A stretch of DNA of 53,777 bases from a virus: positions 1 through 53,777 of the IMG/VR virus record IMGVR_UViG_3300012944_000029, one strand, 5' to 3'. Of the stretch, positions 1-53,777 are shown one piece after another. A model generated the notes under the pieces. It did no database searches. It was not told the origin of the DNA and saw only the letters and a list, made by a program, of their open reading frames with translations. Position 1 is the first letter of the stretch. The number at the start of each line of letters is the position of its first letter. The position numbers were made by a program, and so were the translations under genes.

Positions 1-123
1 ATGGCCTGATCCGCCGTCGTGTTCATATTGGCGCTGGCCAGCTTCCCAACATAACCGTAGCCGGGAACGGCCAGCGGCGTATTCTCCGCAATGGCCGTGA
101 TCCTCCCCTTGGTGTCCACAGTC
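1..123. repeat. Terminal direct repeat, left copy
   Basis: These 123 bases are identical to 53655-53777. A tail-fibre gene reads through the joint in one frame, so the repeat is best read as the overlap left by assembling a circular or terminally redundant genome, giving a unit of about 53,654 bp. A genuine short physical terminal repeat cannot be excluded. Confidence 0.95.
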
Positions 124-761
124 ACGGTCAGCGTCTTTGAACTACTTCCGTACGCGGCGGCAGCCACCCCGGTCAATGCCAGTGTTGGTCCTGGATATGT
201 GCCAACCAGATCACCAGAGGCAGCCCCGTTCGGAGCGCGTGAATCGCTCAAACGCGAATCATTTCCTGCCGTCGCTTGCGTCGCTCCGGTGCCCAGCGTC
301 CGCATGCCAGCCACACCCGCCGCGCCGTCTTTGTTCGCCGCAGCCACCTTGGCGTCTGTAATCTTCAGGGCACCAACTGTAGGATTCGGGAAAGTACCAG
401 CCAAATCCCCACCAGCTGCGCCTGTTAGACTGCCAGCGTCCCCCTGAATGCCCGCCGCCACAATATGCGAACCTGCTCCGATAGCCGTCGCTCCGGCAGC
501 ATTGCCAGTGTATCCGAGATTCTTGAGCGTGACGGAGGTCGTGGACGGACGTGCGGTGGCCTGCATGTAACCCGCCGTCTCGATGAACACCACTTGCAGG
601 AGGCCAATCCATGTCGAATCCCCCACTGTAACCATCACGGTTCCATTAACCGCAGGCATGGAGAACCCAACGGCAACCGTGGTGAAGGCATTGACACCAT
701 TCGTGCCATTCGTGCCAGCAGCACCTGTTGCACCAATTGGTCCAGGAATTTCCAGACTCAC
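1..761 (-). CDS. Tail fibre, 5' part (gene continues at 53777-53363)
   Basis: This is the N-terminal portion of a 350-residue tail fibre that crosses the contig ends; the reading frame is open from 761 to base 1. It starts at a GTG whose bases overlap the stop of the upstream gene (GTGA). The first 25 residues are collagen-like (GPIGATGAAGTNGTNG). Later come two copies of a glycine-rich motif, GDLAGTFPNPTV and GDLVGTYPGPTL, which is common in phage fibre shafts, and then AYGSSSKTLTVTVDTKGRIT, a motif also seen in outline in the fibre at 4086-5843. The role is inferred to be host-surface binding at the virion tail. The C-terminal end is given in the entry at 53363. Confidence 0.8.
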   Translation of the reverse strand, partial: MSLEIPGPIGATGAAGTNGTNGVNAFTTVAVGFSMPAVNGTVMVTVGDSTWIGLLQVVFIETAGYMQATARPSTTSVTLKNLGYTGNAAGATAIGAGSHIVAAGIQGDAGSLTGAAGGDLAGTFPNPTVGALKITDAKVAAANKDGAAGVAGMRTLGTGATQATAGNDSRLSDSRAPNGAASGDLVGTYPGPTLALTGVAAAAYGSSSKTLTVTVDTKGRITAIAENTPLAVPGYGYVGKLASANMNTTADQA

Positions 762-1033
762 AATTTCAAGTACCGACCATTGCCCGTCACTTCTGTCAGC
801 TTAATAACCGTGGTGCCGTTGTCCGCCAAGGCGCTGCTGGCAGAATACTGGTAAAAGGCCCGACCAGCATCGAATTGCGCACTGGTGCCCAACAGCACCG
901 CGTAGGATGCGTCCGCTGGAGTTGCACCGGCCCGCATGTCGAGGAGCGTACTGAATACCGGGGCGGAGGCCGCAACGGTTACATCGCAATCGCAATCCGG
1001 ACATTCTTGGGGCACAGGGAGGGTTGAAGCCAT
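758..1033 (-). CDS. Small tail-associated protein with DNGT module
   Basis: A 91-residue protein, ATG start, four bases from the upstream lipoprotein gene and overlapping the tail-fibre start. The N-terminus has CPDCDCD. The C-terminal half, ending ALADNGTTVIKLTEVTGNGR, is a module that recurs in the proteins at 11984 and 13015. I infer a virion adhesin or fibre-attachment part because of the shared module and the fibre gene that follows. No enzyme motif is visible. Confidence 0.7.
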   Translation of the reverse strand: MASTLPVPQECPDCDCDVTVAASAPVFSTLLDMRAGATPADASYAVLLGTSAQFDAGRAFYQYSASSALADNGTTVIKLTEVTGNGRYLKL

Positions 1034-1036
1034 AAA

Positions 1037-1891
1037 TCATCTTACCACGCCATCTGCGGCATTGGTAGGCTTTTGAATTATCTCGGTTTCCTGCACGGTT
1101 TTTTCTATCTTGGAAGTGATTTCCGCTTTCTTCTTTGCCGCCTGCAAATCCTCGTCGGCAATGACGGCTTTCCGTTCAAGCACGAGATTCTTGTGCGGCG
1201 TGTCCATCGTTTTGCTCAACTGATCCTCAACCACGACCTTGACGGCACCGTTTTGGTTTTTGGCTTTTTCAACGCCGCGCACCACGGCATCGTACGCATC
1301 GACACCGACGACCTTCAGCCAGCCGGCCATCTTCGGGAATGCCGCCACGATCCAGGCAAAGATTCTGCCAACCATGCTCAGGATGAATGGCAACGCTGCC
1401 GGCACAAAGACGCACAGAGCCACAATCCCGCCAATGCCGATCGTAGCAATGAGCCAGTGCCATGCGCGCTTTACGACCCCCTGATTGTGGGTGTCCTCGG
1501 CCTGCTGCCCGAGCGTTTGCAACTCGCGGAGCTGGTGCATCTGGATCGTGCGCAACTTCTGGTCGCTCTTGCGCTTGGCCGCCCATGCGTCTTCGGCATC
1601 CTTCCTGAGCTTCTCATTGTCGCTGAGTAGGAGGGCAACAAATGGCTTTTGATCTTCGAGCGGGTAACCAGTCAGCACCGCGGCATCATGGACGGCCTGA
1701 GATGCAATGTCGGTTTGTCTAGTCCGGTGCACAGGCGGCAGAGCATCGAGCGCCTCATCAGCAATCTGGACGTTCTCTTTGACACGCTCGGAAATCTTCT
1801 CCTCGACCTTGAGGAGCTTTCGCGCGTGCCAGGAGCACCCACAAACACTAATTGTCAAAACGATTAGTAGAACGTTAGCAGTTCGTTTCAT
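1037..1891 (-). CDS. Lipoprotein with central membrane segments (possible lysis protein)
   Basis: A 284-residue protein. The N-terminus is a lipoprotein signal: Lys-Arg, a hydrophobic stretch, then a lipobox-like VCGC with Cys19 as the probable lipidated residue. Residues 25-130 are charged and coiled-coil-like. About 147-185 holds two adjacent hydrophobic segments, and the C-terminal third is again charged (helical). It starts with ATGA over the stop of the small membrane gene upstream. A lipoprotein next to a single-span membrane protein suggests a lysis or spanin-like role, but it is much larger than Rz1-type lipoproteins, so this is only an inference. Confidence 0.75.
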   Translation of the reverse strand: MKRTANVLLIVLTISVCGCSWHARKLLKVEEKISERVKENVQIADEALDALPPVHRTRQTDIASQAVHDAAVLTGYPLEDQKPFVALLLSDNEKLRKDAEDAWAAKRKSDQKLRTIQMHQLRELQTLGQQAEDTHNQGVVKRAWHWLIATIGIGGIVALCVFVPAALPFILSMVGRIFAWIVAAFPKMAGWLKVVGVDAYDAVVRGVEKAKNQNGAVKVVVEDQLSKTMDTPHKNLVLERKAVIADEDLQAAKKKAEITSKIEKTVQETEIIQKPTNAADGVVR

Positions 1892-2172
1892 TTCCCGATC
1901 TTCAACTTTTCCATGGACAACTCGATCTCCCGGATCTTCAGCTTGTTTTCCGCAATGTCCTTGTTTAATTGCCCAATCTGGATAAGCAACTCACCTTTGG
2001 GCATGAGATTGGGGACAACAAAATTATTGAGCACGATGTTGTTTCGCTCGCTTGCCCGCCACGAAGCGAAGCTTCCAATCGCTGCGGCTGCGATAATCGC
2101 GCCTCCGACTTGACCCCAATTCAGCAGCTTGAATCTGCCGTTAGAATTAGCAGGTTTGACAAACTCAGTCAC
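1888..2172 (-). CDS. Small membrane protein (holin- or spanin-like)
   Basis: A 94-residue protein with a GTG start overlapping the previous stop (GTGA). One transmembrane segment is clear at about residues 18-36 (GQVGGAIIAAAAIGSFASW), followed by a coiled-coil-like tail rich in Glu, Lys, Leu and Ile. One membrane span plus a coiled coil, next to a lipoprotein gene, fits an i-spanin/o-spanin pair or a holin accessory. No family is recognised with certainty. Confidence 0.65.
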   Translation of the reverse strand: MTEFVKPANSNGRFKLLNWGQVGGAIIAAAAIGSFASWRASERNNIVLNNFVVPNLMPKGELLIQIGQLNKDIAENKLKIREIELSMEKLKIGK

Positions 2173-2615
2173 TTGATGTCTCCCACAAAGATCGTGTCCC
2201 ACAATTCTCCAATGACCTCGATCATCATCGCGTGATCCTTGGATGTCAGATGCGTGTCCGCCTGAATTTGTTCAATGTCTACGTCGGCCTCGGTGCGGAG
2301 CAGGTCGGCCATTTCCACCTGGAACTTTTTGCCTTCCTCGCCCTTGAGCACGAGTTTCTCAGGGTTGCTCTCGCTGGGAGAGGCGTATTCCTTGAAACCC
2401 TTGTCTCTTGCGTCCTGGATTTCTTCCTGAGCAAGCTTGAGCCGTTTTAGGTTCCGGCCGAGCTTAATCTTCGTCACGAGATCGAAGTGGACTCTGCCCA
2501 TGCGCTTGGTCTCCATTTTGCCGTCCGCGTTGCTCTCGGACGTGAGCACGATCGGTTCGTCCAGGCGCTGAAGCGCGGCAATCATAGAATCAATCCTGGA
2601 GCGCCGGATTTTCAA
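2169..2615 (-). CDS. Hypothetical charged protein
   Basis: A 148-residue soluble, strongly charged, helical protein. The chosen start is TTG, which overlaps the upstream stop (TTGA) as in other genes of this operon; an ATG at 2585 is the alternative. The middle has a basic helix (IKLGRNLKRLKLAQEE) and the C-terminal half is acidic. No family is recognised. Its place between virion proteins and the putative lysis genes suggests a structural accessory or assembly function. Confidence 0.6.
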   Translation of the reverse strand: MKIRRSRIDSMIAALQRLDEPIVLTSESNADGKMETKRMGRVHFDLVTKIKLGRNLKRLKLAQEEIQDARDKGFKEYASPSESNPEKLVLKGEEGKKFQVEMADLLRTEADVDIEQIQADTHLTSKDHAMMIEVIGELWDTIFVGDIK

Positions 2616-2890
2616 AGGCTTTGGGTGCGCTTGACCTTGAAAAGATTCGTATCGTGAAACCCTATAGCGATAAAGCTTTCGATTGCCGCGACAGAGCCTA
2701 CGGCGGCCACGAAATCTGCTTTTAGAATCTCGGCGTTGTCTCCGGTGAAATCGAGTGTCTGGTCAAGCGACGCGGATAGCCCACCGGCGTCGTATTCCCG
2801 CTTCAGAGAATCCAGCGTATCTCGTGCGGCCATGTAATTGTAAATCGCTAAACGGTATCTGCTGATGAAGTTCTGGTGGAGCAGGCTCAT
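2612..2890 (-). CDS. Hypothetical protein
   Basis: A 92-residue protein, ATG start, coupled to the next gene through TTGA. It looks helical and soluble, with an amphipathic N-terminal half (SRYRLAIYNYMAARDTLDSL). No motif is recognised. It lies in the tail/virion segment of the leftward operon. Confidence 0.6.
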   Translation of the reverse strand: MSLLHQNFISRYRLAIYNYMAARDTLDSLKREYDAGGLSASLDQTLDFTGDNAEILKADFVAAVGSVAAIESFIAIGFHDTNLFKVKRTQSL

Positions 2891-2893
2891 ATT

Positions 2894-3505
2894 TTAGATG
2901 TCGATTTCTTCCCAAACAAACCCTCCGAAACCCGTCACCGCAGTGAGTGCTCCAATGGCAATCCACGCGCCCGGAACCAATTCGATGATGCCAGCGAGAT
3001 CAATCCACCCAGGAGATGTTGATGGCAATGCCGCCGCAGTGAACCCGCTGCAAATCGGAAGGACGTAACCTGGGTTCACAATCGTCGCCTGGGTGTCCGC
3101 TTTCATGGTTGAGTTTAGCCCCCCGAGCAGAGCGCTTTGGATGCCAGGGGACGCGAGTGCTGCCGTATGAGTGACGATGCCTGCCGCCGAATAACCTCCG
3201 ATCAGGTGCAATGATGCGATCGCAGCCGGGGCCACAGAAAGCGCAAAGTAGCAACCCAGCATTGACGCATTCTTGGTATTGCCTGCCGGGTTGGAAATGC
3301 AAAGGCCGGTATAGGTTGTGGTTAGCGCGACAGAAACAGCCTGGGCCGCCTGATTACTCGCGTTAAATAGCCTCCCCAGCCTTGCCGATTCCCGGTAACG
3401 ACCATGTGCATCAGTGGCGACGATCGCTGCGGTTGGGTCTAACCTCTCCGTGGCCTGAGCGCCCTGACTGAGTTTGCGTTCACCGACCGATGCTTCACTT
3501 AACAT
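2894..3505 (-). CDS. Predicted virion protein
   Basis: A 203-residue protein rich in Ala, Gly, Ser and Thr with alternating hydrophobic stretches (VSVALTTTYTGLCISNPAGN) typical of beta-rich structural proteins rather than of a membrane protein. ATG start; no enzyme motif. It is part of the tail-fibre gene run (2.6-5.9 kb), so a minor virion or tail component is the reasonable inference. Confidence 0.6.
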   Translation of the reverse strand: MLSEASVGERKLSQGAQATERLDPTAAIVATDAHGRYRESARLGRLFNASNQAAQAVSVALTTTYTGLCISNPAGNTKNASMLGCYFALSVAPAAIASLHLIGGYSAAGIVTHTAALASPGIQSALLGGLNSTMKADTQATIVNPGYVLPICSGFTAAALPSTSPGWIDLAGIIELVPGAWIAIGALTAVTGFGGFVWEEIDI

Positions 3506-3519
3506 ATTGTCCTTTTGTT

Positions 3520-3765
3520 TTACCGAATCTCAAATCCATAGTGATCACCATTGCCGACCATCATGCTATCATAGTCTTTACGCATCCGGTCAAGCTCCAA
3601 CGCCTCCAGAAGCTCCTTGTTTCCGAGCGGTTTCCAAATGCCAATCGCGTCCCAAATATATCTGTTCCCGGTGTCCTCAGAGTACCATAGGTCTCCAGGC
3701 TGGGCTCCAGTTGATGGCTTTTCACCCTCCAACCCGACAAAGCTTTCTGCTGCTCTTATGCTCAT
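3520..3765 (-). CDS. Small virion-associated protein
   Basis: An 81-residue protein from the ATG at 3765. The segment PGDLWYSEDTGNRYIWD resembles short fibre or carbohydrate-binding beta modules, in which a W-Y-x-D-T-G-x-x-Y-x-W pattern marks a small beta hairpin. The C-terminus is a charged helix. It probably attaches to or caps the neighbouring fibre. The function is inferred from context only. Confidence 0.6.
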   Translation of the reverse strand: MSIRAAESFVGLEGEKPSTGAQPGDLWYSEDTGNRYIWDAIGIWKPLGNKELLEALELDRMRKDYDSMMVGNGDHYGFEIR

Positions 3766-3766
3766 T

Positions 3767-4084
3767 TTAATCGGGAACGGCAACCGCGTGAAGTTCTCCG
3801 GTAATTGTGATCAGCGCTGAGTTCAGGATTCTCACCGTAATGGCGCTGGCGGTTTGAGTTTCGATATGAATGATCGACAGCGCCAGGCTGGACCCAGTTG
3901 AGTCTTTGATCGTCAGTGCGCATGTGTAATTGGCATCGGCAAACGGCGTATCCCATGTTACCGTAATCAGCGTCGTGATGCCTGCCAGTAACGCTCCCGT
4001 CGAGACCCGCTTTGCTTGCACCGACAGAATCCCCACGGCCATCGACTTGTTCGCTGGAATATCGCCAAGCAGAGTCGCGGTCAT
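3767..4084 (-). CDS. Small beta-rich fibre-associated protein
   Basis: A 105-residue protein, ATG start at 4084, one base from the end of the large fibre gene. It is rich in Thr, Ile, Val and Ala with strand-like alternation (SAITVRILNSALITITGELH). No catalytic motif. Coupling to the fibre gene suggests an assembly partner or a C-terminal cap of the fibre. Confidence 0.6.
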   Translation of the reverse strand: MTATLLGDIPANKSMAVGILSVQAKRVSTGALLAGITTLITVTWDTPFADANYTCALTIKDSTGSSLALSIIHIETQTASAITVRILNSALITITGELHAVAVPD

Positions 4085-4085
4085 G

Positions 4086-5843
4086 TTATGTCCCGAAGAA
4101 TCCTGCACCCGTCATCAGATGGTCCATGATGGCCTTTATGGTTTGAAGCACATTAGTCAGCGTCCCGGTCGAGGTGTCGAATCCAGATTTGGACGCTGTG
4201 CCGGTTGGGAGTGTCCAGCCGGTACTCCTAAAGATCGTCACGAGCTTTGTGTTTTGATCCTGAAAGTTGATGGCTCTCTTGGTCCCGGTGCCAAGCGCAT
4301 CAGTGCTGATCACGATCCCGGTTGCTGAGGCATTGTGCTTAATGGTGAGCCGTTCGTAATTCGAGGCATCTGTCCGCGTCCCATAAAGGCTCCAGCTTTG
4401 GTTGTTTGTGCTGTTGTATTGCTCCAGCCAATTTGCGCTATTGCGGTAAAGGAACAAGTCCGGCGTGGTGGCTCCGCTGCTGCCCCAACAAAGCGGGAGC
4501 GCCGTAGCAATGATGATCTCCCCGGCGTTATCAATTCTCAGTCTTTCAAGCTGACTGACACTTCCGGCTGGGGTGGTGAAAAAACCTAATCTCCCTGGCA
4601 TATCGTTGGCGGCAGGGGTTCCGTCTATATTTACCCTTATCTCAGCAAGTCCTTTAAATGATACTCCATCATAAGCCTGGAAGATCAATCGGAGTTTATC
4701 TCCAGACGAAACAATGGTTGGGGAAGCCTCTGTTCCGTTGGCGCGCTGCCACAGCATTCTGGAATCTACCGAAGCGTCTGCCCCATAAGCTGTCATCCTG
4801 AACGAAGCGTTTTCACCTCCAGAACCCACGATGTGCAGCGTGTTGCCTGCACCCGGCAGCGCCGTGCCAATCCCAACATTGGACCCATTGTCAAAGATTC
4901 TGCTGGTTGCTGTGAGGTATGGCGCGGTTGCACTCCACTTCGGAATGTAATTGGTCGTGCCTGTGATTCCGGTGAGCGCGCCGGAGCCCGTGCCCTGAAC
5001 GATGCCGGTAAGCGTGGTGGTAATGTCTGCCGTGCTGATTGTTTGCCATGATGGGTCGGTGCCATCAGTCCTCCAGTATTTTCCAGCGGTTCCAATGGCG
5101 ACCCTGATATTGTTGCTTGCATCCCGGGTGAGCATGTCACCGCGTGTAGTGAGCGGGCTGAGGTTGTTGAACGCGCCCAGTGCAGTCCCGGAGTTTGTCC
5201 CGCCGCGCGCGATGGCGAGCGTTCCGGACGTGATGGCTGAGGCGTCCAATGCGATCGTGACGTTAGCGGCAAACGCCAGCCGCCCGTAAGCATCCACCGT
5301 GAATTGCCCAACCTGAGTTGCTGAACCGTACGTAGCGGCAGCAACCGCCGTGGTGATGAGATCAATGGTTGGGGTGAGTCCGCCAGAAGATGAGATTCGC
5401 GTTGCCGTGCCAGCGACCGACGTGACGAAAGTGCTATTAGAGATGTCGGCAGAAAGGATGGTTTGCCACGATGGATCGTTCCCGTCACTGCGGACGTACT
5501 TACCGGCAGCCCCGATGCCGAGCCTAATATTATTCCCCGCGCCGTCCCGTGTCAGAAGATCTCCCCTGGTCGTCAACGGCACTGACCCACCCACGATCAC
5601 CGTCGTGTTATTGATGATAGTGGCCGTTGCTTGGCTAAGCCCATCCTCGGTGACGAACCGGTTGGTGATGGACGGTTGCCCCTCGTTTCCCGTAAGTGCA
5701 TCCTGAATGTCCCGAGAAAGCTCGAAGGGCTCAGGGATGACTGGAAGATTCTCCTGAAGCCAATTATCCAACTGCCGCGCCCATGCCTCAATGCCAGGCG
5801 CTTCACGGATCACGTCCCAAGGGACTTCTGGAATGCTGGTCAT
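4086..5843 (-). CDS. Large tail fibre with duplicated shaft module
   Basis: A 585-residue protein from the ATG at 5843. The N-terminal ~60 residues (PEVPWDVIREAPGIEAWARQ) probably anchor it to the virion. Residues about 89-133 and 230-273 are two copies of one module (PLTTRGDLLTRD, then GKYVRSDGNDPSWQTI), separated by a GGTNSGTALG shaft motif. The C-terminal half is beta-rich, with LERLRIDNAGE, a motif often seen in phage fibres near chaperone or tip domains. It is likely a receptor-binding fibre. A terminator-like hairpin lies immediately upstream of its start. Confidence 0.85.
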   Translation of the reverse strand: MTSIPEVPWDVIREAPGIEAWARQLDNWLQENLPVIPEPFELSRDIQDALTGNEGQPSITNRFVTEDGLSQATATIINNTTVIVGGSVPLTTRGDLLTRDGAGNNIRLGIGAAGKYVRSDGNDPSWQTILSADISNSTFVTSVAGTATRISSSGGLTPTIDLITTAVAAATYGSATQVGQFTVDAYGRLAFAANVTIALDASAITSGTLAIARGGTNSGTALGAFNNLSPLTTRGDMLTRDASNNIRVAIGTAGKYWRTDGTDPSWQTISTADITTTLTGIVQGTGSGALTGITGTTNYIPKWSATAPYLTATSRIFDNGSNVGIGTALPGAGNTLHIVGSGGENASFRMTAYGADASVDSRMLWQRANGTEASPTIVSSGDKLRLIFQAYDGVSFKGLAEIRVNIDGTPAANDMPGRLGFFTTPAGSVSQLERLRIDNAGEIIIATALPLCWGSSGATTPDLFLYRNSANWLEQYNSTNNQSWSLYGTRTDASNYERLTIKHNASATGIVISTDALGTGTKRAINFQDQNTKLVTIFRSTGWTLPTGTASKSGFDTSTGTLTNVLQTIKAIMDHLMTGAGFFGT

Positions 5844-5847
5844 GCTG

Positions 5848-5877
5848 AAAAGGGCGAGCGTCCTTGCAGGAACGCCC
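5848..5877 (-). terminator. Leader hairpin with U-run before the tail-fibre gene
   Basis: Read on the minus strand this is GGGCG, an inner CCT/AGG stem, then CGCCC followed by TTTT, ending a few bases before the fibre ATG at 5843. It has the form of an intrinsic terminator or attenuator between the highly expressed capsid genes and the fibre genes. The bulged stem makes it a moderate rather than strong call. Confidence 0.5.
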
Positions 5878-5925
5878 GCCCCCCTTATGAACAAACCAAC
5901 GCTGTGAGCTTAACGTTTCAATCCG

Positions 5926-5947
5926 CGCTCCGAATTTCTTCGGAGCG
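5926..5947 (-). other. Perfect 9-bp hairpin with GAAA loop
   Basis: On the minus strand CGCTCCGAA, loop GAAA, TTCGGAGCG. It lies in the 114-base gap between the capsid-associated gene (ends 5958) and the fibre gene, upstream of the terminator-like hairpin. There is no U-run. It may stabilise the 3' end of the capsid mRNA. Confidence 0.6.
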
Positions 5948-5957
5948 ATTCCACACA

Positions 5958-6377
5958 TTACCCGCCCGAGCTTTGGGAGCCAAGCACCGTTTCTTGAATG
6001 GCGTAGTCAGCCTTCCAGACGATGTTCGTCACGGCAGCCCCCGTCACCCGAGAGCGCACGTAAGGGCCAGTTCCGTTCTGGGCGGCTGTTTTGCTGTCTG
6101 CGATGTCGAACGTCGCGGCCCACGCCGCATTGCTCTCCGCGGTGTAAACTGCCGTCACTGACCCCACAAGTGTTACGGTCCCCGCCGCGTTGACGACGTA
6201 GGTGGCGCGCACGACGTACCCCGCTGCTTGCGTCAGATCCTCGTTGAGCGCCGTTATGGCCGCCGTAATGAGATAAACCCGACTCGGCAGCAACTGATGG
6301 TAGCCGAGTGTGGTTTCCGTTGCGTCCGTTGTCCTGACAATCGGACCGAATGGACTGAAGGTATTTTGAGCTGGCAT
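5958..6377 (-). CDS. Capsid-associated or decoration-type protein
   Basis: A 139-residue protein encoded 14 bases downstream of the major capsid gene. It is small, beta-rich, free of Cys, and has many Ala, Thr and Val (ALNEDLTQAAGYVVRATYVV). Position and composition fit a head decoration or head-completion protein. No signature motif was recognised, so the role is inferred from position. Confidence 0.65.
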   Translation of the reverse strand: MPAQNTFSPFGPIVRTTDATETTLGYHQLLPSRVYLITAAITALNEDLTQAAGYVVRATYVVNAAGTVTLVGSVTAVYTAESNAAWAATFDIADSKTAAQNGTGPYVRSRVTGAAVTNIVWKADYAIQETVLGSQSSGG

Positions 6378-6391
6378 ATTATCCTTTCAGG

Positions 6392-7507
6392 TTAGCTGTC
6401 GCAACGATCGCGCAACGCCATCGGCGCGTCACAACGCAGGTGATTGAATGCCACTCCGCGCTCGGGGTGAACCGGCTGGCTGGCGCTTTCCAGAATCGCC
6501 CGGTGATACATGATCGTCTGGTCCGGGTTGCACACACGGTCAGGGATATTACGCAGCATGAATTTACCCGTGTAATTCACCGGGCTAAACTTGAAGTCCG
6601 GGTGCGGATTCGTGATCGTGTCCGGAATCAAGCTCGTAAACACAGTCGGGTCGAAGATGTATGACACTTCCGACGTGGCCGAATTCCAAGCCGACCGCAC
6701 GATCGCACGATTGCCCTTCGTGGCCGCCTCAATGTCGAACGGAGCAATTTCCGTGTACACGCCACCTGAGCAGGTGTAACGGATGGGGAACTCGTCGATG
6801 ATGTGGTAAAACCCGCGGTAAGTGCCTTCGACGCCATACTGGCCAAGAAGCTCCGAAGGCCGACCCCATCGGAAGTCTTGGCGAATTTCAGGGTCCTGGA
6901 ATATCAAAGCGTCGATCGTTTCCTGAGAAGCAATCAGTGTAAGCACCCCCGCCCCGTTCTGCTTGCCGAGCGCGGACATATTCGCCCCGTTCCGACGCAA
7001 CCTGACACCGTATCGGTTCAGCACGCCCTGGCTGAGCTGGGCTGTGGCGCACGACGCTGGCCACCCTTCTCCGGTCCCTTCGACATTGCCGCTCTGGCGG
7101 ATGACCACCTTAAGGGCCACCAGCCTAAGGTACTCATGCCGATACCTGATTTCCCATTCCAGCTTGGCGTATTCGGAGAGGACGCTGATGATTTTGTCGA
7201 GTTGATCGCGCAGGGCGAACACTGACCGGATTTCCTCCACGCAGAAGTCCGGCCCTTCTAGGGCTCGGCGCTGGAGTTGATATGTGCGATTGGTCGATCC
7301 GATCGCAATCTTCTGTACTGGCGGCAAACATGCGCCCCCTTCCGCGCCGCTTTCCACGGCAACATTCGTCCACGTCGGCACGGCATCGGTCGGGGCGGAG
7401 CGTTCATAAGTGAGATTCGTGAGAATTTCACCCATGCCAGCTTGCCACTGATCCCGGCGCACCAAACCGATCCAAGGCGAGGAGGGGAACACTCGATCAT
7501 AAATCAT
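6392..7507 (-). CDS. Major capsid protein
   Basis: A 371-residue protein from the first in-frame ATG. It lacks enzyme motifs. Segments such as MGEILTNLTYERSAP, YQLQRRALEGPDFC and EWEIRYRHEYLR resemble major capsid proteins I recall from environmental short-tailed phages. Family recognition is from memory and not from a search. Nineteen sense codons lie in frame upstream of the ATG (to 7564) and encode a capsid-like N-terminus (CQAIIDILARETGRFST), so the true protein probably begins upstream. The only candidate there is ATA at 7564-7562, seven bases after AAAAGG, or an exon joined by splicing. An intron-like RNA lies directly upstream. Confidence 0.75.
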   Translation of the reverse strand: MIYDRVFPSSPWIGLVRRDQWQAGMGEILTNLTYERSAPTDAVPTWTNVAVESGAEGGACLPPVQKIAIGSTNRTYQLQRRALEGPDFCVEEIRSVFALRDQLDKIISVLSEYAKLEWEIRYRHEYLRLVALKVVIRQSGNVEGTGEGWPASCATAQLSQGVLNRYGVRLRRNGANMSALGKQNGAGVLTLIASQETIDALIFQDPEIRQDFRWGRPSELLGQYGVEGTYRGFYHIIDEFPIRYTCSGGVYTEIAPFDIEAATKGNRAIVRSAWNSATSEVSYIFDPTVFTSLIPDTITNPHPDFKFSPVNYTGKFMLRNIPDRVCNPDQTIMYHRAILESASQPVHPERGVAFNHLRCDAPMALRDRCDS

Positions 7508-7561
7508 GGTCGAGAACCGCCCCGTCTCGCGTGCGAGAATGTCAATTATGGCTTGACAGCT

Positions 7562-7861
7562 TATAAGTAAACCTTTTGTTATTAACTATATACAATGAAC
7601 GCCATTAGCGTACAAGGTTGATTGTTGAGAACCGGTTTGAAGTCCGCTGCCAGGGCTTCTAACTACTTGAGCAGCGTGCTGTTTGATCGCGGTGGTAGGG
7701 CATCCACCCGTGGACCCAATTTGTTTTGCGACTCAGCTATTAGCTTAACTACTACTGAAGATTAGGTCTGTCAAACAAAACTTGCGCTTGGTCGGGAAAC
7801 AGGCCAATATCGCGGCGAGCATCAGAGCTTAAATCTGATGCCCAGCCGCTCAACACAACAA
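7562..7861 (-). ncRNA. Group I intron-like structured RNA upstream of the capsid gene
   Basis: About 300 bases without a gene. On the minus strand I can draw, in the order of a group I core: P4 GCGGC/GCCGC (7845-7849 with 7812-7816) enclosing P5 GCATCAGA/TCTGATGC (7834-7841 with 7819-7826); P6 TTGG/CCAA (7804-7807 with 7788-7791); an R-like element GTTTGACAGACCTAATC (7776-7760); P7 GACCTAAT/ATTGGGTC (7768-7761 with 7720-7713, one G-U pair that forms only in minus-strand RNA); and a P9-like hairpin GGTGG/CCACC (7708-7704 with 7695-7691). P3 and the splice sites are not clear. The adjacent HNH gene lies antisense to this RNA. A structured 5' leader is the alternative. Confidence 0.45.
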
Positions 7862-7877
7862 TGAAAGGATCATCGTC
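7812..7877 (+). repeat. Conserved leader of HNH cassette 1
   Basis: It comprises a two-stem fold (GCGGC, GA, an 8-bp hairpin, CCA, GCCGC), then ACACAACAA, six variable bases, GATCATCGT, one base and the HNH ATG. The same order and spacing precedes the second HNH gene at 15874-15934, where both stems are different in sequence but still paired. This supports a shared, structurally selected element carried with the endonuclease. Confidence 0.7.
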
Positions 7878-8312
7878 ATGCCTGCCGAACTATTGCCTGA
7901 GAATCAGCCAGAGGGAAGTCCAAAACCGCGTCACTTCAATTACGTCCACGGTCACAGCGTAAACCGCAAGATGTCCAAGACCTACAAGGCTTGGAGGAAC
8001 ATGCTCTCAAGGTGTTACAATCCGAACGATAAATGCTTTAAACATTACGGCGCGAGAGGGATCGGGGTTTGCGAGGAATGGCGTCATTGCTTCGATGCGT
8101 TCCTGACTTATGTCGGAGTGGCCCCAGCCCCGAACATGACCATGGAGAGGAAGGACAATGCCAGAAACTATGAGCCCGGGAATGTAAAATGGGCTGACCG
8201 ATGGGCGCAGGCTGGGAACAAACGGAACAATAGAATGGTCACGGTTCTCGGCGAGACTGGTCATTTCGCCAAGCCAATCCGTGGTTTAAGACGACCAGAG
8301 ATTAAACCGTAG
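7878..8312 (+). CDS. HNH homing endonuclease 1
   Basis: A 144-residue protein on the strand opposite to its neighbours. The core SKTYKAWRNMLSRCYNP, FKHYGARGIGVCEEW and MTMERKDNARNYEPGNVKW is the pattern of phage HNH/AP2-type homing endonucleases; the C-terminal NKRNNRMV region is the usual DNA-binding tail, here short. Compared with the paralogue at 15935 it lacks the N-terminal Cys-rich domain of about 65 residues. It occupies the space between the primase gene (5 bases away) and the capsid leader, so it is probably a mobile insertion. It should act by cutting uninserted alleles. Confidence 0.88.
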   Translation: MPAELLPENQPEGSPKPRHFNYVHGHSVNRKMSKTYKAWRNMLSRCYNPNDKCFKHYGARGIGVCEEWRHCFDAFLTYVGVAPAPNMTMERKDNARNYEPGNVKWADRWAQAGNKRNNRMVTVLGETGHFAKPIRGLRRPEIKP

Positions 8313-8317
8313 TCCCG

Positions 8318-9130
8318 TCAACCAGGAATCGACCAGACCAAAGATTTGATGCTCGATTCGATCAGAGCTTTTGTTCCCCCGAACTGCAAAAATTGCCGAA
8401 GGTCCTTGGCCGGTGGAACGTAAGTAACTGTTGGGACGCCAAGGCGCATGGAGATTTTCTCCGCCCCATTCAACCCCGGTGCATCGTTGTCCGCCACGAT
8501 TACGGCTTGCTGAATATGCAGGCGTTTGAACGCGAGGCGTATCTCATTCTCGCCACAATTGCAGCTTGGCCGGCCAACAGCCCAGAATCCGAGCGTCAAC
8601 GCCGCGGCACAATCAGTGGGTCCTTCGCAAACCAGCGCTGTGCAGTTGCTCTGGGTATGCGGCAGGAAGATGCCTTGACGCGAACCCGTCACAGCCCATT
8701 TTCGGCCATTGTCGGCCCGCAACCGGATGCCGCAGGGATTTCCCCATTCATCACGCATCGGGAAGGCCCAGGCGTGATGAGGCGCAGCCCATGCGGCGGT
8801 CATTGCTTCCAAGGATTCGATCGAGACGCCAAGACTCGACGCCAAGTCTTCGATCGCATCCCGAGGCGTGTCCATGGCGAATTGTTCCATGAGGAACGTT
8901 GCGTTGATTTTTGGAGGCTCAGGCTTGGGGGGTGTCAGGTTGACTGGAGCGTGATCGCCGTTGAGTGGATGCAGCCACCCGCCATTGTGGACTTCTTTCT
9001 CCGATTGAACGCGCATGCAATTTACGAACTTCTGGCCGATCGCGCACCAGTCTGGACGACCGCAAACGGGACACGGGTTATGCTTAGTAACTTTGATCCA
9101 TGGAGTCATCATCGTCATCAAGGAAACCAT
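8318..9130 (-). CDS. DNA primase (zinc finger plus TOPRIM)
   Basis: A 270-residue protein. An N-terminal zinc-binding segment CPVCGRPDWC (about residues 20-29) is followed by a linker. A TOPRIM core follows at about 165-245: LVCEGPTDCAAAL with the catalytic Glu, then VIVADNDAPG with the DxD motif. This is the layout of small phage primases of the DnaG or gp4 N-terminal type without a fused helicase. Several in-frame ATGs (9130, 9118, 9112, 9109) make the exact start uncertain. It synthesises RNA primers for phage DNA replication and probably works with the helicase encoded two genes upstream. Confidence 0.88.
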   Translation of the reverse strand: MVSLMTMMTPWIKVTKHNPCPVCGRPDWCAIGQKFVNCMRVQSEKEVHNGGWLHPLNGDHAPVNLTPPKPEPPKINATFLMEQFAMDTPRDAIEDLASSLGVSIESLEAMTAAWAAPHHAWAFPMRDEWGNPCGIRLRADNGRKWAVTGSRQGIFLPHTQSNCTALVCEGPTDCAAALTLGFWAVGRPSCNCGENEIRLAFKRLHIQQAVIVADNDAPGLNGAEKISMRLGVPTVTYVPPAKDLRQFLQFGGTKALIESSIKSLVWSIPG

Positions 9131-9368
9131 TGGCTTCCATTCGGTCTATCATCCGATCGCAGGCGTCGGAGTCCGCCTGAAGAATCCACTCATCCCAAGA
9201 AGATCCCCACGTTTGGGTGTACCCAAAAATTCGAGACAAACCAGATTCCTCCCAATGTTTAGCGAAAGCCTCGTAGTGTGCCTCCACTTGCTCCACGTTC
9301 GGGATAAAATATAGAAGTATTGTTGGTTCCAGCGGCTTCGGATTTGCTCGGTATTCTTCTTCAGTCAT
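9084..9368 (-). CDS. Small acidic protein of the replication block
   Basis: A 94-residue protein from the ATG at 9368, which is preceded by AAAGG at suitable spacing. It ends in a run of Asp (LDDDDDSMDQ) and overlaps the primase start. Trp-rich middle (GSSWDEWILQ). No family recognised. Lying between helicase and primase, it may be a replisome accessory protein or a DNA mimic. That is inference from position and charge. Confidence 0.65.
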   Translation of the reverse strand: MTEEEYRANPKPLEPTILLYFIPNVEQVEAHYEAFAKHWEESGLSRIFGYTQTWGSSWDEWILQADSDACDRMIDRMEANGFLDDDDDSMDQSY

Positions 9369-9378
9369 CTGTTGCCTT

Positions 9379-11016
9379 TCATTTCCATTTTCGGCTGAGT
9401 TTCCCGATAATCGCTCCAGCCTGACCTTTCGACATTTTGTCAGGATTGATTCCGTGCCTTCGGAGCAGGTCTTTCTGAGGTCCGGTGGCAGGGACTTTTC
9501 CAGAAGACGACGGCATAGGTTTCGCCGCGCTCTTTGAAAATCCATCGAAAGCATCGACTGAATGGATGGAATAATTCGTGCGAGGCACTAAATGAGACCG
9601 CTTTGCCGCTTCCTGGAGTCTCACTTGCTCTGCTTTCTTGAGTCTCTCTTGTTCCAGTGCGATTTCGGCTTTATCCAAAGTCCGCGAAACACGGACAGGT
9701 TTCCCTTCTTCCTGAGCTTTTTTGATAGCGAATGCCCTCGCCTCATCGCTGACTTTACCGCCCAGAATATCCATGCAAGTTACCAGCTTGTGTTTGCCGC
9801 TGTTTCCGACGAAGTCTATTATTCGGCAGAACGGTTTGGCGCTGGCCGCAATCGCCGACAGCCGTTTCTCTGGCGTGTCCAAGTCTGGTCCGTCCACGAC
9901 GCCGGGCAGCGGCCTTGTCGAGCGCCCGACCATCTGCTGATAAAGAGCGGCGCTTTTCGTCGGCTTGGCCATGATGATGACCTCTACGCCGGGGTCGTCG
10001 AATCCCTCGGTGAATACAGCACAGTTCATTACGACACGCGTTTCGCCATTGAAAAAGCGTTCCAATGTCTGTTTCCGTTTGTCTTTGTTCGTTTCCCCGC
10101 AGACCCACTCAGCCATCCCAGGAAAGACACGATTGAAGATATTACAGCAAAGCTCCGCATGCAGGACCGATGCTGTAAATACTATCGCTCTACGCGGAAG
10201 GCGGTTTAGCGCTCTCAAGTAATCTCTCCATTGAGGAACCGGAGTGGAATCGAGTGTATGCGGAGGCAACGCGAATAGCACTTCGAGAGACGGCTGGCAT
10301 ACGCCAACAATGTTGGACTCAGCTTCCATCACAGCGGCAAGATCTCCACTGTTGAGATCCCCTGATGTTGTCCTGATATGTGAATAATCTAATCCGGCCA
10401 CACTCGCAAATTGTTGAGTGATGTCGCAAAGCCAACCATCCTGAATCCCGGTCAGGATGGGGTAATCCGCAGCGACGCTGGTGAACACTTGTCCGAGTGA
10501 TTCCTTGTCGAACCGGGTGGGCGTCGCGGTACACCCCATGATTCGCAAGTCGGGGTTCTGCTGGAAATAATTGATCACATCTCGGTAACTTTTCGAGGTT
10601 GCGTGATGGGCTTCGTCGATAATCAGCACGCCGAAGTCTTCCGGCTTGAACTTGCTCATGCGTTTCCGACCACGATATCCGGCGTTCAAAGTCTGAACTG
10701 TAGCAATAACGACAGGGAAGTTATTGTCGAATCCGTTCAGGGCATGATCCATGGATACGCTTTCGCCTGCCATTTCGATGCCGCATTCGAGTCCGGTTGT
10801 GGCTGTAATCTTGATGAATGGCTGCCGAACCAATTCTTCTCGGTGAGCAATAACCAACGCACGTTTAGGCTGCATCTTTGCGATAACATCGGCAAAGATT
10901 ATGGTTTTGCCTCCACCTGTGTACAGCACCAGCAGTGTTGACTTCTCGGTGGCCCATTCCGCTCTAATCTTTTCAGAACATGTGACCTGATAATCCCGAA
11001 GCTGGAACGGATTCAT
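9379..11016 (-). CDS. SF2 DNA helicase
   Basis: A 545-residue DEAD/DEAH-type helicase. Q-like N-terminus LRDYQ, Walker A TGGGKT (about residues 33-38), Walker B IIDEAHH (about 129-135), motif III CTATPTR, and motif VI QQMVGRSTRP. The C-terminal 80 residues are charged with a short basic GPQKDLLRRHGINPDKMSKG segment, which resembles a small domain found at the ends of some phage nucleic-acid proteins. Length and motifs fit phage helicases related to UvsW/RecG-like or type III restriction helicase folds. It starts with ATGA over the upstream stop. It probably unwinds DNA at replication forks or remodels recombination intermediates. Confidence 0.92.
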   Translation of the reverse strand: MNPFQLRDYQVTCSEKIRAEWATEKSTLLVLYTGGGKTIIFADVIAKMQPKRALVIAHREELVRQPFIKITATTGLECGIEMAGESVSMDHALNGFDNNFPVVIATVQTLNAGYRGRKRMSKFKPEDFGVLIIDEAHHATSKSYRDVINYFQQNPDLRIMGCTATPTRFDKESLGQVFTSVAADYPILTGIQDGWLCDITQQFASVAGLDYSHIRTTSGDLNSGDLAAVMEAESNIVGVCQPSLEVLFALPPHTLDSTPVPQWRDYLRALNRLPRRAIVFTASVLHAELCCNIFNRVFPGMAEWVCGETNKDKRKQTLERFFNGETRVVMNCAVFTEGFDDPGVEVIIMAKPTKSAALYQQMVGRSTRPLPGVVDGPDLDTPEKRLSAIAASAKPFCRIIDFVGNSGKHKLVTCMDILGGKVSDEARAFAIKKAQEEGKPVRVSRTLDKAEIALEQERLKKAEQVRLQEAAKRSHLVPRTNYSIHSVDAFDGFSKSAAKPMPSSSGKVPATGPQKDLLRRHGINPDKMSKGQAGAIIGKLSRKWK

Positions 11017-11804
11017 TGCTTTGCCTCAATTGCGCGCTCACGAATGATGCGAAGCTCCTCGGGCGCATTCTTCTCGTAGGAGAATTTTGAGACAAGCCCA
11101 ACGCCTTTGCAGTTTAAGCACCCTTTGTTCATTCTGTAGTGCCCCTGACAGTAAAGACAGACCGCATACGGTTTGGCATCAGTCAGATATTGATATGCCC
11201 TTGAGAGGTGATCAATCGCGGCTGGAGACACGCACCGGAAGAGTGGATCATCAGCCTTTTTAGCGTTCTCAATGGCTGTCTTGGCCTTAGACACCGCAGT
11301 CATCAGGTCCTGGACATCTTGCGAGCGGTGCCAGAACTCCAAGGCCTCTTCTGGAATTGGGTATCCAGAAGCATCCAATTCTATGATCTTGGTCGGATTG
11401 TCTTCCCCTATGTTTTGATCTGTTTTGCCATTCCCCCTATGTTTCTCAGTTTTGAGAGGCATAGGGGACGCATTCGAGTTCCCCTTATTAGTGGCATCAG
11501 AGGCGTTCTTTTTCGGAACGTTTGGTTCAATCGGTTTGTCCTGGCATAGGGGAGGTTCAAGAAGCAACTTATGATCTGAAAGTAGTCTGTAGGTCTTAGT
11601 TTTGCTAATGCCGAGATACTTTTCCCGGTACTCGTCAAAGCTGGCGTAATGCAACTTCCACAGCTTACGTTCATGAACCTCCTGCAAGGCCGGACCAGAG
11701 ATTTCGCCTTGGGATATGAACTCTTTGAGAATTGCTCCAGTCCTCCCGAATGCCTGCTCGGGAGTACCGTGCCATTTACCGGAAACCGATTTGGAATTGT
11801 CCAT
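11013..11804 (-). CDS. Zinc-ribbon DNA-binding protein of the replication block
   Basis: A 263-residue protein, ATG start, ATGA overlap with the helicase. The N-terminal 80 residues (FGRTGAILKEFISQGEISG, then FDEYREKYLGISKTKTYRLL) look like a helix-turn-helix region similar to plasmid and phage replication-initiator accessory domains. The middle is low-complexity and polar. The C-terminus holds a zinc ribbon, CLYCQG and CLNCKG. It opens the replication gene run and follows a 15-bp inverted repeat, so it may be an initiator, loader or autoregulator. Confidence 0.65.
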   Translation of the reverse strand: MDNSKSVSGKWHGTPEQAFGRTGAILKEFISQGEISGPALQEVHERKLWKLHYASFDEYREKYLGISKTKTYRLLSDHKLLLEPPLCQDKPIEPNVPKKNASDATNKGNSNASPMPLKTEKHRGNGKTDQNIGEDNPTKIIELDASGYPIPEEALEFWHRSQDVQDLMTAVSKAKTAIENAKKADDPLFRCVSPAAIDHLSRAYQYLTDAKPYAVCLYCQGHYRMNKGCLNCKGVGLVSKFSYEKNAPEELRIIRERAIEAKQ

Positions 11805-11810
11805 TCAAGC

Positions 11811-11900
11811 CTTAAAAGCAATAGCCCGCGCTGGACCGCAGGGAAAGATCGAAGCTGGCGCTAAGACGAAACCCCGACGACACGAGCTATTGTTTTTAAG
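11811..11900. promoter_or_regulatory. Long inverted repeat upstream of the replication genes
   Basis: CTTAAAAGCAATAGC at 11811-11825 and GCTATTGTTTTTAAG at 11886-11900 are inverted copies matching at 14 of 15 positions, 60 bases apart, in the 179-base gap before the zinc-ribbon gene (starts 11804). It could be a paired operator bound by that protein, or a long RNA stem in its leader. A weak minus-strand promoter-like pair may lie just upstream. Confidence 0.6.
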
Positions 11901-11983
11901 ATTTGAGTGAATCACTTTCATCGGCGGTCCATCGTCGATGTCCAAATACCTATCCGAACCGCGTCAGAAGTGCAAGCGGAAAT

Positions 11984-13012
11984 TTACGAGTAAGGCAGTC
12001 CCGTAGTTTGCGTCACGAGTCCGGCCAATCCGTCAGCCGAGTTGCTGTTCACCAGATCGTATGCCGGATCTTTCAGGGAGTTGTATCCCATGTTGCTCGC
12101 CGTTTCGAACTCGTACATGACGGTCGGCATCGGAAGACCGAAGTGGAACCAGCGATTATCTCGCACTCCGATTCCAGAATTGAAAAGCTTCACCATCATT
12201 GAGTCCGTCCACACGGTTCCGCGATGCACCCACACGGTTTCCAGTCTGCCATCGAAGACTGTGCCCGCGCCGCCTCGCGCGCCCAACAGCAGACCCGCGC
12301 CGACTCCCCTCATTCCTGCTGAATGGACGATATTTGTCTGTACACCGTTGAGCCAGATTCTCAGCTTCTGACCGAGCGCGTCAAAGGATGCAGCGACCAG
12401 GTACCACGTGTTGAGATTAACTGGGGCTGTTTTTACCACGCCAGAAGCGGAGCCACCGGCGTCAATGATGTTGAAATAAAACGTGTTGTCCGATCCGTCG
12501 TATCCTAGCAGAAATTGCTCGTTTCCACCACCCGTCCATCTCGCAATCAAGTCCGACGCGGCAAGATCTTGATTCATCCACACAAAGGCCCCGATCGTGA
12601 ATGACGTGTTTGCGGGCATGAATGGTCCTGGCAAGGCGCTATCGTTTGCCATTGACATGAAATTGGAAGATGTCGCGCCGATACGGAATCGAGCTGAGAA
12701 GGAAGCGCCATCAACGGGATCACCCGCCCATGGCGCACAAACGTCTGGGCATGGTGGGCAATAGATCACCTGACGCCAGCGCCCGGCTCCGGTCACTGCT
12801 GTCGGTTTTATGACGCTCGTGCCGTTATCCGCAAGCACGGAATTCTTGTCGTAGGAATAGACCCCATTCAGCACACCATCGTACGCCGCGACTGATCCGA
12901 GGAGCACGCCCATGGCGAGATGCACCGGATCAGGACCGAGACGCATCTTCGCGATCGTCTCAAAGATCCAGGGGTCTGGATCGAGCCTTTTATTAAAAAT
13001 CACCTCAGGCAC
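11984..13012 (-). CDS. LamG-domain tail adhesin with DNGT module
   Basis: A 342-residue protein, GTG start. Residues about 1-80 form the module shared with the proteins at 13015 and 758 (FETIAKMRLGPDP, then LADNGTSVIKPTAVTGAGRW). Residues about 95-285 look like a concanavalin/LamG beta sandwich (FTIGAFVWMNQDL, LNTWYLVAASFD, LRIWLNGVQ, DGRLETVWVHRGTVW), a carbohydrate-binding fold common in phage adhesins. It is probably a virion protein that binds host glycans, even though it is encoded next to replication genes and far from the other tail genes. Confidence 0.82.
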   Translation of the reverse strand: MPEVIFNKRLDPDPWIFETIAKMRLGPDPVHLAMGVLLGSVAAYDGVLNGVYSYDKNSVLADNGTSVIKPTAVTGAGRWRQVIYCPPCPDVCAPWAGDPVDGASFSARFRIGATSSNFMSMANDSALPGPFMPANTSFTIGAFVWMNQDLAASDLIARWTGGGNEQFLLGYDGSDNTFYFNIIDAGGSASGVVKTAPVNLNTWYLVAASFDALGQKLRIWLNGVQTNIVHSAGMRGVGAGLLLGARGGAGTVFDGRLETVWVHRGTVWTDSMMVKLFNSGIGVRDNRWFHFGLPMPTVMYEFETASNMGYNSLKDPAYDLVNSNSADGLAGLVTQTTGLPYS

Positions 13013-13014
13013 AA

Positions 13015-13263
13015 TTAGAGAAGTTTGATCCAGCGGCCAACAGGGTAAGGGCTGGCAATGATGGTTGTGCCGTTGTCCGGGGCATTGGACGTGGGATCGT
13101 AGCCGAACATTCCAAAGACCGTGTTATCGAAAGCCACCGTGCCGCCAAGGAGAAATCCGATGTCTCGATTGTTCGGGTTCGGGCTGAGTCTCATCTTGGC
13201 GACTGTCTCGAAGACCCAACAGTTCGCCTCGACACGGAGGTTGGCTTGGAGATTCAGCGCCAT
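13015..13263 (-). CDS. Small DNGT-module tail protein
   Basis: An 82-residue protein consisting of little more than the module that begins the LamG protein downstream (FETVAKMRLSPNP, DNGTTIIASPYPVGRWIKLL). The close match between the two N-termini points to tandem duplication, with one copy having gained a LamG domain. ATG start. It is likely a virion-surface or fibre-base component. Confidence 0.72.
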   Translation of the reverse strand: MALNLQANLRVEANCWVFETVAKMRLSPNPNNRDIGFLLGGTVAFDNTVFGMFGYDPTSNAPDNGTTIIASPYPVGRWIKLL

Positions 13264-13294
13264 TTAGGCAACGGTAACAGCATTATCGGGCCTA

Positions 13295-13927
13295 TCAAGC
13301 CGGGATTAGGATGCGTTGGGCGAGTCGGCGAACGGCGATTTCGCAATACTCCTCGTTGATCTCAATTCCGGTGGCTCTAAGGCCCTTAAGTTTAGCGGCC
13401 ACAAGGGTTGTTCCTGAGCCCATGAAAGGGTCCAGTACGGTTTGGGCTTCTGGGACCTGGCCGAGGCACCACGTCATCAGCGAAAGCGGTTTTTGGGTGG
13501 GGTGCACCTTCCCATCCTGCAGAAGTTGGCCACGAGAAAAGTCGAAAACTCGGACCGCCTTTTTCAGGTTGGTCCACGCCATCTCTGCGTCCGCAAAATC
13601 GAAGTTGCGTTGCATTTTGTTCCATACAAGCCAGCAGGAAGAAGGCGGAAGTAAAAAGTAATTGCCACCCCAAATGACTTGATATTGAGCAGCTTGCCGC
13701 ATGAGAACAATCACGGCTTCATCACATGGCGAGGCGTCCCAATCCGTTTTACCATAGTTTCGGAAACCCCATTGGCCATTATTTTTGGCCATTCCTTTAT
13801 CTGCAGAAATGCCATAAGGCGGGTCCGTCAACAGCAGATCAAACTTCCCAAGCGACGGCAAAATGGTGCGGCAATCGCCGCAATAAATCGTGATCCCGTC
13901 CTCACAATAGAATGGCTCAGGGCTCAT
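13295..13927 (-). CDS. Adenine-type DNA methyltransferase (beta class)
   Basis: A 210-residue protein. The catalytic motif TDPPYGI comes near the N-terminus and the SAM-binding motif DPFMGSGTT near the C-terminus, the order of beta-class N6-adenine/N4-cytosine enzymes; DPPY favours adenine. HPTQKP is the usual motif before the SAM loop. The ATG at 13927 overlaps the previous stop (ATGA). The length is that of a minimal single-domain enzyme with a very short target-recognition region. No restriction enzyme gene lies alongside, so it is an orphan methylase, probably protecting phage DNA from host restriction. Confidence 0.9.
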   Translation of the reverse strand: MSPEPFYCEDGITIYCGDCRTILPSLGKFDLLLTDPPYGISADKGMAKNNGQWGFRNYGKTDWDASPCDEAVIVLMRQAAQYQVIWGGNYFLLPPSSCWLVWNKMQRNFDFADAEMAWTNLKKAVRVFDFSRGQLLQDGKVHPTQKPLSLMTWCLGQVPEAQTVLDPFMGSGTTLVAAKLKGLRATGIEINEEYCEIAVRRLAQRILIPA

Positions 13928-14196
13928 GGTTTGCGCGTGACAATGCGGAACACGCTGAGCATCACCTTGTCCTGCCACAGTTCGCTGCGGTCGGGATATT
14001 CCCGAATGTGGATCTTGAGTTCTTCAAGGAGATGCTTGGCCAATCCAGGATTCGTCGTGACTTGCTCGAAGACCTTGGCGGGCAGACGTTCCTTGATCTG
14101 GCCAGAGAGCCACGCCTCCTTGCTCTCCATGATCTGAACAGCCAAGTCGTTTATCCTGGCGGATTGTTCGCCGTTAGATTGCATGCCATCTCCCAT
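13924..14196 (-). CDS. Hypothetical helical protein
   Basis: A 90-residue helical, charged protein (LAVQIMESKEAWLSGQIKER) with an acidic/basic pattern and no Cys or membrane span. Start at ATG 14196 overlaps the upstream gene by 23 bases; ATG 14184 is an alternative. It is translationally coupled to the DNA methyltransferase and might be its partner, but no family is recognised. Confidence 0.62.
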   Translation of the reverse strand: MGDGMQSNGEQSARINDLAVQIMESKEAWLSGQIKERLPAKVFEQVTTNPGLAKHLLEELKIHIREYPDRSELWQDKVMLSVFRIVTRKP

Positions 14197-14467
14197 TCGT
14201 GGACGTGTAACTCAATATTGGCCTCATAATATCTCCCATCCCATGAGGCCATGCCCTGGTCTGAATTTCAAGCCAAGGCGATTGCGGAAAACCGGGCATG
14301 AGAAGGTACGTCCTGAACTCCTCCACGACCGCGGACGTAAGCCCATCGCGTGGCACGATAATGTCTCCGGTTCTGATCCAGTTGCGTGCGTAGAGCAGCG
14401 CTCCGGGCAGAATCATTGGCGCGACTGCCGCCTTCAGGATTTTTAACAGGAATGATCGTCGGTTCAT
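14174..14467 (-). CDS. Small protein with Tat- or anchor-like N-terminus
   Basis: A 97-residue protein. It starts MNRRSFLLKILKAAVAP: twin Arg, Ser-Phe-Leu, then a hydrophobic stretch, like a Tat signal or a signal anchor. The rest is soluble with aromatic residues (FPQSPWLEIQTRAWP). ATGA overlap with the methyltransferase gene upstream. The signal suggests export or membrane attachment, perhaps as the membrane partner of the glycan-modifying proteins encoded next to it. No family recognised. Confidence 0.65.
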   Translation of the reverse strand: MNRRSFLLKILKAAVAPMILPGALLYARNWIRTGDIIVPRDGLTSAVVEEFRTYLLMPGFPQSPWLEIQTRAWPHGMGDIMRPILSYTSTNGRWHAI

Positions 14468-15120
14468 GCGGGGTGTGTGAAATTTACATCGTCGATTGCC
14501 GCGTCCAGCGCGTCGGGCCGCCGGAAAGCGCACCATCCATTTCGGTCGTCCAGATCATCAGCGATGACGCGCCATCCCTTTTCGATGAGCAGATTTCGGT
14601 TTCTGACGTTCTTGTGCGCACGCGCAGGATGCGTATCATCCAACGCGATTATGTCGCATCTCGGCAGCAGGATGTCCATCTCAGCACTGCTCGACCATTC
14701 CCCACCGTCGAGCAGGAGCAAGTCGATATGCATCGGTAAATCAGCCAAGACATTCGGCGCAGCCATGAACTGGCCACGGAGAAAGTCGTATCCGAGCGGA
14801 CCGCGCATCTCCTCACCACCCGGGTGTGCGTAAGGCTCAAAGCCATCGTCTGGTGCGATCCTGCCACAAAGGAGCGTGATCTGATCGTAACCTGCCCAGG
14901 CTCGTAACGCCTCATCAAAGAGGCCCATGTCAATCTCGACCGAGACCAAGCGCTGGTCGGGAAGCTCGATGCCCATGGCGAGGCACCGCGTGGACCCTTG
15001 GCCATGCCAGGTTCCAAGCTCGACGATCGTTTCGGCCTTCCGGGCCAGTCCCGTGAGGAGATCGCCGAATGGCGTGCCTTCGCAGATTTGGCCTAAGGAC
15101 GATACGGTTTCGTTTTGCAT
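14464..15120 (-). CDS. SAM-dependent methyltransferase (CmcI/FkbM-like)
   Basis: A 218-residue class I methyltransferase fold from the ATG at 15120. Motif I is IVELGTWHGQGST, then VSVEID at the end of strand 2, LLLLDGGEW, and IIALDDTHPA. The pattern is that of small-molecule or sugar O-methyltransferases of the CmcI/TylF group rather than DNA methylases (no DPPY or PC motif). It lies at the end of a run of glycosyltransferase genes and overlaps one by 28 bases, so it may methylate the glycan they build. Confidence 0.75.
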   Translation of the reverse strand: MQNETVSSLGQICEGTPFGDLLTGLARKAETIVELGTWHGQGSTRCLAMGIELPDQRLVSVEIDMGLFDEALRAWAGYDQITLLCGRIAPDDGFEPYAHPGGEEMRGPLGYDFLRGQFMAAPNVLADLPMHIDLLLLDGGEWSSSAEMDILLPRCDIIALDDTHPARAHKNVRNRNLLIEKGWRVIADDLDDRNGWCAFRRPDALDAAIDDVNFTHPA

Positions 15121-15830
15121 GAGTTGACTTCTGTGTAAATCCGGGCGAATGCTTCGGTCGGTTTCACGACCATAGGCCATGTCAACATCTCGTTCCAGCC
15201 GTACTGATCATGGTCACGTCCAATATGGATTGGGTCCTTGAAGTCTGGCCAAGGATTCCACCAACGCCCGCCGCGGAAAATATATCCCATTTCCTGGTCC
15301 CATACAGGCGTTATCTCTTCTTCGGGATCGTGTAGGTTTGGATACTGGCGATAATGAAGCAATCGGCACACCGCTGAGTGTTTCATCAGAGTTAACGGAC
15401 CTTCGGGATTTCCACAGGTCTGCGAGCAACACAGAATCTCGGGGCGATCCCAAAATTCCCGGATGAGCGAATCTAAATTGATATCACCAATAAAAGCATC
15501 ATGATCATAATGAATCAGGATATCCCATTCAGTCCCGCGATTAGCCGCAAATGCAAACCCGGCAGTGAATGCCGCTTTGCCATAATGCCGCCGATGGCCA
15601 GAAAATTCGGAGTCCCATTCGACACCAGCATTTATTACTGGAACGTCTGGAATCGGATTAAATGCGGGGTCGGAATATGTGCCGCTTGAGGCGAATAATC
15701 CAATTGGAGAAAAAAGTCTCTCAGCGCGTTCCTTCCACGCCACTAAGCCGCACATTCCGTTATGGTGGAGGTTCGCCATTTCTTTGGTTCTCCAATAGGC
15801 TACTGAGAACACTAACAGTCTGTGAGTCAC
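15093..15830 (-). CDS. Glycosyltransferase, GT-A like
   Basis: A 245-residue protein. ILIHYDHDAFIG (about residues 103-114) carries a DxD-type metal site, and the N-terminal strand LLVFSVAYW and later WDQEMGYIF fit a GT-A fold. The start chosen is GTG; the first ~8 codons may be altered because the region just upstream was disrupted by the HNH cassette that begins at 15935. It belongs to the glycan island and may modify host surface, virion or DNA sugars. Substrate unknown. Confidence 0.65.
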   Translation of the reverse strand: MTHRLLVFSVAYWRTKEMANLHHNGMCGLVAWKERAERLFSPIGLFASSGTYSDPAFNPIPDVPVINAGVEWDSEFSGHRRHYGKAAFTAGFAFAANRGTEWDILIHYDHDAFIGDINLDSLIREFWDRPEILCCSQTCGNPEGPLTLMKHSAVCRLLHYRQYPNLHDPEEEITPVWDQEMGYIFRGGRWWNPWPDFKDPIHIGRDHDQYGWNEMLTWPMVVKPTEAFARIYTEVNSCKTKPYRP

Positions 15831-15873
15831 ATTATTGGATTGCAGTTCCCGAAGAGGTCCGTAAGATGGTTGC

Positions 15874-15934
15874 AGTGAGCGCCGGTTGTCGCCGGACGCC
15901 CACCACTTGACACAACAAAGTTGCGATCATCGTT
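15874..15934 (+). repeat. Conserved leader of HNH cassette 2
   Basis: Outer stem AGTG/CACT (15874-15877 with 15904-15907) encloses hairpin GCGCCGG/CCGGaCGC (15879-15885 with 15892-15899). These are followed by ACACAACAA, six variable bases, GATCATCGT, one base and the HNH ATG. Layout and spacing match 7812-7877, but stem sequences are replaced by other paired sequences. Confidence 0.7.
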
Positions 15935-16585
15935 ATGCCCAATGAAGTCTTGCCTGTCGGTTCTGTTTTTTCCAGATTAAAAGTCATCTCGGCTGCCCCG
16001 CCCATGGTATATCCGAGTGGCCAAGTCGGGGCCAGGAGCGTTTGCGTGTGCGATTGCGGAAAGGAACACATCGTGACAAATAACAACCTCAAACGGGGTG
16101 CTGTTCGTTCATGCGGGTGCCTAGGAGTTGAAATGAGGCAGAAGTCCAATTTTAAACATGGACATTCTAGGGGTGGCCATGTTTCCAAAGCTATGAGGGT
16201 TTGGCGCCATATGATTGAGCGTTGTTGCAATCCCCATTCCATCAATTTCGAGCGTTATGGAGCCAGGGGAATTACGGTCTGTGATCGTTGGAAGGTGTTC
16301 ACTAATTGGCTTGAAGATATGGGAGAGCCTCCCGATGGGCTTACCTTGGAGAGAATCAAGAATGACGGCAACTATGAACCCGCAAACGTGAAGTGGGATA
16401 CGATTAAAAATCAATGCCGGAATAAGCGTAACAATGTCATGGTCACCATTGGTGGAGTTACCACTACGCTGATTGAGATTTGCGAACGATTTGGAAAGCC
16501 TATTTCCCTCGCAAGGAAGAGACTGAGGAAAGGATGGCCCGCTGATCGAGCCATTTTCGAAAAGAGTCGGAGAGATCATCATTGA
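15935..16585 (+). CDS. HNH homing endonuclease 2
   Basis: A 216-residue protein inserted against the direction of the glycan operon. Residues about 1-75 are a Cys-rich domain (CVCDCGKEH, SCGCLG) found in longer phage HNH proteins. The HNH core follows (SKAMRVWRHMIERCCNP, FERYGARGITVCDRW, LTLERIKNDGNYEPANVKW). The C-terminus (NKRNNVMV, then KPISLARKRLRKGW) is a DNA-binding tail. It is paralogous to the gene at 7878. Its last codons overlap the 3' end of a glycosyltransferase gene by 7 bases, consistent with insertion at or into that gene. Confidence 0.9.
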   Translation: MPNEVLPVGSVFSRLKVISAAPPMVYPSGQVGARSVCVCDCGKEHIVTNNNLKRGAVRSCGCLGVEMRQKSNFKHGHSRGGHVSKAMRVWRHMIERCCNPHSINFERYGARGITVCDRWKVFTNWLEDMGEPPDGLTLERIKNDGNYEPANVKWDTIKNQCRNKRNNVMVTIGGVTTTLIEICERFGKPISLARKRLRKGWPADRAIFEKSRRDHH

Positions 16586-17379
16586 ACACGATCCACGAGA
16601 CACTCCTCATCCACGAAAGGGAAGTAATCCTTCAGCTTCACGGGGAACTTCGTGACGTTTTGAAGTGCACGCCATTTGTCCACGAGCCCGGTGTAAAGAT
16701 GGCCCTTGGGGTTATTGTGGCTGCCGTAATATTCCTGCTTGAATCTCACCTGAGCCTCTGTGGCGTAGGCGAAATGGTCGAATACGATGCCTTCCGATTC
16801 CGTCTCGGCATGCGTGAATGGATTCAGCGTCAATCCATCAATGACCGGTGGCTCATGTCTTTCAAAGCGCATACCCGGGACAAAGCGCCAGGCTCTCAAC
16901 CACTCGTACTCAGTGTGGTTACCAAAGCCGTTGCGCGTGGCAATAACGAGATCGCGTCCGACGAAATAGCGACAGTAAAAGTACGCGGAGTTCTTCGATC
17001 TGTCGCGCTGAAACATCGCCACCAACGCCTCAATCTGCTCAGCGGTCCAACACTCGTCACTATCGACTTGGAGGAGAATTGTGGGTTCATAAATTGTCTC
17101 CAGAATTCGGTTGAACATGGCCGCTTTCCCTGGCCATTCGGATCGCCTGAACACATGCACACGCGAGTCGAAAGCACGCACGGAATCCAGGTATTCTGTC
17201 GTGCCGTCCTGAGACAGGCGCGGGGCCATCTTCGAGACCCATGATGTGTCCAACACAGGCGCGGCGACACCTTCCGCCACGAGCCATTCCCAGTCGCTCT
17301 TGAGCTTGCGAAATTCTGGGTAATGGAGCGTCACGAAGGGCATGGCGTCGAGGGCGATCGTTACGATGGTGATTTTCAT
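16579..17379 (-). CDS. Glycosyltransferase, GT2-like
   Basis: A 266-residue protein. N-terminal KITIVTIALDAMPFV and ILLQVDSDECW with a DxD metal site at about residues 101-106 are typical of GT-A enzymes of family 2. ATGA overlap with the upstream gene. The stop lies inside the end of the HNH gene, so the original C-terminus may have been longer. It is part of the glycan island. Acceptor and donor are unknown. Confidence 0.75.
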   Translation of the reverse strand: MKITIVTIALDAMPFVTLHYPEFRKLKSDWEWLVAEGVAAPVLDTSWVSKMAPRLSQDGTTEYLDSVRAFDSRVHVFRRSEWPGKAAMFNRILETIYEPTILLQVDSDECWTAEQIEALVAMFQRDRSKNSAYFYCRYFVGRDLVIATRNGFGNHTEYEWLRAWRFVPGMRFERHEPPVIDGLTLNPFTHAETESEGIVFDHFAYATEAQVRFKQEYYGSHNNPKGHLYTGLVDKWRALQNVTKFPVKLKDYFPFVDEECLVDRVQ

Positions 17380-18041
17380 TCAAGAATTTCCCAATGCCGT
17401 CTGAGCTTTGTAGGTTCCCTGCCACCCGGACGCGCGTACTTGTGGAACACGAGTCGTTTAGCATTCACCTTCGACATCAGGTCCACAAGTGAAAGAAAAG
17501 CGCTGTCGATGCAATGAATTTCCGTGGCGTTCTCAATGACCGCACACCAGTCGAAAATCGTCGCGGACTTATGGGCGAAGACCGCAGGAATATCCGGCAA
17601 CTTTTCAGGGTCGATAAAAAAACATCGTGTGCGATCATCGTGCACAAATACGTAGGGATAATCCAGCGTCTTAACTTCCCTATGCGGATCACGCACGACA
17701 TGAAACCCCTCCCACCGAAGCTCAGGCCGAAGGCCTGCCATGCGGTATAGATCGGTGTCCCAATGATCAATGTCGAAGCCCTCGCCGTGAAGGCCGAGCC
17801 TCAAGGTCTTGAGCTTATGCTTGTCCCGGCCTTCGGCAATATCGCGAGCCTGCTGATCGTCGTCCACGGGGATGATCTGGATTCTCGGATCGTCACGGAA
17901 TTGGAAATTCACGCTCGGCACATTTCTGTGTTTAACGGGAACGAAGACGTTGAAGTCCTTGGCGAAGTGCCGGACAAGTGAGTTGCAGATGAGCGCATCT
18001 CCGAGACCGCCGTGCCACAAAATGTAAAGGCTTTCACTCAT
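17376..18041 (-). CDS. Heptosyltransferase-like glycosyltransferase (GT-B)
   Basis: A 221-residue protein from the ATG at 18041 (ATGA overlap). The N-terminus ILWHGGLGDALICNSLVRHF holds the GGLGD loop typical of GT9-type ADP-heptose transferases and related GT-B enzymes. It is shorter than full heptosyltransferases (~320 residues), so the C-terminal domain is reduced. The similarity suggests acting on lipopolysaccharide-like acceptors, but substrate cannot be assigned. Confidence 0.7.
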   Translation of the reverse strand: MSESLYILWHGGLGDALICNSLVRHFAKDFNVFVPVKHRNVPSVNFQFRDDPRIQIIPVDDDQQARDIAEGRDKHKLKTLRLGLHGEGFDIDHWDTDLYRMAGLRPELRWEGFHVVRDPHREVKTLDYPYVFVHDDRTRCFFIDPEKLPDIPAVFAHKSATIFDWCAVIENATEIHCIDSAFLSLVDLMSKVNAKRLVFHKYARPGGREPTKLRRHWEILE

Positions 18042-18700
18042 GTCGTGAGAAAGTTTATGCGCTTCTGCCAATCGTAACCATTCGGCTCATCGTCCTGACT
18101 GAACCTCTCACCAATGAACCGAAAATCCCCCATCTTGGCCGGGAACGGACGCGCCCCCGTCCATTGGCCGCAGAAATCGTGCTGGAGGCAGTCGCCCTTG
18201 ATCATTGGCCACACCTTTTCCCAAAGGAACCGCTGATCATCCATGTACTCTCGGCTCTCCACATTAACGTCCTTCATCAGCGTCAGCATGCTCGGGATAG
18301 CACCCTTCACGGCACCCCACATGCCGCCCATCATGGGGTGTTTGTGCCCAGGATGGTCCCGAATCACGTGCGCGCTCTTGCCGGACTCGATCCATTCCTG
18401 CACGGCCTTGGCTTCGCGCTCGTTCAGGCGGGAATCAGCGTCACGGACGATATAGCGGTCCACGTCAGGAATATCATTCACGAGGAAGCGCGTGAACATC
18501 GTGACGCGTTCAAGTGGCATTTTGAGGTCGCAAGAGTCCCGAAGCGCGTTAAGGGTTTTGCGAGGCACGTCACGGTCAGCCCAGACGATCACGTCCCAGC
18601 CGGGATAAATGACCGGGGCAAGCTCGACGTTGGCCAGAGCGCCACTCAGGTAAACGGGGTCCTTTCCGTATATGCTCATTGACACGACTGACCGGTTCAT
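18038..18700 (-). CDS. Glycosyltransferase, GT-A like
   Basis: A 220-residue protein. VIVWADRDVP and DRYIVRDADSRLNERE (DxD at about residues 84-90) with HVIRDHPGHKHPMMGGMWG resemble small GT-A enzymes I associate with phage and capsule glycan loci; this is recognition from memory. ATG start, followed by an ATGA overlap with the GT9-like gene. It is preceded by a 221-base gap. Confidence 0.72.
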   Translation of the reverse strand: MNRSVVSMSIYGKDPVYLSGALANVELAPVIYPGWDVIVWADRDVPRKTLNALRDSCDLKMPLERVTMFTRFLVNDIPDVDRYIVRDADSRLNEREAKAVQEWIESGKSAHVIRDHPGHKHPMMGGMWGAVKGAIPSMLTLMKDVNVESREYMDDQRFLWEKVWPMIKGDCLQHDFCGQWTGARPFPAKMGDFRFIGERFSQDDEPNGYDWQKRINFLTT

Positions 18701-18921
18701 AGACGTTTAATCAATCCGCAAGCGGTTCGCGAAAACCGAGCACCGCGCAAACAAAAGCGAGGTTCTGTTTACAATTATCCGCGGTAAAGGGATCACATTC
18801 GGAATGTGGTTGAAGCAGGCCGCGTTAGAAAAGAGCTTCAGGGTTACCCTCTTTTCCTCCTGGCAACAGGGGAGAAAGGGGCGTTCTGATCTTGGGCTGT
18901 CTTTTCCCCTTCTTGTCGTTC
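18701..18921. other. Non-coding gap with hairpins within the glycan island
   Basis: No convincing gene. It contains CACATTCGGAATGTG, a 7-bp inverted repeat at about 18805-18819, and on the minus strand AAAAGAG...CTCTTTT around an AGGGTAACCCT core (about 18830-18856). This could be a terminator or processing site between the large glycosyltransferase gene and the rest of the island. A 95-codon minus-strand frame here looks like chance. Confidence 0.4.
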
Positions 18922-20484
18922 TCATGGCGGGGCGACCAGCGGGTAATCGTATCCTCTCGCCTTGCACCATTCCTTGGCGAGATTCATGTTCCATTGCTTG
19001 GCCGGATTGTCATTGGGCGTCTCGCGCCATTTCCGTGAGTGCGGCTCATGCAACACATATCCGAGTGGCAATTCCGCGCCGGGTATGGTAGTGAGAATAT
19101 TATGGTACGTCGTCCGAATCCCGATGGACTCCCGAATCATGAGCGTCATCACAATATCCCACTCCTGTTCGCCCAGAAGAAAATCAGGAATGCTCGCCCA
19201 GTTGGACCGGATCCATTCCGGCCTGAAAGCGAACAGGTCACGCCCGAGATCGCTTTTGTAACGCCGCGCCAGTTCCTCTGGACTTTCTGCTAGATCAGGC
19301 CTGACGCCCGCGACGAAGTTCAGCCTGAAAGATGATACCGCGCCCATCTGCCCATTCACGGCATGAAGCAGGTCCACGATTTTGGGGTGCAGCACCGTGT
19401 CGTCATTGGTCAAGACGATCCAGTCGTTGTCCTGAGCGATAGTCAGTCCCTCCACGAGCACGTCCTTCAGGTATGTCAATTTTCGGTCATCCCCGATCAG
19501 ACCAGAGTGCCTGTCAGGGTGCCACACATGCACCGGTCGCGCAGCACCGCTCTTGTAAAGCGGTATCCATGAATCGAATGCGTGCATCACGCGCCCGTAC
19601 GATTCGTCACTTACGTGCCGCTCTACGACATGAACCAGTTTGGCTTGGGACGTTTTCCAGATGGCCCTGGGCGGGTCGGCATATACCGTTTCGGTCCTGG
19701 TCCGAATGGGAAACAAATCAGAAATCACCTTGCCAGCCTTCTGAATCATGGTCTGGCCGGTGGCCACAGTTGCCTTGGCAATTTTGGTGGCCACACTGGC
19801 CCGCTTCTCCCGGAGTCGATCGATCAGCGTGCCATCCTTGCACCGATGGAACACAACCGCGTCAGGGCTGACGATGTACTCGACAGATTGCCACGTTGGG
19901 AATGTCGGCGGTTTACCGCTCACTTGCCACACATGCTGCATGAAATGATTGGCTGAATGAGTGAGTGTCGGGACGATCTCCGCACCGGCGACGCGGTCCC
20001 AAGGCGCTTGCCGGCAGAACAAAGCGTTTGAACTGTAATCGCAGACGTTCCACGGCAGGACGCACGCGCCATTGATATGCTCGCCGGGCGGCACGAGGTT
20101 GCCGGTGAACAATTTTGCACCGCGTTTATGCTCATCCTCAATCTCAGTGATCCATCCAGGCTTCAACGGCACGACATCAGACTCCCACCAATACCATGAG
20201 TCCCTGAGATTGGCGTGCACGTAGCGGGCCGCAGCTTGCCAAGCCCAATTCTGTGGTTCAGGCCATTTGGTGTTTCCCTCGAAGGCATCGTATTCAAGTG
20301 TCTTGACGGTCCTGAAATAGTCATTGGCCAAACTCCTGATCATGGCCTTGGGAGCTTCGGACATGCCTCTCTCGCACGAGAGCAACGCGGCGAACGGGAC
20401 ATCGCCATCAAGCTCAATGGCCCATTCTAGGTTACGTATTTGGCGGTCCACGTCACCGTCGAAGAATGGCACTACGACAAGCAT
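18922..20484 (-). CDS. Two-domain glycosyltransferase
   Basis: A 520-residue protein. Residues 1-230 form one GT-A-like domain (MLVVVPFFDGD, then YWWESDVVPLKPGW with an ExD metal site). Residues about 275-510 form a second (LVHVVERHVSDESYGR, then DWIVLTNDDTVLHP with NDD). A bifunctional enzyme adding two sugars, or a catalytic plus a binding domain, is likely. It is the first and largest member of the island and overlaps the broken cytosine methylase gene by 13 bases. Confidence 0.75.
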   Translation of the reverse strand: MLVVVPFFDGDVDRQIRNLEWAIELDGDVPFAALLSCERGMSEAPKAMIRSLANDYFRTVKTLEYDAFEGNTKWPEPQNWAWQAAARYVHANLRDSWYWWESDVVPLKPGWITEIEDEHKRGAKLFTGNLVPPGEHINGACVLPWNVCDYSSNALFCRQAPWDRVAGAEIVPTLTHSANHFMQHVWQVSGKPPTFPTWQSVEYIVSPDAVVFHRCKDGTLIDRLREKRASVATKIAKATVATGQTMIQKAGKVISDLFPIRTRTETVYADPPRAIWKTSQAKLVHVVERHVSDESYGRVMHAFDSWIPLYKSGAARPVHVWHPDRHSGLIGDDRKLTYLKDVLVEGLTIAQDNDWIVLTNDDTVLHPKIVDLLHAVNGQMGAVSSFRLNFVAGVRPDLAESPEELARRYKSDLGRDLFAFRPEWIRSNWASIPDFLLGEQEWDIVMTLMIRESIGIRTTYHNILTTIPGAELPLGYVLHEPHSRKWRETPNDNPAKQWNMNLAKEWCKARGYDYPLVAPP

Positions 20485-21131
20485 GCGGATTGGGTGATTG
20501 CCTTCAGGATTTGGCGGCAGAGAAATTCGGAATAGGCCGGTGGGATGGCTTGAGAAAGCTCATTCCTGTTCATCCAATCGATCCCCATAGCGCGCCGACA
20601 GTCTTCGATCAAAAACCCCTTGCCTCCGTTTTTATCCCGCACCCAGGTTGGGGTTCCGTTTCCAACGACGCACACGGCAAGCTCTGGATGCTGACAGGGA
20701 TGGGTCATTATTAGTCGCCCGATATTCGTCTCGAAAATCCGATGACGGACCAGCTTCAACCCAAACATAGAACCGCAGAGCATAATATCGCAGCGCATGG
20801 GAGCGCCGGGCACGTTTTCAATAATGTATGGACCGCCAAACGCTTCTAGCTTTGACCTGGTCGCGGCCATCAAGTCGGGGTAGGAATGGCCAAGATTCCG
20901 CCTTGCCCGAGAAGCCTTTGAGTAGGCCTGGCACGGCGGACTGGCCCACACGAAATCAAAGCCTGAAAGGTCGGCTTCCAGCGCATCGCCAAGGTTGAAT
21001 TAGAACGGATAGTTTTTCTGAGGCCGGTTGTCCCATCCCTCGACTTCAAAGCCTGCGCGGTGCATGCCCATAGCTGCACCGCCAGCCCCTGAAAACAGGT
21101 CCGCCGCCCTTGGTCGGTCAGCCGCTCGCAC
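20472..21131 (-). pseudogene. C5-cytosine DNA methyltransferase with in-frame stop
   Basis: Read from GTG 21131, codons 1-43 give the SAM-binding start (ADLFSGAGGAAMGMHRAGFE, then WDNRPQKNYPF), then TAA at 21002-21000. The frame continues as FNLGDALEADLSGFDFVWASPPCQAYS with the catalytic PCQ loop, IENVPGAP, and the C-terminal IPPAYSEFL. Motif order and the ~219-residue length fit a small phage C5 methylase. One nonsense codon separates the cofactor and catalytic halves. TAA ends other genes here, so general recoding is unlikely. Options are a real inactivating mutation, readthrough, split expression from GTG 20951, or a base error. Confidence 0.8.
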
Positions 21132-21133
21132 GG

Positions 21134-22321
21134 TCAATATTCCTTCAGCCCAGCAGCACGTGCCTGGTCGATGATGGAATTGATGACGCCATCCGGTCCT
21201 TCATACTTCTTCGTGTCGGTTTTCGTCTCGATCTTCCCGGAACCCGGGGATGGCGTCGCGCCTTTGACGCTGGCCAGTTCGGCTTTCACTTTGGACAATT
21301 GCTCGAGTACGGCAGCCGCGCTCTCGGCCAAGGCAGGACCAGCCGCGGCCCAGAGGCTCGCCTTTGCCAAATCTTCGGGCGGCAGGTTTGACGAGTAAAT
21401 CGCATTCGCCAAAGCCCTGCGCTTCTCGACGCCTTGGTTCCATTCATGGTCATCAGCGCGGGTCTGGAACGGGGCCAATCCTTCTGCGGGATCAGACGCC
21501 TTGGCCATGGCCAGCTCAAATGCGGTTTTGTACTTAGCTCGCACCTGATCTTGTTGAGTCCTCTGCTGTTCCTGAAGCATATTGTAATTGTCACGCGCCC
21601 GACCAATCTCCGTCGTGCGCTCATCTTCCATGTCTGACCATTTGGCCACGCAGTTGGCGAGACGCGTTGCCCGTGACGGCCCCAGCGTATCCATGATGGC
21701 GTCGATGGCATTGGAGCGGTCGTCGCTGTCCGGTGCAGCAAGGAGGCGCTCAATCTTCGTCGCATTCTCCTCTCCTACCGCAGCCTTGGCAGATTTCAGA
21801 ATTCCGTTGGCCTTTTCCTGAAAGTACGCTTTGAACTTTGGGTGCTCGACGACATTCAGGATACGAACCTGATCAGAAAGTTCGTCTCGCTCCTTTTTGA
21901 GGCGCTCCATTTCCAGCGAAGGCGTGTGTGCTTTGAAATGGGTCAGCTCCTCATTGCGCGCCTTCAATTCGGCAGAGAGCTTGTCCGTCTCAGCCTTGTG
22001 CTTGTCGCGCAAGAGCTGCCAGTCAACTTTGCCCTTCTCGCTCAGGCCATCCGGCGTGTCATCAACGATAGGCGTAGGCGTAACGGGCTCGGCAGGTTCA
22101 GCGGGCTTTTCGTTCGTGATTCTGTCCAGCCGGTTCGGAGTCACATTAACCGCTTTGTCCGTAGCTTTCTTGTCAGCGCGTACGAGAGGCTTTTTGTTGG
22201 TCAACTCACGATGGAAATCTTCGATCTGATCCTCGTATTGTTTGAGGCTTTCGATCGAAAGAGCGTCTGGCGTGGGTTCGTCGTCTTTGGTGGTGTCAGG
22301 TGCTTGGATTGTCTTTGGCAT
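21134..22321 (-). CDS. Capsid scaffolding protein
   Basis: A 395-residue protein from the ATG at 22321; an upstream TTG frame to 22363 overlaps the previous gene and is less likely. It is acidic, without Cys in its first half, with Pro/Glu-rich N-terminal region and coiled coils (about residues 90-150 and 230-280). It sits downstream of the portal and two small genes, where scaffolds of short-tailed phages usually lie. It should direct capsid assembly and leave before packaging. Unusually, the capsid gene does not follow directly but is about 13.6 kb further on. Confidence 0.72.
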   Translation of the reverse strand: MPKTIQAPDTTKDDEPTPDALSIESLKQYEDQIEDFHRELTNKKPLVRADKKATDKAVNVTPNRLDRITNEKPAEPAEPVTPTPIVDDTPDGLSEKGKVDWQLLRDKHKAETDKLSAELKARNEELTHFKAHTPSLEMERLKKERDELSDQVRILNVVEHPKFKAYFQEKANGILKSAKAAVGEENATKIERLLAAPDSDDRSNAIDAIMDTLGPSRATRLANCVAKWSDMEDERTTEIGRARDNYNMLQEQQRTQQDQVRAKYKTAFELAMAKASDPAEGLAPFQTRADDHEWNQGVEKRRALANAIYSSNLPPEDLAKASLWAAAGPALAESAAAVLEQLSKVKAELASVKGATPSPGSGKIETKTDTKKYEGPDGVINSIIDQARAAGLKEY

Positions 22322-22565
22322 ATTGTGATCCGGTTCTTGTGAATTTGATATGATAGTGACCAACGTCGGGATCAGCTAAGGACGCATGCCATTTAATTTC
22401 AATGAGAGTCCAGACTGGCCCGGAATCGTCGAAGCCTTTCAGCGCTTCCAATATCTGCACTAGACCCATCTTGGAGTTCCCTTTGTAAATTGGCTCTGTC
22501 CTGAGCGACGACATTTGAATGGAGAAGGCTCGCTCTGTTTCAGGTGATTCAACCCTTGTTGTCAT
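22296..22565 (-). CDS. Hypothetical protein between portal and scaffold
   Basis: An 89-residue soluble protein, ATG start, ATGA overlap upstream, overlapping the scaffold start by 26 bases. It reads as alternating strands and helices (LVQILEALKGFDDSGPVWTL, then DVGHYHIKFTRTG). No family recognised. The position suggests a head-assembly accessory. Confidence 0.62.
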   Translation of the reverse strand: MTTRVESPETERAFSIQMSSLRTEPIYKGNSKMGLVQILEALKGFDDSGPVWTLIEIKWHASLADPDVGHYHIKFTRTGSQYAKDNPST

Positions 22566-22858
22566 AATTCACGTTGTGGCGGCGGACCCGCCCCGAAGTC
22601 CATGGGTATTTCTTCAGGCGCCGGGAGGATATGGCCCAGAGACCGGAGCAAGCTCAAGCAATCCGCGTAGCCTTCCTTGCGCCCAAGCTCAATCGCCACG
22701 CCAATGTCCGTCGCGGGCTGGCCCCGAAGCGGGTATCCGTGCGGCATCGCGTTATACATGACGCTGAAGATGTGCCCGAACAGCGGGCTGGCCATCGTGC
22801 GCCGGGCTTCGTCGATCAACTCAGGGGATTGCGCCCAACGATGCAAGGTCATGCCCAT
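22562..22858 (-). CDS. Hypothetical protein downstream of portal
   Basis: A 98-residue protein from the first in-frame ATG. Sense codons continue in frame upstream to 22972 and look coding (RRWFTRELPRPTPVESPREL), but contain no ATG, GTG or TTG. A palindrome, CGGGAAT-A-ATTCCCG at 22859-22873, abuts the ATG. Either the gene starts at a rare codon upstream, or translation begins at 22858 under control of that hairpin. Function unknown; head-related by position. Confidence 0.6.
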   Translation of the reverse strand: MGMTLHRWAQSPELIDEARRTMASPLFGHIFSVMYNAMPHGYPLRGQPATDIGVAIELGRKEGYADCLSLLRSLGHILPAPEEIPMDFGAGPPPQREL

Positions 22859-22873
22859 CGGGAATAATTCCCG
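22859..22873 (-). promoter_or_regulatory. Start-codon-proximal hairpin
   Basis: The palindrome CGGGAATAATTCCCG ends directly before the ATG at 22858. In the mRNA it gives a six-base-pair stem with a three-base loop where a ribosome-binding site would be expected, and no Shine-Dalgarno sequence is visible there. It may restrict translation of the small gene. Equally it may be just the codons for RELFP in an extended frame. Confidence 0.35.
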
Positions 22874-22991
22874 AGGCGATTCTACAGGTGTCGGGCGGGG
22901 AAGTTCACGGGTGAACCAGCGCCGGATTGACCATTTCCGACCAGAGCGTTTAGAGTCGATGCCGTTTGAATACTACAGAGCAACACGCCTG

Positions 22992-25316
22992 TCAAGACGG
23001 TTTGTTATTCTCGGCTTGAATCTTCGCGGCAGCGGAAAGATCATTCAAAGCCATCTTCTGGTCGTGGCTTTCTTGCTTCAGCTTGAGGGACTGTGCGCCC
23101 TTGGCCTTCTTGATGCCGATGTCCACTTGCGCCTGCGCGACCTTCACTTGCGTCTGTGGGTCCGTGCCCTGCTGAACGGATTGTGCGATTTGCGCCGCCT
23201 TCTGTTGCTCGGCCTGTTGTTGCATCGCTTTGCGGCGTTCGGCGTCGATCTGTCCACGGAGTTGGTCTGTGAGTTGTCCGAGCTTTTTCCATTGCTGTTC
23301 CAAAAGCTGAAACTCGCGCTTGTGCAAAGGGTCGCCCTTGAGCTTGTCAAGATGCACGGCGCAATGCTGACCGATCGCGTCCATGAAAGTCACAACTTCA
23401 GCCGGATCAGGCATGTGCTGAGGTTGCTGGCCCTGCTGAGGCTGGAGCGACGCCACCGCTTGTGATCCTGCGAGAAGGTGCGCCTGAAGATGAATGACGC
23501 TGTTCTGAGTCGGTGTCCATGTGACCGCCCCAGCCCCGCCGATTTTGATCGCGACATTCTCCAGCATGGCTGTCTCTTGCTGATCACTCGGCAGTTGGCT
23601 GATCGCTTCCTCTGGCACGTACCGTTCGGCTGTGGTCTGATTCGAGTGGACGGCGACATAATCTTTGAGCCACTTCGTCTTGCCAGACTCGGGGAACATC
23701 TGGGAAACCTTGCCGAGCGCCTCGGTCGCTTCCTGGCGCATCACGAATGAGCCGTTGCCCAGCGCTCGGAAGGCTTTCACGCATTTGACTTTCTTCATGG
23801 CGGAGAGTGGAACGCCACGACGCTTACAGGCGTCCCGGAAGTCCTTCGCCATATTCGCGCTGTCGTCGTCGTATGGCGTCTCATTCACCACGCGCCGGTA
23901 AAGCTCCGCGTAATGCCGATCGAGTTGGACGTAGAACCTTCCCACCTGAGAGTTGGACAGGACGGCTTGGCTCTGGTAACGCAACTCCTCTCCGCGGGCC
24001 GTCGGAGGGTTCCCCTTCTGTCGGGGTTCAATCGCCTGCTTGTACACGCCAGTGTTTTGGGCCAGTTTTTGGCTGAGCACTTGGTCCGCGAGAATCAACC
24101 CCTGCATATCGCCAAAGATCGTGGACTGATGCACGGTATAATCCGCCGGCAGAATCGTAAGCCCGCCTGTCATCGTGATGCTGATCTTGTTCTGGGCCGC
24201 AGCAGAGTTGGGCTGAATGATGATGTCGCCACGCATGAAAGCGTTGTCAGCCATTTTATTGATAATCCGAGTCTTGACCTCGACAGCGGCATAACAATCC
24301 TGGCCAAGGCCAGTCATCCCGTTCCACGACCCATCCAGAACTTCCAAAAAGAACGTCGAAATGAGCGACGAAAACTTCTCGTACTGCCCGCGTTTGATGA
24401 ACAGATATTCCTCTTCGGCATCGTCGCCCTCCTTGAGATATTGGCGCAACTGATCTTCAGGCACGATCGCGTGCGTGACTGTGTTATCAAACTCCCTGAC
24501 GTACACATGTGCCACCTTCACATTGGGCGTCGTAGTGGAATAGGACACGTCATGGTCCTTCATCCGTTGCTGGTAATACTGGTAATCCCATGCCGTATCC
24601 GGCTGTGTCGTCGTCGCGCTCTCAATGGCCTTAACCACTTCATCCACGTCGTAGCCCATATCCACAGCTTGGGATTTGTTTCGAATCCAATTCCAGAGTT
24701 TGACTTCGGTCAGACGTTCCCGAATCACAATCACGTCCAGGTTCCCGCTGAACGCGTCGGTGTCGTCCGGGACCAGTACTCGACCGCACGGGATATGTTT
24801 AAACTGCCAATCCTTGTTATCCGGCCATAGCAGGAACCCTTTTCCGAAGAAAATGAAATCATGCAGCATCGCCTGCATGTTGAACTCGAAACCTTCATAT
24901 GAACGCAAAAGGTAATCGAACTCTTCCGTGATAATTTGGTTCCAACGCTCCCCGATGTCTCTCGTGGCTGGGTCAGCATAATCGAGCGTGACATGGGCAA
25001 AGAACGACGACGAATTGAATAGGTCGTAATACGGCGTCAGGGCGGCGGACAGCAGCGCTTTTCCTTCACGCGGGTTGAAACTCGATCGCCATGCCTGCCC
25101 GTGCTTTTTCAGCTCCGACAGTGGAAACGGAGCATTGCCGTCCCGCATCCCGCACAGCTTCGTGTCGCGGTAAGCACGTTCGCGGTTATCGTCCATAAGC
25201 CCAGCCGCGAGTATACGTGCGGTACGTGCGTCTTTGAGACGCGTCGTGGGCGGTTGCGAGTTGTCCCCCAGAGTCTCAAGCTGGAGGACGTTCGTGCTTA
25301 CGCGGTCAGGATTCAT
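22992..25316 (-). CDS. Portal protein
   Basis: A 774-residue protein, ATG start overlapping the previous stop (ATGA). It follows terL and one small gene, which is the portal position. YYDLFNSSSFFAHVTLDYAD, the central alpha/beta region, and the C-terminal ~130-residue helical, Gln-rich, coiled-coil segment (EQQWKKLGQLTDQLRGQIDA) match large portals of short-tailed phages with a long barrel-like C-terminus. Twelve copies should form the packaging channel at one capsid vertex. No protease motif is seen. Confidence 0.82.
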   Translation of the reverse strand: MNPDRVSTNVLQLETLGDNSQPPTTRLKDARTARILAAGLMDDNRERAYRDTKLCGMRDGNAPFPLSELKKHGQAWRSSFNPREGKALLSAALTPYYDLFNSSSFFAHVTLDYADPATRDIGERWNQIITEEFDYLLRSYEGFEFNMQAMLHDFIFFGKGFLLWPDNKDWQFKHIPCGRVLVPDDTDAFSGNLDVIVIRERLTEVKLWNWIRNKSQAVDMGYDVDEVVKAIESATTTQPDTAWDYQYYQQRMKDHDVSYSTTTPNVKVAHVYVREFDNTVTHAIVPEDQLRQYLKEGDDAEEEYLFIKRGQYEKFSSLISTFFLEVLDGSWNGMTGLGQDCYAAVEVKTRIINKMADNAFMRGDIIIQPNSAAAQNKISITMTGGLTILPADYTVHQSTIFGDMQGLILADQVLSQKLAQNTGVYKQAIEPRQKGNPPTARGEELRYQSQAVLSNSQVGRFYVQLDRHYAELYRRVVNETPYDDDSANMAKDFRDACKRRGVPLSAMKKVKCVKAFRALGNGSFVMRQEATEALGKVSQMFPESGKTKWLKDYVAVHSNQTTAERYVPEEAISQLPSDQQETAMLENVAIKIGGAGAVTWTPTQNSVIHLQAHLLAGSQAVASLQPQQGQQPQHMPDPAEVVTFMDAIGQHCAVHLDKLKGDPLHKREFQLLEQQWKKLGQLTDQLRGQIDAERRKAMQQQAEQQKAAQIAQSVQQGTDPQTQVKVAQAQVDIGIKKAKGAQSLKLKQESHDQKMALNDLSAAAKIQAENNKPS

Positions 25317-25915
25317 TTACTCATCCAGCACCAAGCTGGAAACGCGGCCTGGACCTCTTTGGACATGTGGCCTTTGAGCAGGCCGAGTGGAAGCCATATC
25401 TTAGCTTTTAAGCCACACCCGCACACTGTGCAAGCGTGCAGATAATCGTCCTTGGTCGTTTTCTCGCCCCCAACGAACTGCGTGATGAGACCGCGTAGGT
25501 CCTCGGAGTTGCACGCCGCGCAGCCCGTAATTGGTTGGTTGCACGGACAATTTGCGCAGACCGAAGCACGACTCTCGGCTTCGTCCATGGTGACTTTCTC
25601 GCGCCCGCGAACCCACCAATCGAACAGAGTTCTCGTCCCGGCCAGGATGGCCCCGAACGATGTCGTGCCCGCGCCGTAAGCCTGAACTCCGCCCGATCCG
25701 ACATGCTCGCAAACTCCAGGTGGCATCGACTGGCAAAGCTGATCCTCGCTCTCCGTCGCGATGTCACCGAGCGGTATGCCGTTGGATTCACGGTGGGATT
25801 TGATGCGCTTATGCCAGTCGGGCATCGTCGGCGCTTCGATCCAGGTTTTGGTGGAAATTTCCAGGAATTTATACCCATTCGGAGGAACCTCGTTTCGACG
25901 GATGATGCGCAACAT
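25313..25915 (-). CDS. Cys-rich protein between terL and portal
   Basis: A 200-residue protein from ATG 25915 (a TTG at 25921 would overlap the terL stop). Residues about 135-185 hold a dense Cys cluster: CANCPCNQPITGCAACN, then CTVCGCGLK, enough for two zinc sites or an iron-sulfur site. The N-terminal half has no known motif (LRIIRRNEVPPNGYKFLEIS). Its fixed position between the packaging ATPase and the portal suggests a packaging or head-completion factor. I recall similar Cys-rich proteins at this place in other environmental phages, but cannot name a family. Confidence 0.7.
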   Translation of the reverse strand: MLRIIRRNEVPPNGYKFLEISTKTWIEAPTMPDWHKRIKSHRESNGIPLGDIATESEDQLCQSMPPGVCEHVGSGGVQAYGAGTTSFGAILAGTRTLFDWWVRGREKVTMDEAESRASVCANCPCNQPITGCAACNSEDLRGLITQFVGGEKTTKDDYLHACTVCGCGLKAKIWLPLGLLKGHMSKEVQAAFPAWCWMSK

Positions 25916-25917
25916 GG

Positions 25918-27717
25918 TCAATTCGTCACAAATTCAATCTCAGGCTCTGAAAACGACGCGCTTTCACCGTAAATGGCGTCCACTTCGCTCTCCAATCGTG
26001 ATCCTTCGCGTTCCAGCGTCATTTGGATCGGGGAATCAACCAGAAGCCCGAATCTTTCACGGCAAATATGGATGACCCCCGCCGCGGCATCTCCCTTGCC
26101 TGGAGAACGCCCGATTCTGAGCTTCATTCGCTTTTTTGACTCAGCCTCGATGCGCAAGCCTGATGGAGATTTTACGGTGGTGTACTTCCGAGCCTTCCAA
26201 TCACGCGCAAGCTCCTTGGAAACACCCCTAATCTGTCCCGCTCGCATAAGATCAGATCCGATGTACCACAATTCCGTGACTTTATTGACATAGAACTCTT
26301 TCGCCTTCTTGCCATCCTGTCCAACAGCCATTTCGGAGGCTGCGCCCGAGAAAGTGCACGGAACCACATCGGGACTCCACACTTCTCTCAAGATTTCACC
26401 AAACGGCAGGCCCGCGCCTGTGTTGTCCCAGCCGGCATTGGCCGGAATGATGCCTTCCCTCAGGCACATGTCGCGGTACTGGCGCGCGATCTGGAATGAG
26501 TGCGTGTCTTTCTTCAGGTTGACGTTTTCCTTGAGCACATCGAACCGAATAAATGCCACTGTCTCCTTGCCGTCGCTGGTCTGGCCGTACCAAGCGAAAT
26601 AAACCACCGATTCATCGCCGTCGTTCGTGAATCCCGGGTCGAGGAACGCGACTTTGGTCCTGGTCGTGTACCAAATCGGTTCGTCGTACGCTTTCCCGGC
26701 GATGAAATCAGCGTCTGAAAAGATTTTGTGCTCCTCTCCGGACGGGCACGGGAACGAGCGCACCATACGCCAGAATTGGGCGGTGTTTTCGCCCTTGGCT
26801 AAGTGCTCTTTGAGGTTTTTGGTGTTGTAAATGAACGGATAAACGTCCCGATCGAGGAGCACGTTAGGGCTTTGAGTGCCGTCGAACCGAATGCATTTGC
26901 CGTAATGCGTGTCCCACTCGGTATCCTCTGGCGTGACTGAGCCCCAGCCGTCTTTTGGCTCAGAGAATGTGCCCAGAGGATCGTCGATCGAATTGAAATT
27001 GCCAATCCCGATGAATTGGAAGTAAGGATTTGTCGCCAGATTATAAAAAGCAGCTGTCATCAGGGCTTCCGACAGCTCTGGAAGCTCATCTGCAATCATG
27101 ATCACGCGCTTATTCTTGCGCCCGATGATCTTTCCGACCGCTTCCTTCTCCTTTTTCTTTTCTCCGGGGATCAGCGTGATGCCAGACTTGTCGCTCTTGC
27201 CATATTCAGGTGGGAGTTTCAGGATTCCGAGAGAATCGACGAACTTCCCGGGCAATCCAGGATGCGCGAGATAATATTCCCTGATCGACCCCCAGATGCG
27301 TTGCCTGGAATCCTTGAGTGATGTGGATGTCACCAGGACCATCGTGTTGGTCGGGTCAGCGAGCCAGTTGATAATCCCCCAAATGGCAGCCCAATCCGTT
27401 TTTCCGCTCGAAGCGCACCCAATCAGAGCAAGGTAATTATTCGCGCACGCTTCCTCAGTGGCCTTCTCTGCCCATGGATGCCAGACGAACGGCTTGGTTT
27501 TCTTGTTCCAGAGGATCTTGGCCGCTTCCATGAAATGGCCGGCCTTACCGATGCCGCCATTCTCCGGCATGCGCCCTTCAAGGAAGCAGTTTAGCTCAAT
27601 ATCGAGATCCGAAAGAACTGGCACAGGCGCATGAGCATCCTGGACGAAGGCGTAGATCGGACCGTACTTCGTCTCAATCTTGTGGGCTAACTCGCGAGTG
27701 ATATTTTGTGTTGACAT
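25918..27717 (-). CDS. terL: Terminase large subunit
   Basis: A 599-residue packaging motor. Walker A IGCASSGKT (about residues 99-107), Walker B VIMIADE with the catalytic Glu (205-211), and then an RNase H-like nuclease with acidic residues at VAFLDPGFT (D360), AGWDNTGAG (about 448) and GKGDAAAG (about 560). Full length for the family. It cuts concatemers and drives DNA into the portal. It is the first gene of the leftward operon. Its partner small subunit is not adjacent but at 35610-36197. The ATG at 27717 lies within a rightward -35-like TTGACA. Confidence 0.95.
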   Translation of the reverse strand: MSTQNITRELAHKIETKYGPIYAFVQDAHAPVPVLSDLDIELNCFLEGRMPENGGIGKAGHFMEAAKILWNKKTKPFVWHPWAEKATEEACANNYLALIGCASSGKTDWAAIWGIINWLADPTNTMVLVTSTSLKDSRQRIWGSIREYYLAHPGLPGKFVDSLGILKLPPEYGKSDKSGITLIPGEKKKEKEAVGKIIGRKNKRVIMIADELPELSEALMTAAFYNLATNPYFQFIGIGNFNSIDDPLGTFSEPKDGWGSVTPEDTEWDTHYGKCIRFDGTQSPNVLLDRDVYPFIYNTKNLKEHLAKGENTAQFWRMVRSFPCPSGEEHKIFSDADFIAGKAYDEPIWYTTRTKVAFLDPGFTNDGDESVVYFAWYGQTSDGKETVAFIRFDVLKENVNLKKDTHSFQIARQYRDMCLREGIIPANAGWDNTGAGLPFGEILREVWSPDVVPCTFSGAASEMAVGQDGKKAKEFYVNKVTELWYIGSDLMRAGQIRGVSKELARDWKARKYTTVKSPSGLRIEAESKKRMKLRIGRSPGKGDAAAGVIHICRERFGLLVDSPIQMTLEREGSRLESEVDAIYGESASFSEPEIEFVTN

Positions 27718-27738
27718 GAATCATTGTGCCTGTATCGT
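27711..27738 (+). promoter_or_regulatory. Rightward promoter candidate
   Basis: TTGACA (27711-27716), 16 bases, TATCGT (27733-27738). The perfect -35 overlaps the terL start codon on the other strand, so firing of this promoter could interfere with terL transcription or vice versa. It would start RNA near 27745 and serve the rightward gene block. Confidence 0.5.
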
Positions 27739-27760
27739 GAGCACCGTGAGCAACGCCAAG

Positions 27761-27874
27761 ATGCCAAGCCGACGCGATCAGCGCAGGATAGATGCGCCTG
27801 CCAAGATAGCAACGGCGAAACTTAAACTCCAAAGATTTCACAGCATGAAGCGCTATAGCCAAAAGGGAAGATGA
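27761..27874 (+). CDS. Possible small basic leader protein
   Basis: A 37-residue frame, MPSRRDQRRIDAPAK onward, rich in Arg and Lys, whose stop overlaps the next start as ATGA. The same frame extends back to ATG 27716. The coupling is typical of real genes here, but the ribosome-binding site is weak, so it could be a chance frame. A basic DNA- or RNA-binding peptide would be the guess. Confidence 0.35.
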   Translation: MPSRRDQRRIDAPAKIATAKLKLQRFHSMKRYSQKGR

Positions 27875-28185
27875 AGCTGACCGATCTATTCAAAGGACCA
27901 GAGCAATGGTGCAAGGGAAGGTTTGCCAGAAACATAAAAGGAGAATCCGTTCAGCCCGATTCCGTGGAGGCCTACCAATGGTGCGTGATGGGAAGGTGGC
28001 TGATTTTGGCGACCAAAGAACCATTTAATCCTCTTTTACAAGCATGCAATGAACTTTTCCCCACAAGGAAAAGTACCGACTTTGGAACTATGTCATCGTT
28101 TAATGACCATCCCGACACCACTTTTGACGACGTCCAGGCCGTCCTGGAACGTGCAGAACAGATAAGAACACAAGAATCGAAATGA
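27871..28185 (+). CDS. DUF6197-like protein
   Basis: A 104-residue protein preceded by AAAAGGGAAG. The pattern GPEQWCKGRFARNIKG, then AYQWCVMGR and a C-terminal DDVQAVLERAEQ resembles the phage and bacterial family DUF6197, small proteins of unknown function in which W-C and A-x-x-W-C motifs are conserved. First clear gene of the rightward block and therefore probably expressed early. Confidence 0.75.
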   Translation: MKLTDLFKGPEQWCKGRFARNIKGESVQPDSVEAYQWCVMGRWLILATKEPFNPLLQACNELFPTRKSTDFGTMSSFNDHPDTTFDDVQAVLERAEQIRTQESK

Positions 28186-28442
28186 CACCCGTAATTGACT
28201 ACGCCGCGCTCAAGATCGAGCATGGCCTCACCGTGGCCCCTCCTGAGAGCGGTAAGAACTCTCCCTCGCGAAAGTTTCTCCAGGGCCTGAAGTCGGGGGA
28301 TTCATTCACCGTGAAGAATATCCGGGAACGGAACAAGTTCATCTTCGTCGAGTGGCGCTGGAAGATTCCCATCACAACGCGGAAGCTGTCCCCGAGCGAG
28401 TTCATCAAGGGCGTGAGGGAATATCGGATTCACAAGGATTGA
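28182..28442 (+). CDS. Hypothetical protein
   Basis: An 86-residue protein, ATGA overlap upstream. Beta-rich basic middle (GDSFTVKNIRERNKFIFVEW) and a C-terminal basic tail. It resembles small phage proteins in which a K-x-R-x-x-x-F motif precedes a strand, but no family can be named. Early operon. Confidence 0.65.
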   Translation: MTPVIDYAALKIEHGLTVAPPESGKNSPSRKFLQGLKSGDSFTVKNIRERNKFIFVEWRWKIPITTRKLSPSEFIKGVREYRIHKD

Positions 28443-28444
28443 CA

Positions 28445-28630
28445 ATGAAGAATATAGAATCTGAATTTGATATCCGGTCGCTTCGGGACAAGGTGTTCGA
28501 TGTCCCAACAACAGACAAGAATTGGGAAGCCTGCAAAGCTCATTGGATGCGTCTCGATTCCATTGCGTGGCTGAAGTCAAAAGAGTCCATTTCCCTGAGA
28601 GCGCAAGAGATTTTGGAGGGCAAGAAGTGA
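28445..28630 (+). CDS. Hypothetical small protein
   Basis: A 61-residue protein, ATG two bases after the previous stop. Helical, acidic/basic (DIRSLRDKVFDVPTTDKNWE). Its stop overlaps a GTG (GTGA) that opens the +1-frame alternative discussed for the next gene. Function unknown. Confidence 0.6.
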   Translation: MKNIESEFDIRSLRDKVFDVPTTDKNWEACKAHWMRLDSIAWLKSKESISLRAQEILEGKK

Positions 28631-28657
28631 CATGGCCCGAAGAGAAAGGATTTGTCC

Positions 28658-29029
28658 GTGACCCCAAGACCGGAGAATACTGGAAGCCCGATCGTAAGAT
28701 TGAAAATCCGGGGCATCGATCATATCCCGTCATTCAAGAACCGCAAGCGGGCCATATTCGACGTAAAGAAAGGCCACATGCGGACTTTGACGCCAGCAAG
28801 CGTCAAAAAAAGGATGGACTCCCTGGAAAACGCTATCGTGTCAGCGTTGTATTCCGCGTGTCAGATAAGCGAAGACGTGATGCATTCGGAATGCTTGAAA
28901 CGGTTGCGGACTGCCTTGTCAGGGCTTTGCGACGATTCAATCAAGGAAATTCCGTGCGGTGACTGGGACACTATTTACGTTCCAAATGGTGAAGAGGGCG
29001 CTGACATTCTGGTCGAGAGGCTGACGTGA
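28658..29029 (+). CDS. RusA-like phage protein (alternative frame overlaps)
   Basis: A 123-residue protein from GTG 28658. VRLKIRGIDHIPSFKNRKR, then LENAIVSALYS and a C-terminal GLCDDSIKEIP with GEEGADILVERL follow the outline of RusA-like proteins of phages; key acidic residues of a resolvase are not certain, so activity is open. Another long frame, GTG 28627 to 28962, overlaps it almost fully, is coupled to the upstream gene by GTGA, and begins plausibly (TWPEEKGFVRDPKTGEYW) but turns Arg-rich. I favour this frame. Confidence 0.6.
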   Translation: MTPRPENTGSPIVRLKIRGIDHIPSFKNRKRAIFDVKKGHMRTLTPASVKKRMDSLENAIVSALYSACQISEDVMHSECLKRLRTALSGLCDDSIKEIPCGDWDTIYVPNGEEGADILVERLT

Positions 29030-29066
29030 ACATGGACCACAACCGATCGCGTCAGGAAAGGGAAAA

Positions 29067-29276
29067 GTGAGCGACAAGATTCGTCTATCAAACGACACCA
29101 AAATCAAGTTTTGCAATGCAGTGGATGCGCTCCGACGCCACGGGATTTGGTGCCGCGATTGCGCCACATATCTCAAGTGGGGCGATGGGGACCTCTGCGA
29201 GATCGGAAAAAACATTGTGGCCCGCGAGTTGGCCTATGCGGACACGAACGTCGAGTTTCCGGGAGAAGGTTTATGA
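29067..29276 (+). CDS. Cys-containing miniprotein
   Basis: A 69-residue protein, GTG start behind GGAAAAG. WCRDCATYLKWGDGDLCEIG has three Cys in a zinc-ribbon-like arrangement, short one ligand. Ends in an ATGA overlap. One of nine small Cys-motif proteins of the rightward block; possibly a nucleic-acid or host-protein binder. Confidence 0.65.
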   Translation: MSDKIRLSNDTKIKFCNAVDALRRHGIWCRDCATYLKWGDGDLCEIGKNIVARELAYADTNVEFPGEGL

Positions 29277-30256
29277 ACCTCATAACGGCCACCGACGCCC
29301 GCGTCATTTCTGGCGGGCGCATCTTTCGCATTCATGGAGGCCAGAATCTTTACGACATTTTGCGCCTGGCTGAAAAGGTTTTTGGAAGCATCGTGATCTT
29401 CGATCCTGGTTCTTTCGAAATGCCAGACCTTTTCGAATACGAAAATATCTCGGCTATCGTCGGCGCTCCCAAATGCCAGAGCTGCCTAGTCCGTTACGGC
29501 AACGGCATTTTTAAGAGTGTCCAGAAATACGCGCACACAGACATTCGTCGCGAGGTTGGAGATTTTTCGATCCTGGATAAAGCCGAGACATCTCTTGGTG
29601 CTCTGGAGTTTGGCGGCAGTCAAGGCGGACACGTTCACGATATTTTCACGGCAGGCGCGGCGGCTGACCTGTTGCAACTGACAAATGCCGAGCCTGTCGA
29701 GAATCCGCCACTCGGTCATGCTTTTGGAACTTGGACGGAGAACTGGACCGTCGAACGGATCATGATTTCGTCGTGCAATCAGGGTGCAATTCGCACGAAG
29801 GTTTTGGACGGCCAAAGGAGGTTTCAATCGTTCTGCAATTTGAACCTCCTAAATATTCAAATGGGCCTGATAATCCCTGGCTGCATCGGTGTGGATTTTG
29901 GGGACCACTCCAACGCCTATTGCGGACATTTCGGATTCAAGTTTAACATCGAGCAAAGTGCGATTGACCCCAGCGGTATAATCACGCCGGCAACCTGCAT
30001 TAACGTCCAAAACAATTGCACGATCCATGGTGCGTGGGATTCGTATGTGGAAGGCAACCCGATTCGGAACGAGGAAGGCAATGTCATCACGCCCGCAGGC
30101 CGACGCATCGCCGTTCACCCTACGGCCCGAGTGACGGGCCACGGAAAGTTTTACCGTCAGGATCCTGAGGCTATCACTGATTTGCTCACGCCCGGAGTGA
30201 CGTGGGATGGGAAAGCAGGCGGACTCGTAGAGGATGGGATTTTAGCTGATCAGTAA
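29273..30256 (+). CDS. Unknown 327-residue protein, beta-rich
   Basis: The start is the ATG in the ATGA overlap at 29273. The C-terminal half reads like a left-handed or right-handed beta-helix (LNIQMGLIIPGCIGVDFGDH, CINVQNNCTIHGAWDSYVEG) with regular short strands and Asn, Gly and Asp turns. The N-terminal half is a mixed alpha/beta domain (LITATDARVISGGRIFRIHG). No catalytic motif found. It is by far the largest gene in the first half of the rightward block, so it probably has a specific early function, unknown here. Confidence 0.7.
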   Translation: MNLITATDARVISGGRIFRIHGGQNLYDILRLAEKVFGSIVIFDPGSFEMPDLFEYENISAIVGAPKCQSCLVRYGNGIFKSVQKYAHTDIRREVGDFSILDKAETSLGALEFGGSQGGHVHDIFTAGAAADLLQLTNAEPVENPPLGHAFGTWTENWTVERIMISSCNQGAIRTKVLDGQRRFQSFCNLNLLNIQMGLIIPGCIGVDFGDHSNAYCGHFGFKFNIEQSAIDPSGIITPATCINVQNNCTIHGAWDSYVEGNPIRNEEGNVITPAGRRIAVHPTARVTGHGKFYRQDPEAITDLLTPGVTWDGKAGGLVEDGILADQ

Positions 30257-30271
30257 TTATGAACTGAATTT

Positions 30272-30520
30272 ATGGCAATTCTATCCACCATTGAATGTGA
30301 GCGGTGCGGGAAGATTAAAGACGTAGGCCACATGCCAAGTCAGCCAACGCCGCGCATCTGCCGAGAGTGCGATGGCGAAATTGCGGCCGGATCAAAACGG
30401 GAACACCTTGAAAAACTACAGCGGCTGTCTGTCGGAGAACGCCTCTCGCGGATCGAGGAACGACTTTACAACGACGCCAAAAATCCCACACCAATCTATT
30501 GGAACGGGCCAATAGGATGA
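30272..30520 (+). CDS. Zinc-ribbon miniprotein
   Basis: An 82-residue protein with CERCGK and CRECDGE, a complete four-Cys zinc ribbon, followed by a charged coiled-coil (KREHLEKLQRLSVGERLSRI). Fold resembles small regulators that bind RNA polymerase or DNA. No specific family recognised. Confidence 0.7.
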   Translation: MAILSTIECERCGKIKDVGHMPSQPTPRICRECDGEIAAGSKREHLEKLQRLSVGERLSRIEERLYNDAKNPTPIYWNGPIG

Positions 30521-30600
30521 AAATTACTTTGCGCCCGGTCAATGGAACTACCGGTGCTAAACAGAGCCAGTCACCCCGGCCATTGGATTAGCGCGCCTCT

Positions 30601-30629
30601 GCGGCTCGGGCGGGGTGCAAAAGAGCCGC
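30601..30629 (+). terminator. 7-bp hairpin in the 143-base gap
   Basis: GCGGCTC (30601-30607) pairs with GAGCCGC (30623-30629); a short TTTTG follows 7 bases later. A partial terminator or mRNA-end stabiliser between 30520 and 30664; the rest of the gap shows no gene. Confidence 0.4.
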
Positions 30630-30663
30630 ACTGAATTTTGTAACACGATCTGTCTTGGTAGGT

Positions 30664-30855
30664 ATGAAATCAATTACCGTAAGAAGTGGAAGCGAAACTC
30701 AATGCTACTGCCGAGACTGCTTGTTGGAGTTTGAGATCACCCTGGAGCCAAACATGGCCGATATGGATTACGAAACGGCAAAGAAGAATGGGGCCGGAGT
30801 CAGGACAATCAACCATTGCCCGTTTTGCGGTAAAGTGAACCTGGACGAATTATGA
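30664..30855 (+). CDS. Zinc-ribbon miniprotein
   Basis: A 63-residue protein from ATG 30664 with CYCRDC and CPFCGK. The two Cys pairs are 60% of the protein apart with a charged loop between. Ends in ATGA overlap. Similar in plan to the next gene, which suggests they act as a set. Confidence 0.7.
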   Translation: MKSITVRSGSETQCYCRDCLLEFEITLEPNMADMDYETAKKNGAGVRTINHCPFCGKVNLDEL

Positions 30856-31064
30856 CCAAGCCCAAACCCAAAACCTCTCTGAATCCGTGCCCATTCTGCG
30901 GCTCCAATTCAAGCCAGTTTTTAGAATCAGAATACGGAGTTGCTGAGGTAGGCTGTGCAAGTGAATCATGTGGGGCTAGCGTTGGCATACCCGTAACGCA
31001 TCAAACCTCAGAAGAGGAAGCACTGTCCGAAGCCCGTCGGCGATGGAACCGGAGAGTGAAATGA
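30852..31064 (+). CDS. Lar-like zinc-ribbon protein
   Basis: A 70-residue protein, ATGA overlaps at both ends. NPCPFCGSNSSQFLE and CASESCGASV followed by EARRRWNRR fit the Lar family (restriction alleviation proteins of lambdoid phages and many phage relatives), including the terminal W-N-x-R. If it acts like Rac Lar it would modulate a host type I restriction-modification system; most Lar-like proteins are untested. A 9-codon echo of its start occurs at 34164. Confidence 0.78.
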   Translation: MTKPKPKTSLNPCPFCGSNSSQFLESEYGVAEVGCASESCGASVGIPVTHQTSEEEALSEARRRWNRRVK

Positions 31065-31345
31065 AATCCAAACGCCGCTGGTATCAGCAAGGCAAGAAGC
31101 CAATCTCCGAGGCTCGACTTTTGCAGGTGCTGAACAATCTTGCGGAAGGCGAATACGACCAGGGAACACGCGCTGAGTTGATCGAGTGCTGTGGCTATTT
31201 GAGCGAAAAAAATAGTGATCTATCCGCCAAATACGCGCACTTTAAAGTTGCTGCAATGGCAGAGGTATTGGAAGCGATCAGTCGAGCTTCAAATGAAAGC
31301 GACGACCTGTTTAAACCGATTCGGAACCGGAGAGTGAAACTGTGA
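31061..31345 (+). CDS. Hypothetical helical protein
   Basis: A 94-residue protein from ATG 31061 (ATGA overlap). Helical, charged (LLQVLNNLAEGEYDQGTRAE, then VAAMAEVLEAISRASNES). No motif. Ends with a GTGA overlap to the next gene. Early operon member of unknown role. Confidence 0.62.
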   Translation: MKSKRRWYQQGKKPISEARLLQVLNNLAEGEYDQGTRAELIECCGYLSEKNSDLSAKYAHFKVAAMAEVLEAISRASNESDDLFKPIRNRRVKL

Positions 31346-31950
31346 GCGAGATCACCGAAATTTGGGATGAGGTTGAGCGAATGAACAAAGAACTCGGCCT
31401 GGATTACCCCACGGAGGAACTTTACAAAGCCCTTCGCCTGCTCGCCGCCAAGGTCGAGGCGCTGGAGAAACGGCAGCCCGTTTGGGAGCGCTACGTTGAC
31501 GACGCGCCCGGGATGCACGTTGAGCATCCCAAGCGCCCCACTCCCGACGACGGCACCACGATCCGCACGGGAGCGAACGTGCTGGAGCAGCGCGCCGGCC
31601 CCAAGCCCACGCCCGAGGCGCAGCAGGATCAGGAACGCACGACCGTGAAGGACTCCATATTCGAGCTTACCGAGCAGTTGCATGGGCTCACGCTTGAGGA
31701 AGCCTTCCGCGCAGGACAGGCTGCTTCCGATGCCGATCTGGCGCGCCTCCGGGACGCGCTGCGGTGGAGGAATGCGGGGAAGGAGAAGCCACCCGACACC
31801 ACCAAGGTTGTCTGTTTTTGGAAAGACGACCCAATGGTGATTTTATCGAGATGGTCCGAGCCTGAGAATCGGTGGATGAATCAAGCATTGTCGTTTTCAC
31901 CCGACTACTGGCTTCCGCTGCCTCCACTGCCTCAGGAGGCACAGGAGTGA
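31342..31950 (+). CDS. DUF551-containing protein
   Basis: A 202-residue protein, GTG start. Residues 1-60 are coiled-coil; 60-130 are polar; the C-terminal 50 residues (KVVCFWKDDPMVILSRW, then DYWLPLPPLPQ) match the DUF551 pattern, a W-x-P-L-P-x-P ending seen in many phage proteins of unknown function. A GTGA overlap links it to the next gene. Confidence 0.72.
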   Translation: MSEITEIWDEVERMNKELGLDYPTEELYKALRLLAAKVEALEKRQPVWERYVDDAPGMHVEHPKRPTPDDGTTIRTGANVLEQRAGPKPTPEAQQDQERTTVKDSIFELTEQLHGLTLEEAFRAGQAASDADLARLRDALRWRNAGKEKPPDTTKVVCFWKDDPMVILSRWSEPENRWMNQALSFSPDYWLPLPPLPQEAQE

Positions 31951-32174
31951 GCTCGTGGAGCCACAGAATTGAGGAGTTAACATTCCGAGATGGTTATCAT
32001 CCTTGCGGATCATGTTCTAAGAAAGCAAGCCATCGAGCGTCTTATGAATTTCAAGAGTCAGGAACAGTACGAGTAAGGATTCTCTATTTTTGTGTCAAGT
32101 GTTCAGAAGAATGGCAGCGTAAACCGTGCTTTATAACTACCGGAAAAACGCTACTGCAGGAGGCCAAGCCGTGA
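31947..32174 (+). CDS. Zinc-ribbon miniprotein
   Basis: A 75-residue protein, GTG start inside the previous stop (GTGA). CGSCSKKASH and FCVKCSEEW form a four-Cys ribbon with an antiparallel beta middle (YEFQESGTVRVRILYF). No family recognised. Confidence 0.66.
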   Translation: MSSWSHRIEELTFRDGYHPCGSCSKKASHRASYEFQESGTVRVRILYFCVKCSEEWQRKPCFITTGKTLLQEAKP

Positions 32175-32371
32175 GTGAACTTTTCGAAGCTCTTGTGGCG
32201 ATCGCACTGCTCTACGGCCACCAGGCAGCCGAGAGTGTGAGAGAAGTGGCTGAGACTGATCCTGCCTGGGCGATGGACGTTGCTATGGCAGCTTTGGACC
32301 CCACCGTTCTATGGGAAAAACATCATATCGACAAGGGACAGCGCAAGGCTGATTGGGAGGCAATGTCGTGA
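32171..32371 (+). CDS. Hypothetical small protein
   Basis: A 66-residue protein, GTG start overlapping the previous stop. Acidic, helical (LFEALVAIALLYGHQAAESV). The first helix is hydrophobic but has His and Glu, so a soluble amphipathic helix is more likely than a membrane span. Ends with a GTGA overlap. Confidence 0.6.
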   Translation: MSELFEALVAIALLYGHQAAESVREVAETDPAWAMDVAMAALDPTVLWEKHHIDKGQRKADWEAMS

Positions 32372-32736
32372 TCCTCTGGCCGTGCATCCACGACGAGGGA
32401 TCAACCGAGGTCCACCAACCGGCAATCGCGTTCTATGAGTTCGAGGCGATGCTCCAGGATAGCCGTTATCTCGCTTTCCTCGCGTCTTTACCGGATGAGG
32501 AGTATCGTCGCCGACGGCTATGGTCGAATAATCCTGTAATACCCATCGTGGACCCCACCAATGACCGCCAAGGCCCACAGGGCGCAGAGCACCACGATGG
32601 CGACCAGAAGCCAGTTCTTGAGAGGGTCAGGCGTGCCGACCTTACCCACGGCCCAATAGAACAGGGCACCAATCGCGGCGATGAGGAGCACATTCAAAAG
32701 AATTGTGAGCATGCTGGTAAATTAGTCCTATGCTAA
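32368..32736 (+). CDS. Hypothetical protein, 3' half overlapped by an antisense gene
   Basis: A 122-codon frame with a GTG start overlapping the previous stop. The first ~48 residues (LQDSRYLAFLASLPDEEYRR) look coding. The remainder (rich in Gln, His, Arg and Glu) looks like the shadow of the membrane-protein gene on the other strand. The original gene may have been truncated when the antisense gene arrived. Function unknown. Confidence 0.5.
   Translation: MILWPCIHDEGSTEVHQPAIAFYEFEAMLQDSRYLAFLASLPDEEYRRRRLWSNNPVIPIVDPTNDRQGPQGAEHHDGDQKPVLERVRRADLTHGPIEQGTNRGDEEHIQKNCEHAGKLVLC
32518..32712 (-). CDS. Small two-span membrane protein, antisense
   Basis: A 64-residue protein with two clear membrane segments, MLTILLNVLLIAAIGALFYW (residues 1-20) and WLLVAIVVLCALWALAVIGG (34-53), a positive linker and a short tail. 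It looks like a holin or a superinfection-exclusion-type membrane protein. It overlaps a rightward frame by its full length. A promoter-like TTGACG-17-TAATTT ends six bases before its ATG, so transcripts may be leaderless. Confidence 0.65.
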   Translation of the reverse strand: MLTILLNVLLIAAIGALFYWAVGKVGTPDPLKNWLLVAIVVLCALWALAVIGGVHDGYYRIIRP

Positions 32737-32747
32737 GGAGGCGTCAA
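32719..32747 (-). promoter_or_regulatory. Leftward promoter for the antisense membrane gene
   Basis: On the minus strand TTGACG (32747-32742), 17 bases, TAATTT (32724-32719), then six bases to the ATG at 32712. The -35 overlaps the start region of the next rightward gene. Arrangement matches the promoter of the terS-like gene. Confidence 0.4.
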
Positions 32748-32977
32748 TGATGGACAAAGAATCCCAGGAAGAAGTGGTGAAGCGCGCGGCGGCATCGCTC
32801 CATGAGCATTTCGATAACGTCAGAATCTTCGTATCGAGCGTGGTTCCGGGCGATGACATTAGCCGGTTTTATTCATTCGGGTTGGGGAACTGGTTCGCCC
32901 AATACGGCCAAGTCCAGGACTGGATTGTCAGTTCCAATGAGCAGACCAGGATCGGGCAACGATCTCAAGAAACATGA
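32747..32977 (+). CDS. Hypothetical protein
   Basis: A 76-residue protein with a strong AAGGAGG ribosome-binding site; ATG at 32747 or 32750. Contains an alpha/beta pattern (NVRIFVSSVVPGDDISRFYS). No motif recognised. Ends with an ATGA overlap to a zinc-ribbon gene. Confidence 0.66.
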   Translation: MMDKESQEEVVKRAAASLHEHFDNVRIFVSSVVPGDDISRFYSFGLGNWFAQYGQVQDWIVSSNEQTRIGQRSQET

Positions 32978-33126
32978 TCCTGATGCTCCACCTCACGGAC
33001 ACGACACGAGCTCGGGTCAAAGGGCGGATCAAATATTACTGCCCATCGTGCGGACATCTCCTGAAATCGGAGGGTTACTGGCACCTGTGCCACACCTGCA
33101 ATATCGTGTGGAGGGTGGAGACGTGA
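32974..33126 (+). CDS. Zinc-ribbon miniprotein
   Basis: A 50-residue protein (ATGA overlap upstream, GTGA downstream). CPSCGH and CHTCNI in a compact rubredoxin-like knuckle pair, with basic residues before (RVKGRIKYY). Probably folds around one zinc ion. Too short for common gene callers but well placed. Confidence 0.66.
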   Translation: MILMLHLTDTTRARVKGRIKYYCPSCGHLLKSEGYWHLCHTCNIVWRVET

Positions 33127-33308
33127 ACCCATATTCAAAACGGTTCCTGAAATTTCTCGATGGCTTCGACGAAGAAATGCAATACCGCCTGAAGGAACGT
33201 CACGCCATTCACGTTGACTCACATTGCACGCCGGACCAGGCCGAGGAACTCACCATCTCCCAGGTGAAGGACCAAATGCCTGGAGAGCCTACGCTATTCA
33301 GATTATGA
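33123..33308 (+). CDS. Hypothetical small protein
   Basis: A 61-residue protein, GTG start overlapping the previous stop and ATGA overlap with the next gene. Helical, charged (FLKFLDGFDEEMQYRLKERH). No motif. The double coupling supports it as real. Confidence 0.6.
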   Translation: MNPYSKRFLKFLDGFDEEMQYRLKERHAIHVDSHCTPDQAEELTISQVKDQMPGEPTLFRL

Positions 33309-33514
33309 AACCTGAGCTTTCGAATGATTCCGGTCGCGTCGAGACATTCAAATTCGATCTCGGTTCCCGTGTCATCATCCGCGAGATCCAGCGTCCTGGG
33401 CGTGTGGAAGCGCTCATGGTTGACTTCTTGGGGCCACAATACCGTGTGGCGTTCTGGGACAATAGCAAGCGCGAGACTGCCTGGCTCGGCCCTGACGAAT
33501 TGGACGCACGATAA
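33305..33514 (+). CDS. KOW/Tudor-like small protein
   Basis: A 69-residue protein. FDLGSRVIIREIQRPGRVEALMVDFLGPQY followed by RVAFWDNSKRETAWLGPDEL has the pattern of a small SH3-like barrel seen in phage proteins (G-x-V ... G-R-V ... Y-x-V-x-F-W). The fold assignment is by eye. Could bind nucleic acid or protein. Confidence 0.62.
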   Translation: MKPELSNDSGRVETFKFDLGSRVIIREIQRPGRVEALMVDFLGPQYRVAFWDNSKRETAWLGPDELDAR

Positions 33515-33522
33515 ACCCTGAA

Positions 33523-33870
33523 ATGATTACCCCTAAATCCATCATAATCACGTCCAAGGACTGCGACCTTACCGGGGACAGGATCATCCGGGCCACATAT
33601 ATGATTCGCTCTGAAATGACCGTTAGTCGTCATATCCTGACGGGAATCTCAGTGCCCGCGAGAAACATCATTCAGGACGCGGTTGAAAGGTGCATCCAAA
33701 AGGTCTGGCGCATGATTTACGGCGACATTAAGGACGACTTGCTCCATCTCAGAATGTCCATTCTTCGGGAATCTGGATTCTCCACAGAGACCGCGGAGGA
33801 ATGCGGTCGGATCATCGCCAAGCTGGATGCACCGATAAAAGACCTCAATGCTGATCCACCCCTAACATGA
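33523..33870 (+). CDS. Hypothetical protein
   Basis: A 115-residue alpha/beta protein, ATG start (SIIITSKDCDLTGDRIIRAT, then helical VWRMIYGDIKDDLLHLRMSI). No family recognised. It closes a run of coupled genes; a leftward terminator overlaps its stop codon. Confidence 0.62.
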   Translation: MITPKSIIITSKDCDLTGDRIIRATYMIRSEMTVSRHILTGISVPARNIIQDAVERCIQKVWRMIYGDIKDDLLHLRMSILRESGFSTETAEECGRIIAKLDAPIKDLNADPPLT

Positions 33871-33897
33871 AAAGGCCCCCAGGTTTCCCCAGGGGCC
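33870..33897 (-). terminator. Leftward intrinsic terminator 1
   Basis: On the minus strand GGCCCC (33897-33892), loop, GGGGCC (33879-33874), then TTTT. It faces against the surrounding genes. It shares its frame AAAAGGCC...GGCCAGTTGA (plus strand) with terminator 2, so the two are related copies. It likely stops antisense RNA coming from terS. Confidence 0.6.
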
Positions 33898-33906
33898 AGT
33901 TGAATT

Positions 33907-34167
33907 ATGAAGTCACACCAAGATTATTCGGTGGAGCGCACGACGCGGAACGTCATTGAGCGCAAGTTGCTCTCAGCCATGAATGACGAAACCAAAGTGG
34001 CGATTATCGCCACGAAGCAAGACTTGGAAGACATGATAGCCGCACTCTATGGCTACGAGATCGGTGAGTGGAATGGAAATACGCTATCCTGGGCGGACCA
34101 CATGAAGCGCCGCAAGGATTTGGCTGCCGGAATGACTCAACTTTTGCGCGAGGCTTTCGGAAAATGA
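33907..34167 (+). CDS. Hypothetical helical protein
   Basis: An 86-residue protein, ATG start. Helical and charged (KVAIIATKQDLEDMIAALYG, then LSWADHMKRRKDLAAGMTQL). Resembles small antirepressor-like or DNA-protective phage peptides only in size. No motif. Its stop overlaps an ATG that opens a 9-codon remnant resembling the start of the Lar-like gene. Confidence 0.6.
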   Translation: MKSHQDYSVERTTRNVIERKLLSAMNDETKVAIIATKQDLEDMIAALYGYEIGEWNGNTLSWADHMKRRKDLAAGMTQLLREAFGK

Positions 34168-34345
34168 CTAAGCCCAAACCAAAGCAGTAAGTTCGTAAAC
34201 TTTTACCTCACGCCTTCTGCGTGCGACTGAATGATGGAACGGGTTATATCGTGTGGCCCGGAAAAATCCAACCGCGTGGCCTTGAGCGAGGATCCTGCGG
34301 GTTCGGAAAGACCGCTCACCAAGCATGGACCTCCGTGATCTCCTG
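34168..34345. other. Non-coding stretch before leftward terminator 2
   Basis: No gene. Begins with the end of a 9-codon frame MTKPKPKQ (34164-34190), matching the start of the Lar-like protein. Contains a hairpin GAGCG...CGCTC (about 34284-34318) that is too short for a tRNA. Ends at the terminator at 34346. Confidence 0.4.
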
Positions 34346-34382
34346 AAAAATAAAAAGGCCGCAGAGCTTTCGCCCCACGGCC
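34346..34382 (-). terminator. Leftward intrinsic terminator 2 (strong)
   Basis: On the minus strand GGCCG (34382-34378), an inner stem GGGC/GCTC with a GAAA loop, CGGCC (34361-34357), then TTTTTATTTTT. The inner stem needs a G-U pair available only in minus-strand RNA, which fixes the direction. It lies about 1.2 kb downstream of terS and against the rightward genes. Confidence 0.8.
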
Positions 34383-34467
34383 AGTTGATTTGATTACCAC
34401 CGACGTTGTTTGGACGTTGACATAGCTTTTCTTCGGGTGCAAGCTTCATTTGATTTGAAGACCACCC

Positions 34468-34746
34468 ATGAGTAATTCTCTCCCACCTTCCGGTCCAGCT
34501 TACGGCCATGTCACTATGGACCTGGACGCCCATTACAAAGGCCAGCGCTGGCCAGAGAACCGAGTCCGCGGCCCACTCACTGACCGTAAGATCGAGCAAT
34601 ACCGCAAGCTCGGTTATTATTCCGAGTCGTTCCGGGAGGCCCGCCACGACCTCATGGAGATGAAGAAAGCCCGCCGAACTGCGCGCGAGGAGCGTGATGG
34701 AAACTTCCTCAAGGTTGACGGGCGCCTCGTTTACTCCCCATTATGA
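34468..34746 (+). CDS. Hypothetical basic protein
   Basis: A 92-residue protein, ATG start. Mostly charged helix, with RKIEQYRKLGYYSESFREAR then KKARRTAREERDG. May bind nucleic acid. ATGA overlap with the next gene. No family recognised. Confidence 0.64.
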   Translation: MSNSLPPSGPAYGHVTMDLDAHYKGQRWPENRVRGPLTDRKIEQYRKLGYYSESFREARHDLMEMKKARRTAREERDGNFLKVDGRLVYSPL

Positions 34747-35078
34747 GTGTTGAAAAATCACTCGTTATGACCGTCGTTTCCAAGTCCTTCCCCAAAGGCG
34801 TATCTGCCCTCTGGCGCAAGATCAATGGAGGATGGCGCTGCACACGAGCCCAACGCCCACTCTTGTGGATGGTCGGGAATACCAAAGAAAGATGCGCCGA
34901 CCGATTTATTTCAGAAGGCATCGCCCCACATTGGACCGAAGCCACCGATCAGGAGATTCAAAGATTTTTCCCGTCCTTAATCGGTCCCAAAAACAAACCA
35001 CCCAAAAAGAACAAAGCCGTCCGCGGTGCCGATTTTGACATCTATTCCCGTCACTCCGGAAAGGGTGCTTTTAAATGA
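34743..35078 (+). CDS. Hypothetical basic protein
   Basis: A 111-residue basic protein (ATGA overlap). VSALWRKINGGWRCTRAQRP, LLWMVGNTKERCADRF and a Lys-rich segment NKPPKKNKAVRG suggest nucleic-acid binding. No motif. ATGA couples it to the next frame. Confidence 0.6.
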   Translation: MSVEKSLVMTVVSKSFPKGVSALWRKINGGWRCTRAQRPLLWMVGNTKERCADRFISEGIAPHWTEATDQEIQRFFPSLIGPKNKPPKKNKAVRGADFDIYSRHSGKGAFK

Positions 35079-35254
35079 TTTCCAGGCAGTACATGCGAAT
35101 TCCCGCCCATCTACCAAGATGTGGCACGGCACCTAAAACGTCCGTGGAGAAAACATATACAGCCGCCGGCCAATGCGCGCCTCAACAACGCGGGGGCCAC
35201 CAAAATGAATACCCCAGCCTGGCGCCATACCCATTGGCCCCGTCAGGCAAGTAG
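35075..35254 (+). CDS. Possible small protein at operon end
   Basis: A 59-residue frame starting at the ATG that overlaps the previous stop. Contains Cys at two places and a Pro/Gly/Gln-rich tail (AAGQCAPQQRGGHQNEYPSL). Minus-strand frames at 35133-35379 overlap it and also look weakly coding, so which strand is used is not settled. Confidence 0.42.
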   Translation: MISRQYMRIPAHLPRCGTAPKTSVEKTYTAAGQCAPQQRGGHQNEYPSLAPYPLAPSGK

Positions 35255-35434
35255 TTCTGGTGCGACCAATTACGGTCCGTTTGTAGGACCACGGCGGGAT
35301 CAATCGCCTCTGACGCTGGAAAAGTAAAGCCTCCGTCACGGCGGCGTGTCGGGTTCTCTGGCCTCCTCTGTCCGATCATTGGCTCCGTCCCTCAGCATCC
35401 CACGCACTCCCTTGCTGACTTCGGACTCCCTTAC
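35255..35434. other. Non-coding stretch before T-rich repeats
   Basis: No convincing gene on the plus strand. Two overlapping minus-strand frames of 65-68 codons (to 35379) cannot be confirmed. C/T-rich on the plus strand from 35350 to 35450. It leads into the direct repeats at 35453. Confidence 0.3.
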
Positions 35435-35526
35435 CCTCCCATAAAACCGGTAATTTATTTTTTCACAACGCATCATTATCCAGAAACCTCTTAGACCATG
35501 TTCCGGAATTAAGATTTATTTTTTCA
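35435..35526 (+). terminator. Tandem T-rich repeats, probable rightward terminators
   Basis: ATTTATTTTTTCA occurs twice exactly (35453-35465 and 35514-35526). Each copy follows a short A/T-rich inverted repeat (TTACC...GGTAA, TCTTA...TAAGA). They lie between the last rightward frame and the convergent terS gene, where rightward terminators are needed. Binding-site iterons are the alternative. Confidence 0.42.
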
Positions 35527-35609
35527 TACGGTGTATAGCGATACCCCCACCCCCGAAAAGGGTCATAGCCCTGGTGGCCGTGGAAAAGTCCAGGTCAGGA
35601 AGGGAATGC

Positions 35610-36197
35610 TTATTCTTGGGACGCTGCGTCCTGTGGGGGTGAATTCTGTGCGTAATCTGTGCGCTGCGTGTCAAACCCTTGAAAACATTGAGGTTTTACA
35701 GGGTCAGTGGTAGGTATGATACCTACTTGGTCGATGACCTTGGCTCCTCCAGGGTTACCCCGGAGGGTGTGCAGGGCCATCGGGCCGCCGGCGCGACCGT
35801 GATCCTGAGCGTCCAGCCCGAGGGTAGTCCTCATCACGGAGACGACATTCTTCCAGGACGCAATCAACTGGGCTTGCGCTGCTGGATTACGGTTCTCTTT
35901 CATGGACCGTTGATGCTGAATGTCTTCCATCCATGCTTCAGATTCACGCATGCAGCGATCGAGGAACCTCAGGACATGGACTGAGCTGACCGTAGCTACA
36001 GCCTGGGCGTTCTGGGACGCCTTGGCGACGGAGTCAATTGATTGCTGATTGACAATGAGCGACCATTTCTCATTGTGGGCGCGACGGGCGACAGTAGCGT
36101 GCTTGACATTGAAGCGTTTGGCGAGGGAACGCATTGAGCCCTCGCGATTTAGGTAAGCGAGTTTGAGAGCGGAGAGATCAACTCTGATGCCTGGCAT
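35610..36197 (-). CDS. terS: Terminase small subunit-like protein
   Basis: A 195-residue protein. Residues 6-45 form a helix-turn-helix, DLSALKLAYLNREGSMRSLA then RFNVKHATVARRAHNEKW, like small terminases and resolvase-type DNA binders. The middle is a long helix (about 75-125) suitable for ring assembly; the tail is polar. Leftward, convergent with the rightward operon, and 8 kb from terL, whose strand it shares. It should select phage DNA for packaging. A sequence-specific regulator remains possible. Confidence 0.68.
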   Translation of the reverse strand: MPGIRVDLSALKLAYLNREGSMRSLAKRFNVKHATVARRAHNEKWSLIVNQQSIDSVAKASQNAQAVATVSSVHVLRFLDRCMRESEAWMEDIQHQRSMKENRNPAAQAQLIASWKNVVSVMRTTLGLDAQDHGRAGGPMALHTLRGNPGGAKVIDQVGIIPTTDPVKPQCFQGFDTQRTDYAQNSPPQDAASQE

Positions 36198-36202
36198 ACC
36201 AG

Positions 36203-36231
36203 AATATGGACACTGCCTAGAAATTGGTCAA
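36203..36231 (-). promoter_or_regulatory. Leftward promoter of terS, near-leaderless
   Basis: On the minus strand TTGACC (36231-36226), 17 bases, CATATT (36208-36203), five bases, ATG at 36197. Transcription would start at or next to the start codon. A second TTGACC lies just upstream (about 36251-36256). Confidence 0.55.
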
Positions 36232-36315
36232 GACAGGGGTAATGTCGGGAAGGTCAATGGGTTGTGGAGTGTCCTGGCAATTATGTGTGTCCCGAGGCGA
36301 GACAATAGCCAAGTC

Positions 36316-36343
36316 GTGACGCGAGGGAATACGCATATATAGA
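36316..36343 (+). promoter_or_regulatory. Rightward promoter of operon II
   Basis: GTGACG (36316-36321), 16 bases, TATAGA (36338-36343), about 36 bases before the ATG at 36380, which has a GGAG ribosome-binding site. It is divergent from the terS promoter. Confidence 0.42.
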
Positions 36344-36379
36344 CTCATGGCGTGATGCGTGCTATGGTGGAGATTGGGC

Positions 36380-36673
36380 ATGAATCAAAAAGACATCAGC
36401 AATCTTAAGAGACAGATAACGCGGCGGTCGCTGCGCGGTGTGGAAAAGGAAATGCACTACCTTCAGGCCTGCCGATGCCATTTCGATTGCGAGACGGTCG
36501 AAGGTATCGGACGGAACGGGACGCGGTATTATTTGTTAGCCTCGGGTTCTAGGGTCGGGGAATTTACCCATGAATTCTCTGGCCAGCAACCGTCGTTCGT
36601 GTTGCGACGCGCTTGGGTGATGGCGGGAGTTTCGAGACCATGGGAAGAAGATCAAGAAAACCTAACCTTATGA
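36380..36673 (+). CDS. Hypothetical protein, first gene of operon II
   Basis: A 97-residue protein from ATG 36380 with GGAG upstream. Basic N-terminal helix (NLKRQITRRSLRGVEKEMHY) followed by a C-rich turn and a beta segment (GTRYYLLASGSRVGEF). No family recognised. ATGA overlap with a zinc-ribbon gene. Confidence 0.63.
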   Translation: MNQKDISNLKRQITRRSLRGVEKEMHYLQACRCHFDCETVEGIGRNGTRYYLLASGSRVGEFTHEFSGQQPSFVLRRAWVMAGVSRPWEEDQENLTL

Positions 36674-36876
36674 CAACACTATCACACGATCCATTCTCCC
36701 GGACTGAGCTTGTCCGGGAAACTGTAAAGGCAGATTGTGGGTGCACTTGGTGTGGGACACTTAAGCGACGATCCACGCTATTTCTTTACGGGACCAACCG
36801 GGACGATAACGGGCGCACGAATTGGCACAAGGGGCTGTTCTGCTCTAAGGGCTGCCACGACTCTTACCACGGATAA
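36670..36876 (+). CDS. Zinc-ribbon miniprotein
   Basis: A 68-residue protein (ATGA overlap). CGCTWCG and LFCSKGCHDSYH provide four or more zinc ligands, similar in plan to small treble-clef fingers of the phage MYM/FCS type. No specific family named. Confidence 0.68.
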   Translation: MTTLSHDPFSRTELVRETVKADCGCTWCGTLKRRSTLFLYGTNRDDNGRTNWHKGLFCSKGCHDSYHG

Positions 36877-36880
36877 ACCT

Positions 36881-37192
36881 ATGCCAACCTGGAAAATCGA
36901 AGGCGTTGAAGCCATCCGCATCGCGGAGAGGGACGGGGTGACGCTGCACAAGTACGCAGATCCTACGGAGGGATATCGGGCTGGCGTACCTGTCTCTGAG
37001 GCTCGGGACATTGCCCGGCAGGACGCTGGCCTGATCTACTGCATTGTTAATCCGTCCGGATGGACGGGTGACGCTACCGGGTACAACGTGGCCGACTATT
37101 TCCCCGGCTCGCTCAATGGCGAGGCTCGGAGCGGGGCGAGATATCTCGGGCCGGATGAGGACGGGATTGAGCCAACATGGAGGGACGCGTAA
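36881..37192 (+). CDS. Hypothetical protein
   Basis: A 103-residue protein from ATG 36881. Alpha/beta (IEGVEAIRIAERDGVTLHKY, then DAGLIYCIVNPSGWTG). Its stop shares a base with the next start (TAATG). Function unknown. Confidence 0.62.
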   Translation: MPTWKIEGVEAIRIAERDGVTLHKYADPTEGYRAGVPVSEARDIARQDAGLIYCIVNPSGWTGDATGYNVADYFPGSLNGEARSGARYLGPDEDGIEPTWRDA

Positions 37193-37509
37193 TGACAACG
37201 ACTGAAAAACTGACCTTATTTGCGGCGCTGGTGGAATCCCAGCAGAGCGAGCGATTGAAAGTTGACGGCCTAGGATGCCAATGTAACCAGGATAATGCAA
37301 AGACGACTGTGCGGCCTGCCGCGAAATACGCCAAGGTTGACATTGGATCGTCCGGAAGGTTCATGGTGGTAAACGAGACGGGCGAGATCTTCGGGATCAA
37401 AGGCTATGGGGTGATCCACCGCGGGCATCCTTACGGGACGCTGGACACCACGTCAGAATGGTATTGGGGGGATTATCAGCCCCGCAAACTGGAAGGAGCA
37501 TTAGCATGA
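37192..37509 (+). CDS. Hypothetical protein
   Basis: A 105-residue protein. The N-terminal helix is followed by GRFMVVNETGEIFGIKGYGV, a strand-turn-strand pattern with Tyr and Gly seen in small phage proteins that cover a nucleotide or peptide. No motif. ATGA overlap follows. Confidence 0.62.
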   Translation: MTTTEKLTLFAALVESQQSERLKVDGLGCQCNQDNAKTTVRPAAKYAKVDIGSSGRFMVVNETGEIFGIKGYGVIHRGHPYGTLDTTSEWYWGDYQPRKLEGALA

Positions 37510-37604
37510 ACCTCTACCCATATCCCGAGTTTGGAGGGCAAACCACATGGACATGCACGGAACAGGAACCGAAAAACGCCGAGCCAATCGGCCAAAGCTA
37601 TTAA
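37506..37604 (+). CDS. Possible 32-residue protein
   Basis: A tiny frame (MNLYPYPEFGGQTTWTCTEQ...) whose ATG overlaps the previous stop and which ends 4 bases before the next ATG. Coupling favours a real gene; length prevents certainty. Confidence 0.4.
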   Translation: MNLYPYPEFGGQTTWTCTEQEPKNAEPIGQSY

Positions 37605-37608
37605 CGCC

Positions 37609-37839
37609 ATGAAAAACCCTAACTGTGACAATGACAAGTGCCGCGTGCCTCATAGCGAGGTGCGCGTGTTGCCCACGGGTGGGCGAGGGGATAATCAGAG
37701 CAACCTGATTCTCTGCCAAGCGTGCTTTGAGCATGAGATCAGGTTTCGCGTGCAGCGCAACCGAGAGCTGGCCAAGGATTGCAGGTTTGACTTGCCATCG
37801 TGGGAGAGCCTTGAGATTTACGGCGAGGTTAAGGCGTGA
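37609..37839 (+). CDS. Zinc-ribbon miniprotein
   Basis: A 76-residue protein from ATG 37609. NCDNDKCRVP and LILCQACFEHEI form a four-Cys ribbon, with a basic helix after it (RFRVQRNRELAKD). GTGA overlap with the next gene. Resembles small phage proteins annotated only as zinc-binding. Confidence 0.67.
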   Translation: MKNPNCDNDKCRVPHSEVRVLPTGGRGDNQSNLILCQACFEHEIRFRVQRNRELAKDCRFDLPSWESLEIYGEVKA

Positions 37840-38225
37840 ATCCCCTCTCTAAATTTCGTTGGTACCGTCGCATGAGAGGCGGATATTGGGGGCAAGTAAC
37901 AGGTGGCTTTGCTTTTAATGTCTTGGGCAATCTTAATGGCAGGAAATGGGTCAGAGTGTCAAATTGGAGCACTGCTCCCCTACCTAATGGACAATGGGAG
38001 TTTTATCCTTGGGCCAAAAAAGAGCGAGGCAACGGTTTCTGTGACGAATGGTACGAAATGGAACCCTTTTATATGGTGCCATTATCTTCAGTTTACATGG
38101 AGATTTTCGGAACTTCTGATCCTGAAAATCTCAAGGAAGTTTCAAACGGGTGGTTCTCCGAAATAATGTCAGATCCTAAAACCCCAAAAGAGCGTCAAGA
38201 ATTTTGGGTTAACAGAAATAAATGA
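37836..38225 (+). CDS. Hypothetical aromatic-rich protein
   Basis: A 129-residue protein, GTG start overlapping the previous stop. Very rich in Trp, Tyr and Phe (FRWYRRMRGGYWGQVTGGFA, then WEFYPWAKKERGNGFCDEWY). No domain recognised. Coupled by ATGA to the glycosidase-like gene; perhaps its partner. Confidence 0.62.
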   Translation: MNPLSKFRWYRRMRGGYWGQVTGGFAFNVLGNLNGRKWVRVSNWSTAPLPNGQWEFYPWAKKERGNGFCDEWYEMEPFYMVPLSSVYMEIFGTSDPENLKEVSNGWFSEIMSDPKTPKERQEFWVNRNK

Positions 38226-38980
38226 AACTCCCCATAACCAACTGGGCACTGGACTACAGCAGTACCGTCAAGGTGCCAAATCTCCAGAGATTCGACCTTT
38301 TCATCACTGGCGGCCCCGCGGTACCGGTGCCTGCCGTTCCGCAGCCCTTTTTCTATTGTTCATGGGCCGAAATGCTCAAGGGCAACGCCCAGCGCGTCAG
38401 CGCGGATACTGGCGTTGCGATCCTAGGGGAAAATAAGAAATGGGGAACATGCTTCATGGATTGCGGCGAGCCACGCTGGGCTGATTACCTCTTGTCCAGT
38501 GTTATAATCCCTGGGAAAGCTGCGGGGTACAAGGGCGTTTTCCTGGACACTTTTGACGGAATGGAGGATTGCGCCAATGCGTTGGGATATGGAGACCCAT
38601 CCCCGGAGCGGACACGCCTTTACCTTGGTAGCCTGAACTTCGTCCAGCGCCTTTGCGACCTTGGCGACCTGAAGGTCATCACCAACCGTGGTTTTCCGCA
38701 GTGCGTTATGGGTATGGCGAGCTTTCCCTGCTACGCTGGCATGATGATAGAGTCAGCTTGGCAATCGACCGGAGGCCCGACGCCCCAAAGCGAGCGGCAA
38801 TGGATTTGGGAGCAGTTGGCCAGCTTTGACACGTCCGGGATGACAATCTTGACCTTGGACTATTGCCAGGATCAGGACAAGGCTGGCCAAATCTGCCAGC
38901 GCTCGGAAGCGCGAGGATTTACCCCACTGGTCGTCCGCGGCAGTCTCACCCCACCCAAAATCGTAGCTTACCCCAAATGA
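38222..38980 (+). CDS. GH114-like glycosidase (TIM barrel)
   Basis: A 252-residue protein, ATGA overlap. YKGVFLDTFDGMEDCANALG and KVITNRGFPQ resemble the core strands of GH114, endo-alpha-1,4-polygalactosaminidase, and related TIM-barrel proteins, in which an Asp following the G-x-x-L-D motif is catalytic. No signal peptide is visible. A glycosidase within early small genes is unexpected. It might trim exopolysaccharide after lysis, or process intracellular sugar polymers. Catalytic identity is not proven by eye. Confidence 0.66.
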   Translation: MKLPITNWALDYSSTVKVPNLQRFDLFITGGPAVPVPAVPQPFFYCSWAEMLKGNAQRVSADTGVAILGENKKWGTCFMDCGEPRWADYLLSSVIIPGKAAGYKGVFLDTFDGMEDCANALGYGDPSPERTRLYLGSLNFVQRLCDLGDLKVITNRGFPQCVMGMASFPCYAGMMIESAWQSTGGPTPQSERQWIWEQLASFDTSGMTILTLDYCQDQDKAGQICQRSEARGFTPLVVRGSLTPPKIVAYPK

Positions 38981-39174
38981 GAATTTCAAAACCATTTATG
39001 CACGACAAATTCCGTCCTAGAAATCAAGCCGATTGTGATCACGCCAACTTTCTCCGAGAATACGAGGCAGCGCACAAGGTGTGGATGAACACTAGCGTTT
39101 CAATTCCCCAGAAAAACGGGGCGAGAGGCAGACGTCAGCCGAGAATGACGTCAATCAAATTTGGCCAGTCGTAA
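38977..39174 (+). CDS. Hypothetical small basic protein
   Basis: A 65-residue protein from the ATG overlapping the previous stop. Basic C-terminus (NGARGRRQPRMTSIKFGQS). No motif. A 107-base gap with no gene follows. Confidence 0.55.
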   Translation: MRISKPFMHDKFRPRNQADCDHANFLREYEAAHKVWMNTSVSIPQKNGARGRRQPRMTSIKFGQS

Positions 39175-39281
39175 AATGTTTCGACTGTGGCGACATTCAT
39201 GAGCCAAGCGGCGCTAGAATTGACTGTATAAGGCACTGGAAATTACGAGCCACCCCTTGGCAACTCCGAACTGGCCATCAA

Positions 39282-39458
39282 ATGACAACTGAAATTTGGC
39301 CCGCCATGGCCATCAAATGCGCTTGGTGCGGGGCGCACATGGGAGGCAATCCAAATGCAGTGCGCATCAGCCATGGCATTTGCCCGGCGTGCATCGAGAA
39401 AATCAAAGCGGAGTCAAAACCAACCAAAACAGACAGAGGGTTCACCGAGGTCCATTAG
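39282..39458 (+). CDS. Zinc-ribbon miniprotein
   Basis: A 58-residue protein from ATG 39282. KCAWCGAHMG and GICPACIEKI give a typical four-Cys ribbon, followed by a Lys-rich tail. Length and motif match many small phage zinc proteins. It lies upstream of the recombination module. Confidence 0.65.
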   Translation: MTTEIWPAMAIKCAWCGAHMGGNPNAVRISHGICPACIEKIKAESKPTKTDRGFTEVH

Positions 39459-39576
39459 CCAGAGTTGATGACTTCAAACCACCTTAACCGGAAAAGGCCT
39501 AATCATCCCCATGGGGTTAATGGACCGTGGTGAGCCCTCTAGACAGTTCAAAAACCAACCAAACCTAAAAGGAACC

Positions 39577-40443
39577 ATGAACGAACCCGCAGAAGAACAA
39601 AACAAGCTGGCCCACATCTCGGACCCTCCGGGCCTCCTGGAGCGCGCCATAGCCTCGGGCGCAAATATCGAAGTGATTGAGCGCCTGATGGGCCTTCAGG
39701 AGCGATGGCAAGCCAATCGGGCCAAGCAGGCTTTCGATGGCGCAATGGCGGCTCTGCGGACTGAATTGCCGCCGATCGTCAAAAATAATACCGTCGATTT
39801 CACGACTGCCCGGGGGCGCACCCATTACAAATACGAGGACTTGCAAGACGTGACCGAGGCTCTAACTCCGGTTATGGCGAAATACGGATTGTCGTTCCGA
39901 TGGCGCACGCAGCCGGGAGAGCTGGTTACGGTGACATGCATTGTCAGCCATCGCGAAGGCCACAGCGAGGAGTGTGCGTTGTCCGCCCCTCGTGACGAGA
40001 GCGGCAATAAGAACGCGATTCAAGCCCTGGGAAGCGCGATCACCTATTTACAGCGGTACACGCTGAAAGCTGCCCTGGGCGTGGCGGCTACGCGTGACGA
40101 CGATGGACAATCATCCGGCGCACGGCCAGAGCCAGCGCGGGAGGGAGCACCGTCCGCTCCTAGCAACTGGCGAGATTACCCGGTTCCATTCGGCAAGAAC
40201 AAAGGTGCCAAGCTCGGAGCGCTGGAGAGCAAGTCCTTGTCGTGGTACATCGAGAAATACGAGCCCAAGCCCTACAACGGCAAGATCAGCGACAGCGACC
40301 AAGCTTTCCGCGCGGCGCTGGATGCCGCTAAGGCTGACCTAGCCAAGCCACCCGAGCGCGGGCCGGAGATGAGCCAGGCTGAGAAGGATGCCATTATGGA
40401 TCGGGAGATCCGTGACGCAGAACCTGCAGACACCCAGGATTAA
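39577..40443 (+). CDS. erf: ERF-family single-strand annealing protein
   Basis: A 288-residue protein from the ATG behind AAAAGGAACC. The core (ALRTELPPIVKNNTVDF, RTHYKYEDLQDVTEALTPVM, then GSAITYLQRYTLKAALGVA) is the ERF recombinase pattern; it pairs complementary single strands in phage recombination. The C-terminal segment (PFGKNKGAKLGALESKSLSW, followed by a helical tail) is a DUF3820-like accessory domain. It is coupled in position with the nuclease gene that follows, the usual two-component recombination set. Confidence 0.88.
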   Translation: MNEPAEEQNKLAHISDPPGLLERAIASGANIEVIERLMGLQERWQANRAKQAFDGAMAALRTELPPIVKNNTVDFTTARGRTHYKYEDLQDVTEALTPVMAKYGLSFRWRTQPGELVTVTCIVSHREGHSEECALSAPRDESGNKNAIQALGSAITYLQRYTLKAALGVAATRDDDGQSSGARPEPAREGAPSAPSNWRDYPVPFGKNKGAKLGALESKSLSWYIEKYEPKPYNGKISDSDQAFRAALDAAKADLAKPPERGPEMSQAEKDAIMDREIRDAEPADTQD

Positions 40444-40448
40444 AGCCT

Positions 40449-40718
40449 ATGACACCCGAACAACTTGACGCCTTTCACATGGCCTTTCTCACGGCGCGAA
40501 GCTTCCTATGGTGCGACGATGGAAGCCTGAATTCAGGCCACCCCAATGCGAAGGCCCTCACCCAACTTTCGATGCTTCTTGTTTATGCCGAATCCACCGC
40601 CGAAGCACTCCTAACCCAAAAACCCAATGACCAACCAAAACCTGATAGCAATAACCCCACCATTCATGAAGGTCAAATTCGCCAAGACCAAGGCGCACCA
40701 GCGTTACCGTACGATTGA
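40449..40718 (+). CDS. Hypothetical protein between ERF and nuclease
   Basis: An 89-residue frame, ATG five bases after the ERF stop. The first 55 residues (LDAFHMAFLTARSFLWCDDG, LTQLSMLLVYAESTAEALL) look coding. The last ~30 overlap the nuclease start and are Pro/Gln/Asn-rich. May be real with a disordered tail, overlapping the nuclease gene. Confidence 0.52.
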   Translation: MTPEQLDAFHMAFLTARSFLWCDDGSLNSGHPNAKALTQLSMLLVYAESTAEALLTQKPNDQPKPDSNNPTIHEGQIRQDQGAPALPYD

Positions 40719-41319
40719 CGGGAAAGTCGTCCCGGGAGTCACCACGATCCTGGGTGTCATCAACAAGCCCGCCCTGCTCAAGTGGGCATGGCAATGCGGC
40801 ATGGACGGAGTCGACCTGGATGCGGCGCGCAGCCAAGCCGCGGACATTGGCACGCTCGCCCATTTCATGATCGAATGCCACCACAACGGTCAAGAGGCTG
40901 ATCTGTCAGAGTTCAGCCCTGAACAGCAGGACAAAGCGACAAACAGTTTCCTAAAATTCCTCGAGTACTGGGATAAGTCTGGCTTTAAGCTGGTCCACTC
41001 AGAACCCCAGCTTGTCAGCGAGGAATACCGTTATGGCGGAACCATTGACACCATCTTCGAGGATCGCGACGGGCGTCTTGGCATCATGGACACCAAATCC
41101 AGCAAAGCCATTTACTCCGACATGTGGCACCAAGTGGCCGCGTATAAGCGTCTGGCCGAGGAAAATCTCTCTCGTGAGGTTAATCGAACCATCATTGTCA
41201 GGATCGGAAAAGAGGAGTCCGGAGACTTCGAGGTTGCCGAGCGTCAACTGACGGTAAGACACTGGAGCGTGTTCAAGAGCGCCCTGAACCTTTACAACGC
41301 CACTAAGGAGTCAGATTGA
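40627..41319 (+). CDS. PD-(D/E)XK exonuclease of the recombination module
   Basis: A 230-residue protein (start at 40627; ATG 40666 gives 217 residues and begins at a typical MKVKFAKTKAHQRY). VPGVTTILGVINKPALLKW, then YGGTIDTIFEDRDGRLGIMD and DTKSSKAIYSDMWHQVAAYK hold the D, D-x-K and Q residues of the Cas4/RecB-like PD-(D/E)XK fold. It would resect DNA ends for the ERF protein. Key residues are all present. Confidence 0.84.
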   Translation: MTNQNLIAITPPFMKVKFAKTKAHQRYRTIDGKVVPGVTTILGVINKPALLKWAWQCGMDGVDLDAARSQAADIGTLAHFMIECHHNGQEADLSEFSPEQQDKATNSFLKFLEYWDKSGFKLVHSEPQLVSEEYRYGGTIDTIFEDRDGRLGIMDTKSSKAIYSDMWHQVAAYKRLAEENLSREVNRTIIVRIGKEESGDFEVAERQLTVRHWSVFKSALNLYNATKESD

Positions 41320-41522
41320 ACGCAGGAACCGAGAACGAATTGAGGGATGTGTTTGCACTTCAGGCCATGCTGAGCTTCTCTTTGACCGATGAAGACGTTC
41401 ATCGCCTCGTGAGAGGGCAAAGTCCACAGCATGATATTGCGTCGAAGTTTTGCTATGACTGGGCCGAAGCCATGCTTGCCGAGCGCCGCAAGAGACTCGG
41501 GAAATCTCAGGAGGCAGATTGA
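41316..41522 (+). CDS. Hypothetical small protein
   Basis: A 68-residue helical, acidic protein with a TTG start overlapping the nuclease stop (TTGA). SLTDEDVHRLVRGQSPQHDI then basic end. No motif. Confidence 0.62.
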   Translation: MNAGTENELRDVFALQAMLSFSLTDEDVHRLVRGQSPQHDIASKFCYDWAEAMLAERRKRLGKSQEAD

Positions 41523-41695
41523 AAGTCTCCGAACTGATCGAGGCGTTGCAGCAGCAGGACCAGAACGTGGAAGTGTGGGTGGAGATAGAGGATAGCTATC
41601 CCGGAAACTCGATGATTATGGAAATAACATCGGTCATCGGTCAGGACCGGCGCAGCCATATTCCGATACTCCTCCTGCGCGCGGAGGTGGATTGA
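41519..41695 (+). CDS. Hypothetical small protein
   Basis: A 58-residue protein, TTG start overlapping the previous stop (TTGA). KVSELIEALQQQDQNVEVWV has the pattern of the small beta-sheet proteins often encoded beside phage recombination genes (VSELI-x-x-L ... V). No family named with certainty. Confidence 0.6.
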   Translation: MKVSELIEALQQQDQNVEVWVEIEDSYPGNSMIMEITSVIGQDRRSHIPILLLRAEVD

Positions 41696-42381
41696 AGCAA
41701 GGACTCAATGATTTGGTTAGGATGTTGGAAAAAGATCCAGCGTGGCACGGGGTAACCGTTGGATTGAGAATCTCTGCCCCAGAAACACGAATTAAAAGAT
41801 TAAGCATGAGCAACGAAGCAAAACTTGGAACAATCCCAACGGGCACCGAAGGTCGAGATGCTGTGCATGTGGCGATAGTTCCGGCCCGGTCAGCCAATGG
41901 TCTAGTTGGCGGATCACCTGTGAAATTTAACCCCCAAAACGAAGCCGAAGCTTGCCGAGTCGAGGATGCAATCGGGGTGGTTGATCCGTTCAGGCCCCAA
42001 GCCCAGCGAGCCGTTCCAAAAGGCTCATGGTTTTGGATGTGTCTGTATCCCAAAACCATAACAGGGTTGCGGCATGTTTGGGATCATCCGTCATTTCCGG
42101 CAGTCTCATCTTCAGAATCATCGGCCCCCAATGGCGATAAGTCTGCCTCTGAATCATGGCTGAAAGACTATGTGGGAAAGCATTGCCCCTATTATGAGGG
42201 AAAAGGATATGATGAGTTCCTCCGTTATGTTAAGGATGAACGCTGGATTTACTATTACGGCTCAGAGTGTCACAGCCTCTCAGATGTGGAGGATGCCGAT
42301 GAACTTTTCCGCCATCTGAGCGTCGTTTTGGATCGAAGGATTGACGCCTCGTATTTCGAGTCGTTCACTTGCTCCTGCTAA
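41692..42381 (+). CDS. Hypothetical phage protein
   Basis: A 229-residue protein with a TTG start overlapping the previous stop; an ATG at 41806 would give 191 residues. The middle (RVEDAIGVVDPFRPQAQRAV, then GSWFWMCLYPKTITGLRHVW) resembles a phage protein seen often in environmental genomes; I cannot name a function. The C-terminus has aromatic clusters (EFLRYVKDERWIYYYGSECH). Confidence 0.66.
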   Translation: MKQGLNDLVRMLEKDPAWHGVTVGLRISAPETRIKRLSMSNEAKLGTIPTGTEGRDAVHVAIVPARSANGLVGGSPVKFNPQNEAEACRVEDAIGVVDPFRPQAQRAVPKGSWFWMCLYPKTITGLRHVWDHPSFPAVSSSESSAPNGDKSASESWLKDYVGKHCPYYEGKGYDEFLRYVKDERWIYYYGSECHSLSDVEDADELFRHLSVVLDRRIDASYFESFTCSC

Positions 42382-42383
42382 CC

Positions 42384-42668
42384 ATGCGCGTCCTCCCCAT
42401 TGACCTTCGAAAGAGCGGCTTCGACCTGCACCAAGTGCTCCGTGATGGTGCGGTGGCTCTTTACCGCCAGACCAAGCCCGGAACGTCTATTGAAGCGTTA
42501 GAGGTCATCAAAATTCGTAAACAGGGCCAACGCACCTTTAATGGACGCACTATGGAAGCCCAGGAGCTTTATCCTTCAGCCCTGGACTGGGGCATGCGGG
42601 GGTGGACGTTCCAGACGAAGGCCGAGGCGATGGCCAAGTTCCGGGAGATTCACAAGGAAGATCTTTAA
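42384..42668 (+). CDS. Hypothetical protein
   Basis: A 94-residue alpha/beta protein from ATG 42384 (VALYRQTKPGTSIEALEVIK, then WGMRGWTFQTKAEAMAKF). Pattern of a small single-domain phage protein; no motif. One base separates its stop from the next ATG. Confidence 0.63.
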   Translation: MRVLPIDLRKSGFDLHQVLRDGAVALYRQTKPGTSIEALEVIKIRKQGQRTFNGRTMEAQELYPSALDWGMRGWTFQTKAEAMAKFREIHKEDL

Positions 42669-42669
42669 A

Positions 42670-42987
42670 ATGACAGTCACTATTCAGATTCGGGCGTCCG
42701 TGTCGGACTTAAGAAGTGAAGTGGTGGGGTGGCCAGTTGATGAATGGCCAATCATTGGGGAGATTCATGCATTCCGAGCCGTGCTCACCCATGATGAATC
42801 CAGGAAGGTCCTGGAAGGGCCAGTGAATCTTTCTCGCTTAGCCCTTGAGAAATTAACCGATGCGGCTCTCTCCGAAGTCAAAGCCAGAATCATGCGAGAA
42901 TACCCAGCAATGATTTCTGATGCCGAAAACCTTCCGCATCGCGAGCCTTTAAGATTTACGGACGGGTCATCACCTTCCGGCGTTTGA
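42670..42987 (+). CDS. Hypothetical protein, last rightward gene
   Basis: A 105-residue protein (TIQIRASVSDLRSEVVGWPV, then LRSEVVGWPVDEWPIIGEIH). Alpha/beta, no motif. It ends at a convergent junction with the internal virion gene. Confidence 0.6.
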   Translation: MTVTIQIRASVSDLRSEVVGWPVDEWPIIGEIHAFRAVLTHDESRKVLEGPVNLSRLALEKLTDAALSEVKARIMREYPAMISDAENLPHREPLRFTDGSSPSGV

Positions 42988-43013
42988 TCTCGCGCTGAAC
43001 GATCTGACGAGAT
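42987..43013. terminator. Convergent terminator hairpin
   Basis: ATCTCG (42987-42992) pairs with CGAGAT (43008-43013), followed on the plus strand by TCATTTT. It fills the 26 bases between the rightward and leftward stops. Six base pairs make it modest. Confidence 0.45.
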
Positions 43014-46000
43014 TCATTTTACCGTCCAATCGTCGCTAAGCCTCGCTCCTGTTGCTCCCATGATGGCAATCGTAGCCATTGCTTTTCTCATCTGTTTTAT
43101 CTGATCAGGACTCATCCCAAGCCCGTTTTTCCAAACTTCTCTAACGGCTTCCTCGGCAGGGATTGGTAACACTTGTTCAGACCAAAACTCTGGCCAGGTA
43201 TAACGCCCGATGCCTTCAGCTCCCAATCGCTTTGGCACGGCGCGATTTGAGTTTGGCAGAGGTCGATTCTGCCAGTCAGCTTTGAACCAGAGCGACGAAG
43301 CAAGGCTTGCAAAAGGGCTAAGCTGGCTGCGCGCGTACTCACCAAGGACTGTATAACTGCTTTCGTCGGGATGAACCAAGTTCTTCAATTTCCCGCCATC
43401 ACTGGTGCGAATTTGGTAAAGACGGACAGGTAACCGAGCCATCGTAAGCATCGCGTTTCCGTACGAAAGCTGCATGCCGGCAACCTTGAACTTCATGAAA
43501 TCGCCCTTCATGGGATCATCAAAATTGACGCTCTGTTTGCTGCCGATCGCTTGCAAAACGCCCTGATTCAGCGCCAACAAACCGAAAGCCGTTCCGGCGA
43601 CCCACGCCTTTTCCTTGATCTGATTCACCGCGAAATATTTCTCGGCTTGGGTGGCAGTTTTCCATTGCAAGAAAGTATTCGCTGCCCTCACGGGATCACC
43701 CGCCAGCCACATCACGCGAGAGGCTTCCAGGCGTGGGGCGAACAGTGCGACGTTCGTTCCTCGTGGCGCCGCGCCCTTCACAACTCCCGTCGCATGATTC
43801 ACTGCGTCAGCAATTCCTTTTGCCATTTCCGCTATCTGCGCCGTCTTCGGAAGTTGGTTCCATTGCTGGTCAAACATGTCCTGCCGTAAAATCTTCAGGA
43901 CTGAATAACCACGATTGCCCATCCCCGTCATATTGGCCAAGTACTTGACCGTGTCTGGGCTGTTGAAATCCTCGTACGTCATTGGGTCATTGACGAGGCC
44001 AGCGCGCCGTGCGGTGATATAATTCGGTCGTCGGATCAAATCCTGCACCTGCATTTCGTGATATGCTTTGCTGCCGACCATTCGATACATCTTCCCGAAG
44101 TCCGTGAAATAGGTTTTCCAAAAACGCGGCTGGAACGCGACCATCGGAGCGTGAGTTCCCAATGCTACCGTCCCGTGAAAGCCAACCTTCAGGCCGAACA
44201 TGATTCGAGGCACGGCTTGAATGGCCCGTAAATAGCCTGGAATGGCTGTTTGTTGAAGCCAGCGTTTTGCCTGATTGCGTAAATCCCGGACGGTCTGCTG
44301 CTTTCGGAACAAGTCGTCAGTCAGAAACTTGGCACGCTTGGTCTTGCCCAATGCGGCACGGACTTTATCGACTGATACGCCCAGATCGGTCGCCAGCTTG
44401 TTCACGATGTCATTAAAATCGTCCATCCCCGCGGCGATATACTCACGCGCCTTGGTCCATGCGTAGGAAGGCAAGTCCGCACGCGAGACACGAAGTTTTG
44501 TCGCAGCTTGGGCGGCTTTTATTGCCGCGTTCCGAACATCTCGATTTGCAATATCGGAAGCTTTCTTCGCCGCCCGAACTTCGGCCTGAGCGATCCTTTT
44601 TTCTTTTCCGGCTTGTGCCACACGCGCTTTATTCTCAGCCTCTGCTAACCTCGCAGCGGCGTCTCGGACGGTCTTGTTGGCTGCATCAAGAGCATCCCGG
44701 GCGGCTTTATCCTGAACATCTTCAGGCCGTGATTCAGCGGCCTTGATGCGCGCCTTGTTCTCGGCTTCTGCGAGGCGAATGGCGGCCTTCTGAACAGTCT
44801 CCTGCGCTGCCCGTTCTGCTTTGCGCGCGGCATCCTCCTGAATCTTTGCCGTGTCGCGCTCGCCCACGGTTTTGGCTACGCGAGTTTTAGCTTCGGCCTC
44901 TGCCAATCTAACGGCGGCCTCGCGGACAGTTTTATGAGCGGCGGCTAATGCGCGTTTCTCGGCAGCCGTGGAGATGCCGGATTCTTTATCCAAATGATCA
45001 AACAATTCCTGCTTGGCCGTCCCTGCCGCGCCCTCGGCCTGCTTCACCTTGCCAGCGGTCTTTGTCGCGGTGTCCGCCTGACTGGGCGTGAAATCCTTGC
45101 CCGTCTGATCTTTGAATGCCGAAGCAAGCCCGGTGAAGCTGCCTGTATCAATATCCTGTTCGCCTTGTTGTGCCATGCCGGTCTTGTGCCATTCGGTCTG
45201 CATCTCCTTGAGACGGTCCGCCCATGCTGAGCGAGCTTCAAATGCGGCCTTCCATTCCGGTGAATCGGTGCCGAACTGTTCTTCGGTGCGCCGAGCCTCA
45301 AGCGCCAATTGTCGGAGTTTGGCACGACCAGTCGCGATCCCCTCAGCGGAAACAGCCTTGGCCGGGTCTGCCTCAAAAGTCGCCATCGCTTTGTCGGCAG
45401 CGGCAGGATCGTTTTGTAAAATCGCCTCTCCCTCAATGACAGAGTCGGAAGCGGAAACCCCTTCACCAGTTGGAGACAGTCTTTCCTGGCCGGATGCTGC
45501 CGCTTGTTCGCGGACCCGCTGCGCTATACCAGTGGTGTCCGGGGTACCTTTAGTGGCCACCTCCCCGAGTTTTGCCGCGCCCATGCCGACCGGTTCGATG
45601 ATCGGTTGCGATGAGCCTTCTTCGATAATGGGTTTGGCTTCCGGGGCCGCAACAGCCGTAGCCTCAGGCGTCAATACGCCGCCTTCTTTTTGGATTTCTT
45701 CTTGGGTTTTTTCAGTTGGACTCACCTCCTTTACCGGATTTGGTGCCGCGCCTTGTGGGCTGCTAATGTCGAGCGGTGCATTGACGCTCCCGGATGGTGG
45801 CTCGCCTTGCGCTGCACGCTGTAGGCTATCGCCAGCGCTTGACTGCGCTTCTTGCCCGATGATAACTCCGCTTTGAGGTTCGACACGAAGGCCTGTTTCG
45901 ATGGGCTTTTGGATAGTGGCATTTTGATCAACTCCTTTCTCTTTAAGTGCTGCTGCTGTGCGTGGCGCGAGTGTCGCTTTGACGAGCCCGCCCGTGATAG

Positions 46001-46481
46001 CTGTCCCGGCAATGGCGCTCAGAATGTCACGTGTCGAAGTCTCCAGACTCGTTTCTGGAACGGACACTTCACCGGCCGCTTGCGCTACGCCTTTGACCGT
46101 CTGCGCCGCAAACCCTCCGGTGGCAATCTTGAACAGAGTCTGTGCCGCCATGCCGCCGACTTTGGCCGCAGCGCCCAATCCGAGCGTCGCGACGCCAATG
46201 GGATTCTCCACGCCTTCCAAGAGGCTGGCCGCAGCTTGGTTCGCCCCGGCCGCGACGGCAGCCGTGGTGGGAGACAGGCCGGCGGCTTCCATGTCCGAGC
46301 CCGTCACGGTGGGGACGCGCACAAAAGGCTTCGACAGCGCTTCGAGTGCCGCTTTGGCACCGGCTACGTTTGGGGAATCTACGGGAGGATCGTTGACACC
46401 AAAGCTCTCGACTGGAGGATCATTAAGGCCAAACGCGGCAACCTCGGGATCACTGACGCCAAATTCGGCTGTGGCTGGCAT
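43014..46481 (-). CDS. Large internal virion / DNA-ejection protein
   Basis: A 1155-residue protein, last gene of the leftward operon. The N-terminus has three short repeats of FGVNDPPVES type. Residues ~510-710 are an Ala/Lys/Glu coiled coil with three near-identical repeats (KTVREAAVRLAEAEAKTRVA and variants), each ~45 residues apart. The C-terminal 400 residues form a helical, aromatic domain (YLRAIQAVPRIMFGLKVGFH, then WKTYFTDFGKMYRMVG). This plan fits large inner-core or ejection proteins of short-tailed phages. No lysozyme motif is seen. Confidence 0.78.
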   Translation of the reverse strand: MPATAEFGVSDPEVAAFGLNDPPVESFGVNDPPVDSPNVAGAKAALEALSKPFVRVPTVTGSDMEAAGLSPTTAAVAAGANQAAASLLEGVENPIGVATLGLGAAAKVGGMAAQTLFKIATGGFAAQTVKGVAQAAGEVSVPETSLETSTRDILSAIAGTAITGGLVKATLAPRTAAALKEKGVDQNATIQKPIETGLRVEPQSGVIIGQEAQSSAGDSLQRAAQGEPPSGSVNAPLDISSPQGAAPNPVKEVSPTEKTQEEIQKEGGVLTPEATAVAAPEAKPIIEEGSSQPIIEPVGMGAAKLGEVATKGTPDTTGIAQRVREQAAASGQERLSPTGEGVSASDSVIEGEAILQNDPAAADKAMATFEADPAKAVSAEGIATGRAKLRQLALEARRTEEQFGTDSPEWKAAFEARSAWADRLKEMQTEWHKTGMAQQGEQDIDTGSFTGLASAFKDQTGKDFTPSQADTATKTAGKVKQAEGAAGTAKQELFDHLDKESGISTAAEKRALAAAHKTVREAAVRLAEAEAKTRVAKTVGERDTAKIQEDAARKAERAAQETVQKAAIRLAEAENKARIKAAESRPEDVQDKAARDALDAANKTVRDAAARLAEAENKARVAQAGKEKRIAQAEVRAAKKASDIANRDVRNAAIKAAQAATKLRVSRADLPSYAWTKAREYIAAGMDDFNDIVNKLATDLGVSVDKVRAALGKTKRAKFLTDDLFRKQQTVRDLRNQAKRWLQQTAIPGYLRAIQAVPRIMFGLKVGFHGTVALGTHAPMVAFQPRFWKTYFTDFGKMYRMVGSKAYHEMQVQDLIRRPNYITARRAGLVNDPMTYEDFNSPDTVKYLANMTGMGNRGYSVLKILRQDMFDQQWNQLPKTAQIAEMAKGIADAVNHATGVVKGAAPRGTNVALFAPRLEASRVMWLAGDPVRAANTFLQWKTATQAEKYFAVNQIKEKAWVAGTAFGLLALNQGVLQAIGSKQSVNFDDPMKGDFMKFKVAGMQLSYGNAMLTMARLPVRLYQIRTSDGGKLKNLVHPDESSYTVLGEYARSQLSPFASLASSLWFKADWQNRPLPNSNRAVPKRLGAEGIGRYTWPEFWSEQVLPIPAEEAVREVWKNGLGMSPDQIKQMRKAMATIAIMGATGARLSDDWTVK

Positions 46482-46484
46482 GCG

Positions 46485-47591
46485 TCACGGCTTTCGCTTC
46501 AGCGTTCCGGTGGCCGGATTAATGTAAAGCGTGCCCGATGGCAGAGCATCATATTCGGCAGCCGTTGTTGGACGAGAGGTTCCAACCGGAGGCGCATGCA
46601 GGCCACTCTTGGGATTGGTCTGGTCTGGCACTGAGGCTGCCCCCGGAGTCGCAGTGGGCGAAGAGGCAGAAAGCGGTTTGGAAAGGTAAGAATATTTCCG
46701 CTGAACCCTGACCCTCTCTGCCGCGAACAGTCTGTTCTGTGTATCCATTTCTTCAGGACTTCGGGTCGTGGACAAATATGCCTTTTCCCGGATTTCAATT
46801 GATTGCAAATCCGCGCTCATTGCTTTCAGACCCATTCTTAACTCGCCTGACATGCCAGTCGGCCCGTTTACCAGGTATTTATTTATGTCGTTGGCATTTT
46901 TAAAGTCTGCAAGCTCCATCCGACCTTGTTGCTTTTGGGCTTCCAACCCAGAAGCGTTGTTAGCCCGCTCATCAATCGCGCCCAGCGTGTTTGCTCCCCG
47001 CTGCTGCCACACTTCCAAAAGCTGGGCTTGTTTGCGCTCTTCAAGCTGCAACCCCGCCGCGGCAATGTCAGATCCGTCAAAATATGTCTCTCCATTTGGG
47101 CGTTTTCTCTCGGGCACATCAACGCCTCCATGAGTCCGCAACCAATCCACCGCCACGAGGTTTTTCGTGTCCATTTCATCCTGGGCACGCGCAGCGCTAT
47201 TCTGCGCTGTCGTCTTTTTCATCAGCGCGACAAAATCCAGGCTCTTGGTAGAGCGCAACCCTTGCGGCGTCGTATCCAGGATGCTGCCCTCATCCCCTTG
47301 CGCCCACTTCGAAATGATCGGGGCGTCCCATGCGCGGTCATTCACATCCTGGGCGAGCACTTGGTTATGCAAACCTTCCGACTGAATTGTCGCAGCGTCC
47401 ATCCTGTTCTTAAGATCGAGCTGTTGCATCTGGAGCGGAAGCTTTTGCTGCTCCATGGCCAACTCCTGTTGACGCCCCATGCTCTGAGCCACCATAGAGC
47501 CAGCCGACAGGCCCTTGGTCCAGATGTCAGCAGGGCTCTCCTTGGGGTTGAGCCACGAGATGTTGGCAACGTTGGCGTCGTACCATGCCAT
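46485..47591 (-). CDS. Internal virion protein
   Basis: A 368-residue, Gln/Ala-rich helical protein from ATG 47591, preceded by AGGA. The first 100 residues (MAWYDANVANISWLNPKESP) and the coiled-coil middle resemble core proteins of T7-like phages in composition only. Downstream neighbour of another virion protein, TGATATG junction. Role inferred as internal core or ejection. Confidence 0.68.
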   Translation of the reverse strand: MAWYDANVANISWLNPKESPADIWTKGLSAGSMVAQSMGRQQELAMEQQKLPLQMQQLDLKNRMDAATIQSEGLHNQVLAQDVNDRAWDAPIISKWAQGDEGSILDTTPQGLRSTKSLDFVALMKKTTAQNSAARAQDEMDTKNLVAVDWLRTHGGVDVPERKRPNGETYFDGSDIAAAGLQLEERKQAQLLEVWQQRGANTLGAIDERANNASGLEAQKQQGRMELADFKNANDINKYLVNGPTGMSGELRMGLKAMSADLQSIEIREKAYLSTTRSPEEMDTQNRLFAAERVRVQRKYSYLSKPLSASSPTATPGAASVPDQTNPKSGLHAPPVGTSRPTTAAEYDALPSGTLYINPATGTLKRKP

Positions 47592-47592
47592 A

Positions 47593-48543
47593 TCAGAATC
47601 CTGCTTCACCACCGCCGAAGCTTAAGCCGCTACTTGCTCCCGAAGATGCGCCCGCCCCGGCTCCCGCGCCTGCACTGGCCCCAGAGCTGCCCATGTTGAA
47701 TCCGTTAAAGTCTCCACTGCTACTTCCGCTGTTGTAAAAGCTATCAACTGAAGAACTGCCGCCCCCCCCTCCAGACTGTCCCGTGGGAGATGTGTAGCTC
47801 GGCTTGTTCCAACCCCCATACGATGTCCCTAAATAGGATGATAGGATGGACATTTCGGCATCGAACTGGCCCCGATCCGCCGGATTGGGAGCGTGCAAAA
47901 CCTGGGATGCCAGCCAATCACGGGCCATTTTGCTGTCGCGCTCGTTGGCCATCATGGAATATTGCTGTTGCGGCGTGAAGAACATGCTCGATACGTTGAA
48001 TAAGCCTGGCGTCGTGAGTGTGGCAACATTCGAGAGCCATTTCTCCGTCGAGCTTAAGGCGTTTTGAGTGGCATCAAAACTATATTTGATTAGCGCTGTG
48101 CTCTCAAGTCCAAGGTCTCTTCCAACGAGTGCATCCTTCATTCCCAAATCAGGGCCACCCCCGCTGTAAGCGAATCCGCGACCCACGGCTTGTTCGGCAC
48201 CGCTCTGTCCGATTGCCCTACCAACGTCGGCGGGAATCTCACCACGCCTGAATGCCGCAATATTCTGGTCAGTTAAAAGCGATAAAGCAGAATCTCCGCC
48301 CGCCTTGACGATAGCGTCATAATTGGGCACCCCAGCGCGCAGCATTTTGAGAAGCTGATCCTGATTGAACTTATTGACGCTGCCTGCAAGCTTTTTGGTC
48401 TTCCCGAAATTGGCGATGTTCTCCGAGATGGCCTGTTTCTGAGCTTCTTTGGTGCTGATCGGAGTGAAATCTGGCACGACAGGCTTCGTCCCGAAGATAT
48501 CCTCTCCACCCCCAAACAGGCCTTGAAATAATGCGGCTGGCAT
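47593..48543 (-). CDS. Virion protein with Gly/Ser-rich tail
   Basis: A 316-residue protein from ATG 48543. Helical body (KEAQKQAISENIANFGKTKK, then TLTTPGLFNVSSMFF) and a C-terminal 80 residues of Gly, Ser and Ala (GASAGAGAGAGASSGASS), typical of flexible structural proteins. Probably part of the internal core or neck. Confidence 0.68.
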   Translation of the reverse strand: MPAALFQGLFGGGEDIFGTKPVVPDFTPISTKEAQKQAISENIANFGKTKKLAGSVNKFNQDQLLKMLRAGVPNYDAIVKAGGDSALSLLTDQNIAAFRRGEIPADVGRAIGQSGAEQAVGRGFAYSGGGPDLGMKDALVGRDLGLESTALIKYSFDATQNALSSTEKWLSNVATLTTPGLFNVSSMFFTPQQQYSMMANERDSKMARDWLASQVLHAPNPADRGQFDAEMSILSSYLGTSYGGWNKPSYTSPTGQSGGGGGSSSVDSFYNSGSSSGDFNGFNMGSSGASAGAGAGAGASSGASSGLSFGGGEAGF

Positions 48544-48547
48544 ATCG

Positions 48548-49573
48548 TTACCAATGTCCCGCAGCTCCCATGAGGTTATCCACCCCCGATGCGCCAAAGA
48601 GCCCGCCGCCAATCACGCGTGGCACGATGACGGTCCCTTGGCCTTCGTAGCGGAGTTGCTCGGCGTTGATCAGCCGCACGGCGTCTTGGAGCTTCAGCCT
48701 CGCTCGATCGGTGAATCCATCCTCATCCAGTTTGACGCTGACGCAGGCATCCTTGAGCGCGGCGAGATTCCCCACGACCAGATAGTCTAGGTCCGACACG
48801 ATCGGGATATGCTGGAGGCTGACAAGGGCCGTGACTTTGGCCCGATTGTTAATGCTGGCATCGGCATCGACCATCCCGGACAATCCAGCCACAAGGTATC
48901 TACGATAATGCGGCAGGGTTTCGGACGGCTCATAGATTGCAAGCGCTTTGGTGCTTTGGCCGGTCTCGGTGTTGAACTCATAGAGCCTCACTATCCCGTT
49001 CGTGGATGGTTTCTGGAGGCCGGTCAGTGATGCGAATTTGTTGACCGTGAACTGTGGCGTTGTCGAGATGGAGACGTATTCCCCCTCCACGACCGTTGTG
49101 CCGTCCATGCTGTAAATATGGTTCCCGTTCGTGTCCCATCCCTGGAGGAGAATCCGCGCAGAAGCATCTTCCGCACGGTCGGCATACACCTTGATCTTTT
49201 TGTTCAACCCCTCAAGGTCATCGAAAGCCACATGCCCAGCGCCTCGGTCAATCGTCTGAAGATAACCGCAATTGGCTGTCTGTTGGCCCGGGCCATTCTC
49301 CAGAAACTCATACCAACCATTTCGGATCACGGTGAAACATGAGCAAACGCTCATGGCGTCAATCGCAACCACCTGCCTCGGCATCGTGATGCAAGCTGAG
49401 TTCACGCAGAAGGAATAGCGCTGCTGCCACCCGACGCCATTGCCCGCAGCGTCTAGGAGACGTTGCTGCCCTTCGTTGACGTAGTCCCGGAGTGCGGTGG
49501 TGTCCGTCGCGCATAGGCTCAGCACATGGGGAATCCTGGAAGCACGGACGGCGGCGAAGTTTAGGCGTGGCAT
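48548..49573 (-). CDS. Predicted tail or neck structural protein
   Basis: A 341-residue protein from ATG 49573. The N-terminus (LRDYVNEGQQRLLDAAGNG) is typical of short-tail proteins of environmental podoviruses as I recall them, with the motif CITMPRQVVAIDA. The remainder is beta-rich. Possibly a tail tubular or adaptor protein. TGATATG junction with its neighbour. Confidence 0.68.
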   Translation of the reverse strand: MPRLNFAAVRASRIPHVLSLCATDTTALRDYVNEGQQRLLDAAGNGVGWQQRYSFCVNSACITMPRQVVAIDAMSVCSCFTVIRNGWYEFLENGPGQQTANCGYLQTIDRGAGHVAFDDLEGLNKKIKVYADRAEDASARILLQGWDTNGNHIYSMDGTTVVEGEYVSISTTPQFTVNKFASLTGLQKPSTNGIVRLYEFNTETGQSTKALAIYEPSETLPHYRRYLVAGLSGMVDADASINNRAKVTALVSLQHIPIVSDLDYLVVGNLAALKDACVSVKLDEDGFTDRARLKLQDAVRLINAEQLRYEGQGTVIVPRVIGGGLFGASGVDNLMGAAGHW

Positions 49574-49574
49574 A

Positions 49575-50273
49575 TCAGGCCCGTTTGAAAAGTCTGGCTG
49601 TGCGCCGGATGAACCAGATGCAAAAGACCGGATGGACCGTGTTGTGCGCGACATCGCTGCCGCCATCGGCCATGACATTCACGTTGTCACCGCCGCCAAA
49701 ATTGTGGCCAGAATAAAGTCGAACGGCGGTTTGGCCGGAACCAGAAGTGAAGTCCCTCGACGTGGTGTGCTGATGCTTGGCCAGTTCAGTTTGGAGCAAC
49801 ACATGCCTGTCCTCACCGAAGTTCATGCCGGCGGTCAGGACATCTCCCGCCGCAAGTGTGCCTGGACCCATCGGGGACTTTGCCGCGAGTTGCGTGACGA
49901 CTTCCCACATCTGACCATTCTTCCACGGAGCTACCGGTGCGCCAGCTTCCCCACCATCCAAAGTCTCGAAGAACGTCGAAGCAACCGGAGTCTCGCTGTA
50001 ATACATCATCGTTGAACCTGGAGCCATGGGGTGCGTCGAAATCCAATCGCCTGTAGAATAAACATACCATGCGTCGGGTGTGCCATCAGCGTTGTAACGG
50101 AACCACGGGTTCCCCTGATCCGCGACGGCTGGCACGGCGTTTCCCGTGTTGATCCCCAGCGATCCCGAGAGGACCACGCGAAGATAATTCTGGAGATCAG
50201 CAACGAGCTGAGCCCAGTTCGTGGGGCAGTAATCCGACGCTGGCGGCGTTGCGAGGAGTTGAGCAGTGGCCAT
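49575..50273 (-). CDS. Tail collar-like adhesin
   Basis: A 232-residue protein. N-terminal region with NPWFRYNADGTPDAWYVY, and a C-terminal collar-type knob: GDVLTAGMNFGEDRHVLLQTE, ELAKHQHTTSRDF, and VHPVFCIWFIRR at the end. HQH-type metal-binding turns and a V-x-P-x-x-x-x-x-F-I-x-R end are typical of phage tail-collar/gp12 fibre tips. Likely receptor binding. Confidence 0.76.
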   Translation of the reverse strand: MATAQLLATPPASDYCPTNWAQLVADLQNYLRVVLSGSLGINTGNAVPAVADQGNPWFRYNADGTPDAWYVYSTGDWISTHPMAPGSTMMYYSETPVASTFFETLDGGEAGAPVAPWKNGQMWEVVTQLAAKSPMGPGTLAAGDVLTAGMNFGEDRHVLLQTELAKHQHTTSRDFTSGSGQTAVRLYSGHNFGGGDNVNVMADGGSDVAHNTVHPVFCIWFIRRTARLFKRA

Positions 50274-50275
50274 GC

Positions 50276-51076
50276 CTATTTATCCAGCTTATACGTGTCA
50301 ATCACGTCCCCGTCAACGCTGAGCGCTCTGAAGCTCAGTCTGTTTTGGGAGGCGACGATCTTGATTGCTCCAAATTTCGCATTGTATCTGACGACACTTG
50401 ATCCAATCGGCGTTCCGAAGCCACGTAAACTCTCACCACTAAAACCGCCCACAAAATAAGGAAAGGTACCCACAACAAGTCGCTCATAAGCATGTCCATG
50501 CCCTGACATTACCACATCGGCGCTCCACAAAGCGAATGGCCATTGCATCCAGACGCTTGAGCCGTGTGTAACGTCGCTCGAGTACGGTGGGTGATGACAG
50601 ACGACAATCTTCCATGGCGCGGTGCTCTGGCTCAGGGCCGTTTGCAGCCATTGGCCTTGAGCGGAGCTTGAGGTTGTTCCATCGGGCTCCCGGGGATCGC
50701 TGTCGAGCATGAACAACTCCACTGGCCCGAGGCGTTGACGGTAGTATCTCGCACCGTTGACGATGGTGAAAAAGGTGAGATAATCCGCCAGGTTATTGGT
50801 GTCCCAATCGTGATTGCCGGGAGCTGGGTAAAATGCCGACCGCGCAATCCACTCAGAATAGTTCGCATTAACGTCCGTAGCATAATTTCCATTGTACGAA
50901 TTGTCCCCGAGCGTGATGATCAGGTTTGGATTGTCCGCGTCGAGGAGCGCCTTGACCGCCGCTTCGTCACTGCCCCCGTCGCCATAATCGCCAATGGCCC
51001 AAAGCGACAGCTCGGAATTGTCGTAAGCCAAAGAGTCAGGCGGACAGCAGGAGATGGTCGGGCAGGTTGCGCTCAT
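50276..51076 (-). CDS. Calcineurin-like metallophosphoesterase in the tail operon
   Basis: A 266-residue phosphoesterase. All metal-binding motifs are in order: AIGDYGDGGSD, LGDNSYNG, PGNHDWDT, VVCHHPPYS and GHGHAYER. The pattern is closest to purple acid phosphatase-type metallophosphatases. No signal peptide is visible; an N-terminal Cys-Pro-rich segment (CPTISCCPPD) precedes the domain. It sits between a collar adhesin and tail genes, so it may be a virion enzyme acting on phosphorylated host-surface or teichoic-type polymers, or a soluble nuclease/phosphatase. Confidence 0.85.
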   Translation of the reverse strand: MSATCPTISCCPPDSLAYDNSELSLWAIGDYGDGGSDEAAVKALLDADNPNLIITLGDNSYNGNYATDVNANYSEWIARSAFYPAPGNHDWDTNNLADYLTFFTIVNGARYYRQRLGPVELFMLDSDPREPDGTTSSSAQGQWLQTALSQSTAPWKIVVCHHPPYSSDVTHGSSVWMQWPFALWSADVVMSGHGHAYERLVVGTFPYFVGGFSGESLRGFGTPIGSSVVRYNAKFGAIKIVASQNRLSFRALSVDGDVIDTYKLDK

Positions 51077-51276
51077 TGAAAATCCGTTTGACGGCTAAGG
51101 GCCGGATTGATTATCTTCATCTTCGTCAATTAGTGTTGATGCGAACGTGCCCGAGCCGGAACCTGGCAACCCCGGTTCACACCCTGCCAAGGGTGAACAC
51201 TAAGGGCACGCCAATTTTAGTTTTCATCTCATCAATTGCCAGTCAATCGACTGGTCTGTTCGATCCCGAGCACAGA
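51077..51276. other. Gap with possible small coding remnants
   Basis: A minus-strand frame at 51190-51095 (TTG start, 31 residues, GLPGSGSGTFASTLIDEDED) looks coding, and an overlapping frame in another phase begins MKTKIGVPLVFTLGRV. Together they look like one small gene broken by a frameshift. An inverted repeat TTGCC...GGCAA is also present. Not confirmed. Confidence 0.3.
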
Positions 51277-51471
51277 TCAAAAAGTTAGGGTTTGAATGTC
51301 GCCTGCGATTAAACGCAAGGTAAATGCCAGAGGCAGACACGCCGGGGGCGACTCATTAAGTTCCTCGCGGGGGGTACCCCATTGTTGCGCCGCCTTTCTC
51401 GGATTCGGGGAAAGGGGGATAAAGGGGGTTTGGGGTTCTGAGCCGTTGTCCCCTGCTTTTTTCTTTCTCAT
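51277..51471 (-). CDS. Hypothetical small protein
   Basis: A 64-residue protein, ATG overlapping the previous stop (ATGA). Basic start, Pro-rich middle (EPQTPFIPLSPNPRKAAQQW). No motif; perhaps a disordered tail accessory protein. Confidence 0.5.
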   Translation of the reverse strand: MRKKKAGDNGSEPQTPFIPLSPNPRKAAQQWGTPREELNESPPACLPLAFTLRLIAGDIQTLTF

Positions 51472-53180
51472 GCGGTGATCTGCGTTGGTTTCTCCTGGAG
51501 GCTTGCGAACAGTTTCATAAACTTCACCCGGCAAAAGCCTGTCATGGCCAAACGCACCTGATATTCGTAAGCGTCCCTGCTAAGCTTGGTCTGGCCAGAC
51601 TCGCAGGCGATCGGTGGCTGGCCAATCTCAATCTCTGGCCGATATTGCTCCGTCCAATTCTGGAGCGTCATACAATCGGTTGTCGCTTCGCAGTTGTCGA
51701 TCGAGCCGCACTCGGTCCACTTCGCCCAATCTACCCAGCACGGGTATTGGTCCGGCTTCCATTTGAGGTCAAAGTCCACTTCCCCAGCCACCCGGTCAAT
51801 GAAGAGTGTCAATCCCTGGAGGCGCTTACGCAACGTCGTGGCGAACGAGTAGGACCCCGTCTCGAAACTCCATGTGACGCGGTTCCGTCCATTGTCGAAA
51901 CGTTCATTGCGGGTCTGCTCCCAAAGCTCGATCTGATTCTGAGGGTTCAGCACGAACATGAAACAGCGCTCCTGACCGCTGATGGTGCACTTGAGAATCT
52001 GGAGGATGTTGAGCCCAGTCCACATGCCTTCCCAAACGGGTGGAGATTTCCCCGCCATTGTCGAGAGAATATCAAAATCGAGCACACCAAGCGCCTTGTG
52101 AATGACACCATGCTCGGTCCAATACGGCTTGGCTGTCATCAGCAAGCGATTGTCGAATAGCACCGCGCTAGACCAGTTCAGGAGCGTCTGATCATCGTCA
52201 TCAAACACGCGGACAGCTTCGCCCGAGACCGGCGTGTTGCCCCAGGTCGTAAAATCACGTCTCGCCATGATCAAACTGCACACGCCAACGTTCGACCGGA
52301 AAAACATATCACCATTGACGAGAATCAGAGAGTTTTGCGACAGCGCGCCGTACTGCAGGAGCACGACCGTCTGAATCGGCGTCGTGAGATTCTTCCAAGT
52401 CGTCCGATCTGTCGGGGCCAGGTTGGTGAACATTGTGCCCGCAGTGGACACAACAATGTCGCCTTGGCCAAGAGACGTGTCGGGAATGGCAATCACGTTC
52501 ATTGCGTTGATGTCCCCGGAACTGTCCGGGACACCAAAGGCACCGCCTTCATTCAGGAACGTGTTCTCTGTCACTTTAAGCACAGCGTCACGCCGACCCA
52601 GTGACGGAGTGCCTGACGGCCCACCAAAGATGTCGCCAGCCATATAGTGCCGACCTTTGGAAAGCCACACGCGGCCTTTGGCGTAAACCATCTGGCGGCC
52701 AACTGGAAGTTCTCCAGTCAGCGCCGCCGTCCGCATAGCCGCGCCGTTGTAGATGCGGGGCTTGGACTCGTCATCCTGCATGATGAGCCAATCCTCAGCC
52801 TGCTCGAACCAGACCTGGCGGCGGGGCGATGTCAGGCCGACCGTGATTTCCTTGACGAGATTATTCGTTGAAACATTGATGCGCCATTGCCGCCCATTGA
52901 TGGACGCCACGAGCACCGGGAGTCCGTTCGGTGGATTGTACGCGCGCGCGCCTTGAAAGAATCCGTCTTGAAACGGGGCTAAAGCGTCGTCACCGGAAAA
53001 GGTGATCGGAACACGCTTCTGTCCCGGACGCCCATAAGCGAAGCCGTTGCGGACCGTGCCATTCGTGAGGAAAGCGAGTTGGTTCTTACTGATCAGCGAG
53101 ACACGGCCCGGCCGGCTGTCGATGCCACGCTCAAGGGTGGAGAACCCGTCTGTATGATAATCACGATCCCTGGCTGACAC
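51468..53180 (-). CDS. Tail tubular-like structural protein
   Basis: A 570-residue beta-rich protein, GTG start behind GAGAGGA. SLISKNQLAFLTNGTVRNGF, then LPVLVASINGRQWRINVSTN and multiple short strands resemble tail nozzle proteins (gp12-type of T7-like phages, tail tubular B). It has a Cys-rich segment near the C-terminus (WAKWTECGSIDNCEATTDC). Likely the tail nozzle. Family assignment is by layout and position. Confidence 0.66.
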   Translation of the reverse strand: MSARDRDYHTDGFSTLERGIDSRPGRVSLISKNQLAFLTNGTVRNGFAYGRPGQKRVPITFSGDDALAPFQDGFFQGARAYNPPNGLPVLVASINGRQWRINVSTNNLVKEITVGLTSPRRQVWFEQAEDWLIMQDDESKPRIYNGAAMRTAALTGELPVGRQMVYAKGRVWLSKGRHYMAGDIFGGPSGTPSLGRRDAVLKVTENTFLNEGGAFGVPDSSGDINAMNVIAIPDTSLGQGDIVVSTAGTMFTNLAPTDRTTWKNLTTPIQTVVLLQYGALSQNSLILVNGDMFFRSNVGVCSLIMARRDFTTWGNTPVSGEAVRVFDDDDQTLLNWSSAVLFDNRLLMTAKPYWTEHGVIHKALGVLDFDILSTMAGKSPPVWEGMWTGLNILQILKCTISGQERCFMFVLNPQNQIELWEQTRNERFDNGRNRVTWSFETGSYSFATTLRKRLQGLTLFIDRVAGEVDFDLKWKPDQYPCWVDWAKWTECGSIDNCEATTDCMTLQNWTEQYRPEIEIGQPPIACESGQTKLSRDAYEYQVRLAMTGFCRVKFMKLFASLQEKPTQITA

Positions 53181-53186
53181 ACGATT

Positions 53187-53360
53187 TTATCCTCTCAAAT
53201 ATAACGCTTTACCTGACCCTTCAAATTGATAAATCGCAACGCCCCCATAATATGTGACTTTCATGGTGCTCTCGCCCGTTACCCAGTTCACCGATGTTCC
53301 GCACAATGGACCGCCGACCAACTCAACACGGAATAACTGACCGGCATTCGAAGTGATCAT
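53187..53360 (-). CDS. Small structural protein
   Basis: A 57-residue protein from ATG 53360. AGQLFRVELVGGPLCGTSVN then MKVTYYGGVAIYQFEGSGKA is a clean beta pattern. It lies between the tail fibre and the tail nozzle genes, and its stop overlaps the nozzle's ribosome-binding site. It may be a decoration or fibre-attachment protein. Confidence 0.6.
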   Translation of the reverse strand: MITSNAGQLFRVELVGGPLCGTSVNWVTGESTMKVTYYGGVAIYQFEGSGKALYLRG

Positions 53361-53362
53361 AA

Positions 53363-53777
53363 TTATGGCACCAAAACGCTGGCTTCGATGGTGAACCGCG
53401 CAGTCGAGGCCGTACCCTGCGGAGTCGTAAGCGAAAGATAAAGGATTGGGATCGTCAGCACGTCGTTGTTGGCAATGGTCAGATCGAGCACTTTGGTCGA
53501 AGTCGTCAGAGCGGAGTACACTTGCCCAGCAGCAACCACGGCAACCCCGGTCTTCGAGCCCCCCGTGTAAATCCCACCCGCGGCAGTGGTGAGGCTCGTG
53601 GATGCGCTCTCGACCGTGATGCGCCGGATAATATAGGTCGTCCAGGGAATCGGGATGGCCTGATCCGCCGTCGTGTTCATATTGGCGCTGGCCAGCTTCC
53701 CAACATAACCGTAGCCGGGAACGGCCAGCGGCGTATTCTCCGCAATGGCCGTGATCCTCCCCTTGGTGTCCACAGTC
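53363..53777 (-). CDS. Tail fibre, 3' part (continuation of 761-1)
   Basis: The C-terminal 138 residues of the 350-residue tail fibre that crosses the contig ends. The last 97 residues are unique to this end; the first ~41 repeat those encoded at 123-1. Beta-rich, ending in FTIEASVLVP. The stop (TAA) is two bases from the ATG of the small structural gene that follows. Confidence 0.8.
   Translation of the reverse strand, partial: TVDTKGRITAIAENTPLAVPGYGYVGKLASANMNTTADQAIPIPWTTYIIRRITVESASTSLTTAAGGIYTGGSKTGVAVVAAGQVYSALTTSTKVLDLTIANNDVLTIPILYLSLTTPQGTASTARFTIEASVLVP
53655..53777. repeat. Terminal direct repeat, right copy
   Basis: Identical to 1-123. See the left copy; joining them restores one continuous tail-fibre gene and a unit of about 53,654 bp. 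Confidence 0.95.

Follow-up and report, generated by a model that had tools for sequence, protein, structure and literature searches.

The closest described counterparts of the elements analysed here are two cis-encoded antisense RNAs, SymR and PtaRNA1. SymR, the RNA of the E. coli type I system SymE/SymR (RF01809), is ~77 nt long and is transcribed from a promoter within the symE ORF. Its sequence is fully complementary to the symE mRNA 5' end, ribosome-binding site and start codon included; two strong hairpins are predicted for it, and it acts as a translational repressor (PMC1891008). PtaRNA1 (RF01811) accompanies ptaRNA1_toxin genes (PF12703). In another type I system, RalR/RalA of the rac prophage, a small RNA serves as the antitoxin to a DNase (PMC4147584). 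Among T4-type homing endonucleases, I-TevI, segB and mobE, as well as the hairpin before seg43(25), provide examples of translational control by RNA structure, and segD is an antisense-inserted homing endonuclease gene; the known brakes on homing endonucleases comprise mRNA hairpins, transcript processing, late promoters and autorepression (PMC2988022).

Upstream of two HNH endonuclease genes of a virus record, and likewise before HNH genes of some twenty other phage records, we found a leader that resembles these systems in several respects. As in SymE/SymR, two strong hairpins within ~70–80 nt are selected on the antisense strand, the predicted RNA covers the ribosome-binding site and the start codon and is complementary to them as a cis-encoded RNA, and the best phage leaders match the symR model on the antisense strand. 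The protein, however, is an HNH endonuclease and not an AbrB-fold toxin, and the phage scores stay below the symR gathering score. PtaRNA1 likewise lies opposite the start site and shares the fold, whereas its protein is a different one and the phage leaders again score below the gathering threshold. RalR/RalA, compared by description, also places a prophage-borne DNA-cutting protein under a small RNA, but the reported pairing site of RalA lies inside the coding sequence of ralR, and Hfq is reportedly required (PMC4147584). In the T4-type systems the hairpin lies within the mRNA, whereas the conserved structure described here resides in an antisense RNA. We consider it likely that each leader is a SymR/PtaRNA1-type cis-encoded antisense RNA gene within the HNH cassette, which would brake translation of the endonuclease.

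The window, that is the whole stretch of DNA analysed, corresponds to a virus record 53,777 bases long. For most of the large ORFs tested no PHROG family was matched, and neither the primase nor one large ORF had a close relative in IMG/VR or among named phages; judging by its proteins, the record appears to represent a little-known phage lineage. The two HNH proteins belong to common PHROG families of HNH endonucleases, which identify both as HNH homing endonucleases by sequence: HNH1 (7878..8312, plus strand, 144 aa) to PHROG 3377 (E 2e-34) and HNH2 (15935..16585, plus strand, 216 aa) to PHROG 374 (E 8e-54). According to the ORF list both genes lie on the plus strand amid minus-strand genes, HNH1 between the ORFs 6392-7507 and 8318-9130, and HNH2 between 15093-15830 and 16579-17379. 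The proteins share 44% identity over 126 aa; across the aligned codons, identity is 49% overall and 30% at third positions, which are saturated. HNH1 is without the N-terminal domain of HNH2, a zinc-ribbon-like part, and without most of its C-terminal part, and retains the invariant core residues of the family alignment. No recognisable Shine-Dalgarno site precedes HNH2. A stretch of some 290 bases (7508-7796) that contains no listed long gene and matched no RNA family lies 5' of the first cassette and is not shared by the second.

Both genes are preceded, as the earlier note had described, by the same order of elements, namely a stem, a hairpin and ACACAACAA-N6-GATCATCGT-N-ATGCC. The last of these occupies 7853-7882 and 15910-15939, with no third site in the record (none expected in shuffled sequences). 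The likeness begins at the outer stem (7812 and 15872, respectively), further upstream nothing is common to the two cassettes, and of all DNA matches between them the leader gives the best (63 bp, 73% identical, E 5e-5). While both nine-base blocks are identical, the two leaders agree at only one of the six spacer bases and have different hairpins. The preservation of the leader despite saturated third positions, together with these differences, points to selection and not to mere recent copying; the claim of conservation beyond shared descent is thus confirmed, with 73% identity over 63 bp against 30% at third codon positions. The description of the stems as completely different in sequence was slightly overstated: pairing is indeed kept with changed bases, but some stem positions are identical. 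Folded as the sense strand, hairpin 1 reaches -23 kcal/mol (z -5.4) and hairpin 2 is weaker (z -1.2). The leader as a coding sequence in frame with the ATG was rejected, stop codons being present at 7836 and 15908 and a start codon being absent.

The family of leaders was assembled by fetching relatives of the HNH genes and reading their upstream sequences, where the seed leaders were first picked out visually and from the resemblance of their 3' flanks. In all, 18 homologous leaders were found upstream of related HNH genes in IMG/VR phages, with the common layout of a TGCTATAAT-like element, GCG, a GC-rich hairpin, CACTTGACACAGCAACCTTG, GGAGGTCGCC and ATG. Most relatives of the HNH family lack the leader (more than 140 examined). 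A covariance model of 14 members aligned without structure guidance (R1) recovered independent members, specifically L119, both tandem cassettes of L102, and L194, a second copy within the L108 record (80.5 bits). A sense model of 18 members (R2) and an antisense model (R3) were both built without the window sequence. R2 added L046, L044, L065, L124 and the Pseudanabaena phage Pam5 (L021), whose match is weaker but positionally exact; the gene after the leader encodes an HNH protein in all of these except L124. In the latter (L124:1034-2010), the leader is followed by a 121-aa ORF that has no Pfam match and whose end overlaps the start of an HNH gene, and the two may constitute a two-gene module. 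Two further arrangements were observed among the relatives: tandem HNH cassettes with one leader each, located antisense beside a major-capsid-like gene (L102:560-1960), and a group I intron (L129:3004-3315, minus strand; Rfam, 53 bits) that lies ~1 kb downstream of an HNH gene with a leader. The many loci in IMG/VR phages where the leader stands next to other HNH genes bear out the proposal that it accompanies the endonuclease. Searches for the exact leader motif in IMG/VR and GTDB contigs gave only coincidences within coding sequences (e.g., HNKFMIIVM of a coxB-like gene), and BLASTN of the leaders and of their consensus against named phages gave only chance matches.

The helices of the family covary strongly. 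In the 14-member sense alignment both sides have changed in 11/11 pairs of the large helix, and 86.9% of its cells pair, compared to 28–41% when one side is slid along the other. Aligned as the antisense strand, 93.9% of cells are paired (34–45% with the partner slid), compensatory changes occur at 17/25 pairs, and there are 63 double-change cells against 16.2 in shuffles. The covariance-model check proposed by the earlier note therefore came out positive, and its view that selection acts on nucleic-acid structure, with compensated stems, holds across the family.

Covariation of this kind would also be expected if the leader acted as a sense 5' UTR, in which a terminal hairpin stabilises the HNH mRNA, a second hairpin masks the Shine-Dalgarno site, and the antisense strand merely mirrors them. 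A sense promoter followed by a 5'-terminal hairpin and an SD-masking hairpin was in fact our first model. The sense alignment has 87.4% of its cells paired, RNAalifold finds both hairpins unaided in the 18-member sense alignment, the second pairing with the SD, and translational control by mRNA hairpins has precedents among T4 homing endonucleases (PMC2988022). The model was displaced by the types of mismatches and was kept as a rival. In the large helix read as sense, the unpaired cells comprise 26 A.C and two others, whereas G.U occurs in only three cells (p 1.5e-5). Since the complement of an A.C mismatch is a G.U wobble, this pattern indicates that the structure was selected on the opposite strand. 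On the antisense reading, where the helices are longer (14 and 11 bp), both helices together contain 88 G.U against 11 A.C (p 4.5e-16); the count from the sense helix is the less biased of the two, because it was from the antisense reading that the longer helices were defined. In addition, the antisense fold is more stable than the sense fold in 25/25 leaders. The sense 5' UTR accounts for the covariation and leaves the mismatch types unexplained, and we regard it as improbable. A structured conserved RNA is predicted on the strand opposite the HNH genes; the earlier note was right that the leader is a selected structure, and it missed that the conserved structure lies on that strand.

At the window loci, the antisense model outlines two such RNAs. 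Antisense RNA 1 (7797..7888, minus strand) and antisense RNA 2 (15862..15945, minus strand) are predicted two-hairpin RNAs opposite the 5' region and the start codon of HNH1 and HNH2, respectively, each defined by a full-length R3 match. Antisense RNA 1 folds into two hairpins at -37.1 kcal/mol (z -6.3; sense strand z -4.6), and antisense RNA 2 folds at -30.7 kcal/mol (z -4.5; sense strand z -1.8). The first stem-loop of antisense RNA 1 (CAUGACGAUGA / UCAUUGUUGUG; 7854..7880, minus strand), predicted by folding, has a homologous helix in 18 relatives with 88.7% of cells paired. In leader 1, the ACACAACAA and GATCATCGT blocks are its 11-bp arms and most of the six variable bases form its loop; this second stem-loop of the leader, made by the constant blocks, needs the antisense strand to form properly. 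For leader 2, the fold of lowest energy contains a shorter alternative to this stem, and by inspection eight homologous outer pairs are still possible. The second stem-loop of antisense RNA 1 (GCGGC-hairpin-GCCGC; 7812..7849, minus strand), also predicted by folding, is foldable in the sense strand too, and its homologue in the family has 98.0% of cells paired, with both sides changed in 13/14 pairs.

Both models, for which the E-values are rough, place the window copies in the family. When R2 was applied to every position of the window on both strands, 7801-7880 and 15863-15937 ranked first and second, both ending on ATG and both scoring 22.9 bits (approximate E 1.2e-4 and 1.3e-4), and the next match reached 11.9 bits. 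R3 gave 29.3 bits to each window leader (approximate E 8.4e-7 for leader 1 and 8.2e-7 for leader 2) and 9.2 to the next best match, and its matches cover the ATG of both HNH genes, as they do in the relatives. The window copies have diverged, with 23 bits in R2 against more than 60 for the members from which that model was built.

Promoter-like sequences are enriched on both strands of the leader-bearing loci. By comparison with a control of 143 leaderless HNH relatives, these loci have better sense -10/-35 matches upstream (p 3e-9), and the antisense -10/-35-like score inside the first codons is also higher (p 3e-6), the individual sites being weak. In the sense direction there is an extended -10 at a fitting distance, a point that would equally suit a sense 5' UTR. 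The window copies carry weak promoter-like elements on both strands. For the HNH1 transcript, the R2 alignment places a weak -10-like CAATAT (7805..7810, plus strand) at the position homologous to TGCTATAAT of the relatives, and for the HNH2 transcript there is a -10-like TAAGAT (15862..15867, plus strand), a hexamer identical in the relative L106; a consensus scan called no sigma-70 site for either of these elements. Leader-bearing HNH genes are also biased in orientation: 11/19 are antisense to both neighbours, compared to 21/147 leaderless HNH genes (p 7e-5), a count based on crude ORF calls without annotation and on sets in which the relatives are not independent. HNH1 was miscalled in this count, its neighbours being on the opposite strand in the ORF list, and Pam5 is an exception to the antisense orientation. 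The downstream gene is convergent in 15/19 leader-bearing HNH loci.

Rfam models of known antitoxin RNAs also match several of the phage leaders, always on the antisense strand, which further argues against a sense 5' UTR. Among the phage leaders, symR was matched by L129 (E 6e-5) and L179 (E 6e-4) and PtaRNA1 by L148 (E 1e-4), and other phage leaders gave weaker matches to these models at the leader. With 23–44 bits against gathering thresholds of 61 (RF01809) and 47 (RF01811), the phage leaders should be viewed as relatives or look-alikes of SymR and PtaRNA1 and not as members of these families as curated. A FinP match of L108 probably reflects a general two-hairpin resemblance. Within the window, Rfam at the gathering threshold gave nothing, and a search of 7480-8340 at E up to 5 likewise gave nothing, so leader 1 has no match of its own.

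The antisense RNA proposed here would act in the following way. From a promoter just upstream, an HNH mRNA would start near the base of the large hairpin, and an opposite-strand promoter within the first HNH codons would produce an RNA of about 70–80 nt. This RNA would fold into two strong hairpins. Its full complementarity to the mRNA 5' end would take in the ribosome-binding region and the start codon, and its pairing with the mRNA would block translation, so that the endonuclease level would stay low. The cassette, consisting of the antisense RNA and the gene, would be mobile as a unit, usually in an orientation opposite to that of the genes beside it. Homing endonuclease genes must stay at a dose that the phage tolerates, and such a tolerable dose would be the selective reason for the leader. 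The regulatory role that the earlier note listed among its options is supported in the form of a predicted SymR/PtaRNA1-like antisense RNA.

Two other readings were considered. The conserved blocks might be a DNA operator through which the HNH protein represses its own gene, as I-TevI does (PMC2988022), or the remnant of a homing site, and the bipartite 9-6-9 layout just 5' of the start codon in the window pair would suit such a role; across the family, though, the arm sequences vary while their pairing stays, which is unexpected for a DNA operator, and the same architecture precedes non-HNH toxins, making this reading highly improbable. HNH genes often reside in introns, but the further option of an intron remnant (group I or II) or another ribozyme merits hardly any credence, as no tool result speaks for it, no Rfam intron match was obtained on the window leaders or on those of the relatives, and the cassettes are intergenic and mostly antisense to the flanking genes.

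An antisense RNA gene of the SymR/PtaRNA1 type in these cassettes would add a diffusible, cassette-borne RNA to the known brakes on homing endonucleases and would link homing endonucleases with bacterial type I toxin-antitoxin systems. Searches of open-access titles and abstracts returned no such report, which is weak evidence of novelty, subscription papers being mostly outside that scope. A bolder extension, conceivable though rather doubtful, is that this family of phage HNH endonucleases represents genuine type I toxin-antitoxin modules, with the leader shared and swapped among SymE, ptaRNA1-type and HNH proteins. If so, an unrepressed endonuclease would harm hosts or competing phages that lack the module, the antisense RNA would provide immunity and addiction, and a homing gene would spread by poison-antidote behaviour besides homing.

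Matches of the leader model extend to bacterial genomes. In 398 Pseudomonadota genomes, R1 found nothing at E 1e-4, and R2 at E 0.01 gave matches in 23 genomes (the E-values being rough), several of which are true loci, others resembling GC-rich palindromes or chance matches. By Pfam, two of the bacterial loci precede SymE toxins (PF08845) and one precedes a ptaRNA1_toxin (PF12703). The opposite strand of these loci is recognised by Rfam as PtaRNA1 (89.1 bits, above the gathering score) and symR (47.6 and 36.1 bits, below it), and R3 scores them at 35–57 bits; one, L216, is a genuine PtaRNA1 locus recovered by the leader model. Together with the L124 ORF, the bacterial copies before non-HNH genes demonstrate that the element is not exclusive to HNH genes. 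The covariance model provides a means to locate such loci, including those with unassigned small bacterial ORFs as candidate type I toxins. The same bacterial antisense-RNA architecture was observed before small ORFs at L213:1495-1588, L214:1493-1585 and 46-136, L219:1495-1593 and L235:1495-1594. The ORFs at these loci encode proteins of 77, 101 and 28 aa, of which neither the 77-aa nor the 101-aa product matches Pfam, and the loci are candidates for new type I toxin-antitoxin loci.
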